DNA of 38,128 nucleotides from a virus, in the IMG/VR virus record IMGVR_UViG_3300045125_000121, positions 1 through 38,128 of that record. The stretch is one strand, 5' to 3'. This document shows, one piece after another, positions 1-38,128 of this stretch (the stretch's first letter is position 1; the number at the start of each line of letters is the position of its first letter). A program made the position numbers and the translations under genes. The notes under the pieces are model-generated. The model was not told the origin of the DNA. It did no database searches and saw only the letters and a program-made list of their open reading frames with translations.

Positions 1-1549
1 CGATAAGGTCGGCCTGCGTGACGCGCGAGCGTCAGCATCTGCTCCTTCAACCGGGCACGCTGCGTCCGGGTAGTCTCCAGCTGGCCGCCTAACTTTGGCC
101 TGCTTCTCTTGTACGGGCAGCTTCACCATGGGCCTGATCTCTGCCTGCTGACGCGCCGGGAACTCTGCGTACTCGTTCACCGTCTTACGCAGGCTCGTCT
201 TCGCTTTTCTCGGGCGGGGCGACGGCAACCAGCTTGGCCTCGGCCTCCTGATAAGCTGTTTTTCCGCGCTGCCAGTTCCTGGTCTTTCTTTTCCCAGGAT
301 TTGTAGGCCGCGCCCGGCAGCTTGGCGCTTTCCAGATCCTGACTCGGCCCGGTAATTGCTGCCTTTAAAGCCGGGATATCGGACACCTGCGTCCGTCTTT
401 GCGCTCCTGCAAACCAGCCGTGGGCGTCATGCAGTCGGGCAGCGGGCATACGCCTTCAGCCGTAAATACCGCAACGAACTTTTCCAGCCCCTGAGCTGCT
501 TCTGCAGGCCAGCCAGATGCGTGGCGTGCGTCTGCTCGACCAGTCCGGTCGCTCGACCGGCTGACACGGCGACGTTGGCTAAGCGCTGCGCTTCGATAAC
601 TCTTCTCGGGCGGCTTGGAACTCTTCTTTGGCCTTTTAGCCACGCTCTTGTAGCTTTGCCAGACTGCAGCGCTGCGGGCCGCGCGCAGCGAGCAGACTTC
701 CGCCAACGCTGGTGACATCCACAAGCGCTTGCAGGTCGTCTCCTGCGCTGGTTACCGTCGGTTCGGATAGACTCCAGCCGCTTCTCAATACTCGGTCTCT
801 TGTTGGCCCAGCCGCGTTAACTCCGCCGCAGCTTTTTCGCGGTCCCCCACTGCTTTGATGACATCCTGATCTTTTCTGCAGCTTCAGGAAATCGTCAAAC
901 GAGGGAGCTTGTCAATCAGGTGCTTTACGCCGATCAACTCTTGCTCGACCGCCTGCTGCTCAAATAACAGCTGCGCGGACGACTTCAGTGATCTCGGGCA
1001 GCGCGATCTTTTGGCCGCCGACTTCGCCAATCACGTCCTGGCACTTTGTCCGCCTTGGCTGTATTGAATAGCCGCTGGAAGAACTTGTCAGTGTCGGTCT
1101 GGTTGTCGTCAATAAAAGAGAAGATGTCCGGTCTGGCCGACGATGATAAACCGGCTGATGAACTTGGCGTCAACGCCCAGAAGCTTTTCAATCTCAGCCG
1201 CTACCGCCTCGTCGCCGCGGGCTGCTTCCTTGCCGGCACGACCGAGAGGATAGACGGTTCCTTCAGGCAGCAGGTAGCGCGTCACGACGGCAACGCGGGC
1301 CGCTGGTGCTCGAACTGCAGCGGTCACGAACGAGTGGCTCGCCCTCGGCGCGTGGACCAGCGACGGCGTTTTCACAGCCTTGAGGCCGAAGTTTTCGGAT
1401 TTTCGCCGCCAGGGGCCCACCGAATCGCGCCAAACGAGGCTGCCTCTTCCCGGAGCCGTTCTTCTCCGAGAATCGCAACCAGCCCGCGTGGTGTAAACTC
1501 CACACGTCCGTTGGCGATGGTGTACCCAGTTCCGGACTTCCAGTTTCAA
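1..1549 (-). CDS. sbcC: SbcC/Rad50-like ATPase, N-terminal part (runs off the window)
   Basis: About 515 codons of the N-terminal half of an SbcC/Rad50-type ATPase (T4 gp46 equivalent), which with the neighbouring SbcD-type nuclease would process DNA ends in replication and recombination. It starts at a TTG that overlaps the SbcD stop (TTGA). The first residues read LKLEVRNW, as in the family's first strand. A Walker A (GENGSGK) follows near residue 35, spread over more than one frame. A Q-loop-like stretch (FIIVGQ, then TDIFSFID) lies around nt 1095-1150. Beyond it the protein is charged coiled coil. Nt ~432-450 encode CPLPDC, a possible zinc hook with unusual spacing (the family norm is CxxC, so an indel or miscall is possible). 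Walker B and the C-terminal lobe are outside the window. Several frameshifts interrupt it. Confidence 0.85.
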
Positions 1550-2692
1550 GAGTATGCATCGTCTAGTCCTCCCACGTACTTAGAAAACTGTGGCATCAAA
1601 CTCTTCACGGGGTCAGAGAGTTTAAAGCGGCCGCGGCCAACTTGTAGGCTATCTGTAGTGTCGCCCAGCGAGGATCGCTTTCCACGGCTGTTGCAAGGTC
1701 GTTTTTCGAGAGCTTCTCCTGATTTGCTCGTGGAGCGGGTACCGATTTCCTCGGTTATTGCCTCACACGCAATATGCCCCAAATGGGATACCGCCGTCAT
1801 GAGCCGTAATATGCCGTCCGGAAGCCGTTTATCGAATCGGATCCGGATGAGGGGCTCATCGATCTCTCTTCGGGCAGTTCTGGGTCGTACATCGCCTGGA
1901 TTTCCTTGGCCAGTTGCCCGGCGCAGAGCTTGTCCAGGGTTTCGATGTCTTTGACAACATAATTCGGCAAAACCGGCGGGTCTCGAATTTGGACCGGCTG
2001 GAACTCAACTGCAGCCGCCGTCAGCCAGCCCGATCGATGCAAAGAAAATCTTGTCTGGCGCCTCTTGGACATGTCCGGCATGGCCGTCGAGCCGGGAGAG
2101 AGCATAACGACAGTCCCATCCTTCTGCGCAGTTTGTGCCGTACACTGTTTTAGTGATCGCGAAAATTCGCCGGCCAACCACGAACCTGCGCGTGGTGCAC
2201 GCCGGTCAGGTCGCACTCGGTACGACCAATCTCACCCATAAAGTCTTTTCCGAAACCTGATGGGTGATAAGAATGTCGGTGTCGGCGGGGACGAGCGTTT
2301 TAAGCGCTTCCGAACTCGCCCTTGGGCAGCCAATCGAGCCCGTACACAGCCACGTCATCAAATTGAACCGGTGTCGTGCAGGTGAATTGGCAGGGATGCA
2401 CGCTCAGCCAGGGCGCATGCCGGTCGAACTCGTGATTGCCCTGAATGTAGTAGGCATTCACGTTGGCGTTCTGCAACCGCGTCAGACCGCGGGACAGCTT
2501 CGCAACCGGACGCGCGAGGTTTTGCTTCTTCTCTAAGATATCGCCACCCATGATGAGCGGCAGCTTGTGCTGAATACAATAGTCAACAATTTGCTCAAAG
2601 CTGTAGTAGGTATCGCCGTAGATGCCGGGCCGCGACGACCACGCCCCATCTTCAAGATGGAGGTCGGCGCAGAACACGAACAACGGTTTCAC
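1546..2692 (-). CDS. sbcD: SbcD/Mre11-like metallophosphoesterase nuclease
   Basis: Calcineurin-type nuclease of the SbcD/Mre11 group (T4 gp47 equivalent), partner of the SbcC-like ATPase directly downstream. Motifs in order: FCADLHLEDGAW (motif I, D and H), GGDILE (motif II), GNHEFD (motif III), then ADTDILITHQ (motif IV, in a different frame). MLSPGSTAMPDMS matches the family's 'GS' strand after the last metal ligands. The start is GTG at 2692, eight bases after AGGAG. The upstream stop codon (TAG) is part of that Shine-Dalgarno. Length about 380 residues is normal for the family. The C-terminal ~120 residues diverge and need at least two frame corrections. The end overlaps the SbcC start as TTGA, so the pair is translationally coupled. 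Confidence 0.88.
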
Positions 2693-2702
2693 TTAGGAAC
2701 TC

Positions 2703-3314
2703 CTAGTCTTCCTCGTCTTCGTCGTACTCTTCCTCGTCATACCTCCGGTTTCTGGTTTTTCGTCAAGTCGTTCCCGAAACCAGCGGGCGGCCACTCGTTA
2801 AACGACGTGTCCTCGGGCGGCTGAGCAAGATGAAAATCCTCTTGAACAGCGCTCCAAGCTGCGGAAAAATTTCGAAACATGTTGAAGATCGACGACTGAT
2901 TTTTATCTGACACCGTCTCGGTCGCTGTCATCTGCTTAAAGACGTTGTGCCACTCTTCGGGTTGGCCGCTGAACCAGCCGGCGTCCTTCTTCTTGGGCCA
3001 CGTCTTCTTGTTTTCTAGACGTAAAGACCTTGAAGAACGACGAACGCAAACATGTCTGCGATATCGTCCAGCGACGGCCCAGACGACACTGTTTTGCGAG
3101 AAAAACATATGCGCCGTCGTGGAGGTTGCATGTGGTAATGCAGTGCGTACTCTGCAGGCGGCAGCTCTGCAGCGATACGCCGCCGTCGCGCGAACGAACG
3201 GTCGAGCCTCATCGTCCGGATGACATCGAAGCTATGACCAGATCTGTACATACAGTCGCGCCGCGACAGCGCGATGTAGGTGCGGATGCAATTGTTTTTC
3301 CGCAACCGGGACAT
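2703..3314 (-). CDS. Unknown protein with acidic tail
   Basis: Not recognised. About 200 residues. The N-terminal two thirds (from 3314, first residues MSRLRKNN) are basic and Cys/Arg-rich. One frame shift near 3015 leads into a well-formed C-terminal part that contains KKTWPKKKDAGWFSG and FKQMTATETVSDKNQSS. The last residues are YDEEEYDEDEED, ending at a TAG that is embedded in the Shine-Dalgarno of sbcD. GGAG lies only 3-4 bases before the chosen ATG, so the start is uncertain. Its position immediately before sbcD and after a probable promoter makes it the first gene of the sbcDC transcript. Confidence 0.6.
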
Positions 3315-3777
3315 ATGCTCCGGAACTAACGACGTGGGCCCGTGCGGCGCAGCTCAATCGTCAGCCTCCGAACAGCCGGGGTGAGATTCGAACCGCCGCT
3401 TTGCTTATGATGGCGAGGACGACCAGACTCTTACCCGGTAAGAGTTTTTCGCTAACTGTTAAACAGCATGACCAGCAGGCTTGCGTCAAACCGAAGTCCC
3501 GGGCCGCAGATTTCAAAAATTTGCCGGCAAAGGCTTTGTGTTACCATGTTGCCGACGGCGGCTATTTTTTTTAGGTTGTTTTTGCCATGATCACCAGCAA
3601 CGTAATGTGACAAAACTTTCAGCGTTCCGTACAGGTGTACTTTAAATTGTAAACTTCCTGACGATTGGCGAAATGATTACGTGACCATTATATTCTGTGG
3701 TCATGCTTCGGCACCAGCAATGCAGCCGCTTCCTGCAAGCGCTTAATTCCGGCATCCTTACCTGCGCATATTTTAAA
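3315..3777. other. Intergenic region with promoter, hairpins and a T-arm-like motif
   Basis: About 460 bases with no convincing gene. On the minus strand it holds a perfect TATAAT inside an inverted repeat (3682-3703), a 12-base palindrome TTTGCCGGCAAA near 3520-3531, a 9-bp perfect hairpin ACTCTTACC/GGTAAGAGT around 3427-3446, and GGTTCGAATC at about 3387-3396, which looks like a tRNA T-arm. I could not close a full cloverleaf around that last motif: the best 5' acceptor candidate gives a 109-base molecule without U33. It may be a decayed or indel-damaged tRNA. Confidence 0.55.
3682..3703 (-). promoter_or_regulatory. Probable leftward promoter -10 box within an inverted repeat
   Basis: The minus strand carries a perfect TATAAT (3687-3692). 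It sits between TGACCA and TGGTCA, which form a 6-bp inverted repeat with a 10-base spacer (3682-3687 and 3698-3703). No good TTGACA is present 16-18 bases upstream, so recognition may need an activator or a different sigma factor. An inverted repeat that covers a -10 box is the usual layout of an operator. It lies upstream of the acidic-tail gene, sbcD and sbcC and downstream of the tRNA, so it could drive that transcript. Confidence 0.45.
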
Positions 3778-3859
3778 TGCCCGACTGAGATCGAACCCAG
3801 ACAAAGAAAACCAAAAATTTCTTTTGTACACTGTTACACCAATAGCAATAATCCAGGGC
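3778..3859 (-). tRNA. tRNA-Gln-like gene (anticodon TTG), with indels
   Basis: Cloverleaf elements in order on the minus strand: acceptor GCCC pairing with GGGC; D-arm region with TTGG and a short GCT/AGT stem; an anticodon stem AGAAA/TTTCT enclosing a T-rich loop that becomes TTTTGGT if one T of a five-T run is an insertion; and T-arm CTGGGTTCGAT...CTCAG. The loop TTTTGGT with anticodon TTG and G37 is the loop I know from organellar and phage tRNA-Gln. Acceptor pairs 5-7 are imperfect and no CCA is encoded. The gene begins about 25 bases after the stop of the exonuclease gene, which fits processing from the same transcript. The isotype call depends on the assumed homopolymer error. Confidence 0.6.
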
Positions 3860-3884
3860 GCTTTAATGTTGTCGACAGAAGTTC

Positions 3885-4428
3885 CTAACCGCGACGGCAA
3901 TCGAGTCGGAAATTAATCAGCGCTTTCTTCGCGTTGTAGTTCAGACCGTCCGACAAGAACAACGCTGCAGGAAGAATCGCACCCCGCCTCGATCAGCTTC
4001 CGTGGTACACGAGGCGAAGCTGGACGCGCAGTGGTCGAGGGCGGGTGCGTGAGAGGTAACACTCCTGCCAACGTTTTCCGGCAACAGATACGCCCAAGAA
4101 GGGCGGCGAACGGGAAACAGGTAGCTCGGCAGGTTGATTTGAGCCGACGCCATGATCGGCGAGCGCCTCTTGATGAACGACAGCAAAACCCGCGGCTCCC
4201 GGCACCGTGAACCGGCGGCTGTCGCTGTCAGCCAACTCGACGTTGCTGACCTCCATCGCCTTGGGGTGTGTCACGTACTCGGGATGCTTGACGCGCAGGT
4301 AGCCACGCCCGGGTCAAACCCGCGTGTCGGAATAATGTTGAAGCTCTGTCGGTCACGATGGCCGAGAGCGTCAGCAGGCTGAACTCCGGAGTTAGCCCGC
4401 CGGTTTCGGTGTCAGAGAAAACGTACAT
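3885..4428 (-). CDS. DnaQ-like 3'-5' exonuclease
   Basis: Starts MYVFSDTETGGL. DTET is the DEDD-family ExoI motif (D and E metal ligands) at residues 6-9. A central stretch HPKAMEVSNVELAD matches the loop after ExoI in DnaQ/epsilon-type exonucleases. A degraded ExoII region and LPENVG/RTL-like residues that fit ExoIII follow in other frames. The C-terminus reads LFLSDGLNYNAKKALINF to a TAG at 3885. About 180 residues is normal for a single-domain member. The start overlaps the stop of the preceding gene (TGATG). The role would be removal of 3' nucleotides in proofreading or recombination. The ExoII and ExoIII assignments rest on frame correction. Confidence 0.78.
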
Positions 4429-4697
4429 CAGTCAGCGATGTCGGGTCGACCCTCGTTGGGATGGAATCGACAACGTCGCCGCGTCTTCGCTGAAGATGAG
4501 TCTCGGGCAATGCCGCCGTTCTCTAGCGCCGCCTTATTGGCGATATGCGCCAGCTCCCGATAGATCGCGCGCCCTTTGAGCTTGCCAAACTTCATGGTGA
4601 GCAAAGCCTCGACGGTTACGTGCTGCGCAACTTCGTCCGGGACGGATCCAGCACTTCGTCGTCAGTGGTAATCAAAATCAAAGTTTTGGGCAGCCAT
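4428..4697 (-). CDS. Small conserved-looking protein, unknown
   Basis: About 88 residues, unknown function. The start ATG at 4697 overlaps the upstream stop (TAATG), and its own stop overlaps the exonuclease start (TGATG), so both ends are fixed by coupling. The first residues (MAAQ/PKTLILITTDDEVLDP) need a one-base correction at a CCC/AAAA run. The middle is helical: LLTMKFGKLKGRAIYRELAH then IANKAALENGG. It is co-transcribed with the DnaQ-like exonuclease. Confidence 0.6.
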
Positions 4698-5773
4698 TAG
4701 ATATAAGCCCTCAAGATGACAGTCTTGTCAACAAGCGGAAATAAATAAAACCCAAACGGGGTGTTTTCGCGAGGCCAGTCGTGCCGCATTAAGACTCCTG
4801 TCGCCGCGCATAAGCTTGGCAACGGTATACGGCCCATTCGTAGTAGCAGAGGCGTCGCCACAACGACGGCCATGTCTGTGCCAGGAACAGGAAACGTTAC
4901 AGACGCGCCGACTGGGCCCGTAGCCCCAGTTGCGCCTATCCTAGCGGCTTCGCGTTGTGTCAAACGCGTGAACGACGGGACCAAGGTCGACGTCTACGCG
5001 AATAATTTCATTCGTAAACTTTCCTAAACTTGGGTTCATCGTCAGCTCATGCAGATAGCACGCTAGCAACGGCGAGATGTCAGCATAGTCCAGCACCGCC
5101 GCGCACTGACCCGCATCAGCTCGCAGCAGCTCTCCCGTTTCCAGGACCACCACTGAACTTTCCGGCTTCTGGATTTACACCCTCGGCGCCCCGACGCGAA
5201 CACCGTGCCGCCCCGAATGGCAGCACCGGTCGCTGCCGTGCGGCGCATGCGGTGAGCTTCTCGTCCACAGGATTCGCTCTGAAAACAGCGCCCAAAGCAT
5301 GGCCGGGTCGAAATACCTCCGGCGCCTCAGGAAGCGCCGGCGGTCCTTCAGATGTATGGGACCCGCCAGTTCGGTCGACTCACGGCGCTCCAAGACTTCC
5401 GGCTCGCCTCGTCCGCGCCCGGCACAGGATGTCGCAATATCGACCGCTACCGCCTCTGAGCATGATCAGATGAATCTTGTCAGCGTCGAGCGGTTCCTTG
5501 GCGCACCAGGCATGATCACCTCACGGCCGCGGTTGACCAGCAGCCCGGGCGAACGAAAACTGAATCTTTCTCCCACGGCACGTCGGCCACCTTGGAATTA
5601 GAAGGCTCACCAGCGCGCCGTCACGCATTGCGGTCACGGCCCGGCGCGCGCGGCGGAGCAGCTCGATGCGGCCGCAGAGATCAACGAACACTTTCTTTTG
5701 GAGGCCTTCTGTTAGAAATGCTTGTGATGAGTGTTTTGACGCGTTCTGAGACTAAACTCTTATTTGTTGTCAT
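4697..5773 (-). CDS. Unknown protein, about 355 residues, heavily frameshifted
   Basis: Both ends are set by coupled junctions: ATG at 5773 overlaps the upstream TGA (ATGA), and TAA at 4697 overlaps the next ATG. Between them coding-like stretches alternate between frames: MTTNKSLVSERVKTLITSIS, VFVDLCGRIELLRRARRAV, VADVPWEKDSVFVRPGLLV, EPLDADKIHLIMLRGGSGRY, ELLRADAGQCAAVLDYADIS, and a C-terminus ending PLVDKTVILRAYI. At least six indels would be needed. I recognise no domain. The gene sits between an Arg-rich protein and the exonuclease block. Confidence 0.55.
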
Positions 5774-6267
5774 CTGGTACTTTCCCTCTCGTAAACCGCG
5801 GCACACGCTCGTAGAAGACTCTGGTGCCGCTGCGTACGAAACTTTGACGAAACAAAATCTGCCTCCATAGCGCGCTTTACGTTCTCCTGTGTTTCTTCTG
5901 CGTGTCCCGCCAAGCTTGAATAGCGATTAGCCGCGCGTGCGGCGTGCGCGCACGACGCCCGCAAGCCGACCAGCGCGGCTAAGAAAGCAAAACGGAGGCC
6001 GCGGGCGGGCGTTCGCCGCAAACGATAAACAACCCGCCGGCTTGCGGGACCAAAACCGTACGTGAGCTGTTCGACGAATGCCGAGATAGTACGACGATAG
6101 GTGGCAGCGCCGAGCCGCGCCAAGCTCGACACCGTAGGCTGGGACGAGCGTGCTCTCGGCACTTCACCACCTTCGGCGTGCACCGTGACGTGGGCATTTG
6201 AACATGCACAGCCCCAGCGAATAACGAGCCGGCGCCGCAACCAACGCGCCCAAGCGACTCGCCTCAA
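5770..6267 (-). CDS. Arg/Ala-rich protein of 165 residues, unknown
   Basis: Open in one frame from a TTG at 6267, which overlaps the previous stop as TTGA, to a TGA at 5770, which overlaps the next ATG as ATGA. Coupling at both ends supports it as a gene. It is very basic (many Arg, some His and Cys), with a hydrophobic stretch LRFAFLAALVGL in the middle and a helical, charged C-terminus (EETQENVKRAMEADF). The Arg-rich centre may partly be a wrong frame between two compensating indels. Function unknown. Confidence 0.45.
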   Translation of the reverse strand: MRRVAWARWLRRRLVIRWGCACSNAHVTVHAEGGEVPRARSSQPTVSSLARLGAATYRRTISAFVEQLTYGFGPASRRVVYRLRRTPARGLRFAFLAALVGLRASCAHAARAANRYSSLAGHAEETQENVKRAMEADFVSSKFRTQRHQSLLRACAAVYERESTR

Positions 6268-6846
6268 ACCCGGCTCTCTGCCGCTTGGCGGTCTGTGCCA
6301 GCGGCGGTCCGCGAATCAATGCCAGCAACAAAGCGCGCGACACTGCCGGCGGTGACCGCTACGCCAGCTTCGGCGAGCTTTTGTGCTGCAAAGTCGACGG
6401 GACTCAAATCGTCGATTTCGCGCAGCGGCACCAGCGCCAGCACCTAAGACCGAGCAGGCGGTTTCGCCGGTGGTCCGGCAACCGTACAGCGCACGCGCCG
6501 CACCGACGGCGTTGTTTTGAAACGCGCGCTTTGGTTTCCTTGCGCTCAAGCGGCGGCCCCGGTTTTGTGCCGGCGAGCAGCCGCGTGTCAAACGAGCGGG
6601 AACACGCCTCTGCATGCTTACCGACGACGAGAACGCCGCCGGCTCATCGTCTGCAGTCAGCATTGGCCCGACGCCGGTCAACAACCACTCAGCGCGCACC
6701 TTAACTTGTCGACAATTTGGGCGAGCATGCTTGGCGTGATTCGGCTCTTTCACGCGCAGCGCAAAATACAGATGCGTACTGCAGTGCTCAACGCCAGCGA
6801 AGCCCGCCAGATTGCCGCCGAAGAAAAACTCGCAGACGTACCTCAA
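6264..6846 (-). CDS. Unknown protein, about 190 residues
   Basis: Starts at a TTG (6846) that overlaps the upstream TGA (TTGA) and ends at a TGA (6264) that overlaps the next TTG. Coding-like segments: YVCEFFFGGNLAGFAG, then VEHCSTHLYFALRVKEP at the N-terminus, AEWLLTGVGPMLTADDEPA in the middle, and a helical C-terminus with VPLREIDDLSPVDFAAQKL and AVTAGSVARFVAGIDSR. These lie in different frames, so at least two indels are implied. No family recognised. Confidence 0.5.
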
Positions 6847-7330
6847 CCCGCTTGCGGATCGCTGGGATTTGTGCAGGCAGTTCTTTCGATGGCCCGTCTC
6901 GCTTTCTTGGCTGCTTTCTTCGCCTTGGCATGTTCGATGTATCCCTGCATGTAGCGAATCAGCGACCGCCCGGCTTTCTTGAATGCGCCCGTGCCGCTGA
7001 CCAGCCGCTGCTCGTGCGCGGCGTTTAAGTATGCCCCAACAAGCCGCCCATAGCCAGAGAGCAGCTCCACCGGATACTGACAGAACGCGCCGAACAGATT
7101 GAAAAAATCTTCCAGCATTTTAAACCGGTCGTTATTCAGCCGCACGGTTTCTGAGAACACAATCCGGCAGCCGCGGGTATTCACCACGGGTGGCGTGCCC
7201 GCTGTTACAGACAAAGAACTGCCGAATTTCAACCTGCCAGCCGGCTTGATCTGGAATCACGACGAGCCGCCAAAGCGACCCCAGCGTTTTGCGCTGCAAC
7301 GTCTTTTGTCAATCGTTGCCGGTATCGCGT
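6843..7330 (-). CDS. Unknown protein with Lys/Ala-rich helical C-terminus
   Basis: From about 7232 to the stop at 6843 the frame is open: NDRFKMLEDFFNLFGAFCQ, then YPVELLSGYGRLVGAYLNAA, and a basic helical tail (HAKAKKAAKKARRAIERT). Upstream, another frame carries TLGSLWRLVVIPDQAGWQV, so the true N-terminus is probably near 7330 with one frameshift. The stop overlaps the next gene's TTG start. Function unknown. The Lys/Ala-rich tail could contact nucleic acid, but that is only inference. Confidence 0.5.
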
Positions 7331-7427
7331 TTTGGTGTTTTAATTACCCGGCGCGCAGCTTTCGTACTGCTTTATTTGCGCGTGAGTCGGCCCCACATGG
7401 AGATCGAAGCCCGGAGCAGGTACATAC

Positions 7428-7917
7428 TCACGAACAACACGACATACGCGCGACAAGATTTTCATCACGTTTCACCAGCGCATTAATAGCTTGTTTGACA
7501 TGCACATACTGGGCGCTCGTCAGATTTGCCCGGCAAAACGGGCAGATATGTGTGCGCCAGCAAGGGCGAATCTTCACAGACCGCCCGTCCTTGAATGAAA
7601 GTGTACTACCGTCGGCCGGCAGAACATACAGCGCCGAGCGCGCCGCTGAACTTTTCAAAGTCAAAGTCCGGGTCATAGGGCGAACGCTTGTCGCCGGTGA
7701 GCAGCCAAAGTTCGTTGCCGGTCAATTCGCGGAGTCGGTAGATCCAGCGCCGGCGGAAACCGTTGAGCCACCCGAGACTTTCCACAGCTCTTTGTTTTTG
7801 GTCAGACCGAATACAAACTGCAGCGTAAAGATTTTGCTAATCCGCGTTCCTACGCGATCAATCTGCCAGCGTTTGTACCGACAAAGTTTTTACATATTCG
7901 ACAAAATCGAGAAGCAT
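7428..7917 (-). CDS. Unknown protein with a CPFC zinc-like motif
   Basis: About 160 residues. N-terminal MLLDFVEYVKTLSV, then WQIDRVGTRISKIFTLQFV, RRRWIYRLRELTGNELWLL, and a C-terminal segment (ADGSTLSFKDGRSVKIRPCW) running into THICPFCRANLTSAQYVHVK. Cys at PCW and at CPFC could bind zinc. Three frame corrections are needed. The gene follows a one-TM protein and precedes the helical protein ending at 6843. No family recognised. Confidence 0.5.
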
Positions 7918-7960
7918 GTCACATCTGTTTATAGCGCACAAACGGGTCCCTGCGCGGCGG

Positions 7961-8171
7961 TCAGGAAGCATCAACGTAAAACTCTTGAGCGAACGGGAAC
8001 AGCGCGACGCCAAATATACCCAGAGCCGAGCATTGCGAAGCCCGTCATACACACCGCCAGCACCAAGCGCAGTACCAGCATCATCCAGCGCTCATTCCGC
8101 TCCCAGGCGATGTTCTGCTTGAAGATATGGTGGTCTTCCAGCAATTTGTCGAGTTCAGGGACGTCGCTCAT
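7961..8171 (-). CDS. Small single-pass membrane protein
   Basis: About 70 residues. It starts MSDVPELDKLLEDHHIF at 8171 with ATG overlapping the phosphoesterase stop (ATGA). Residues ~28-55 are hydrophobic (MLVLRLVLAVCMTGFAML, then a shifted frame GIFGVALFPFAQEF). It ends YVDAS at 7961. The likely topology is one long or two short membrane helices after a charged N-terminal segment. Function unknown. Size and layout would fit a holin or spanin-like accessory, but nothing proves it. Confidence 0.6.
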
Positions 8172-8721
8172 TGGTGGTGGTCGCACGGAACAGGTTCGCG
8201 GTTTTTCATGAAATCCGTCACTGCGTCTAAGCTAATCGGCCGGAAGCCGTGACACCCACAATCGACGTCCAAGGACTTACCACCAATGTCGGTCAGGCTT
8301 CCATGGCTATGACCGGCAAAAGCCACGACCCTCTGTGCATCTGATTCCACACGCGCATGGCGTAATGAAAAGCACAATTCGCTGTTTGTGTTCTCCGCCA
8401 AGATCAACCTGGATTTCGTGATAATCCTTCACCAGCGTCCAGCGCGAATTTCGCTTTACCTCGTCGCGATCGTGATTGCCGCAAATAAGCCACTTCGCCC
8501 GTTTAACTGCGCCAAGATCTCATCAATTGCGGCGGCGTGTTTCTTGCCCCACGACAATGCAAAATCACCAAGGTGAAAAACCGTGTCGCCGGGCAAGACG
8601 CACTCGTTCCAGCGCGCAATCAGCGTATCGGTCATTTCTTTTAGGCACGAAAACGGCCTCGGTTGCTGCTCGATAATATTTGCATGATTGAAATGCGTGT
8701 CACTCCGTAAAACCAAATCAT
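8168..8721 (-). CDS. Calcineurin-like metallophosphoesterase
   Basis: About 185 residues with a full metallophosphoesterase set: SDTHFNHANII (motif I), HLGDFAL (II), ICGNHDRDE (III), LFHYAM (IV) and FAGHSHGSL (V). The start is taken at ATG 8721 (MIWFYG then a one-base shift into SDTHF), because family members begin with a short strand before SDTHF. The last residues (REPVPCDHHQ) end in a TGA overlapping the next ATG. It is distinct from the SbcD-like protein and closer to the small stand-alone phosphoesterases common in phages, which cleave phosphodiesters or phosphomonoesters. The substrate cannot be told. Confidence 0.85.
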
Positions 8722-8772
8722 CTTGTGGGGCCCTCAACCGAACTATTCGGTTTTTCCGGCGAGTTCGAACTG

Positions 8773-9182
8773 TCAGGTTTTCCTTGGCGGTTGAACTCGA
8801 CCGCGGTCATTAACAAAACCACGACCACAATAAAACCCATCGATGGCGATATTGAAATCTTCGTCAGGTGTTACCGGCAGACCATCTGATTTCTCCGTAA
8901 AATCGTACAAATCAACAAGTCCACGCGCATACCGTAACCGTTCTCCGCGCTCAGATCTTCCGTAATACCGACGTCGCCTAATCGCGAAACCATCACGATC
9001 TTGACCGCACTCCCAGCTTCGCACGAAACCTTGTCAAACTCCGGCTCGCCTTTATCGTTGGAGTAACCACGATAGTGCCACATCTCGCCTGGCTTTTTGA
9101 GCCGCGCGAACTTATACGGCCACGTTTCGGGTTTGTGTGGCATCCAGCCGTGGTCCATCGGGTGGCCAGCAAATTCGATCAT
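8773..9182 (-). CDS. Unknown acidic phage protein, about 135 residues
   Basis: Starts MIEFAGHPMDHGWMPHKPET at 9182, overlapping the preceding TGA (ATGA). One frameshift near 8910 joins ENGYGMRVDL to VDLYDFTEKSDGLPVTPDED. The tail is FNIAIDGFYCGRGFV. Rich in Trp, Gly and Asp with no predicted membrane segment. No family recognised. Confidence 0.62.
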
Positions 9183-9671
9183 TTCATTCGCTCCAACAGG
9201 CTGTGCAACACTGCCGCAATTTCATTGCAGGCGACATCGTCTTTGTCCGCATAGGCGTCATTCGACCTCACGCAAACAATGCTGCTCGTAACGCGCCGGC
9301 CTGGGCAAATTCTGGCAATGCGTTACTAACTCGTCCTGCATTAAGTCCGCCTTTTGATCACCGACCGCGGCGCGAATATCAGCCAGTAATCCCAGCAGCC
9401 GCGCATTTGACTCACGCAAGTCATAAACCTCCTTGCGGCGTCCAGTCGGCATCGCAGCCGCACTCGTCTCCGATCGTAGGGCCGCACACTTGCACCCTTT
9501 GCCGTCAGCCACCTTTTGCACCTCTCTTTTCTTTGGACATTCCTTGTAGCCGCACACAGAGCATTTACCCCACTGGCCGACGCGGTTCTGATCGCACCCG
9601 CTGCACCAAAACTTGCGTTTATTCGGCTGCTGGGCTTTCTGCCGGTTGTTCAGGGTCTTGTCGTTTCGCAT
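9179..9671 (-). CDS. Zinc-ribbon protein with coiled-coil C-terminus
   Basis: About 163 residues. Two CxxC knuckles (FWCSGC and KCSVCGYKEC) at residues ~22-45 form a zinc ribbon. A further CKC follows near residue 60. The C-terminal half is helical (EVYDLRESNARLLGLLADIR), with a late frame shift into CNEIAAVLHSLLERMK. The stop overlaps the next ATG. Its ATG at 9671 lies about 50 bases inside the end of the upstream gene, so one of the two ends may be misplaced by an indel. Function unknown; a nucleic-acid or protein adaptor is plausible. Confidence 0.65.
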
Positions 9672-10284
9672 GTTCCGTATCTGCCGTATCTGCCGTATCT
9701 GCCGTGTCTAATAAGTCACGAATTACCGTGCGCATCATAGGCGTTATTTCAACTAATTTTGGAGCGTCCGGAAAATGCGCTGACGGTGTCGATAAATACG
9801 TGAGCAAATCCGCTTCTTCATCTGTCAGCGAAATTTTTGCTTTTGACGGCTCTGGCTCTTTCGGCGGCGCTGAGTGATTATCTACAAAATCGCACGCCGA
9901 GACCGCCGTAACCGTGTATTGATACTTAATCTCGTGCCTAACAAGCCGGGTTTCAATACTCCACGGGCACGGCATCGGTATCCGTATTGGCGTGGCTGCG
10001 GTAACATGTTCATCCTCAGCCGCCGCGATAAACCACCACCGAATAGCCTGTGCAGACTGATAACTGAATAAACCCAGTTTGTTCATCTGCCCGGACCCGT
10101 CCCAGCACCCCGGAATAGGTACGCCTTTTTCGCCGCGTGGAAATTCTAGCCGCGTCCATTTCTCGCCGATCATGTTGCCCAAAATATACGTCGGCTTTGA
10201 AAGCGACCGGGCTTCGATTGAATAACCAACGCTCGTACCAGACCCGTTACCGCGGTCTGTCTTGTATCCTTCTTCAAGTTGCAT
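9619..10284 (-). CDS. Unknown 221-residue protein, intact, with TAD repeats
   Basis: One of the few longer genes open in a single frame. It starts MQLEEGYKTDRGNGSGTSVG with GGAGG nine bases upstream, next to the previous gene's stop. A compact N-terminal domain (PTYILGNMIGEKWTRLEF, IPGCWDGSGQMNKLGLFSY) is followed by a charged C-terminal part with LTDEEADLLTYLSTPSAHF. Near the end a 9-base tandem repeat (9675-9710) encodes TAD three times. Function unknown. It also shows that long intact frames exist here. Confidence 0.7.
   Translation of the reverse strand: MQLEEGYKTDRGNGSGTSVGYSIEARSLSKPTYILGNMIGEKWTRLEFPRGEKGVPIPGCWDGSGQMNKLGLFSYQSAQAIRWWFIAAAEDEHVTAATPIRIPMPCPWSIETRLVRHEIKYQYTVTAVSACDFVDNHSAPPKEPEPSKAKISLTDEEADLLTYLSTPSAHFPDAPKLVEITPMMRTVIRDLLDTADTADTADTEHAKRQDPEQPAESPAAE
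9675..9710. repeat. Tandem 9-base repeat (CCGTATCTG x3 plus one variant)
   Basis: Plus-strand CCGTATCTG repeats three times and continues as CCGTGTCTA. It is in frame within the 221-residue protein and encodes Thr-Ala-Asp repeats. Repeat number could vary between isolates by slippage. Confidence 0.85.
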
Positions 10285-10287
10285 TAA

Positions 10288-10560
10288 TTACCTCCGGTTC
10301 TGCTCGCTCATTTCGTCACCAGCGCCACCCGAGTAATCACCACCAGTTACGACCGTCTTGGTGGTGAGCATCTGCACCTTCGGCTTCGGTGGAATACGGC
10401 CGAACCAAATGCCGCAGCCGAATAGGCACAGCCGCATCGCTGGGGCAGCCGATACGCCGATGTGCAGCACGTAACCCAGCCCCAGCCACTCAAAGCGCGC
10501 ACCCCAGCTGCGCGTCGTATCAAAGTGCGTTGTCGTCACAGTCCACGCGTTAACAGTCAT
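10288..10560 (-). CDS. Unknown 90-residue protein
   Basis: Open in one frame from ATG 10560 (MTVNAWTVTTTHFDTTRSWG) to TAA 10288. A hydrophobic middle (LGLGYVLHIGVSAAPAM, then LCLFGCGIWFG) could be one membrane segment or a buried core. The C-terminus is polar (VVTGGDYSGGAGDEMSEQNR). The stop lies in the Shine-Dalgarno of the following gene. Function unknown. Confidence 0.65.
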   Translation of the reverse strand: MTVNAWTVTTTHFDTTRSWGARFEWLGLGYVLHIGVSAAPAMRLCLFGCGIWFGRIPPKPKVQMLTTKTVVTGGDYSGGAGDEMSEQNRR

Positions 10561-10563
10561 TGC

Positions 10564-11010
10564 TTATACCTTTTTCCGTTTTCGTGAGGGTTTGACGGCC
10601 GCGTACATCTGCTCGATCAGGTCATGCACCATAGGATCGCAGTCAACGTAACGATACGGCACGCAGCGTGTGTTTTTTAAGAACTTGCGCACAAGCGCTT
10701 TTAAACTTTTCAGTTCTTCTTTGTGCTGATCATGCGTGCTTCTCTAATCTGTTGGCCGCTTCCTGCATCACGCATCTAAACTTTGCGGGCATTAAATCAA
10801 GCCGATAATCCATTGCTAGATCGCGCAACGTACCCACCAACTCTGGCGTCGTTTTACGCGCGAGTAGTTCCCGCACAGCAACTAACGTAAGCCCGTCGTT
10901 GTGATCCTAGTTCAGCCCGGCGAAGCCGTTCAGATTTCGGCGGCCGCCTCTCGGCACGGCCAACACTTATCTGCGGGCAGTTTTCGCAACTCGTCAACAA
11001 TGTCTGGCAT
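10564..11010 (-). CDS. Unknown helical protein, about 149 residues
   Basis: Starts MPDIVDELRKLPADKCWPC at 11010, directly after the palindromic repeat block. Frame-shifted continuations are LTLVAVRELLARKTTPELVG, LRDLAMDYRLDLMPAKFRCV and HKEELKSLKALVRKFLKNT. The C-terminus is MYAAVKPSRKRKKV, strongly basic. CWPC could bind metal. Two or three indels are implied. Its stop is two codons before the next ATG. Function unknown. Confidence 0.6.
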
Positions 11011-11025
11011 GTAAAAACTTTTTGC

Positions 11026-11085
11026 GCAGCGGACCCGCGATGCCGCCGTCTGGTGTTGTTCGTCAGCGGTCGCGGGCCGCTGATC
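11026..11085. repeat. Palindromic element, copy 1
   Basis: Layout on the plus strand: arm CAGCGGACCCGCGA (11027-11040), a ~22-base spacer, TCAGCGG (11063-11069), TCGCGGG, CCGCTGA (11077-11083). TCAGCGG pairs with CCGCTGA as a 7-bp hairpin. Alternatively the first arm pairs with TCGCGGGCCGCTG over ~13 bp. The two foldings exclude each other. Confidence 0.75.
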
Positions 11086-11090
11086 AGCAA

Positions 11091-11151
11091 GCGTTCTGTG
11101 TAACAGTTTTTCGCGTCCGTGCGTTCTGTGTAACAGTTTTTTCGCGTCCGT
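11091..11151. repeat. Tandem duplication of a ~30-base unit
   Basis: The unit begins GCGTTCTGTGTAACAG, continues TTTTTCGCGTCCGT and repeats at 11121 with one extra T. It is directly adjacent to palindromic copy 1. Copy 2 is also followed by a related GCGTTCT segment at 11305. Confidence 0.85.
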
Positions 11152-11239
11152 AAGCGTTTTGTCGGCTACTGGCCCGCCCGTACATACAGCGGCACCACCA
11201 CCAAGCCTTCCATCGCCTGTGCGGCACGGAACCACGCGA

Positions 11240-11300
11240 TGCAGCGGACCCGCGATGCCGTCTGCCGGTGTGGTAAGTCAGCGGTCGCGGTCCGCTGATC
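11240..11300. repeat. Palindromic element, copy 2
   Basis: Same order as copy 1: GCAGCGGACCCGCGATGCC (11241-11259), then TCAGCGG (11278-11284), TCGCGGT, CCGCTGA (11292-11298). Spacer bases differ from copy 1 while both arms are kept. The one changed arm base (T for G at 11291) restores an A-T pair with the first arm, so pairing rather than sequence seems conserved. Confidence 0.75.
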
Positions 11301-11314
11301 GCTGGCGTTCTCGC

Positions 11315-11651
11315 TCACAGTCCAAAGCAAAACAGCGTAGCCCACCGCCACGCCCAATAGATCGAATGCCTGACGCCGAATGCGCCGCGATCCACCTTGT
11401 ATTGCTGCGCAAACACCCAAGGCCACGCCATCGCCCGAAGCAGTATGTGCCGCTCCGGTCGGCACCACTTCGGCAGAGCGTTCATGCGGGCCAATAGGTT
11501 CATCTGCTGCTCAACCGACAGCCGCATCCACATCTCATGGACAGTAATAGGCGTTCCGTTGCGGTCGTCCGGCCGTCCAGTCTGCACCACGCGAGAACCA
11601 GCGGATGCAGGAGACGGCTCGGCGTCCCCGGTTGGTGTTGTCAGTGTTCAT
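11315..11651 (-). CDS. Unknown Trp-rich basic protein, about 112 residues
   Basis: Starts MNTDNTNRGRRAVSCIRW at 11651 with AGGAG nine bases upstream. After one frameshift the body reads ITVHEMWMRLSVEQQMNLL, NALPKWCRPERHILLRAMA and a Trp/aromatic-rich C-terminus (HSIYWAWRWATLFCFGL). The hydrophobic end could anchor in the membrane. It ends immediately before palindromic copy 2, which may serve as its 3' untranslated structure. Function unknown. Confidence 0.6.
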
Positions 11652-11680
11652 AGTTCGCCGCTCCTGGATCCTTGTCGTTC

Positions 11681-11887
11681 TCAACTCAACCGCCGCAGTA
11701 GTCTGCGTAGCGTTTCGGCACGTCTACGGTCTGCCGCGTTGTCGATGTGTATGGCACTCTCCGCAAAAACGTCGATGGCATCCGCAATCGCCGCCCGCTC
11801 CGCGTCGGTGAGCGCAAGCCGTGCCTCAATCCTCGCACCTGTCTCCTGCTCAAACCTGACCACCTCGCGTAGGGATTCAACCGTCAC
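11681..11887 (-). CDS. Small helical protein, 68 residues
   Basis: GTG start at 11887 (VTVESLREVVRFEQETGARI), intact to TGA at 11681. Entirely helical and charged (EARLALTDAERAAIADAIDV, then RRAETLRRLLRRLS). The start overlaps the end of the preceding gene. No family recognised. Possibly a small coiled-coil regulator, but without direct evidence. Confidence 0.6.
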   Translation of the reverse strand: MTVESLREVVRFEQETGARIEARLALTDAERAAIADAIDVFAESAIHIDNAADRRRAETLRRLLRRLS

Positions 11888-12110
11888 GCTCTGCGTCGAT
11901 GAGCGTCCCGTCCATCGTCACCGTCACGTTGCCGCCTTGCACCGACAGCGTGGCGTCTGCTGCCCGCGAGGCGGCGGATTGCTTCGCGCAAATTTTCCAA
12001 TCTCCGCGGCGGCCGATTCACAGCGTCTCGTGCAACTCACCCCACTCGCCGCTGTTCTTGACTCGCTGCGCTACTTCGCGGCAGTAAGCCGCTATGTCTG
12101 CACTTCGCAT
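11877..12110 (-). CDS. Small unknown protein, about 77 residues
   Basis: Starts MRSADIAAYCREVAQRVKNS at 12110 with GGAG five bases upstream. After a frameshift near 12020 it continues AADATLSVQGGNVTVTMDGT and ends LIDAERDG at 11877, overlapping the next GTG. Function unknown. Confidence 0.6.
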
Positions 12111-12120
12111 TTCTTCTCCG

Positions 12121-12555
12121 TTACGCTGTTTTGTTGGTATTTCTACAAGAGGCGCACAAGACTGAAATCCAGCCCTTCTCATTGGCCTTGCCGCGGGCGC
12201 CACACGCCTCGCAGATCATGTAACCAGCGAGTCAGCCATGTAAATCATGCCGCGCACATACTCGTCGCCGCCGTCGTGATAGATCCGCAGGCCCCAAACT
12301 TCTCCTTGATCTGGTCGAACCTGACTGGCTGGTACTCTTCAGTGGCACCCGTCAGGCTCACGTTTAGGTTTTTACGTGCGGCTAAAACGTTACGCTCGTG
12401 CTGCGCGATGCCGAAGCACAGCGCCGAGAGAATGTCGTACCAGCCGTCGCCGCACTCGATGCCGAAACCCATCATGCTTTCCGTAATGGGTTTGTGGCGG
12501 TTCTCAAACAGCGACGGATATTTTCGTATAGTTTGTTCTGTAATTCGTCGTTCAT
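12121..12555 (-). CDS. Conserved phage protein with C-terminal zinc knuckle
   Basis: Starts MNDELQNKLYE at 12555. With frame correction it continues YPSLFENRHKPITESMMGFG, IECGDGWYDILSALCFGIAQ, VRFDQIKEKFGGLRIY, DEYVRGMIYMADSLV and ICEACGARGKANEKGWISVL, with a final CASCRN. This order (N-terminal KLYEKYP, GDGWY, KEKFGGLR, late CEACG...CASC) is a family I recognise from many phages as a hypothetical protein. The paired CxxC motifs indicate zinc. About 144 residues is the usual length. Biochemical role unknown. Confidence 0.78.
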
Positions 12556-12557
12556 AC

Positions 12558-12808
12558 TTAATGGTCCTCGACTACAACGGAGAAGTCGCCGTAGAACACG
12601 CCGTCCAGCTCGATCAGGCCTTTCGTGCTCCAGAAAAAATCTTTGACTTCTCCGTCGTGCATAAACAGTTTCAAATGCGCGCCGTATGTTACGTGCACGC
12701 CGGCGCAATCAACTACTCGTGACTCGGGTTTCCAATCGTCGATGTAGGCTGGGCTTTTGGATCCCACGCGTCTGGATTCTTGGAGCCGTTAAAAAAGTTC
12801 ACTTGCAT
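12558..12808 (-). CDS. Small unknown protein, about 83 residues
   Basis: Starts MQVNFFNGSKNPDAWDPK at 12808. One base shift leads into the long intact body (AYIDDWKPESRVVDCAGVHV, LKLFMHDGEVKDFFWSTKGL). It ends FYGDFSVVVEDH at 12558, three bases before the next ATG. Looks like a small beta-rich protein. No family recognised. Confidence 0.65.
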
Positions 12809-12816
12809 AGAATGTG

Positions 12817-13109
12817 TTACTCTTCGCGCGGCCAGCCAAGGTTTAACTCCTTGATGCGCGCTTGAACTGCTGGGGAATACTCCAGCGAAGCAGCAAGAAA
12901 TAGCGTCCTCTTCCGGCGTCGGATTGTCGGCAAAGAGAAAGCCCGGTGCTGCGCAGGCCGGGAGAAACCCGTACCGCTGCGCAAGGCTGTAAAAGGTGCC
13001 CGGTTGTCAGGCCAAATCCGCGGGCAATTTCGGTGTGCGTAAGGTCGGGGTTATTCCAGGCGTTCCGTAATGCCTGGGGGTCGATATGCGTCCCTGCGCT
13101 CACGCTCAC
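12817..13109 (-). CDS. Small HTH-containing protein
   Basis: GTG start at 13109 overlapping the upstream TGA (GTGA). The N-terminus (DPQALRNAWNNPDLTHTEIA, RGFGLTTGHLFTALRS) has the spacing of a homeodomain-like helix-turn-helix, with the recognition helix in GLTTGHL. The C-terminal half requires a frame correction (RAFSLPTIRRRKRTLFLAA, then RIKELNLGWPREE) and is basic. About 97 residues. Probably a DNA-binding regulator of phage genes. Target unknown. Confidence 0.65.
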
Positions 13110-13507
13110 AGCTCCTTGTATTTGGCTTCAATGGCGTTGGCGATACGCGTAAACGTACAGCCAGTATCGTTCATGTCGGTGAGCGATTCTGCCGCGCGGA
13201 CGGGTTCGCGAAAAAACCCCTCGTCGGTGCGCATGCCGGCCCATTTCCGTACGGGCCGAGGCAGCGTAGCCCCGCTGTCATCAAATTTGTAGACCGTCGA
13301 GCCGCGGGCAATCTCGTCACCAATAATAGCCCGCCTGCGGCTGACAGGAAGCGCGTCAAGCTTCTGGCGGCGCTGTTCTTGCTGATAGAGCTCACACAGT
13401 ACGCCCAGGCAGCAATGCCGCGTGACGCCAGCTTTAGTTTTCTGTTTGAGGACCCGCTTCCCCTGCTTGTACTTCTTCGACCGCAGGGCTTTCACCCACT
13501 TCTCCAT
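13106..13507 (-). CDS. Conserved phage protein of the CCLGVLC family
   Basis: Starts MEKWVKALRSKKYKQGKRVL at 13507 with an AAGG Shine-Dalgarno. Intact to 13106. The hallmark is RHCCLGVLCELYQQE at residues ~32-46, followed by LPRPVRKWAGMRTDEGFF and a C-terminal helix ending GCTFTRIANAIEAKYKEL. I know this arrangement (W.aALRSG.Y.QG, CCLGVLC, then an L.DMNDxGxTF..IA.xIE tail) from many phage genomes, always as hypothetical. Its stop overlaps the HTH gene's GTG. Confidence 0.78.
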   Translation of the reverse strand: MEKWVKALRSKKYKQGKRVLKQKTKAGVTRHCCLGVLCELYQQEQRRQKLDALPVSRRRAIIGDEIARGSTVYKFDDSGATLPRPVRKWAGMRTDEGFFREPVRAAESLTDMNDTGCTFTRIANAIEAKYKEL

Positions 13508-13966
13508 TACTGCCTTCTTCACCGGACTGATCCTCGATGGCGCCGCGCAGAGCCGCAATACGCTCGCGCACTAATTGGACTGCGTGTGTAATGTCTTCGA
13601 CCTCCACAAAAGGGATCTTTTCTTGGAGGTGCTGCCATTTGGTTTCGCCCACGCCGGCGACGTTGATTTCGCCGGGGTCTTGGTCGTGGAAGTCTTCAAG
13701 CGAGGCAATGGCAATGGCCTCGGCTTGGTTCCTTGAATCACCAGCGCCCGGTTGTCTTTGTCAGCAAAAAACCGGGTCGTGGTGCTATCGGTGATGACCC
13801 AGCGCACAGCCCGCTCGCCAGTGTCAGCAAACGCGGGCCGATGGGTGTGAACCCGGTCGCGGTTCTCGGGCGCGTCGGGGCTGCAGCAGGATTTGAACTT
13901 CTTGCCGCTACCGCACGCGCAGCGGTCATTGCGCCGGAGAAACCCGGGATTCCGTCGAATGGCCAT
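13434..13966 (-). CDS. SEC-C motif zinc-binding protein
   Basis: Starts MAIRRNPGFLRRNDRCACGS at 13966 with AAGGAGG six bases before it. The SEC-C motif (CACGSGKKFKSCCSP) lies at residues 16-30 and would bind one zinc, as in the SecA tail and many stand-alone proteins. The middle (ITDSTTTRFFADKDNRALVI) is followed after a frameshift by GVGETKWQHLQEKIPFVEVE and a helical DITHAVQLVRERIAALRG. The reading frame continues ~70 bases into the next gene, so the true stop may be near 13510. I know this SEC-C plus GVGE..FxxLQE architecture from phages. Function unknown. Confidence 0.8.
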
Positions 13967-14054
13967 CGCCACCTCCTTGTGCTTGGTTGAGCATCGTATC
14001 TGGCCGGAAAACTTCGTCAAGCAGAAAAGCCTGTAGGTCGTTTTTGAGAGTCAT
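13926..14054 (-). CDS. Very small ORF overlapping the SEC-C start
   Basis: Forty-two codons starting MTLKNDLQAFLLDEVFRPDT at 14054. The last ~13 codons overlap the start of the SEC-C gene, so a base error may hide an earlier stop. The N-terminal helix looks coding-like. No strong Shine-Dalgarno. The 100 bases upstream of it (14055-14154) show nothing else convincing. Confidence 0.35.
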   Translation of the reverse strand: MTLKNDLQAFLLDEVFRPDTMLNQAQGGGDGHSTESRVSPAQ

Positions 14055-14154
14055 TTTTTGCACGCAACTGCACGCCAGCCAACGACTTGCGCGCACTGCA
14101 TTTATTCTGTTTTGTCCGACTTACGCTATCCATGAGTATTTCCTACGGAAATAC

Positions 14155-14550
14155 CTATGGAATATCCTGTGTGAAAGGAGTCGACACGTACCGAATGTCG
14201 ATCCCTGTATTGAGATGAAGCACCGAACCAGGATGAGGCCGAAGTATTAATTCCGTCTCCTGAATAAATGGAACCGAATATTTTTGTACTTGAGCGACAC
14301 TTTCCCAGAGCAGCTTCGCATCTTGCGAGGTGAAACACTTTGCATCACCGAAGGTGACATGCCAGAGATCCGGAACAAAGATCTTGTAATTCGGCGGAAA
14401 CTCGCCGGCAATGAAATGCCGATAGAACTCTTCGTACGCCTCGATCCAATTTTCGAGGGTCGCGCGCAGAAGAACACTTTGACCGAGGCCGTTGACCGTA
14501 TCTGTATTGTTTACAAGCAATGTTAAATAGCGAAGATCGTAAAGTTGCAT
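14155..14550 (-). CDS. Unknown 131-residue protein, intact
   Basis: ATG at 14550 is one base after the upstream TAA. It starts MQLYDLRYLTLLVNNTDTVN, then VLLRATLENWIEAYEEFYRH, IAGEFPPNYKIFVPDLWHVT and a C-terminus with ETELILRPHPGSVLHLNTGI. Intact in one frame to 14155. Soluble and mixed alpha/beta in appearance. No family recognised. Confidence 0.68.
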   Translation of the reverse strand: MQLYDLRYLTLLVNNTDTVNGLGQSVLLRATLENWIEAYEEFYRHFIAGEFPPNYKIFVPDLWHVTFGDAKCFTSQDAKLLWESVAQVQKYSVPFIQETELILRPHPGSVLHLNTGIDIRYVSTPFTQDIP

Positions 14551-14551
14551 G

Positions 14552-14644
14552 TTACTTTGTTTCGCCAAGAGCGTCGATCAATATCAATACAATCAGGCGA
14601 TGAAAACTCAGCAGCTCGTCGGTTTTACCGTTGACAATGGGCAT
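14552..14644 (-). CDS. Tiny ORF of 30 residues
   Basis: Starts MPIVNGKTDELLSFHRLIVL at 14644 and ends IDALGETK at 14552, one base before the next ATG. Mostly one helix. Its spacing fits the coupled arrangement of neighbours, but its size keeps confidence low. Confidence 0.45.
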   Translation of the reverse strand: MPIVNGKTDELLSFHRLIVLILIDALGETK

Positions 14645-14657
14645 GGGTGTATTCCTT

Positions 14658-14939
14658 TCACTCAGCTTCTTCGAAACACTCGTCGAACACCTTTTGAACC
14701 TCAGCGTCGACTGGTATAGTCGGGTCCACGGGGTCAATGTAATTGATGTCGTAGGACATGGGCCAGCCGCCGTGGCCTTCCATGACCGTCTCCCACTCCA
14801 GCTCAACACCAGCGTAGTCAAGTTCATGGGGTTCGAAATATTGTTCAATCTGCTCGATATCGTCAGCTTCGATGACCACGGTTGCGCGCTCACGAAAGCT
14901 GGGAACTTCACGTTCGATGGTGACTTCAAACTTTGGCAT
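14658..14939 (-). CDS. Small acidic phage protein, 93 residues
   Basis: ATG at 14939 with GGAG seven bases upstream. Intact. It starts MPKFEVTIEREVPSFRERAT and continues VVIEADDIEQIEQYFEPHEL, then a Gly/Trp loop (EGHGGWPMSYDINYIDPVDP) and an acidic end VFDECFEEAE. The EVTIER...A.VVIEADD opening is typical of small phage proteins that are sequence-conserved but uncharacterised. Confidence 0.7.
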   Translation of the reverse strand: MPKFEVTIEREVPSFRERATVVIEADDIEQIEQYFEPHELDYAGVELEWETVMEGHGGWPMSYDINYIDPVDPTIPVDAEVQKVFDECFEEAE

Positions 14940-14958
14940 TGATAGGCTCCATTTGAGG

Positions 14959-15659
14959 TTAGGCGTCCGCGTCCCACAGGCCGGGTCCGAATAGTCGCTC
15001 CCATTGCGTTGCCGCAAACCGGAGGACGTTAATACGCTCTCTGTCGCTGTCCACGTTATGCGTGCGCAGGCTCCACGATGGCGTTGCCGCGTTTTGGCTG
15101 CGTTCAAGTTCGACGGTGAAGAAACCAGCGGCGCTGGATGGCCTGGGCGAGCGGCAGTGGCGCAGAAAACAAAACGTAAAGCTCTTTGGCGACGTGGGGT
15201 GACCCGAGCAGCTGTAATGGGTTTGGGCGCCCATCTGCTCTAACATGAGAACAAAATAGTTCACACCCCTATCGAGGTGCTCGCTGTAGACGCCGCCGGC
15301 GATGTTCGTAATAGGGTGAGTTTTTTAGCGCGGTCCCATGGGTTCAGTTTTTTCTTAGTAATATTCGGCATTGGTTGGCCAGAAGTATGCAGAGTGTTTT
15401 TAAACCAGTTGCGCCACGACTTTTTCTTCAGCTCGGCCAGTTCGTCTTCGCGCTCCTTCAACTTGATCTGGAGCTTGCGGTATAGCTCCTGCCAGTGGCT
15501 GATCACGACGCGCAGGTCAAGCCCGTAAAGCGGGTCGCCTTTGGGCAGCTCCGGAATGAGCCACGCCGGAGAATAACTGGGGTGCTTCTGTAGTTCTTTG
15601 GTGTTTTTAACGCTTGTTACGTGTGTGAACACGAGGGCGTCATGTTTTTTAACTTTCAT
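14959..15659 (-). CDS. Conserved phage protein with a CSGHP motif
   Basis: Starts MKVKKHDALVFTHVTSVKNT at 15659, its AGGAG held in a hairpin loop. The N-terminal ~95 residues contain WLIPELPKGDPLYGLDLRVV and a charged coiled coil (LQIKLKEREDELAELKKKS). Then NITKKKLNPWDRAKKLT, a frameshift, and ITNIAGGVYSEHLDRGVNYF, VLMLEQMGAQTHYSCSGHP. The C-terminus is INVLRFAATQWERLFGPGLW. The NYFV..LE..GA.THYSCSGHP part belongs to a family I know as hypothetical in phages. The two halves could be separate genes, but they are in one frame up to about 15320. Confidence 0.65.
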
Positions 15660-15676
15660 GTAAACTCCTGTTTACA
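15659..15676 (-). promoter_or_regulatory. Hairpin presenting the Shine-Dalgarno in its loop
   Basis: Minus-strand RNA reads TGTAAACAGGAGTTTACATG: a 7-bp stem TGTAAAC/GTTTACA with loop AGGA. The ATG of the following gene begins on the last stem base. The ribosome-binding site is thus in a hairpin loop and could be opened or closed by the structured RNA just upstream. Confidence 0.65.
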
Positions 15677-15680
15677 AAAT

Positions 15681-15881
15681 CTCGGTAGCTGTGCTAAAGT
15701 ACCGAGCAGTTGCAAGCTCCCGTCGTCCGAGTCGCACGGACACGTCATGGGGTATGAACCCATAACGACACTGGCACGGGAGGACCAGTTCGCTTCCTGC
15801 GTGGTGAGCGCAGCACTTGCAACGAACGAGTGAGCCCGGCTTTACTGGCTAAGAGGCGGGCCGGGCGCGCACTGAGAATTG
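15681..15881 (-). ncRNA. Structured RNA leader: closed multibranch domain with pseudoknot
   Basis: Between the stop at 15882 and the gene starting at 15659 every segment can pair. Core domain: outer stem GTTGCAAG (15709-15716) with CTTGCAAC (15816-15823). Inside it are hairpins at 15725-15741 (5 bp), 15743-15767 (9 bp), 15770-15789 (5 bp) and 15797-15813 (5 bp). CTCCCGT (15717-15723) is complementary to ACGGGAG (15776-15782) in the loop of the third hairpin, giving a 7-bp pseudoknot that abuts the outer stem. Flanking hairpins lie at 15681-15706 (7 bp) and 15834-15866 (7 bp). A C/A mismatch on the plus strand (15746/15764) becomes a G-U pair on the minus strand, which favours transcription with the surrounding genes. 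Not a tRNA or tmRNA that I can fold. Confidence 0.6.
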
Positions 15882-16528
15882 TCAGAGAACGAACGTGCCG
15901 TCGTTCTTGATAATGTTTCGCATGATCGCAATCAAGCGGTCGTCTTCGTTGGGGTATTTGTCAGACCATTTGCGTGCTTGCTTGCTTGTTCCGCGTCCTG
16001 ACCGGGAACGCGCCGCAGTTGTCCTCGAACGCGGCCTCAATCAGCGCGAGCTGGTCCAGCGAGAAGAACCGCGCGAGGCCGTTTGCGAAATTTCTATTCT
16101 TGAGGTGGTCCTCAAAATTCCAGGTCTCGTGGTCAGGGAGTCTTTGACCGTGGTCTGGTTGTTGTAGAGCGTGCAGCTCATAAACATGGCGCCGAGCGCG
16201 CAGCAGTCGCAGGACTGGATCTTCTCGTTCAGGAACGGCTCCCGAATTGACGCCAGCTATTGTCCGCGAACGGGTGTGCTTTAGGCATGTCGGGGTCTGA
16301 CGGGAATCCGATATTAGGCTCAACCCAAGTGCCCTCCCGTAGGCACGTACCGCTTGGCGCTTGATCTGGGCGATCACGTCGTGGGCAATCAGCACGCGCT
16401 TTTCGGCGGCCGGCGCAGTTGTTAAACAGTTTGTTGCGACGCGTGATCTCGGCTTTGACCTTGGCTGCCTTTTTAGCCGCGGCATCGAGCTTTTTTGTTG
16501 TCTTTTTTAGCAGTCGCTTTGTCGTCAT
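15882..16528 (-). CDS. Conserved phage protein with CDCCALG motif
   Basis: Starts MTTKRLLKKTTKKLDAAAKK at 16528 (Lys/Ala-rich helix), then EKRVLIAHDVIAQIKRQAVR, FLNEKIQSCDCCALGAMFMS, a hydrophilic segment NGLARFFSLDQLALIEAAFE, and the end WSDKYPNEDDRLIAIMRNII then KNDGTFVL. The order EKRVLIA.DVIAQI, C.CCALG.MF, FS..QLALIE.AFE, YPNdeDRLIAIM is a family I recognise from many phages as hypothetical. The Cys cluster may bind metal. About 215 residues with three or four frameshifts. Confidence 0.78.
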
Positions 16529-16929
16529 CGTCAAAATCCTTGTATGTGTCCATTCCGTTGAGCCACACAGCGAGGTCGAACCCCAGCCCGACACGCGGAA
16601 AAGTGATTCCGCGGCCCCACTCGTAGGTGTAATCAGGCGAGCTCTGTGCGGCCGTCAAGGCTGAAGCCCCAGGACCGCACGTCGCGGTCTTTGCCCAGCC
16701 TACGAACAGAATCCCTGGCACGTACCACGTGATGCTCCTCCATCGGCGCACCAGGGGCCTGACAGCTGCTTGTTCTTGGGCGCTGGCGGGAGCGCGGCCA
16801 CGTGCGCCGTCAAAGCTGTTCAGCGAGGGTGCGCAAAAGCCAAGATTTCGCAGGCCGCCGACTTCTGCCTTGTCGAAGGACACGCCACTCGGCCCGCAGC
16901 TTCGAGATCGCAGCTTTCCATACCGCCAT
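16473..16929 (-). CDS. Unknown protein, about 150 residues
   Basis: Starts MAVWKAAISKLRAEWRV at 16929 with AAGAAG upstream. After a frame shift it reads FDKAEVGGLRNLGFCAPSLN and, further on, SITWYVPGILFVGWAKTATC, SSPDYTYEWGRGITFPRVGL and FDLAVWLNGMDTYKDFDDDD. The Lys/Asp-rich C-terminus overlaps the next gene's start by ~55 bases, so the stop may be displaced. No family recognised. The 120 bases upstream (16930-17055) show only a weak open frame. Confidence 0.52.
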
Positions 16930-17055
16930 GAGTTCTTCTTGAATTGATGATGGCCCTTATGCCCTCCTTGTGCAAAGAAGCAGCCGCCAGCGGGCATTGT
17001 AGCCCGCGGCAGCGTGTAAAGGAAACGCCGCTTCATAGCGCGTTCCGCAGCAACA

Positions 17056-18368
17056 CTAGCGCACGATCGAAGATTCAGTGATACCAGCCAATCGGGCGTC
17101 TTGCGCTTGGCCAGCGCGACGGATCGGGTCGATCGCGTCCGGCCCTGTCGCGGTCGTCACGGGCCGTGTCGTAATACACGTCCATCGCGTCCTTGAACTT
17201 GGTGTGATAGTTCTCGGGACGCAGGCCGGCCTTCGACGGCTTAAACATCTCACGGACCTTGTGCACGAACGCAGCGCAGATACGCGCTACGCGGGCACCC
17301 TCACCGATCCGGCCGGAGTCGACCTTCTGGAACGGCGGAATACCCAAACAGGTCTACAACCTCAGCGTTGCTGAAGATTCCGGCAGTCTGTTCAATAGTC
17401 TGCGGGATATTTGTAGCCATGATGGCTCGGTCAAACTGCTGTGGATGTAACCCGGCTTCTCGAACTCCGCGATGTAGCGGCAGATGCCGCCGATAAAATC
17501 GCCAGAAATTGCGATTTGCTGGCCGTACCACGTTGAAAACTCTTTACGGCTCAGCAGGTGCAAGGCGCGCCGCAGCACATCCTCACCGTACCGGTCGTAA
17601 CACTTTTTCGATCGTGTGCACTGCACCGAGCTTCGGCCACTTGTCGTCGTGCGGACCGTTGGGGAATACGAAACCGTAATCCTCCATGATCGTCCGAATC
17701 GTGACGCTTCGCATCCGACAGCTCAGGCGTACGCATGATAATGTCCCACTTGGCATGCGACCGCCGAGTGTAATTACCGTCGTTGTACGCCTGGGCTTCG
17801 TCGCGCACGTCATTAACAACGTGCACGAGCGCGCGGATGTGGGTGCAGCCGAGTTCCTTCAACGCTACTGTACGGTGTACACCATCTGTCAAAGAAACAA
17901 TGATGTCCAGCAGCTTGCCGGTCGGAGACATGATTTTTCGCAGCGTTACAGTCGGCAACGCTAACGATCCTGGTCTGAAATTGTTGGCAATTTCAGCCAC
18001 ATGGTGCCAGTCGACCAGCTTGTGTACGACACCTTCTCGTCCACAGTCGGAAATCAATCGGAATGAGAACACATCCGTTCCGCCGTTTGCCTTGATTCCC
18101 TGTTTGTCGCAGAGCGACTGCAGCTCCTCTTTCAGCTCTTCGATTCGGAACTCTACTTCGTCAAACAACCGGCTTTTTCTTCTAATGTGCCGGTGCTTTC
18201 TCGAAAAGGTCCTTGCCTTGTCGAGCTGAGGTGAAGCGTTTGAAGGTGTAGGGCACCTTCGTCTTTTGGTTTTCACCGTAAACGGCTTTAAGCTGGCAGC
18301 CGTTTCGCCAGTTTCGACGTCATCGGCGACGTCCTCGACATCCGAGCAGCTCGAATTGATAGCGTCCA
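17056..18368 (-). CDS. ParB-like domain protein
   Basis: About 437 residues. Starts MDAINSSCSDVEDVADDVET at 18368 with AAAGGAG seven bases upstream. A basic linker and a coiled coil (VEFRIEELKEELQSLCDKQG) precede a ParB-N-like domain: VHKLVDWHHVAEIANNFRPG, LLDIIVSLTDGVHRTVALKE, then CTHIRALVHVVNDVRDEAQA. DGVHRT matches the DGxHR nucleotide-binding motif of ParB/sulfiredoxin-fold proteins. The C-terminal half is helical (CYDRYGEDVLRRALHLLS, WYGQQIAISGDFIGGICRYI, RICAAFVHKVREMFKPSKAG). Phage ParB-like proteins act as nucleases, regulators or CTPase-type clamps; which applies here is open. Four or more frameshifts. Confidence 0.75.
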
Positions 18369-18386
18369 TTGCTGGACTCCTTTGGG

Positions 18387-18587
18387 TTAGGCAGGATCTT
18401 TGACTAAATCCTGCTCGGTCAGGAGAAAGAACTTCGAAAAGTTCCATCGGCACGTCAAGCATCAAGCCGTCCCACGGCATGTTGGCTGGGTGCACGAGAC
18501 GCACAGAGCACCGCAGATGCGCGGGCGACGGCAACGCCTTGCAGGCGTGTTCGTGGATCATGATGGGGTCAATCGCCAGTATTGCAT
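18387..18587 (-). CDS. Small unknown protein, about 66 residues
   Basis: Starts MQYWRLTP at 18587, then a one-base shift to IMIHEHACKALPSPAHLRCS, VRLVHPANMPWDGLMLDVPM and, after another shift, LLTEQDLVKDPA. The stop is ~20 bases before the ParB-like start. Function unknown. Confidence 0.5.
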
Positions 18588-18601
18588 TGTCCGCCAGCCT
18601 G

Positions 18602-18963
18602 TCAAATCCCCTCGTTGCGAATTTGTCGGTTGTAGTTGCGTACCGTAGCTTCGCGGTTGAGTTGGCGAAGCAGGTCTTTGTCTGCCAAAACGAGCAGCCA
18701 CAAAAAAATCACCTGTTTTTCTGGGCTTCGTGAAACTTCCAGCACGGCGTCGGCAGCCCGTTTGGCGTCAGCCAGGGTTGAGCCCTTCCCGACGAAACCG
18801 CTCCGTGACATACCGGTGCTCGGCAGGACTTTGGTTCGGCACGTAGGTTGCCGGGCTGCTGTTGCTGGTGCTGTTTCCAGAAATCATCTGGAGCAGCACA
18901 CCGATCCTGAGCAACACGACACCTGATACCCACACCGCCGCCGTTCGCATTGTTGTTAGACAT
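18602..18963 (-). CDS. Small membrane protein, about 118 residues
   Basis: Starts MSNNNANGGGVGI at 18963 with AAGGAC five bases upstream. A hydrophobic helix (SGVVLLRIGVLLQMISGN) follows after a frameshift, then a polar Asn/Ser/Pro linker (STSNSSPATYVPNQSPAEHR) and a helical cytoplasmic-type C-terminus with QVIFLWLLVLADKDLLRQLN. One or two membrane segments are likely. Function unknown. Confidence 0.6.
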
Positions 18964-18985
18964 TTATAGTCCTTTCGTTTTTAAA

Positions 18986-19533
18986 TTAATCCCACCAGTA
19001 CTCGTAATATTTAGCCAAGATGTTGAAAGCCCAGCGCTTGTCGCGGGCTTTGATTGCGTCGTCGGCTTCGAACGCGGCGCGCAGCTCCGATGCCTTCAAG
19101 TTCTTGCTGGTCAGCCGGCAAATGCCCCTGCGCGCTGCCAACCATTTCGCTCAGATCAGAGCCCGCGACCTTTTCAAATCGGATCTCGGGGCTGGCTACG
19201 CCGTACCAGCGTTTGTTGTGCGTCTCGTAGAAATAACGGTAGTCGTCTTCGACCAGCTTGTCGAGCAGGCGAATGACGAGGCGCAGCGCCTGCACGTGCT
19301 CGGGGGTCTTGCTCGGTGTGCGCCTTTTTCGCGCAGCACGCGTTCGAGGCGCTTGAGCTTGAAACTCCAGCAGTTCCGGCGCGTACGCGGCGTCGAAGTC
19401 GTAGTTATCCCACCTAAACTTCGCATACGCCCAGCGGCGTCGAATCCCTCCCCAACGAACCGAGAGCCACCAACCGACTTTTGTGTGTTCGAGTTTGTAT
19501 ATGAACTTTCGCCACAGGGGGTGCGTGGCTCAT
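18986..19533 (-). CDS. Conserved phage protein, Trp/Tyr-rich helical
   Basis: Starts MSHAPLWRKFIYKLEHTKVG (after a one-base correction) at 19533. It contains FRWDNYDFDAAYAPELLEFQ, LKRLERVLREKGAHT, ALRLVIRLLDKLVEDDYRYF and YETHNKRWYGVASPEIRFEK, ending RWAFNILAKYYEYWWD. The sequence A.F.W.dYDFD..Y..eLLeFqLKR...vL and the WWD end are features I recall from a widespread hypothetical phage family. About 180 residues. Function unknown. At least three indels. Confidence 0.7.
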
Positions 19534-19545
19534 CGTCTTTGAAGA

Positions 19546-19677
19546 TTACACGTTTACTGTGTACGGCCACCCAATGTCCTCGGCTTGGTTGTGAAGCTTT
19601 TCACTAAAGGACTCGACTGTACGCTCGTAGTTTCGGTCAATTTCGAGCGCCCGCTTGATAGCGGCTTCTTGAGTCAC
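19546..19677 (-). CDS. Tiny protein, 43 residues, GTG start
   Basis: Begins VTQEAAIKRALEIDRNYERT at 19677 and ends HNQAEDIGWPYTVNV at 19546, twelve bases before the next ATG. Intact and helical. The family is not recognised. The 85 bases between 19678 and 19763 hold no gene I can support. Confidence 0.5.
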   Translation of the reverse strand: MTQEAAIKRALEIDRNYERTVESFSEKLHNQAEDIGWPYTVNV

Positions 19678-19763
19678 GCATCGTACTCTTGACCTGCGAA
19701 AAACTGTTTATGGCAGAAGCCAGCGCTTTGCTGCACACCCGCCGGGACGGTCGGCTGTTCAGA

Positions 19764-20059
19764 TTATTTTTCGGGAGTTTCTGCAGAATGCTTTGAATCG
19801 GGTCCATCGCGCATCTCCTCGTACTCGGTCGAGGTCACAACGTCCCACCCGATTTGACCGAATACGCGGCGGGTAGCGATGAAGTCAGGGTTGTCTTCGT
19901 CGCCCACCTTAAGAATAAGACACTTCTTTTTCTTGTCAATTGTAAACACGATCCTGGGAGCGCGGAATGCCCCATACGGCGCCGTCGTCGCATGACACGC
20001 ACAAGATTCCGGCACCACTCAAGCACCGACTCCGGTTCGCGTTCGATGGGCGTACCCAT
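19764..20059 (-). CDS. Unknown protein, about 98 residues
   Basis: ATG at 20059 overlaps the upstream TAA (TAATG). Starts MGTPIEREPESVLEWCRNLV, then a frameshift into PRIVFTIDKKKKCLILKVGD and EDNPDFIATRRVFGQIGWDV, ending with an acidic tail (MRDGPDSKHSAETPEK). A small alpha/beta protein of unknown function. Confidence 0.62.
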
Positions 20060-20402
20060 TACAGGCCCTCTTCTTCGAGAAGCCCGGGCCGCGAGCTCGC
20101 GACCAGCGTCTGTGATGCAGGAATTGCGGCTCGTCATCGTCGTCGATTTTGACCGCCAAGTGTCTGTTTAAAACGCCCTGGAGTGTAAGCAGCTCGACCT
20201 GCACCCTACGCACCCAACTAATAATGCGGTTCGTTTCCTCTTCGCTCATGCCCTCGCCGTCCTGGTTTTGGCGAGAATACATCGCGGGATATGTGAGCGC
20301 TGGCGCAAGTTTTTCTATCGTCGGCATATCTTCAGCCCACGCGTTAAATTGCTGAACGGTTTCCCGCATTTCTTCGGCGCAGGCTCTTTGGTCTTCGTTC
20401 AT
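20059..20402 (-). CDS. Unknown helical protein, about 115 residues
   Basis: ATG at 20402 (MNEDQRACAEEMRETVQQFN) overlaps the stop of the previous gene (ATGA). An alternative ATG at 20422 has a better Shine-Dalgarno (GAGGAG). Then WAEDMPTIEKLAPALTYPAM, EEETNRIISWVRRVQVELLT and an acidic VKIDDDDEPQFLHHR. A late frame shift gives the end ASSRPGLLEEEGL, whose TAA overlaps the next ATG. Function unknown. Confidence 0.6.
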
Positions 20403-20790
20403 ACCAGCGAGGGGTCGGACATTCTGTCTCCTCTTTTTCGGCGGCAGCCAATTCCTTTCGAGGCTCTTGCGGCTGCCGTACATCCAGCTCTGGACTTCGA
20501 TCTGCCGGAACCAGTCGCTGATCGACGGGATGCGGCCTTAGGTCTTCCTGGACGTGCTGCTCGCCGATGTAGCGAACCATGACCTCACGCCCGTCAGAGT
20601 TGGTAATCGTGTGGCCGAAGATTTTCTCGGCCATGAAAATACCCTCGCTGTGATGCCGGAGGGCGCGGTGGCGAAAGTCAGCCATATGACTCTTCGATTC
20701 GTCGAACCAGTCGTGAATCGGAAGATAGTCTTCTACCTGTCCGCCCCATTTCTTAACGCTTGATATGGCGTGATGGTATGGATGTGCCAT
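20399..20790 (-). CDS. DUF6915-like conserved phage protein
   Basis: ATG at 20790 with AAAGG six bases upstream. MAHPYHHAISSVKKWGGQVE and DYLPIHDWFDESKSHMADFR, HRALRHHSEGIFMAEKIFG, ITNSDGREVMVRYIGEQHVQ, then after a shift IPSISDWFRQIEVQSWMYG. I know this exact order (SSVKK.GG...DYL.IH.WFDe.K, RHRALRHH..GIF..E..FG, NSDG..V.VRyIGEQHV.EDLG) from phage and planctomycete sequences. Many conserved His residues suggest metal binding. Function unknown. About 130 residues. Confidence 0.8.
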
Positions 20791-20804
20791 TTTTAACCTT
20801 TGAG

Positions 20805-21031
20805 TTACCAGCAAATATCTTCGCTGAGCTGCCAGACGCCGCCAGAATATCCGGTGGGCTGGAACGTGTAGTCCCTTGGCCGCAAACATGCGCCATGACT
20901 TCGTCTTTGTAGATATGACTCGGGCTGAAACACGTACGCGTGTGGCCGAGAGCCGTGGCGCGGTCAATACATTTCATGACGTTGCGAACCTGCTCTTCTA
21001 AAGCAGTCACGTACTCGTCATTTTTAAACAT
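20805..21031 (-). CDS. Small unknown protein, about 75 residues
   Basis: Starts MFKNDEYVTALEEQVRNVMK at 21031, continues CIDRATALGHTRTCFSPSHI and VMAHVCGQGTT, with a late frameshift to FQPTGYSGGVWQLSEDICW and a TAA that precedes the next Shine-Dalgarno. Several Cys and His. No family recognised. Confidence 0.58.
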
Positions 21032-21061
21032 TTCATCGCGGACTCGCGGTTGCAGATTTAA

Positions 21062-21393
21062 TCACGTTCTACTCCCTCTGCTTTCGCAACACTGAGCAAT
21101 TGCGCGGTCAATAATTTGTGTGGTTTCGTTGTCAGACTCGTCATCTGGATACACACGCGCATAGAGCGAGATAAGCTCGTCCACAGCGCTGCGAAGAATA
21201 GCCAGCAGTTCTGGCGCAGCTGCGATTAAGCGGGCGTCAGCCGCGGCGTGCATGAGTTGAGCCCTTCGCCGCTTTCTTCGTCATAATTTTGTGCGACTTC
21301 GCAAATCAGTTTGTCGGTGCCGGCGGCGTACACATCGTGTCCGTCGTCACCCCAGCCCTCCGCTTCCCACGGCCCCGGTGTGTGTGATATCAC
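21062..21393 (-). CDS. Conserved phage protein of the HTPGPW / RLIAAAPELL family
   Basis: GTG start at 21393 with AGGAAG four bases upstream gives VISHTPGPWEAEGWGDDGHD, then VYAAGTDKLICEVAQNYDEE. One frameshift leads to the intact C-terminus ADARLIAAAPELLAILRSAV. The combination of an opening HTPGPW and a closing ANARLIAAAPELL is one of the commonest hypothetical protein signatures in phage genomes. About 110 residues. The last helix is acidic. Biochemical function unknown. Confidence 0.8.
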
Positions 21394-21423
21394 GGCGCTT
21401 CCTTTTCTTCTGCGGCGATAAAA

Positions 21424-21617
21424 TCAGAGCGCAGCCGAGATGTCGTCGTGCGTGTTTGACCAGTCAAAATCACGCTCGAATTTTTTCTGCGTCGTACGCC
21501 CACTCGTCATCGTCAATACGGCCAAACATATCGGCGCTCCACCACGCGGCGATAATGTGTTTAATTCCAGCTGCTTTTTCTGCTTTTTAACTTTTCGATT
21601 GCTTCATCGACAGTCAT
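21424..21617 (-). CDS. Small conserved phage protein (WWSADMFGRIDDDEW)
   Basis: Starts MTVDEAIEKLKS at 21617 and, after a shift, KAEKAAGIKHIIAAWWSADM and FGRIDDDEWAYDAEKI, then FERDFDWSNTHDDISAAL. I recognise the layout (KAaGvkniI.AWW.AD.F.r.DDdeW, WSNTHDDI) from other phages. About 64 residues. Two base errors assumed. Function unknown. Confidence 0.7.
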
Positions 21618-21628
21618 TTGATTTGCGC

Positions 21629-21853
21629 TCAGTCTATGATCGTGACGGCGCTGGTAGTTTCGATCCAGACCTTCGCGCCGCACGATAGCGGTTTGTCGGG
21701 TGAATAGACGACCCGGGAGGGGCCGTCGATGCTGACGGTGTGGCAATACTTGTTCTCACGGCCAGACTTAACCGTGAGTACGGGATTGCGCTGGCCAGTT
21801 TTACAATTGTTGCGAATTACATGCTGGTTGACGTGGATCTTGGTCTTTTTCAT
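21629..21853 (-). CDS. Small conserved phage protein, 74 residues, intact
   Basis: MKKTKIHVNQHVIRNNCKTG, then NPVLTVKSGRENKYCHTVSI and DGPSRVVYSPDKPLSCGAKV, ending WIETTSAVTIID. The pattern I.VNqH.IR.N.K, GPSRVVYSPDKPLSCGA.VWIET is a widespread small phage family with no assigned role. Probably a compact beta fold. Confidence 0.75.
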   Translation of the reverse strand: MKKTKIHVNQHVIRNNCKTGQRNPVLTVKSGRENKYCHTVSIDGPSRVVYSPDKPLSCGAKVWIETTSAVTIID

Positions 21854-21863
21854 AGGTCACGTG

Positions 21864-22663
21864 CTATGTCGTCACGACCTCATAGAACGGATTAGTTTCG
21901 TCGCACTCGCTGCAGCGGCACTCGTCAAACGGGCCTTGCATGACTTCGCCGTTGACGTCCACCCAGGCGTCGAACATGACCTCGCCGCCACACGCTTCAC
22001 ACTTGGCCCACTTTCTAGGCGTCGGCGTCGTCGGTGACTTTGTCGTCATCTTTTTCTCGCTCTCTTCTTCTTCTTCCGGACTTTCTTCAAAATCGAACCA
22101 GTCGAGCACTCCGAACGCTTCGACAAGATCGGCCGGCACCTCTTCTTTTAGGTACTCTTTGGCTTCTTTGGTGCTTTCAAAGTCTGCGTAGGAGTACGTC
22201 TCGTCATAGCCGTTGTGCCAGCGGCCTAAGAATCCGCAGCCGGGCTCCCAATACAGCGCAATGATTTCGACGCCGTGGTCGAAATACATTTTTTCGTAGA
22301 ACGACACTGGCGGAGACCACGCCGAGTCAAAGCTTAATTTGACTTCCGTGGAGCCCCGTTTAACTTTGATCTTAGGATCGCCGTCCCGCAGGCCGACGTC
22401 CCACTTGGTGCCCCAGTTTGCGCACTGCCAGTCGTACCAATCTGCGAAGCCGTACTTCTCTGTATTCAGCTTTTGCTCGATTTCGTGATTCTTCGCTTCG
22501 GCTGTGCCCTTGCCTACAGACCCGGATATCGTGTCTTTAAGTTCTTGTGGGCACGGATAGAACCCACCCATAAGCTCGCCGGAGTTGTAGGCCTTGACGA
22601 TCTTGGCGATGACCTTAGGGTCGTTGTGTTTGAACGTAACTGTGTTGTTGCACCAGTTAGGCA
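21864..22663 (-). CDS. DUF1281/Api92-like protein with a C-terminal zinc-ribbon segment
   Basis: GTG at 22663 with AAGGAG seven bases upstream gives VPNWCNNTVTFKHNDPKVIA. PNWCxN is the hallmark of DUF1281 (Api92-like, ferredoxin-type fold). Also WDVGLRDGDPKIKVKRGSTE, SFDSAWSPPVSFYEKMYFDH and IIALYWEPGCGFLGRWHNGY, all typical. After an acidic linker (EESPEEEEESEKK) the same frame continues MTTKSPTTPTPRKWAKCEAC, with CEACGG and CRCSEC forming a four-Cys zinc ribbon of a type known as a separate small phage protein. So this is either a natural fusion or two genes joined by a lost stop. 266 residues, intact. Confidence 0.82.
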
Positions 22664-22887
22664 CGCGCGATCTCCTTGGGTTGTTCGCCCTGTAAAAACA
22701 CGCCGGCGCGATCTTCTTGCCAGCAGCGCCAGTCGTTGCGCCCGTAAACTTTGTTGAGCACGTTATAGCGCCGCACCGCCGCGGCGATTGAAAAATGATG
22801 CGAGATCGCGTCTTTGCGACCCGGCGTGCCAAAATCGCAATAGGTGGCCGCAACCCATTCGTCTTTCTTTTTACCGGCAACAGACAT
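22657..22887 (-). CDS. Small conserved phage protein (NVLNKVYGRNDWR)
   Basis: ATG at 22887 (MSVAGKKKDEWVAATYCDFG), then PGRKDAISHHFSIAAAVRRY and NVLNKVYGRNDWRCWQEDRA. Intact, 76 residues. The stop overlaps the GTG of the DUF1281 gene. The YNVL.KVYGRNDWR ending is familiar from other phages. Function unknown. Confidence 0.7.
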   Translation of the reverse strand: MSVAGKKKDEWVAATYCDFGTPGRKDAISHHFSIAAAVRRYNVLNKVYGRNDWRCWQEDRAGVFLQGEQPKEIARA

Positions 22888-22889
22888 GG

Positions 22890-23355
22890 TTACTCGTCGT
22901 TGTATTCTTCTGTTCTCGTAGTCGTAATCATCGTCGTTTTGCCAGCACTCTACGCACATAGTTTCGCGCTTTTCGAAATGCGCAGAGGCTCGAAGACAAT
23001 CTCTCCCGAAGAAGCCGGCGTTAATTTCCCAGCCACCGTGGCTGCGCTCCAGTTCTTCTTCGCAAACCTCGTATACGAGCTCGGTTAGCGTGGCTGGTTT
23101 GACCGTCCAGTCTCGTTCTTTTCCGCCAAACTCGAACTGTGTTGACATTTTGGCGGTCGGCACGGTAACAACATTTAAAATTTCACATTTCAGTCGCTCA
23201 TCGTCGAGCGATATGATTTCGGCAATGTCACAGCTTCCGCTGTCGTTGGACCCCGAGAACGACACGACGAGCCGTTTAATTTCGTGATAGCGCAGCTGCT
23301 CTAGCAAAAGCGCGCGGTTGTAATCCAACTTATCAATGTATTTTCCGGCAGGCAC
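22890..23355 (-). CDS. Unknown conserved protein with FSGSNDSGS motif
   Basis: GTG start at 23355 with GAGGAA just upstream. VPAGKYIDKLDYNRALLLEQ, then HEIKRLVVSFSGSNDSGSCD, TLTELVYEVCEEELERSHGG and WEINAGFFG, with one frame shift near the end and a stop two bases before the next ATG. The strand 'v.FsGSnDSGs' followed by GGWEIN.G.FG is shared with phage proteins annotated as DUF6878-like. About 155 residues. Function unknown. Confidence 0.68.
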
Positions 23356-23362
23356 GGCTTCC

Positions 23363-23783
23363 TCATGTGGTGACAGGCTTGCGGTTTGGCTTAGCGAAAT
23401 AAAGCTTCAGCTGATTTTCGTCAACGTCAATGTGCAATTCTTTATAGTTTTCGCAGTCAGAGAGCCAGCGGCTTGTGACGAGAAACACCTCGCCAAAGTC
23501 GTCGCCGCCTACAAGGTCGCAGCTGGTTTCCCGCAGTCTTCGTCTTTGTTGGGATCGCAGCCGGCCGCGTAGGCGGTATATGCCGTGGGCGTAGTTTTTC
23601 CCGGCGGCATTATCAAGTCTCGCGGCTCGCCGTTGGACATCAGATAGACGCCGTGATCGTGCACGAACAGCAGGCCCGGCTGTGGCTTTTCCGTAGAAAA
23701 CGCCATGCCGTGCGCTTTGGCTGACAGCGCATGCGTGACACACAGCGCATCACGTCTTTTGTTTTAAAGACACAACGACCCAT
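23363..23783 (-). CDS. DUF3085-like protein
   Basis: ATG at 23783 (MGRCVFKTKDVMRCVSHALS after one correction) overlapping the upstream TGA. The core PGLLFVHDHGVYLMSNGEPR is the DUF3085 signature. It continues DLIMPPGKTTPTAYTAYAAG and CDPNKDED, then SCDLVGGDDFGEVFLVTSRW. GGDDF.E is also conserved in the family. About 140 residues, two frameshifts. Small soluble protein found in phages and plasmids, role unknown. Confidence 0.8.
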
Positions 23784-24125
23784 CAGTACACGTCTTTTGT
23801 GTGGGCGGACTCCGTGTAGAACTGGTCGTGCTCTACTGTAATTTTGCCGGTCTCGATATCAATCGTGACCTCGCCCTGGCCGCCTTCGTTGTTCTCAAAG
23901 CCTGACGGCAGGAGATCCCAAATAGCGTCCTCAACCTTTTTCATAAACTCACGCGGCGGCTTTTCCACGGAGTCGAGGTCGTACTCGTCTTCCTCGTTGT
24001 AAATCTTGAAGCAAAACTCGTCGCAGCTGTCGCCGGAGCCGCTGTAGGTCACGGTGATCTTGTTCCAGCCGCACGGGTATAGGGTTTTACAGTACTCTTT
24101 AAGCTCTGTCTGCGATTGCGCTCAC
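23783..24125 (-). CDS. DUF6878-like acidic protein (YSGSGDSCD)
   Basis: GTG at 24125 overlapping the previous stop (GTGA). With one correction: QSQTELKEYCKTLYPCGWNK, then ITVTYSGSGDSCDEFCFKIY, FMKKVEDAIWDLLPSGFENN and EGGQGEVTIDIETGKITVEH, ending in TKDVY. The combination YSGSGDSCD, W.LLP.GFENN.GGqGe.tidi.tGkI.veH belongs to a widespread phage/plasmid family related to the preceding SGSNDSGS gene. The two may be paralogues. About 113 residues, very acidic. Confidence 0.76.
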
Positions 24126-24714
24126 AGGTTCTTTTCCACGCAGCTCTCGAATAATGGCCTGGACGGACTTAGCCGCCAGCACCTCTTCGATTTCTTTTTG
24201 GGTAGTTTTTTAATACGAGGCATAGACGGTGCAGGGACGTCCTGTTTCAGCTTCCTTTTCTCAGCAAGCGCCACAAAGTCGCGGAATGACTTGACGACCT
24301 GCTCGGCGTATTCAGCGCCGTCTTCAGGATATAAGCGCGCACAGCGCTCGCGCACAGCCTCTTCGACAGACATCGGCGCTGTGTGGCCGCTCTTGGGCAG
24401 GCTCGGCGACGACTTCTTTGCCGGCCATCGAGACATATTGGCGAACATTTCTGCGACCATATGCCCGCCGTCACGGCCCATTGCCGGCTCGGTGACATGC
24501 GTTAACGTCGCTCACATGACAGCCGCCGAATATCAGCTTCGCAGTTCTCGGCCTCGAATGCTTCGCGGACGAGGATCTTCGTGGCGTACGGGCCGCCGTG
24601 ATACGACTCCCGGAGATAACCGACGCTGCCGGCTGTTGTGCAGAAGCCAGCAAGCTGCGCTGACTGGTCTCTCTCGTCCATGTCTTTCCACTTGAGATAG
24701 ATGTCAATTCCCAT
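24122..24714 (-). CDS. Conserved phage protein of the MGIDIY family
   Basis: ATG at 24714 with AGGAG seven bases upstream. MGIDIYLKWKDMDERDQSAQ, then LAGFCTTAGSVGYLRESYHG, GPYATKILVREAFEAENCEA and, after a shift, MSVEEAVRERCARLYPEDGA, YAEQVVKSFRDFVALAEKRK and a basic end. The start MGIDIY.kW and VGYLREaYHGGPYAT..L..EAFE, with a late SF.dFV.LA segment, are diagnostic of a very common hypothetical phage family. About 197 residues, two or three frameshifts. First gene after the terminator at 24729-24765. Confidence 0.8.
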
Positions 24715-24728
24715 CTGTAAACTCCTGG

Positions 24729-24765
24729 TAAAAGAAAAAGGGCGCCGGATACATATCCGACGCCC
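24729..24765 (-). terminator. Strong Rho-independent terminator (leftward)
   Basis: Minus-strand RNA: GGGCGTCGGATA, loop TG, TATCCGGCGCCC (stem 24740-24751 with 24754-24765, 12 bp including one G-U), then TTTTTCTTTT. The G-U replaces a mismatch on the plus strand, so it works leftward only. It ends the transcript of the secreted-protein gene. Confidence 0.9.
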
Positions 24766-24792
24766 TCCGTGGCGTTAATTAGTTGCTTTTAA

Positions 24793-25107
24793 TCAACGGC
24801 AGCAGCAACCGCGACGAGCGCGGAAAACCCGCACCGGCGCCGTCACTACCTGGACCGGCACCTCGACGACCGCACGGGTCACCGAGCGCGTCCGCTCAAT
24901 CGTACGCCCGAACAGGCCCTGTCGGCACGACGAACGGCACGACTGCTCAGTGCAGCAGGTACCGGCCGCGCACGCCGTGGCCGGCGCAGCGGCAGCAGGC
25001 GCGCCGACAACGACGCTTTGCGGCTCCGCAGCGGCCGGAGTCGGCTCACCAGCGAACGAGACACAGGCACAGACAGCAACGAGCAGGGCAAAAAGACAGG
25101 TCTTCAT
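24793..25107 (-). CDS. Secreted Cys/Arg-rich small protein
   Basis: 104 residues, intact, ATG at 25107 with AAGGAG eleven bases upstream. A signal peptide is clear: MKTCLFALLVAVCACVSFAG, with a likely cleavage after SFA. The mature part has an Ala/Pro linker (GEPTPAAAEPQSVVVGAPAA), a Cys cluster (CAAGTCCTEQSCRSSCRQG), a repeated basic/hydrophobic segment (TRSVTRAVVEVPVQVVTAPV) and a CCC end. Such short exported proteins with V.VPV..V..PVR segments and Cys-rich ends are familiar from Planctomycetota genomes. As a single gene between two hairpins, one with a full terminator, it looks like a moron or acquired host gene that acts outside the cytoplasm. Confidence 0.75.
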   Translation of the reverse strand: MKTCLFALLVAVCACVSFAGEPTPAAAEPQSVVVGAPAAAAPATACAAGTCCTEQSCRSSCRQGLFGRTIERTRSVTRAVVEVPVQVVTAPVRVFRARRGCCCR

Positions 25108-25204
25108 AACCGTTGAAACTCCTTGTAAACAATCAACCACACGGCCGCTACGTACGGCCGCGCATTTCCTAACACAAATCAACACGTTTGTATAGGCCTA
25201 TCCA

Positions 25205-25231
25205 GGGCGGGCCGGGTTTGCCGACCCGCCC
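25205..25231 (-). terminator. Stable hairpin after the VWA gene (no U tract)
   Basis: GGGCGGG (25205-25211) pairs with CCCGCCC (25225-25231), extended by three more G-C pairs and one G-U in the minus orientation, loop of about five bases. It begins 14 bases after the VWA gene stop. No T-run follows in either direction, so it may be a weak terminator or an RNA 3'-end stabiliser. Confidence 0.55.
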
Positions 25232-25245
25232 CAGATTGACCATCT

Positions 25246-28200
25246 TTAGTCGTCGACACTAACGAGCTTACGTTCCTGCTGGAGAGCGTTTCGCAAGAAG
25301 CGGACGATCTGCGGCAAGCACTTCATCACGTTACTGACGAAGACCACATGATTGTCACCATACTGTTGTCTTAAACGCCGTCTGGTGGTGGCCATTAACG
25401 CCAACGGCGAACGCGTACGTGCCAATTTTTAGCCGGTCACGCGTGAACTTACACACGCTGGTAACGTGCTTTTGCGCGGTTTCACCGCCGTAACCAGCGC
25501 CGGCCGGGAAGCCGTCGGCGATTACGAACAGGTACTTCCGCTCGGCGGTATCCTCGGACAAGCGCCTGGCGACATCCTTGATGGCATAGCCGTCGTAGTT
25601 GTTGCAGTGCGCCTCGATATTGCCGAGCTTTGACAGGTCCCTGCCCATGCCGGGGGTGTAGTGCTCATAGATAGTCACGTCATCCCGGTCCATGTTGGCG
25701 GTGTGGCCGTACACGTACAGCCGAACGCCGGCAATCTTTTGCGCGGCTTCGGCAAGCGTGATGCACAGCTCACGGGCCTGATCAATTTTAAGCCCGCCCA
25801 TACTGCCAGACTGGTCGACGAGGATACCGACCGCAACGTCTGGCAACTTGCTGGTCGTCTTTTGCGACCAGATATGCTCGCAATCGTAGCTCAGCTTATG
25901 CAGGCTTCCCTCGTCAAGATCGCCAGAACGCGAGCCGTGCGTTTCAACCGTCCGCTTTCCGGCCTGGAACTGCAGCGCATTTCGGATCCGCTCAACAGCG
26001 CCCTCTGTTCCGGGCACAGATTTGCGCGAACAACGTCGCCGCCGTCACGACCACGATACCGAGAACGAGCGCTTCCTTTTCGCGTAATGACCTTGGGTTT
26101 GCAGTCGTTATGGTCAAGATAGGCTACGTACTCTTCCTCGGCCGCGTGGCGAGCCTCGTCATTGACGTGTCCGATAGACTCGCCAGTGAGCACCTTGGTC
26201 GTCGTTTCAATCTTGTCGCCGAATAAATGACGGTCGACAGGACTGAAATCTTGCTGCGCTTTTTCAACCTTACCGGCCATTTCAGTGCCGATGCTCTCGG
26301 CTTACTGGCGGTCTTTCCCGCGCCCATGAGATTCCGCAGGGCGGTGATCAGGCGTTTTAGCGTTTCAGGGCTAATACCCAGATCTTCTGCGGACTTCTTG
26401 AGCTTATCGGCGTCTTCTTCGAACAAATCCTTGAGCAGGTTCTTCATCGCCGCGTTTACCAGCGTGCGCCATGAAGCTATTGTCCGATTACCGCGTTTGA
26501 CGCCATGGTCGCGTCAATAGCGGTGTCGATGGCTTCGGGAATCGAAGACTCACCACCATTAAACTCGTGCGCTAGCTGCGTTGTGAGCTTGGTGATGAGC
26601 TGCCCCTGATGCAGCGTATAGTTGTCGTAAAAACAATGGCGCTGCGTGGGCCAGGGCGTGATTCGTCAGGACTCATGGCTTCCGAGAGCGCTTTTTGCAG
26701 CGCCGCTTCGTCGACCGCGGAATTCTGCCGCTTTCGAGCTTGCGGCGGCAGAGCTTTTGCCGCGTTGTCGACACGTTCCCGGAAACTATTGACCATGAGC
26801 TTTAACTGACTCCATGGCGGCAACGCCCTGCGCCGTCGCCGATGCGCCGCCATACCGAGATTCCGAGATGCGTTTTTCAGCTTCGCGGATCTTGGCCAGC
26901 GTTTCGTCGGCTTTTGTGACGGCACTCCCGACTCGCTCGCCCATCTTTTTGATGCATGCTCAACCGTGCGGTCTTTTAAGTTCCGCGCGATTCTTTTTCA
27001 CCATGGCGCTCGCTTTTTCGCTAACCGCCTTGGCAACTCCATCAATCTTCTTAAGCTGCTCTTCTCCACCCGGACCGGTGAAAGCCTCGTGCGCTGCCAG
27101 CTGCCGCATAAACTCGTCGACAGTTTTATCGCCGCCGTTCTTGAGCGCGTCGATACCCTGCGGCCGAGACGATGTGGCGTACGAAAGCTGGCTTTTCGCC
27201 ATGTAAGCCTTCGAGGCCGCGTCGGTTGGCTTGCCTTCTTCAAACAGCTTTTCAGCCGCTTCAAGCTCTTCAGCCACTCTCGACGTGCTGGTCAGCTGAT
27301 CTGAGACAGTTGCGCTTGATATCATTGAGCAGGCCGGCGTCGCCCGAAGACGCGTCGTCCGTTCTTTGCTCACTTGCACGCGACGTGTTCTCTGCTGCGC
27401 CCATCGCTCCGGCAATGCTCTCGAGAAATTCCCGCATCGCCTCGGCGTCTTCTCCGGAACCGCCCCCTGCTCTTTTTGGGCCTGCGCCATCATCTCCGCC
27501 AGCGCAGCTTTCCATGGCACCGGCGGTAGCCACCCGTCGCCGCATTCTCACTTCTCTCAGCAGCGCGCGAATCTCTTCTACCAGTCTCGGCACACGTCGA
27601 GCAGGTTGGTCCGGTTCAACCTCGGCGCCCAGGTGTTTGGACGCCAGCTCGTCGATTTCCTTGGGAAGGCCGGCGGACTCTCGTCTGCAAGCATGTTGTA
27701 ACCAAGCATTCCGACAATCGTCTCGACGGACTGCTCGGCCTTCCAAGGTTCTCTCGCACAGCCGCGCAACTTCTGGCATGACGAATAAAGTACGGCGCGA
27801 AACCGCCCCAATTCGACACGACGTTTCGCCGCGCTAACCGAGTCAGCATGCTCTTGGCGAGCAGGCCGGCCAGATAGTCGTCTGCTGTTTCACGGCCAAA
27901 CGCCGCCGGGTCGATACCCTTGAGGCTGTCTTTGTTGACAAACCGCTTCGGCCGCTCGGAACGCGGCCGCGTGCATGCCGGTCGCATTAATACGCCGAAT
28001 CGCTTCGGGGAAGACGTCCTGCGCGATTTGCACCGCAACAGCACGAAACCCGTCAGCGCGTCGACAACGGCGTCCTCCGCCTCAGTCGAGTCGGAAGCCA
28101 GAGGCTCGTCCAGGGAGACGAACACAATCCGCTGCTTGTCCTCGGTCAGAGAAGCTGGCCACGCCATTTGAGTCGCTACCGCCGCTGGAACTGGACGGCA

Positions 28201-28319
28201 AAGCTCTCGCGTGTTGCCGGGCAGACTTGTCGACAATCGTATTGGCGCTTCGCGTCAGCGTCCGCAGGGCTCGGATCGCCTTTGTTCTTGGCGTCAGCCG
28301 TCACTCGCTACCGCTTCAT
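25246..28319 (-). CDS. CobT-like VWA-domain protein
   Basis: About 1020 residues if one gene. The C-terminal ~250 residues are a von Willebrand A domain close to the CobT subunit of cobaltochelatase: GSRSGDLDEGSLHKLSYDCE, AVGILVDQSGSMGGLKIDQA (MIDAS DxSGS), RLYVYGHTANMDRDDVTIY and FVIADGFPAGAGYGG, ending RNALQQERKLVSVDD. N-terminal segments include QRIVFVSLDEPLASDSTEAE and FVNKDSLKGIDPAAFGRETA. Between them is a long, mostly helical, charged linker (VAEELEAAEKLFEEGKPTDA, AKSQLSYATSSRPQGIDALK). It is coupled (ATGA) to the Gly/Tyr-rich gene, which is coupled to a MoxR ATPase. In phages such MoxR-CobT pairs are thought to be a chaperone-like machine rather than vitamin B12 enzymes. More than ten indels; an internal gene boundary cannot be excluded. 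Confidence 0.78.
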
Positions 28320-28692
28320 AGCGTCGTGTCGAGCGGTAAACGTCGAACGAAACTGACTCGACGGCGAGAATAGTCAGCCTGCCGGGTGCAACGAAACTTA
28401 CCGCGGCGATACCAGTCGCGATCCGAGTCGTCAAACTCGTCGTAGTAACCGTAGCCGCTGTATCCGCTGTAGCCGTAGCCGCCGTAATCATCGCGGCGGA
28501 CTTCGTCGTGTGGTCGTGTAGCGGGTGTTAAACCCGATGACTATGCGATCTTTTCGTCGTCGTCGTTATCTCGACCGTCCGCGTAATACCACTTCTTCTT
28601 CTCAGATTTCGCGGACGCCCGAAGACTTCTATCAGTCTCCGGTTTTCGTCTCAGTTCGTAATCTTCCAGAGTGCTTTCCACTCTTTAGCCAT
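28316..28692 (-). CDS. Gly/Tyr/Asp-rich small protein between MoxR and VWA genes
   Basis: About 124 residues. The start MAKEWKSTLEDYELRRKPET at 28692 overlaps the MoxR stop by eight bases. Then ASAKSEKKKWYYADGRDNDD and, after one shift, RDDYGGYGYSGYSGYGYYDE and FDDSDRDWYRRGKFRC, ending RRLPLDTTL at a TGA that overlaps the VWA start. The central GYGYSGYSGYGYY run is low-complexity with aromatic/Gly spacing seen in disordered, self-associating segments. The conserved position between two machine subunits suggests an adaptor or substrate-binding role (inference). Confidence 0.65.
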
Positions 28693-30030
28693 TAATTAGG
28701 CCTTTTGGCCGCGGCAGCCGAGCGGCCGCGATCAGGTCACCGAACTTGCCCTGAATAATGCTCTGCACCTGACGCGCTCGGAATCCCCGTCGCCGTCAGC
28801 GAGGAATGATTGGTAGATCGTAAACTGTAAGGTATCAACACCGCCGAGCACAAAGTCGTGCGCAGCCCAGCAGCTGGCGAGTCGACAGGCTCTCGGTCAG
28901 CGTGGCCGAAAGGCCGGTAGCGTCCTGCCGGATCTTGTTCGCCATCTGGACCAGACGGCCGGCGATCGTCCTTCGTCACGCCGGTACGGTTCACCAGCAG
29001 CTCGACTTCGTCCGCTTCCGCCGAGATACGTCAGCTCGACGGCGCGAGGGAAGCGGTCGCGGATCGCGCGGTCGAGCGCCGAGGTGCCGGTGTAACCAGC
29101 GCCCTCGTTCATCGACGCAAAGAACACGGTTCCGGGACCGACGATGATCTTGTTGCCCTCTCTCCTCAAGATAGGTGAAGCGGCGGGCGTCGAGGATCGG
29201 CATCAGCGTGTTAAGCAGGTTCGGATTGGCACGATTGAGCTCGTCGAGCAGAATCACGTGATTGCCAGCCGACGACGGCGCGGACGAACTGGCTCTCCTG
29301 CCAGTACACCGTACCCTCGCGGGCCGACTTGTAACCGGAACCAGTCGCGGGCCTCGCGGAGATTGGCGCAGTCCATGATCAGCAGCGGCCGGCCATGACG
29401 GGCGGCAGCGAACTGAATCGCAAGCTCGGTCTTGCCGCAGCCGTGTGGGCCGATCAGGTTAACGTTCTGCGGCACTTCTTGCTCGAAGCCTCCAGGATAC
29501 CGAACAGTCGCTCGACCTGATCGTTGATGATGTAGGTCGCATCGGGCCGCGGATAGAACACGCCGTGCTCTTCGTCCTTGGCGCGCTCGCTCTCTTCGCT
29601 GACGACACCCAGCGTCGGCTTGTCACGCCGGCCATCCGGGCGAGGCCGTAGTCGCCGTCGGCTGCCACGGGCTGGCCGAACGACATCTTGGCGGCCTTCT
29701 CGGCCGCGGCTTCCGCCGCCGGGATCGCCGTTGCACAACCCGGCCGCACGTCAGCTGGACCGTCGCGCGATCGAGGTTAACGGTGCGCTTGTTCAGGTTG
29801 ATAGCCGAGAATCGCCCGGCCAGCAATATCGCCGCGGCGGTCGATGACGCCAGCAGAGCTCTTCGAGGAGCTCTCACAAGCTCGGCACGCTGACGGTCCC
29901 ACATCGGACCAGTCAGGGTATCGACGAAGATACCGAGCGTGTACTGAACCGCGATTTCGTCGTTAAACTCGTCGCCCAACGGAAGCGAGCCGTTTTCGAC
30001 AACGTACTCCTTGAGCTTCTTGGCGGTCAT
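28685..30030 (-). CDS. MoxR-type AAA+ ATPase (CobS-like)
   Basis: About 448 residues, start MTAKKLKEYVVENGSLPLGD at 30030. After an N-terminal extension (FNDEIAVQYTLGIFVDTLTG) and FYPRPDATYIINDQVERLFG comes the AAA+ core: NLIGPHGCGKTELAIQFAAA (Walker A), LLIMDCANLREARDWFGYKS, HVILLDELNRANPNLLNTLM (Walker B), RRFTYLEERGNKIIVGPGTV, FFASMNEGAGYTGTSALDRA (sensor 1) and IRDRFPRAVEL (arginine finger region). The C-terminus is VQSIIQGKFGDLIAAARLPR. The sequence matches a conserved phage MoxR/CobS family. It would hydrolyse ATP to remodel a partner selected by the VWA protein. About five frameshifts. Confidence 0.87.
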
Positions 30031-30179
30031 CCTCCTTGTCGGCGAGGTCGTTCGAACTACAGCGACAGAAATCTCAAACGAATCCTCAATTTCATAAGTA
30101 ATGTGATTTGCAGCCACACGCCCACGATTGCTGGGCATAAAACCAACCAGTTCCGACTTCTCGTTAACGTAAGGTACAT
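30027..30179 (-). CDS. Small unknown protein, about 50 residues
   Basis: ATG at 30179 two bases after the upstream TAG's Shine-Dalgarno-like AGG. After an early frame shift: NEKSELVGFMPSNRGRVAAN and HITYEIEDSFEISVAVV, with the stop overlapping the MoxR start (ATGA). Sequence looks like a small beta domain. Unknown. Confidence 0.5.
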
Positions 30180-30184
30180 GTATC

Positions 30185-30488
30185 CTACTTGGGTGTTTGT
30201 CCGTTCGCGTTAAGTGCGTGGACAATTGTGTTTTCAAAACTTTCCGGCGTAATGTAATCGGTGCCGTTGAAATGATCCAGTACTGTTTCGGCAGCACGTC
30301 TGTCGAAAACGTCTTTAAACGTTCGGATCACAGCGTGGCCCGTTTCGAGCTTGTACTCTGTGATGTCGTGGAGGGTCACGACTTCCGGAATAGCGATTAC
30401 ATCCCGATACGCGTCGCGAATCTTTATGATTGCGTCAAGCGCTTCGAGGATGCGTTCTTTGTCCTCATTGTGTTGTTCTGCTGTACAT
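30185..30488 (-). CDS. Unknown helical protein, about 100 residues
   Basis: Starts near 30488 (MYSRTTQ, then a one-base shift). The body EDKERILEALDAIIKIRDAY, RDVIAIPEVVTLHDITEYKL, GHAVIRTFKDVFDRRAAETV and PESFENTIVHALNANGQTPK is intact. Its stop is five bases before the next ATG. Probably co-transcribed with MoxR. Unknown. Confidence 0.62.
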
Positions 30489-30555
30489 AGTAGGGGCGCA
30501 GTGCGCGCCGAGGGGCGTCTGGGCAGCATACCCGACGCACGAAAGGATTCAATTG

Positions 30556-30600
30556 CCGCAGTGCCGGCCGCGTAATAGGCAGCGCAGCCGGCACTTGCGG
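30556..30600. other. Strong intergenic hairpin
   Basis: AGTGCCGGC (30560-30568) pairs with GCCGGCACT (30587-30595), 9 bp, extended by CCGC/GCGG with one bulged base. Loop 18 bases. No T-run on either strand, so not a standard terminator. It separates the acidic HTH gene from the genes leading to MoxR and could act as a processing or attenuation site. Confidence 0.6.
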
Positions 30601-30607
30601 CTTGGGA

Positions 30608-31382
30608 TCAGAGGATGTCGTGCAGCTGCTCGTGCAGCTCCAGGACCCGACGCGCTTCGTCGTACGACTCACCGCACGCGGTGAGGGACGTCTTTGCCGC
30701 CTTGAGGTGCGGCATCGGCAGACCCACGACACCGGCCGGCTTCACCTTGGGTGCGGCTCGGGTCGGCTCGGGCGTCTTCTTGGTGCTCACCGCAGCGCGG
30801 CTCCGCTCTTCCGCAGCAACCTTGGCCTTCAGCCACGGGCCTTGGCGCTGACGCCAGCCTTCTTTAAAAGCTGGCTGACCTGCGCGGCGCTAACCTTGAC
30901 GCCCTTCTTCGCAAGCGAGTTCACGATGTCGACGCCGCGCAGCGAGTCACCAGACTCCTGCCGACGTTCGATTTCCTCGCGAACGTGGTCAGACATGCTC
31001 TTCTTCTTACCAGCCATGGGAGTAGTTACCCTTTTCTTCTTGGAAACCTTTTCGTCGGGCTCCACAGCGGAGTCGACTTCGTCGTCATCGTCTTCGTCCT
31101 CCTCGTCCGAGTCCTCTTCGTCGTCGTACGCGGGTTCCTCGTCACCGGCGGCTTCGCTGGTGACTTCTTCAAGCTCAGACTCATCAGCTTCGAGCTCAGC
31201 GTCGCTGGGCTCCGTCACTTCGAGTTCTGCGTCGACGTCCGAGTCAACATCATCGTCTTCAGGCAACATCCCTGTGTCCTTTTTCTCTGGAGTGGCTTCT
31301 TTTTGTGGAGCGTTTTTGGTAACGGTTTTCCCCACAAACTTGCTGGGCTGACGATACCGCCAGCCGCCACGTCTTTGGACAT
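30608..31382 (-). CDS. Acidic protein with HTH-like AQVSQLLKKAG segment
   Basis: About 257 residues, ATG at 31382 with AAGGAG six bases upstream. N-terminal third is extremely acidic (MLPEDDDVDSDVDAELEVTE through DEEDSDEEDEDDDDEVDSAV). A middle winged-helix-like segment follows: SDHVREEIERRQESGDSLRG, VDIVNSLAKKGVKVSAAQVS, QLLKKAGVSA. One frameshift at about 30830 links to a basic linker (KVAAEERSRAAVSTKKTPEP) and a helical end (ESYDEARRVLELHEQLHDIL). If the shift is real, two proteins of 168 and 60 residues result. The IV..L.k.GVkVs.aQVSQLLkkAG segment recurs in phage and planctomycete proteins. DNA binding is plausible, and the acidic region could mimic DNA. Confidence 0.7.
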
Positions 31383-31504
31383 ATCAATCTCCTTCCATGC
31401 GAGCGACCACCGCTCGACATTTCTACGTTAGACCGTAAAAAACAGAAATCAACCCCTCGGCTAAAAGATTTTTAGCCCGCGAAAACACGCTAAATTTGTT
31501 GCCT

Positions 31505-31929
31505 TTATCGCCGGTTGAGGAGCGTTTCACGCACCCGGTCGATTTCGTCAGCAACAGCGTCGGTGCCCTGCTTTGGGCGCACACTGCTTTGCGCCGCAAT
31601 CTTCGGCGCGGCGCAAAGTTCTCGCCGCGCAAGAGATCCTGGTTCAAGTGCGGCCACTTCTCTAGTGAGTGGATTGCGCCCAGAAGACCCCAGGCTGCGT
31701 GTGCCAGATGATCTTCGGACCTGTCACCGCCCAACCACTTGTAGACGTGCGCGACGGCGTGGTTGAGCAGGTCAGCGACGGGCATCCCGTTTTCCCAATT
31801 GAAGGCTCCAAATTTTTTGGCGCCCTCCGCGTATGTCCGAGCAAGCGCGGCGATACCGATGGGGCTGATCAGGTCGTAGCGCACATCAGCGCAATCGCCG
31901 CTACGCACAGCGCCCGTATCAGTATTCAT
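31505..31929 (-). CDS. MazG-like dATP/dGTP diphosphohydrolase candidate (DUF5664)
   Basis: About 141 residues. Starts MNTDTGAVRSGDCADVRYDL at 31929, then ISPIGIAALARTYAEGAKKF, GAFNWENGMPVADLLNHAVA, HVYKWLGGDRSEDHLAHAAW and GLLGAIHSLEKWPHLNQDL. The order RYDLIsP.G...LA..yaeGa.Ky....WE.G.p...llnHa..H...w..G....dHLaha.W.l is the N-terminal domain family labelled dATP/dGTP diphosphohydrolase (DUF5664), an all-alpha NTP pyrophosphatase type with acidic and His metal ligands. A frameshift near 31590 moves the true end to LLNRR at 31505. It would lower chosen dNTPs or remove unusual ones. Confidence 0.75.
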
Positions 31930-32263
31930 GCCGTTCTGGTGTCGTCATTGGGTACGCTTCCTGCGTTAAAAGTGAAGTAGAAGCGCGGCCGGTCGATAAA
32001 CATAACCGTGCCGTAGGCGTTGTCGTGCTTGCGCACAACGTCTACATACGGCGGCCGGACTTCTTTGATGTCAAAGAATTTTTCGAATTCTTGCGCGGTC
32101 CAGACGTCAGGCTCTAGCGTTGAAAGCTGGGCGCGCACTTCCCGCTTTCGAGCGTCGCGTACTGGTCCTGCAGAATGTCTATCACTGTTTGCACAGTCCC
32201 GGGAACCGAGACAGTAATCGTTTCTGCAGCTACCGGATTGTCATTCTTAGGATTTTGAGGCAT
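31926..32263 (-). CDS. Unknown protein, about 112 residues
   Basis: Starts MPQNPKNDNPVAAETITVSV at 32263, then PGTVQTVIDILQDQYATLES, a one-base shift, TLEPDVWTAQEFEKFFDIKE and VMFIDRPRFYFTFNAGSVPN, overlapping the next start. Small alpha/beta protein. Unknown. Confidence 0.63.
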
Positions 32264-32642
32264 TGTCCGCCTGTTGCTGGTCAAGAGTTTTTAATTCGTC
32301 TACGCGCGTTTTGATCTGATTCGCAAGCTCCGCCGCGTACTGATCGAACATCTTGAGTTGGGCAACGAAATCTCGGTGCACGTCTGTCTCGAACGCCACG
32401 AGGCGACCCGTGAGCGCAAGAAGACCAGCCAGATACGGCGGCTGGTGGTTGCGGAGCTTTAACAGACCGCTAGGCGTGTTTTCCGGCTGGTTGGCCCAGA
32501 TTGGCACAATGGCAACGCCGGCGAGCTCAGGCACTTTTTTAAGCGCGTCAGCGCAGAAAATTTCGCCGACTTTGTAGAATTCGACATCAAACGGCAGGCG
32601 CTCGGGGGCGTTCTCAGAAGCCTGCTGCGGTTGATTGTCCAT
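32247..32642 (-). CDS. Unknown protein, 131 residues, intact
   Basis: ATG at 32642 (MDNQPQQASENAPERLPFDV). EFYKVGEIFCADALKKVPEL, PIWANQPENTPSGLLKLRNH and a helical C-terminus (RDFVAQLKMFDQYAAELANQ). Overlaps the following gene by 17 bases. Looks like a soluble structural or assembly accessory, but no family recognised. Confidence 0.65.
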   Translation of the reverse strand: MDNQPQQASENAPERLPFDVEFYKVGEIFCADALKKVPELAGVAIVPIWANQPENTPSGLLKLRNHQPPYLAGLLALTGRLVAFETDVHRDFVAQLKMFDQYAAELANQIKTRVDELKTLDQQQADNASKS

Positions 32643-33012
32643 TGTCGTCGTTCTCCGTAACTGGTGAGTACTGCAATTGACCGGGCAACAACCCGTCAAT
32701 AATGTTGCCAATTCGAGTCGCAGCTAATCCGTATACAAGAACCCGGACTAGCGCCGACATGATACCTCCGAAATAGGTCCCTGCCAAGAGCAGCAAAAAC
32801 AGGTAAATTGGCACGTGATAGCTCTTGCAAAACGGACAGTTCAGCAGCTCTAGCAGCCTGCCTTTAAGAGACTCTGGCGGCGTTATGTCTTGCAGTGCCT
32901 GGGCGTAAGCCCTCGGTGTGGCGAAGATAGAGCCTTTATGCCACACCTCGATGACAGCGCCGGCTGCAAAAATAACTGCGATAAAATCAAGTGCGCCAAT
33001 CATCGTAATCAT
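32614..33012 (-). CDS. DUF1360-like membrane protein
   Basis: 132 residues, intact, AAGAAGG upstream of MITMIGALDFIAVIFAAGAV. Then FATPRAYAQALQDITPPESL, LLELLNCPFCKSYHVPIYLF, LLLLAGTYFGGIMSALVRVL and a TATRIGNII-type segment. A CPFC-containing loop between membrane helices is typical of DUF1360-type small phage and Bacillus membrane proteins. Two or three membrane helices. Role unknown. Confidence 0.7.
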   Translation of the reverse strand: MITMIGALDFIAVIFAAGAVIEVWHKGSIFATPRAYAQALQDITPPESLKGRLLELLNCPFCKSYHVPIYLFLLLLAGTYFGGIMSALVRVLVYGLAATRIGNIIDGLLPGQLQYSPVTENDDNGQSTAAGF

Positions 33013-33220
33013 CCTTCTTTTGTTTATTGCGTTTTTCTTGTAGTAGTCGTCGCGCTTTGTTCTCGCCGCGAGCGATTGAGTTTGTCGCTACCAGCATGAA
33101 ATATAGCGCAACCAAGACGGGGATGATGGTTCCAACCTGCGGAGCACAGAATATCCCGGCAAAGGCTAGTAGCGCGCCGTAAAAAAGAAATGTATCGGTT
33201 GTGTCGCTAGTTGAGCTCAT
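32987..33220 (-). CDS. Small two-helix membrane protein, 77 residues
   Basis: MSSTSDTTDTFLFYGALLAF, AGIFCAPQVGTIIPVLVALY, FMLVATNSIARGENKARRLL, then a Lys/Asp tail (NKQKKDDYDDWRT). Two adjacent hydrophobic helices and a charged C-terminus resemble class II holins, but short membrane proteins are easily mis-assigned. It overlaps the next gene. Intact. Confidence 0.62.
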   Translation of the reverse strand: MSSTSDTTDTFLFYGALLAFAGIFCAPQVGTIIPVLVALYFMLVATNSIARGENKARRLLQEKRNKQKKDDYDDWRT

Positions 33221-33229
33221 GATTACTTT

Positions 33230-33466
33230 CTAGAGCGCATATTTGTCTCCGTAGGGCCAAACTTGCGTTGTATTCGTGTCAGTCACGGGTATATTGTCTT
33301 CGGTTGACGTGCACACCGGCGACGGCGGCAGTGGCGGCTCCAGAGTTAATCTGTGCACAGGATTATTGGGCAGGTAAACTTGCGGGCCAGGGCCGCGAAT
33401 GGTCGGCTGGAATTGCGGTTGCCGGCGTTCCTGGTATAAACGAGCGCTGCGACTGATTTGCACCAT
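33230..33466 (-). CDS. Small Pro-rich protein, 78 residues
   Basis: ATG at 33466 with GGAGG five bases upstream. MVQISRSARLYQERRQPQFQ, then PTIRGPGPQVYLPNNPVHRL and PLPPSPVCTSTEDNIPVTDT. Proline-rich and probably extended. Unknown. Between it and the next gene (33467-33530) is a 7-bp hairpin GGCGAGT/ACTCGCC. Confidence 0.58.
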   Translation of the reverse strand: MVQISRSARLYQERRQPQFQPTIRGPGPQVYLPNNPVHRLTLEPPLPPSPVCTSTEDNIPVTDTNTTQVWPYGDKYAL

Positions 33467-33530
33467 AAAAACCTCCACGACGAACGGCGAGTCACCGTTA
33501 AGTATACTCGCCGCCCGTCGCGAAAGCGGC

Positions 33531-33716
33531 TTAACGTTTGCGGAGCTGTCTGTAAATTGCTGCCAAAAAGGTCAAAAACCCAACCACCACCGTCACGACT
33601 ACATACAGTAGGTCGCGAATTAGGATGTCAGCAGAGTTTTCGAGCCACTGCAATTCACCAGCATCGACATCGTCAATAAGTGACCGCTGCCGATTTCCAC
33701 GTCTTCGTCTGCTCAT
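33531..33716 (-). CDS. Small single-pass membrane protein, 61 residues
   Basis: Starts MSRRRRGNRQRSLIDDVDAG at 33716, its ATG directly adjoining the ATG of terL on the other strand. A membrane helix (LLYVVVTVVVGFLTFLAAIY) near the C-terminus and a basic end RQLRKR. The inside-positive N- and C-termini fit a small accessory membrane protein. Confidence 0.6.
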   Translation of the reverse strand: MSRRRRGNRQRSLIDDVDAGELQWLENSADILIRDLLYVVVTVVVGFLTFLAAIYRQLRKR

Positions 33717-35645
33717 ATGGCACCAGAAGTAATAAGGCGGGATGGTAGCCCGCTTGAATCGGTTGCAGAAACGGCGAATGTTGGCATTCGTTCGTTGCTG
33801 CAAGAACTACTGACAATTGACGCGACAGATCAGAGCGTCAGTAACAGCCCGAACTGCCCTGCTTCGGGAGTTGGCTAAGAAGGGCGCGTTCCCTTCTTTA
33901 GAGCCGATCCTTCCGCTTGTATTAAACCTTAATGGACGGCCGTACACTATCAGGGATCATTACCCGTTCGGCCCTTTATTCCGCGTTCTCACACCGAAGA
34001 ATCAGGTGTGGAAGACAGGGCGCCAGTTGAGTAAGTCGACTTCGCTCGCGGCTCACGGAATTGTTGTTGCCAACTCTATACCGTTTTTCAAGACGTTATA
34101 CGTCACGCCACTATACGAGCAGATCCGTCGCTTCTCAAACAATTACGTGCGTCCATTTATTGACCAGTCACCAATTAAATCCCAATGGTCGGGAGGCGAC
34201 ACTGAGAACTCAGTGCTGCAGCGTAGCTTTAAAAACAAATCGCTGATGTTGTTTTCGTTTGCACTGCTAGACGCTGACCGGGTCCGCGGTGTTTCCAGTG
34301 ACCGTATGTGCATCGACGAAGTTCAGGATATGGACCCAGATCATATCCCGATTATTCAAGAACGATGTCGTACTCGCGTTATGCGATTTCGCATTTCACG
34401 GGCACGCCGAAGTCGATAGATAACCCGTTGGAGGGGTTATACAAACGGAGTAGTCAAGCGGAATGGTTTATCCCTTGCCACTCATGTAAACACTGGAACA
34501 TCCCTTCCATTGATCACGATCTCGATGCCATCATCGGGCCTATGAATGTTCATATCAGCGAGAAGTATCCAGGCACGATCTGCGCGAAATGCAGAAAACC
34601 GATTAACCCGCGACACGGGCGTTGGGTGCATCGACACCCAGATCGTCGGTGGCAGTTCGCGGGTTACCACGTCCCGCAATTAATTCTGCCGTTGCATTTC
34701 TCAGACCCGGAGAAGTGGAACACATTGTTGCTCAAGCGCGAAGGCTAGGCAACATGACGGCAAGCGCAGTTCTACAACGAGGTACTGGGAGAGTCCGTTG
34801 ACGCTGGTCAGAAGCTGATCAGCGAAACGGAACTGCGCGGCGCGTGCGTGCTTCCCTGGGAAAACCACAAAGAACCAGACCCGAAATGCTTTGCAAATCT
34901 CAATGACTATCGCACGCGAGTGCTGGCCATCGACTGGGGCGGCGGCGGTGAAGAGGGCATCTCGTTCACCGTTGTTGCCGTCCTCGGGTTCCGCCACGAC
35001 GGCACGATTGACGTGCTGTGGGCGAAACGCCTGCTCATCGGCGGCGACCATTTGCAGGAAGCCGTCGAGTGCATGAAGTGGTCGGACCGGTTCAATTGTG
35101 ATTTCGTGGCCCACGACTATACCGGCGCCGGCACCGTCCGCGAAACGGTTATGGTGCAGGCTGGGTTTAATCTGGACCGCGTGATGGCCATGAGGCTGGT
35201 TCGTTCTGCCTCACGGGATCTCATGGTGGTACAAGCCGCCAACCGTCATCAATCACCGAGCACATTACAGCCTCGATAAAACGCGGTCGCTGCTGTATAC
35301 GTGCCAAGCCATCAAACTTAAACAAGTCCGGTTCTTCCAGTACGACTGGTCGTCGCAGGACGCACCGGGTTTAATTGCTGACTTTTTAGCGCTCGTCGAA
35401 AACAAAGCCGAGTCGCGCTTGGGCGGTGACATTTACACGATTACGCGAAACACGCTTCTTAGCGATGACTTCGCGCAAGCGGTGAACTTAGGCTGCTCTG
35501 CGGTCTGGCACATTAACGACGCGTGGCCAAACTTTGCGCAGCTGGCCGGCCTGGGGCGAATCAGCGCCGCACAGGCCAGAACGTGAGTACGCCGTCAGAC
35601 GACTGGGCTGACGACCCCACTGCTGACCGTTTCTTCGGTTACTAG
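33717..35645 (+). CDS. terL: Terminase large subunit
   Basis: About 640 residues, the only clear plus-strand gene. It packages phage DNA into the capsid. N-terminal MAPEVIRRDGSPLESVAETA shifts frame once, then SVTARTALLRELAKKGAFPS. ATPase: VWKTGRQLSKSTSLAAH (a Walker A variant, KxGRQxxKST), RMCIDEVQDMDPDHIPII (Walker B, DE) and HFTGTPKSIDN (motif III). A zinc knuckle follows (FIPCHSCKHWN, then ICAKCRKPI). Nuclease: VLAIDWGGGGEEGISFTVV (first Asp), DFVAHDYTGAGTVRETV (second acidic pair), then CSAVWHINDAWPNF. It ends DDWADDPTADRFFGY at 35645. Four frameshifts assumed. No strong Shine-Dalgarno lies before the chosen ATG. Confidence 0.88.
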
Positions 35646-35858
35646 CGAGAACACGTCGGGCGGGCAGAGGCACGACAGGCTACGTCCGTTGTCCCACCGC
35701 ACAAGCACCTGGGTTTGCTTTTCGCCCCCGAAGTGCAGCGGCACGACTTCTTGACTGTACCGAGCGTACCGGCTGGAATTGGATCCAGATCATCCGGCAT
35801 CTGCAGCAATTGAATGCGGTCACCCGTTCTTGATCAGATCCACGATCCACTGGCTCAT
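35595..35858 (-). CDS. DUF4314 protein
   Basis: ATG at 35858 (MSQWIVDLIKNG, then a shift to DRIQLLQMPDDLDPIPAGTL and another to EVVPLHFGGEKQTQVLVRWD), then NGRSLSCLCPPDVFSLVTEE. G.RI.L..M.DD..PIP.GT.GtV and the vrWDNGrSLs strand define DUF4314, a small beta-barrel of phages and plasmids. About 86 residues. It is convergent with terL and its 3' end overlaps the terL 3' end by ~50 bases. Confidence 0.76.
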
Positions 35859-35935
35859 CGAAAAACTCCGCGTACCTGTCGACAAGCTTTCTGACCGCGC
35901 TCGTTTACTTCGAACGCAAAATCGTTCTTGTCGAG

Positions 35936-36668
35936 TCAAACGCGACATCCAATAAGATCGCGTCGAACGCCCTCAGCAACGATATTCGACATGATTCGCT
36001 GAATGAGCGCTTCCATCATGGAGCGGATTTGCTTCATGGCTTCCGCTTTAGAATTTCCGCCGACAGCCATCATTTCGCCGTTATCGTCGGCGCAAAATGA
36101 CCGGACAATGCCTTCGGTTTCTTGAATCGACAGAAAATGCCGCTTCTCTTCGCTGGGCGCGATGTCGACGGTCTGCTTCACGCCCGCTTGTTGCGCGAGC
36201 ATAACGCCGAAAAGCCGCAGCGCTTCGTCGCCGGAGCGTTTCGATTGTCATGACGCCTGGGTGATTAGGCGGCGAGAATCCCGTCGCTACCAGTGTCGCC
36301 GCGGTAAAACGGCCCATCCCAAGCTGATTCGTTTTCGTTGTCGTCGTTGTTAAACACGCGCGCTCTCCTGCAGCCAGAGCCTCCGCCAACACCGCGTCAT
36401 AGTTGCCGCGAGCAATAATTCGGTCGCGAACCGCCGAGCGGATACGACCCAAGTACCGACTGGTAGTCCTCGTCAGTGTTTACCATCGCCTCAGCCGACG
36501 AATACGAATGTGGCTTGCCGGTCGGGGGTTGTCACCGCGCGACATGATGCGGTCAATCGCCGCGAGCTTGTGCGTGGTGCGCTCGTCTTCGAGCCGCATC
36601 TCCGCCTCCGTGGCGTCGGCGAGGTTGGCGGCGGCGGTCTTGATATTGTCAACAAACTTGGTGGTCAT
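35936..36668 (-). CDS. Unknown protein, about 240 residues
   Basis: Starts MTTKFVDNIKTAAANLADAT at 36668 (helical: EAEMRLEDERTTHKLAAIDR). After a shift come SAVRDRIIARGNYDAVLAEA and LAAGERACLTTTTTKTNQLG, then MLAQQAGVKQTVDIAPSEEK, RHFLSIQETEGIVRSFCADD and KAEAMKQIRSMMEALIQRIM, ending GVRRDLIGCRV. Several frameshifts. Mostly helical and charged. No family recognised. The ~75 bases 35859-35935 hold nothing clear. Confidence 0.5.
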
Positions 36669-36695
36669 TCTTCTTCCCTCGGGGTTAGTCCTCGG

Positions 36696-37403
36696 TCAGG
36701 ACAGTTTTTCACTGAGGATCTCATTGAGGCCCGACTTCCGCTGCCGCGGCCATTTCACCGCCACATAAGCAGGTCATCGGGGCTTTTGCGGGCCAGTTGT
36801 TCGATGGTTTTAATGCCGAGCTTATCTACCGCTTTTGCAGAGCGGACAGAGCAGTGCAAGATGCCTGATTGGCGTTTCTGGCTTTGACCACGCGGCGGAG
36901 CCGAATGTTCTTTCGTCCGCCATGCTGCGTATGGCGCCAAGGTCGCACATCGCCCGGTGCATTAAATGCGATGATCTCAATCGAGCTGCCGCTGCCATCA
37001 GCACATTCTTGCATGATAAAAGCAAACAGCGTATCGCCACATCTGGCAAATCGTCTTTAACGCGCCGGATGTATTCTTTAAAGTTTTCGTATTCTTCCGG
37101 CGGGTCGATCGCCAATAGATCAGACCCCGGATAAGCATTCCATACGTTAAGCGGCGTTATCGTCGCGCTTATAGTCTGGAAGTCATAGAACGCTTGTTTT
37201 TCCTTTCGGGTGGGAATGCGTTTGGGAATTTCTCTGAATGGCATACCTGACACCGCGCCCGGCCGCAACCCCGCAGCGTAGAGCCTTGCGGAAGCGCCTC
37301 GGGTTCGATGTGCTATGAGTGGCCACCTAACGTGAGGGTCGAGATGCTGGCGCAGCTTGGCGCGTTGCTCGAACAGGTGTTTTTCTTCGTGGTACCGGCG
37401 CAT
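36696..37403 (-). CDS. Protein with C-terminal RNA polymerase alpha-CTD-like HhH
   Basis: ATG at 37403 with GGAGG five bases upstream, about 235 residues. The N-terminal part (MRRYHEEKHLFEQRAKLRQH, then GMPFREIPKRIPTRKEKQAF, LLAIDPPEEYENFKEYIRRV and SGSSIEIIAFNAPGDVRP) is not recognised. The C-terminus HCSVRSAKAVDKLGIKTIEQ, LARKSPDDLL and, after one base shift, RKSGLNEILSEKLS aligns with the bacterial alpha-CTD signature: LS.Ra.n.L...gI.Ti.dL....e.dLL......G.ksL.EI...L. That helix-hairpin-helix binds DNA UP elements and sigma/activators. A phage copy may modulate host transcription. This is the strongest sign of transcription control in the window. Confidence 0.65.
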
Positions 37404-37461
37404 ATAGCCCTCCAAAAGCAAAAGCAACCAACCACATAGTCACTTGCCGTATTTTACCAGA

Positions 37462-38128
37462 TCAGACCTTCACGAGCGGTCGACGCTTCTTCGCCTTGGG
37501 CGCGTCCTCTTCGCCGGCTGTCTCGTCCGCGATCGGCTCTTCGATCTTCGACAGGCACTCGACGCTGAAACGACCGAACCGCGGGCGCCACTCGCAGAGG
37601 CCGCACATCGTGCCTGCCTTGCGAAGCCAGCGATCGAGCTGCGCAAAGTTAATGATCGAATCTTCGTACATCAGGCTGACATCCACCGACCAATCATGGA
37701 AGATCGGGCGGGTCGAAATGATCTTGGCCCTGCTGGCGAGATACGGGCACTGTAAACCGGAAACCCTCGGCGTCCGGCGTACCGCGCGCGGTCGTATCCT
37801 CAAACAGCTCCTTCGCCGTCCGCGGGCCGACGTAGTCCAGCTTGAAATAGCCGGGATCCGCGGAGAACACCGCGCACTTTGCGAGCGGCCCCTCCTTGGT
37901 CTTTTTCGCCGCCGCGAGAATAGCGGCTTCAACGTTAGCGCCGGGGATCACTGGCCCGAGCTCAGAGTGCATGTACAGACTGCCTACGAACTCAATCCGG
38001 GCCATCTCCGCATAATCGGCGTCTGTCTTGACGCGTTTTGACGAGACCGCTTTGAGTTCCTTCGAAAAGGGATTCAGGGGGTTCGCCATCTTGGAGCACT
38101 TCACAATGATCGGCGAGTCGCCCTTCAG
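37462..38128 (-). CDS. Conserved phage protein, runs off the window
   Basis: The reading frame enters from the right edge (the residues before MANPLNPFSKELKAVSSKRV are in frame and fit the family, so the true start is outside). KTDADYAEMARIEFVGSLYM, ELGPVIPGANVEAAILAAAK, FKLDYVGPRTAKELFEDTTA, then after one shift RIISTRPIFHDWSVDVSLMY and AGTMCGLCEWRPRFGRFSVE, ending with a Lys-rich tail. The order K.vs.KR.KTdaD...mARiEf.GsLY...gPviPG.nieA.l..aAkk.k.G, RTRPIF..Ws, GL..WRPrFGRF is a family I know from many phages as hypothetical. Function unknown. Confidence 0.75.

Follow-up and report, generated by a model that had tools for sequence, protein, structure and literature searches.

A group of uncultured large phages almost certainly carries a previously unannotated, conserved structured RNA of about 157 nt, the 3′ domain of which very probably resembles an initiator tRNA. 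It was found in the IMG/VR virus record IMGVR_UViG_3300045125_000121, whose 38,128 bases were analyzed as a whole (hereafter the window). The RNA lies on the minus strand, with its 5′ end at 15873 and its 3′ end at 15717, limits that come from covariance-model homologues and from the refolding of a four-lineage alignment (A5). The genes that flank it are on the same strand, and several of them are disrupted by frame changes. A DUF6915 protein encoded at 20344-20967 led to 80 related loci, several of them on contigs of about 200 kb, and the source record is therefore a fragment belonging to a group of large phages. Many genes of this record are split over frames, in 15261-18561 and elsewhere (one of them, at 15961-17036, has an intact relative in locus L141), which suggests uncorrected indels in the assembly. 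In another part of the window (25355-26017 and 28656-29570, minus strand), a CobT/VWA-like protein adjoins a conserved ATPase-like protein that, by context only, would be CobS-like; this pair is common to related large phages.

Within the related loci, BLAST matched the region to L012 and L013, with an identity of about 70%. A covariance model built from the window and these two loci (R1) then detected, under a rough calibration, a fourth lineage (the L131/L132/L133 group), with copies in the related records G074, G075 and G076 (112 bits, E ~1e-30). The RNA is thus known from four independent lineages (window, L012, L013 and L131/L132/L133), all metagenomic, and the other related records that were searched, several of about 200 kb, are devoid of it. 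Two weak candidates were rejected: one in L150 (16.3 bits) falls within a 619-aa ORF, on its antisense strand, and one in L147 (16.7 bits) lacks most helices. Searches of Rfam at gathering and relaxed thresholds returned no relevant family for the RNA, and BLAST gave no match either, whether with three versions of the RNA in phage records or with the window version in plasmids. Patterns drawn from the conserved 5′ domain found, apart from the known copies, only chance matches in viral contigs and 84,980 prokaryote genomes.

The fold of the RNA is supported by extensive covariation. In the three-lineage alignment, 96.7% of the cells of 40 pairs are standard and 16 pairs show two-sided changes (0 of 500 shuffles). 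In the four-lineage alignment, 97.5% of cells are paired and 18 of the 40 pairs change on both sides while staying paired (again 0 of 500 shuffles); sliding one partner by one to three columns lowers the pairing below 40%. RNAalifold, applied to the structure-blind MAFFT alignment A5 of the four lineages, arrived at an identical set of six helices, with 18 pairs covarying, and added an AGUG/CACU extension to the first hairpin (P0) and an invariant U.G pair to the last one (P5). The differences in loop length are not multiples of three, which argues against a coding origin.

An earlier note, made from the window sequence by itself, had described on this strand a compact functional RNA in which an 8-bp outer stem (GTTGCAAG 15709-15716 / CTTGCAAC 15816-15823) enclosed four hairpins (15725-15741, 15743-15767, 15770-15789 and 15797-15813) and stacked on a 7-bp pseudoknot (CTCCCGT 15717-15723, complementary to ACGGGAG 15776-15782). 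All these pairings are literally present in the window. Single-sequence folding of the minus strand gave them modest support (z = -2.24, 8 of 200 shuffles being equally stable), z was -2.2 on both strands, and, with flanks included, the predicted minimum fold prefers this outer stem. Since such folding is only moderately informative, relatives were needed to tell real from accidental pairs. They showed that the outer stem and the ACTGG/CCAGT hairpin are peculiar to the window: in the three-sequence alignment A2, 66.7% and 73.3% of their pairs are kept, respectively, and neither has any two-sided change. Because these two elements are not conserved, the presumed pseudoknot is an ordinary nested 7-bp helix (P3) that closes two hairpins, P4 and P5. 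The covariation that had been predicted was found for CTCCCGT/ACGGGAG and for the 9-bp hairpin, but not for the outer stem; the GTCCG/CGGAC and CTGCG/CGCAG hairpins also covary in homologues. Exact loop and pseudoknot patterns taken from the earlier structure gave no match. The choice of the minus strand was correct, since, read from the plus strand, the conserved helices would have A/C mismatches in place of their G-U pairs, and the idea of a compact, conserved and functional structured phage RNA, for which the advised Rfam search gave no family, is supported as well. Overall, the observation is partly confirmed and its interpretation partly supported.

The boundaries had to be revised, the conserved RNA extending about 50 nt further in the 5′ direction, to 15873, with the addition of hairpin P0 and helix P1. 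P0 (15834..15866, minus strand) pairs GCCCGGC 15860-15866 with GCCGGGC 15834-15840; it is 100% paired, with two-sided changes at three of its seven pairs. Its outer extension (AGUG 15870..15873 with CACU 15829-15832, minus strand) is kept in three of the four lineages and broken in L012, and its loop (15841-15859) carries the conserved motif GCCUCUU..CC[AG]GUAAA. P1 (15788..15827, minus strand) pairs GUUCGUU 15821-15827 with AGCGAAC 15788-15794 and is also 100% paired (two-sided changes at two of seven pairs). On top of it stands P2 (15797..15813, minus strand; CUGCG 15809-15813 / CGCAG 15797-15801), a hairpin already in the earlier note, with 92% of its cells paired and one pair changed on both sides. 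Together, P0 and P1/P2 form a 5′ domain of about 85-90 nt with highly conserved loops (GCCUCUU..CC[AG]GUAAAGC, UCACU and GUGCUG), which may bind a protein or a target RNA. A pseudoknot of CCA with UGG, joining the P0 loop to the UGGU linker, was considered and dropped since it fails in L132. A three-pair contact of UYG at the P0/P1 junction with CRA in the P5 loop, which shows one two-sided change, is possible.

The 3′ domain (15717..15782, minus strand, 66 nt) is closed by P3 and has the layout of a tRNA that lacks its D-arm. P3 (CUCCCGU 15776-15782 / ACGGGAG 15717-15723, minus strand) resembles an acceptor stem of 7 bp, and four of its seven pairs change on both sides; in L132 the seventh pair is a G.G mismatch next to six regular pairs. 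The place of the D-arm, which is absent, is taken by a linker (15768..15775, minus strand; GCCAGUGU, 8 nt, with GUG conserved in alignments A4 and A5) that measures 8-9 nt across lineages; a contact of this linker with the P5 loop, its UG facing the GC of the T-loop, is possible. P4 (15743..15767, minus strand; CGUUAUGGG / CCCAUGACG) is a 9-bp hairpin resembling an anticodon arm, with two-sided changes at five of nine pairs. Its loop reads UUCAUAC in the window (15752-15758), UUCAUGC in both L012 and L013, and CUCAUAA in L132 (consensus YUCAURN), so that a 7-nt loop with U33, a CAU anticodon and a purine at position 37 is found in all four lineages; CUCAUAA is exactly the anticodon loop of E. 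coli tRNA-fMet. The pairs beside this loop are GGG/CCC in the window, GGG/UCC in L132 and AGG/CCU in L012 and L013. Finally, P5 (15724..15742, minus strand; GUCCG / CGGAC plus the U.G pair 15742-15724, loop UGCGACU 15730-15736) resembles a T arm, with two-sided changes at three of five pairs. Since the U.G pair is present in all four lineages, P5 abuts both P3 and P4 without gap, and the acceptor-like stem stacks directly on it. The T-loop follows [UC]GC[AG]A, with C56, R57 and A58 retained, G at position 55 in every lineage and C at position 54 in L132. The domain has neither an encoded CCA nor a variable loop.

The covariance models R1 and R2 were built from the phage RNAs only and could therefore serve as a test against tRNA genes. 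R2 was run unfiltered over ten stretches of E. coli MG1655 that hold 42 annotated tRNA genes, and under the rough calibration it ranked the four initiator tRNA-fMet genes first (metY with 17.5 bits and E 2.3e-4; metZ/W/V with 15.9 bits and E 7.2e-4). The match is ungapped over 43 nt (model positions 104-146), from the anticodon arm through the T arm. The next-best match reached 9.7 bits, and tRNA-Lys, which followed the initiators among tRNAs aligned in this register, had 8.6; the elongator tRNA-Met genes metT and metU gave no R2 match at E values up to 10. R1, which does not include the lineage with the CUCAUAA loop, returned the same top four (14.2 and 12.6 bits), the next match having 8.0. 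In one common register, ungapped identity to tRNA-fMet is 23, 23, 21 and 25 of 43 in the four lineages, values reached by 78, 29, 515 and 7 of 20,000 shuffles. By summed score, the initiator comes first of 27 tRNAs (92; the next has 78 and elongator Met 69); L013 taken alone is slightly nearer to proM than to fMet (23 vs 21). In the phage LukeCage, the top R2 match is a tRNA-Met(CAU) gene.

The earlier note had also stated that the element does not fit a tRNA cloverleaf. This holds for a complete cloverleaf, standard (bacterial) ARAGORN and the Rfam tRNA model making no tRNA call and only low-threshold or mitochondrial modes responding, but it does not hold for the 3′ 66 nt, which fit a D-armless tRNA-Met. 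ARAGORN -mt, the mitochondrial mode that also accepts tRNAs with missing arms such as the D-arm, called tRNA-Met(CAU) on the 3′ domain of three of the four lineages (window, at 15782-15716, L012 and L132) and made no call in L013. Run over 2,000 dinucleotide shuffles, it never called CAU, its calls of all kinds on that strand numbering 35. ARAGORN detected no tmRNA in the RNA. The stretch of tRNA-fMet aligned with P4 runs from the 3′ strand of the D-stem across the anticodon arm into the beginning of the variable loop, so the 9 bp of P4 could stand in for the stack of D-stem and anticodon stem of a normal tRNA. A likeness of P0 to the fMet D-arm (GCAGCCU) was abandoned because neither model matches tRNA D-arms with P0.

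These results bear on two other readings. A riboswitch or other ligand-binding RNA, in which the CAU loop and the T-like loop would be coincidental, would agree with the size, the compact array of hairpins and the strongly conserved loop nucleotides of P0 and P1/P2. It is nevertheless quite improbable, since two separately built models place four initiator tRNAs above all other tRNAs and the background, the calls of ARAGORN -mt on the RNA differ from those on shuffles, and the downstream genes are variable. Likewise, an initiator-like tRNA gene that was acquired from a host and is now decaying and functionless would account for the likeness of the 3′ half to fMet and for the patchy presence of the RNA, but compensatory changes preserve almost all pairs across divergent lineages whereas a pseudogene would lose them, which makes this reading hardly credible. 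On the basis of four sequences, the likeness to fMet could either stem from an initiator tRNA once captured or have arisen by convergence.

In the lineages compared, the RNA occupies one orthologous locus, bordered upstream by relatives of a 474-aa gene and downstream by a gene that carries a SEC-C-like motif (recognized by eye); the genes between these landmarks vary by lineage. A family search with the proteins adjoining the RNA gave no informative match. In the window, the next gene (15261..15659, minus strand, 132 codons in frame as given, without family match) has its SD inside a small hairpin, TGTAAACAGGAGTTTACATG; its similarity to genes that follow the RNA elsewhere is limited to an 18-aa stretch, which matches the second downstream gene of L141. 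The start codons at 15657-15677 (minus strand) of the window and at the equivalent place in L131/L132 share TGTAAACAGGAnTTTACA(A)TG, an SD enclosed in a small palindromic hairpin, although the proteins are unrelated.

The earlier note had placed the RNA in a phage leader, and it could be a cis-acting tRNA-like leader located upstream of an RBS and, like the yjdF riboswitch, increasing or switching the translation of the gene that follows. The distance from its end to the start codon is about 60-70 nt in the window and in the L131 group, with the SD in a small conserved hairpin, and tRNA-like elements acting in cis raised translation 2- to 6.3-fold (PMC9142559). However, no gene follows the RNA for about 250 nt in L013, the next ORF in L012 has 53 aa and no clear SD, and Rfam returned no yjdF match. 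The first genes after the RNA are unrelated among lineages (L012 and L013 share a larger gene further on), so that the four lineages have in common the RNA and its locus, but not the gene that comes after it; a constant position before one class of genes was not seen in the lineages compared. Furthermore, at the corresponding sites of L005, L008, L010 and L014, the terminator described below and a conserved downstream element are only about 70-80 bases apart, without the RNA between them. The differing downstream genes and these RNA-less orthologous sites make a leader or riboswitch of a given gene unlikely and favor an independent RNA, which we consider likely to act in trans and not in cis.

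Alternatively, the element could be a 3′ UTR or intergenic RNA that is processed and serves only to stabilize transcripts or to mark an RNase P/Z site, its tRNA-like domain being the cleavage signal. Shapes of this kind are substrates of RNase P/Z, and the RNA begins, in both the window and the L131 group, about 10 nt past the stop codon of a related upstream gene. In L012 and L013, however, a strong intrinsic terminator separates the upstream gene from the RNA, and neither the invariant CAU loop nor the long conserved 5′ domain would be needed for such a signal, so that processing is an improbable explanation.

This terminator hairpin (GTAGGGGCGGG..CCCGCCCCTAC; L013:17800-17829) is a near-identical landmark after the upstream gene at the matching places of L012, L005, L008, L010 and L014. 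It is followed, in six related phages with or without the initiator-tRNA-like RNA, by a second conserved noncoding element (L013:18062-18262, L012:18808-19030, L005:18770-18990, L008:18365-18580, L010:17852-18070 and L014:8300-8520). The latter comprises CCCCCGATCAT, then a hairpin with two covarying pairs, then TAGGTCCrCATAAAnCGGACAAAATTTG and finally TTTACCCC; RNAalifold predicted 10 pairs for it, of which two covary, and its L013 copy has no Rfam match.

The explanation toward which we lean is that of an independently acting phage-encoded RNA of about 157 nt, whose 3′ initiator-tRNA-like domain serves in trans as a mimic or decoy. A 5′ part made of the P0 and P1/P2 hairpins would be joined to a 3′ part that is shaped like a D-armless initiator tRNA and presents CAU. 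The RNA would be transcribed and released, and its 3′ domain might be bound by a factor that handles fMet-tRNA (the 30S P site/IF2, methionyl-tRNA synthetase or formyltransferase) or by a host nuclease attacking initiator tRNA. It could then damp or redirect host initiation, or soak up a host anti-phage tRNA nuclease; a specific role as decoy or inhibitor is the more tentative part of this proposal. tRNAs are established targets of antiphage immunity (for example PMC12851939).

Comparison with known systems shows both likenesses and differences. Like E. coli tRNA-fMet (metZWV/metY), the phage RNA has a CAU loop with U33 and purine 37, G-C rich pairs beside this loop (three G-C in the window), a T-arm-like hairpin at identical spacing over the ungapped 43 nt and a 7-bp acceptor-like stem. 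Unlike it, it has an 8-nt linker instead of a D-arm, a 9-bp anticodon-like arm, no variable loop, G at position 55 of the T-loop, no encoded CCA and an additional 5′ domain. The yjdF riboswitch (PMC9142559) is also a non-tRNA RNA with a tRNA-like shape located upstream of genes, but it resembles tRNA-Lys whereas the phage RNA resembles initiator tRNA, has another secondary structure, is without Rfam match and has no constant regulated gene. With the tRNA-like structures of plant RNA viruses and D-armless mitochondrial tRNAs, it shares a tRNA shape devoid of some cloverleaf arms, and the mitochondrial mode of ARAGORN recognizes its 3′ domain; in contrast to them, it belongs to a large DNA phage, carries an attached 5′ domain and is not located at a genome 3′ end. 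Other structured phage or bacterial RNAs, such as GOLLD and ROOL (PMC12286853), are likewise noncoding RNAs supported by covariation, some of them phage-borne, but they are much larger and form described families of their own, whereas the phage RNA has no Rfam match.

Taken together, the RNA could represent a new family of phage RNAs that carry a minimal initiator-tRNA mimic and employ it in trans, whether to block translation initiation in the infected cell, to protect it or to take it over, although we put this forward with reserve. RNA viruses and one riboswitch are familiar examples of tRNA mimicry, and bacteria counter phages by cleaving tRNAs. We found no described case of a DNA-phage RNA that imitates initiator tRNA, and this would be, to our knowledge, the first such mimic. 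If its function is real, it would offer a compact and testable handle on the dealings of large phages with host initiation or with tRNA-targeting immunity, as well as a natural minimal design of what the initiation machinery recognizes.
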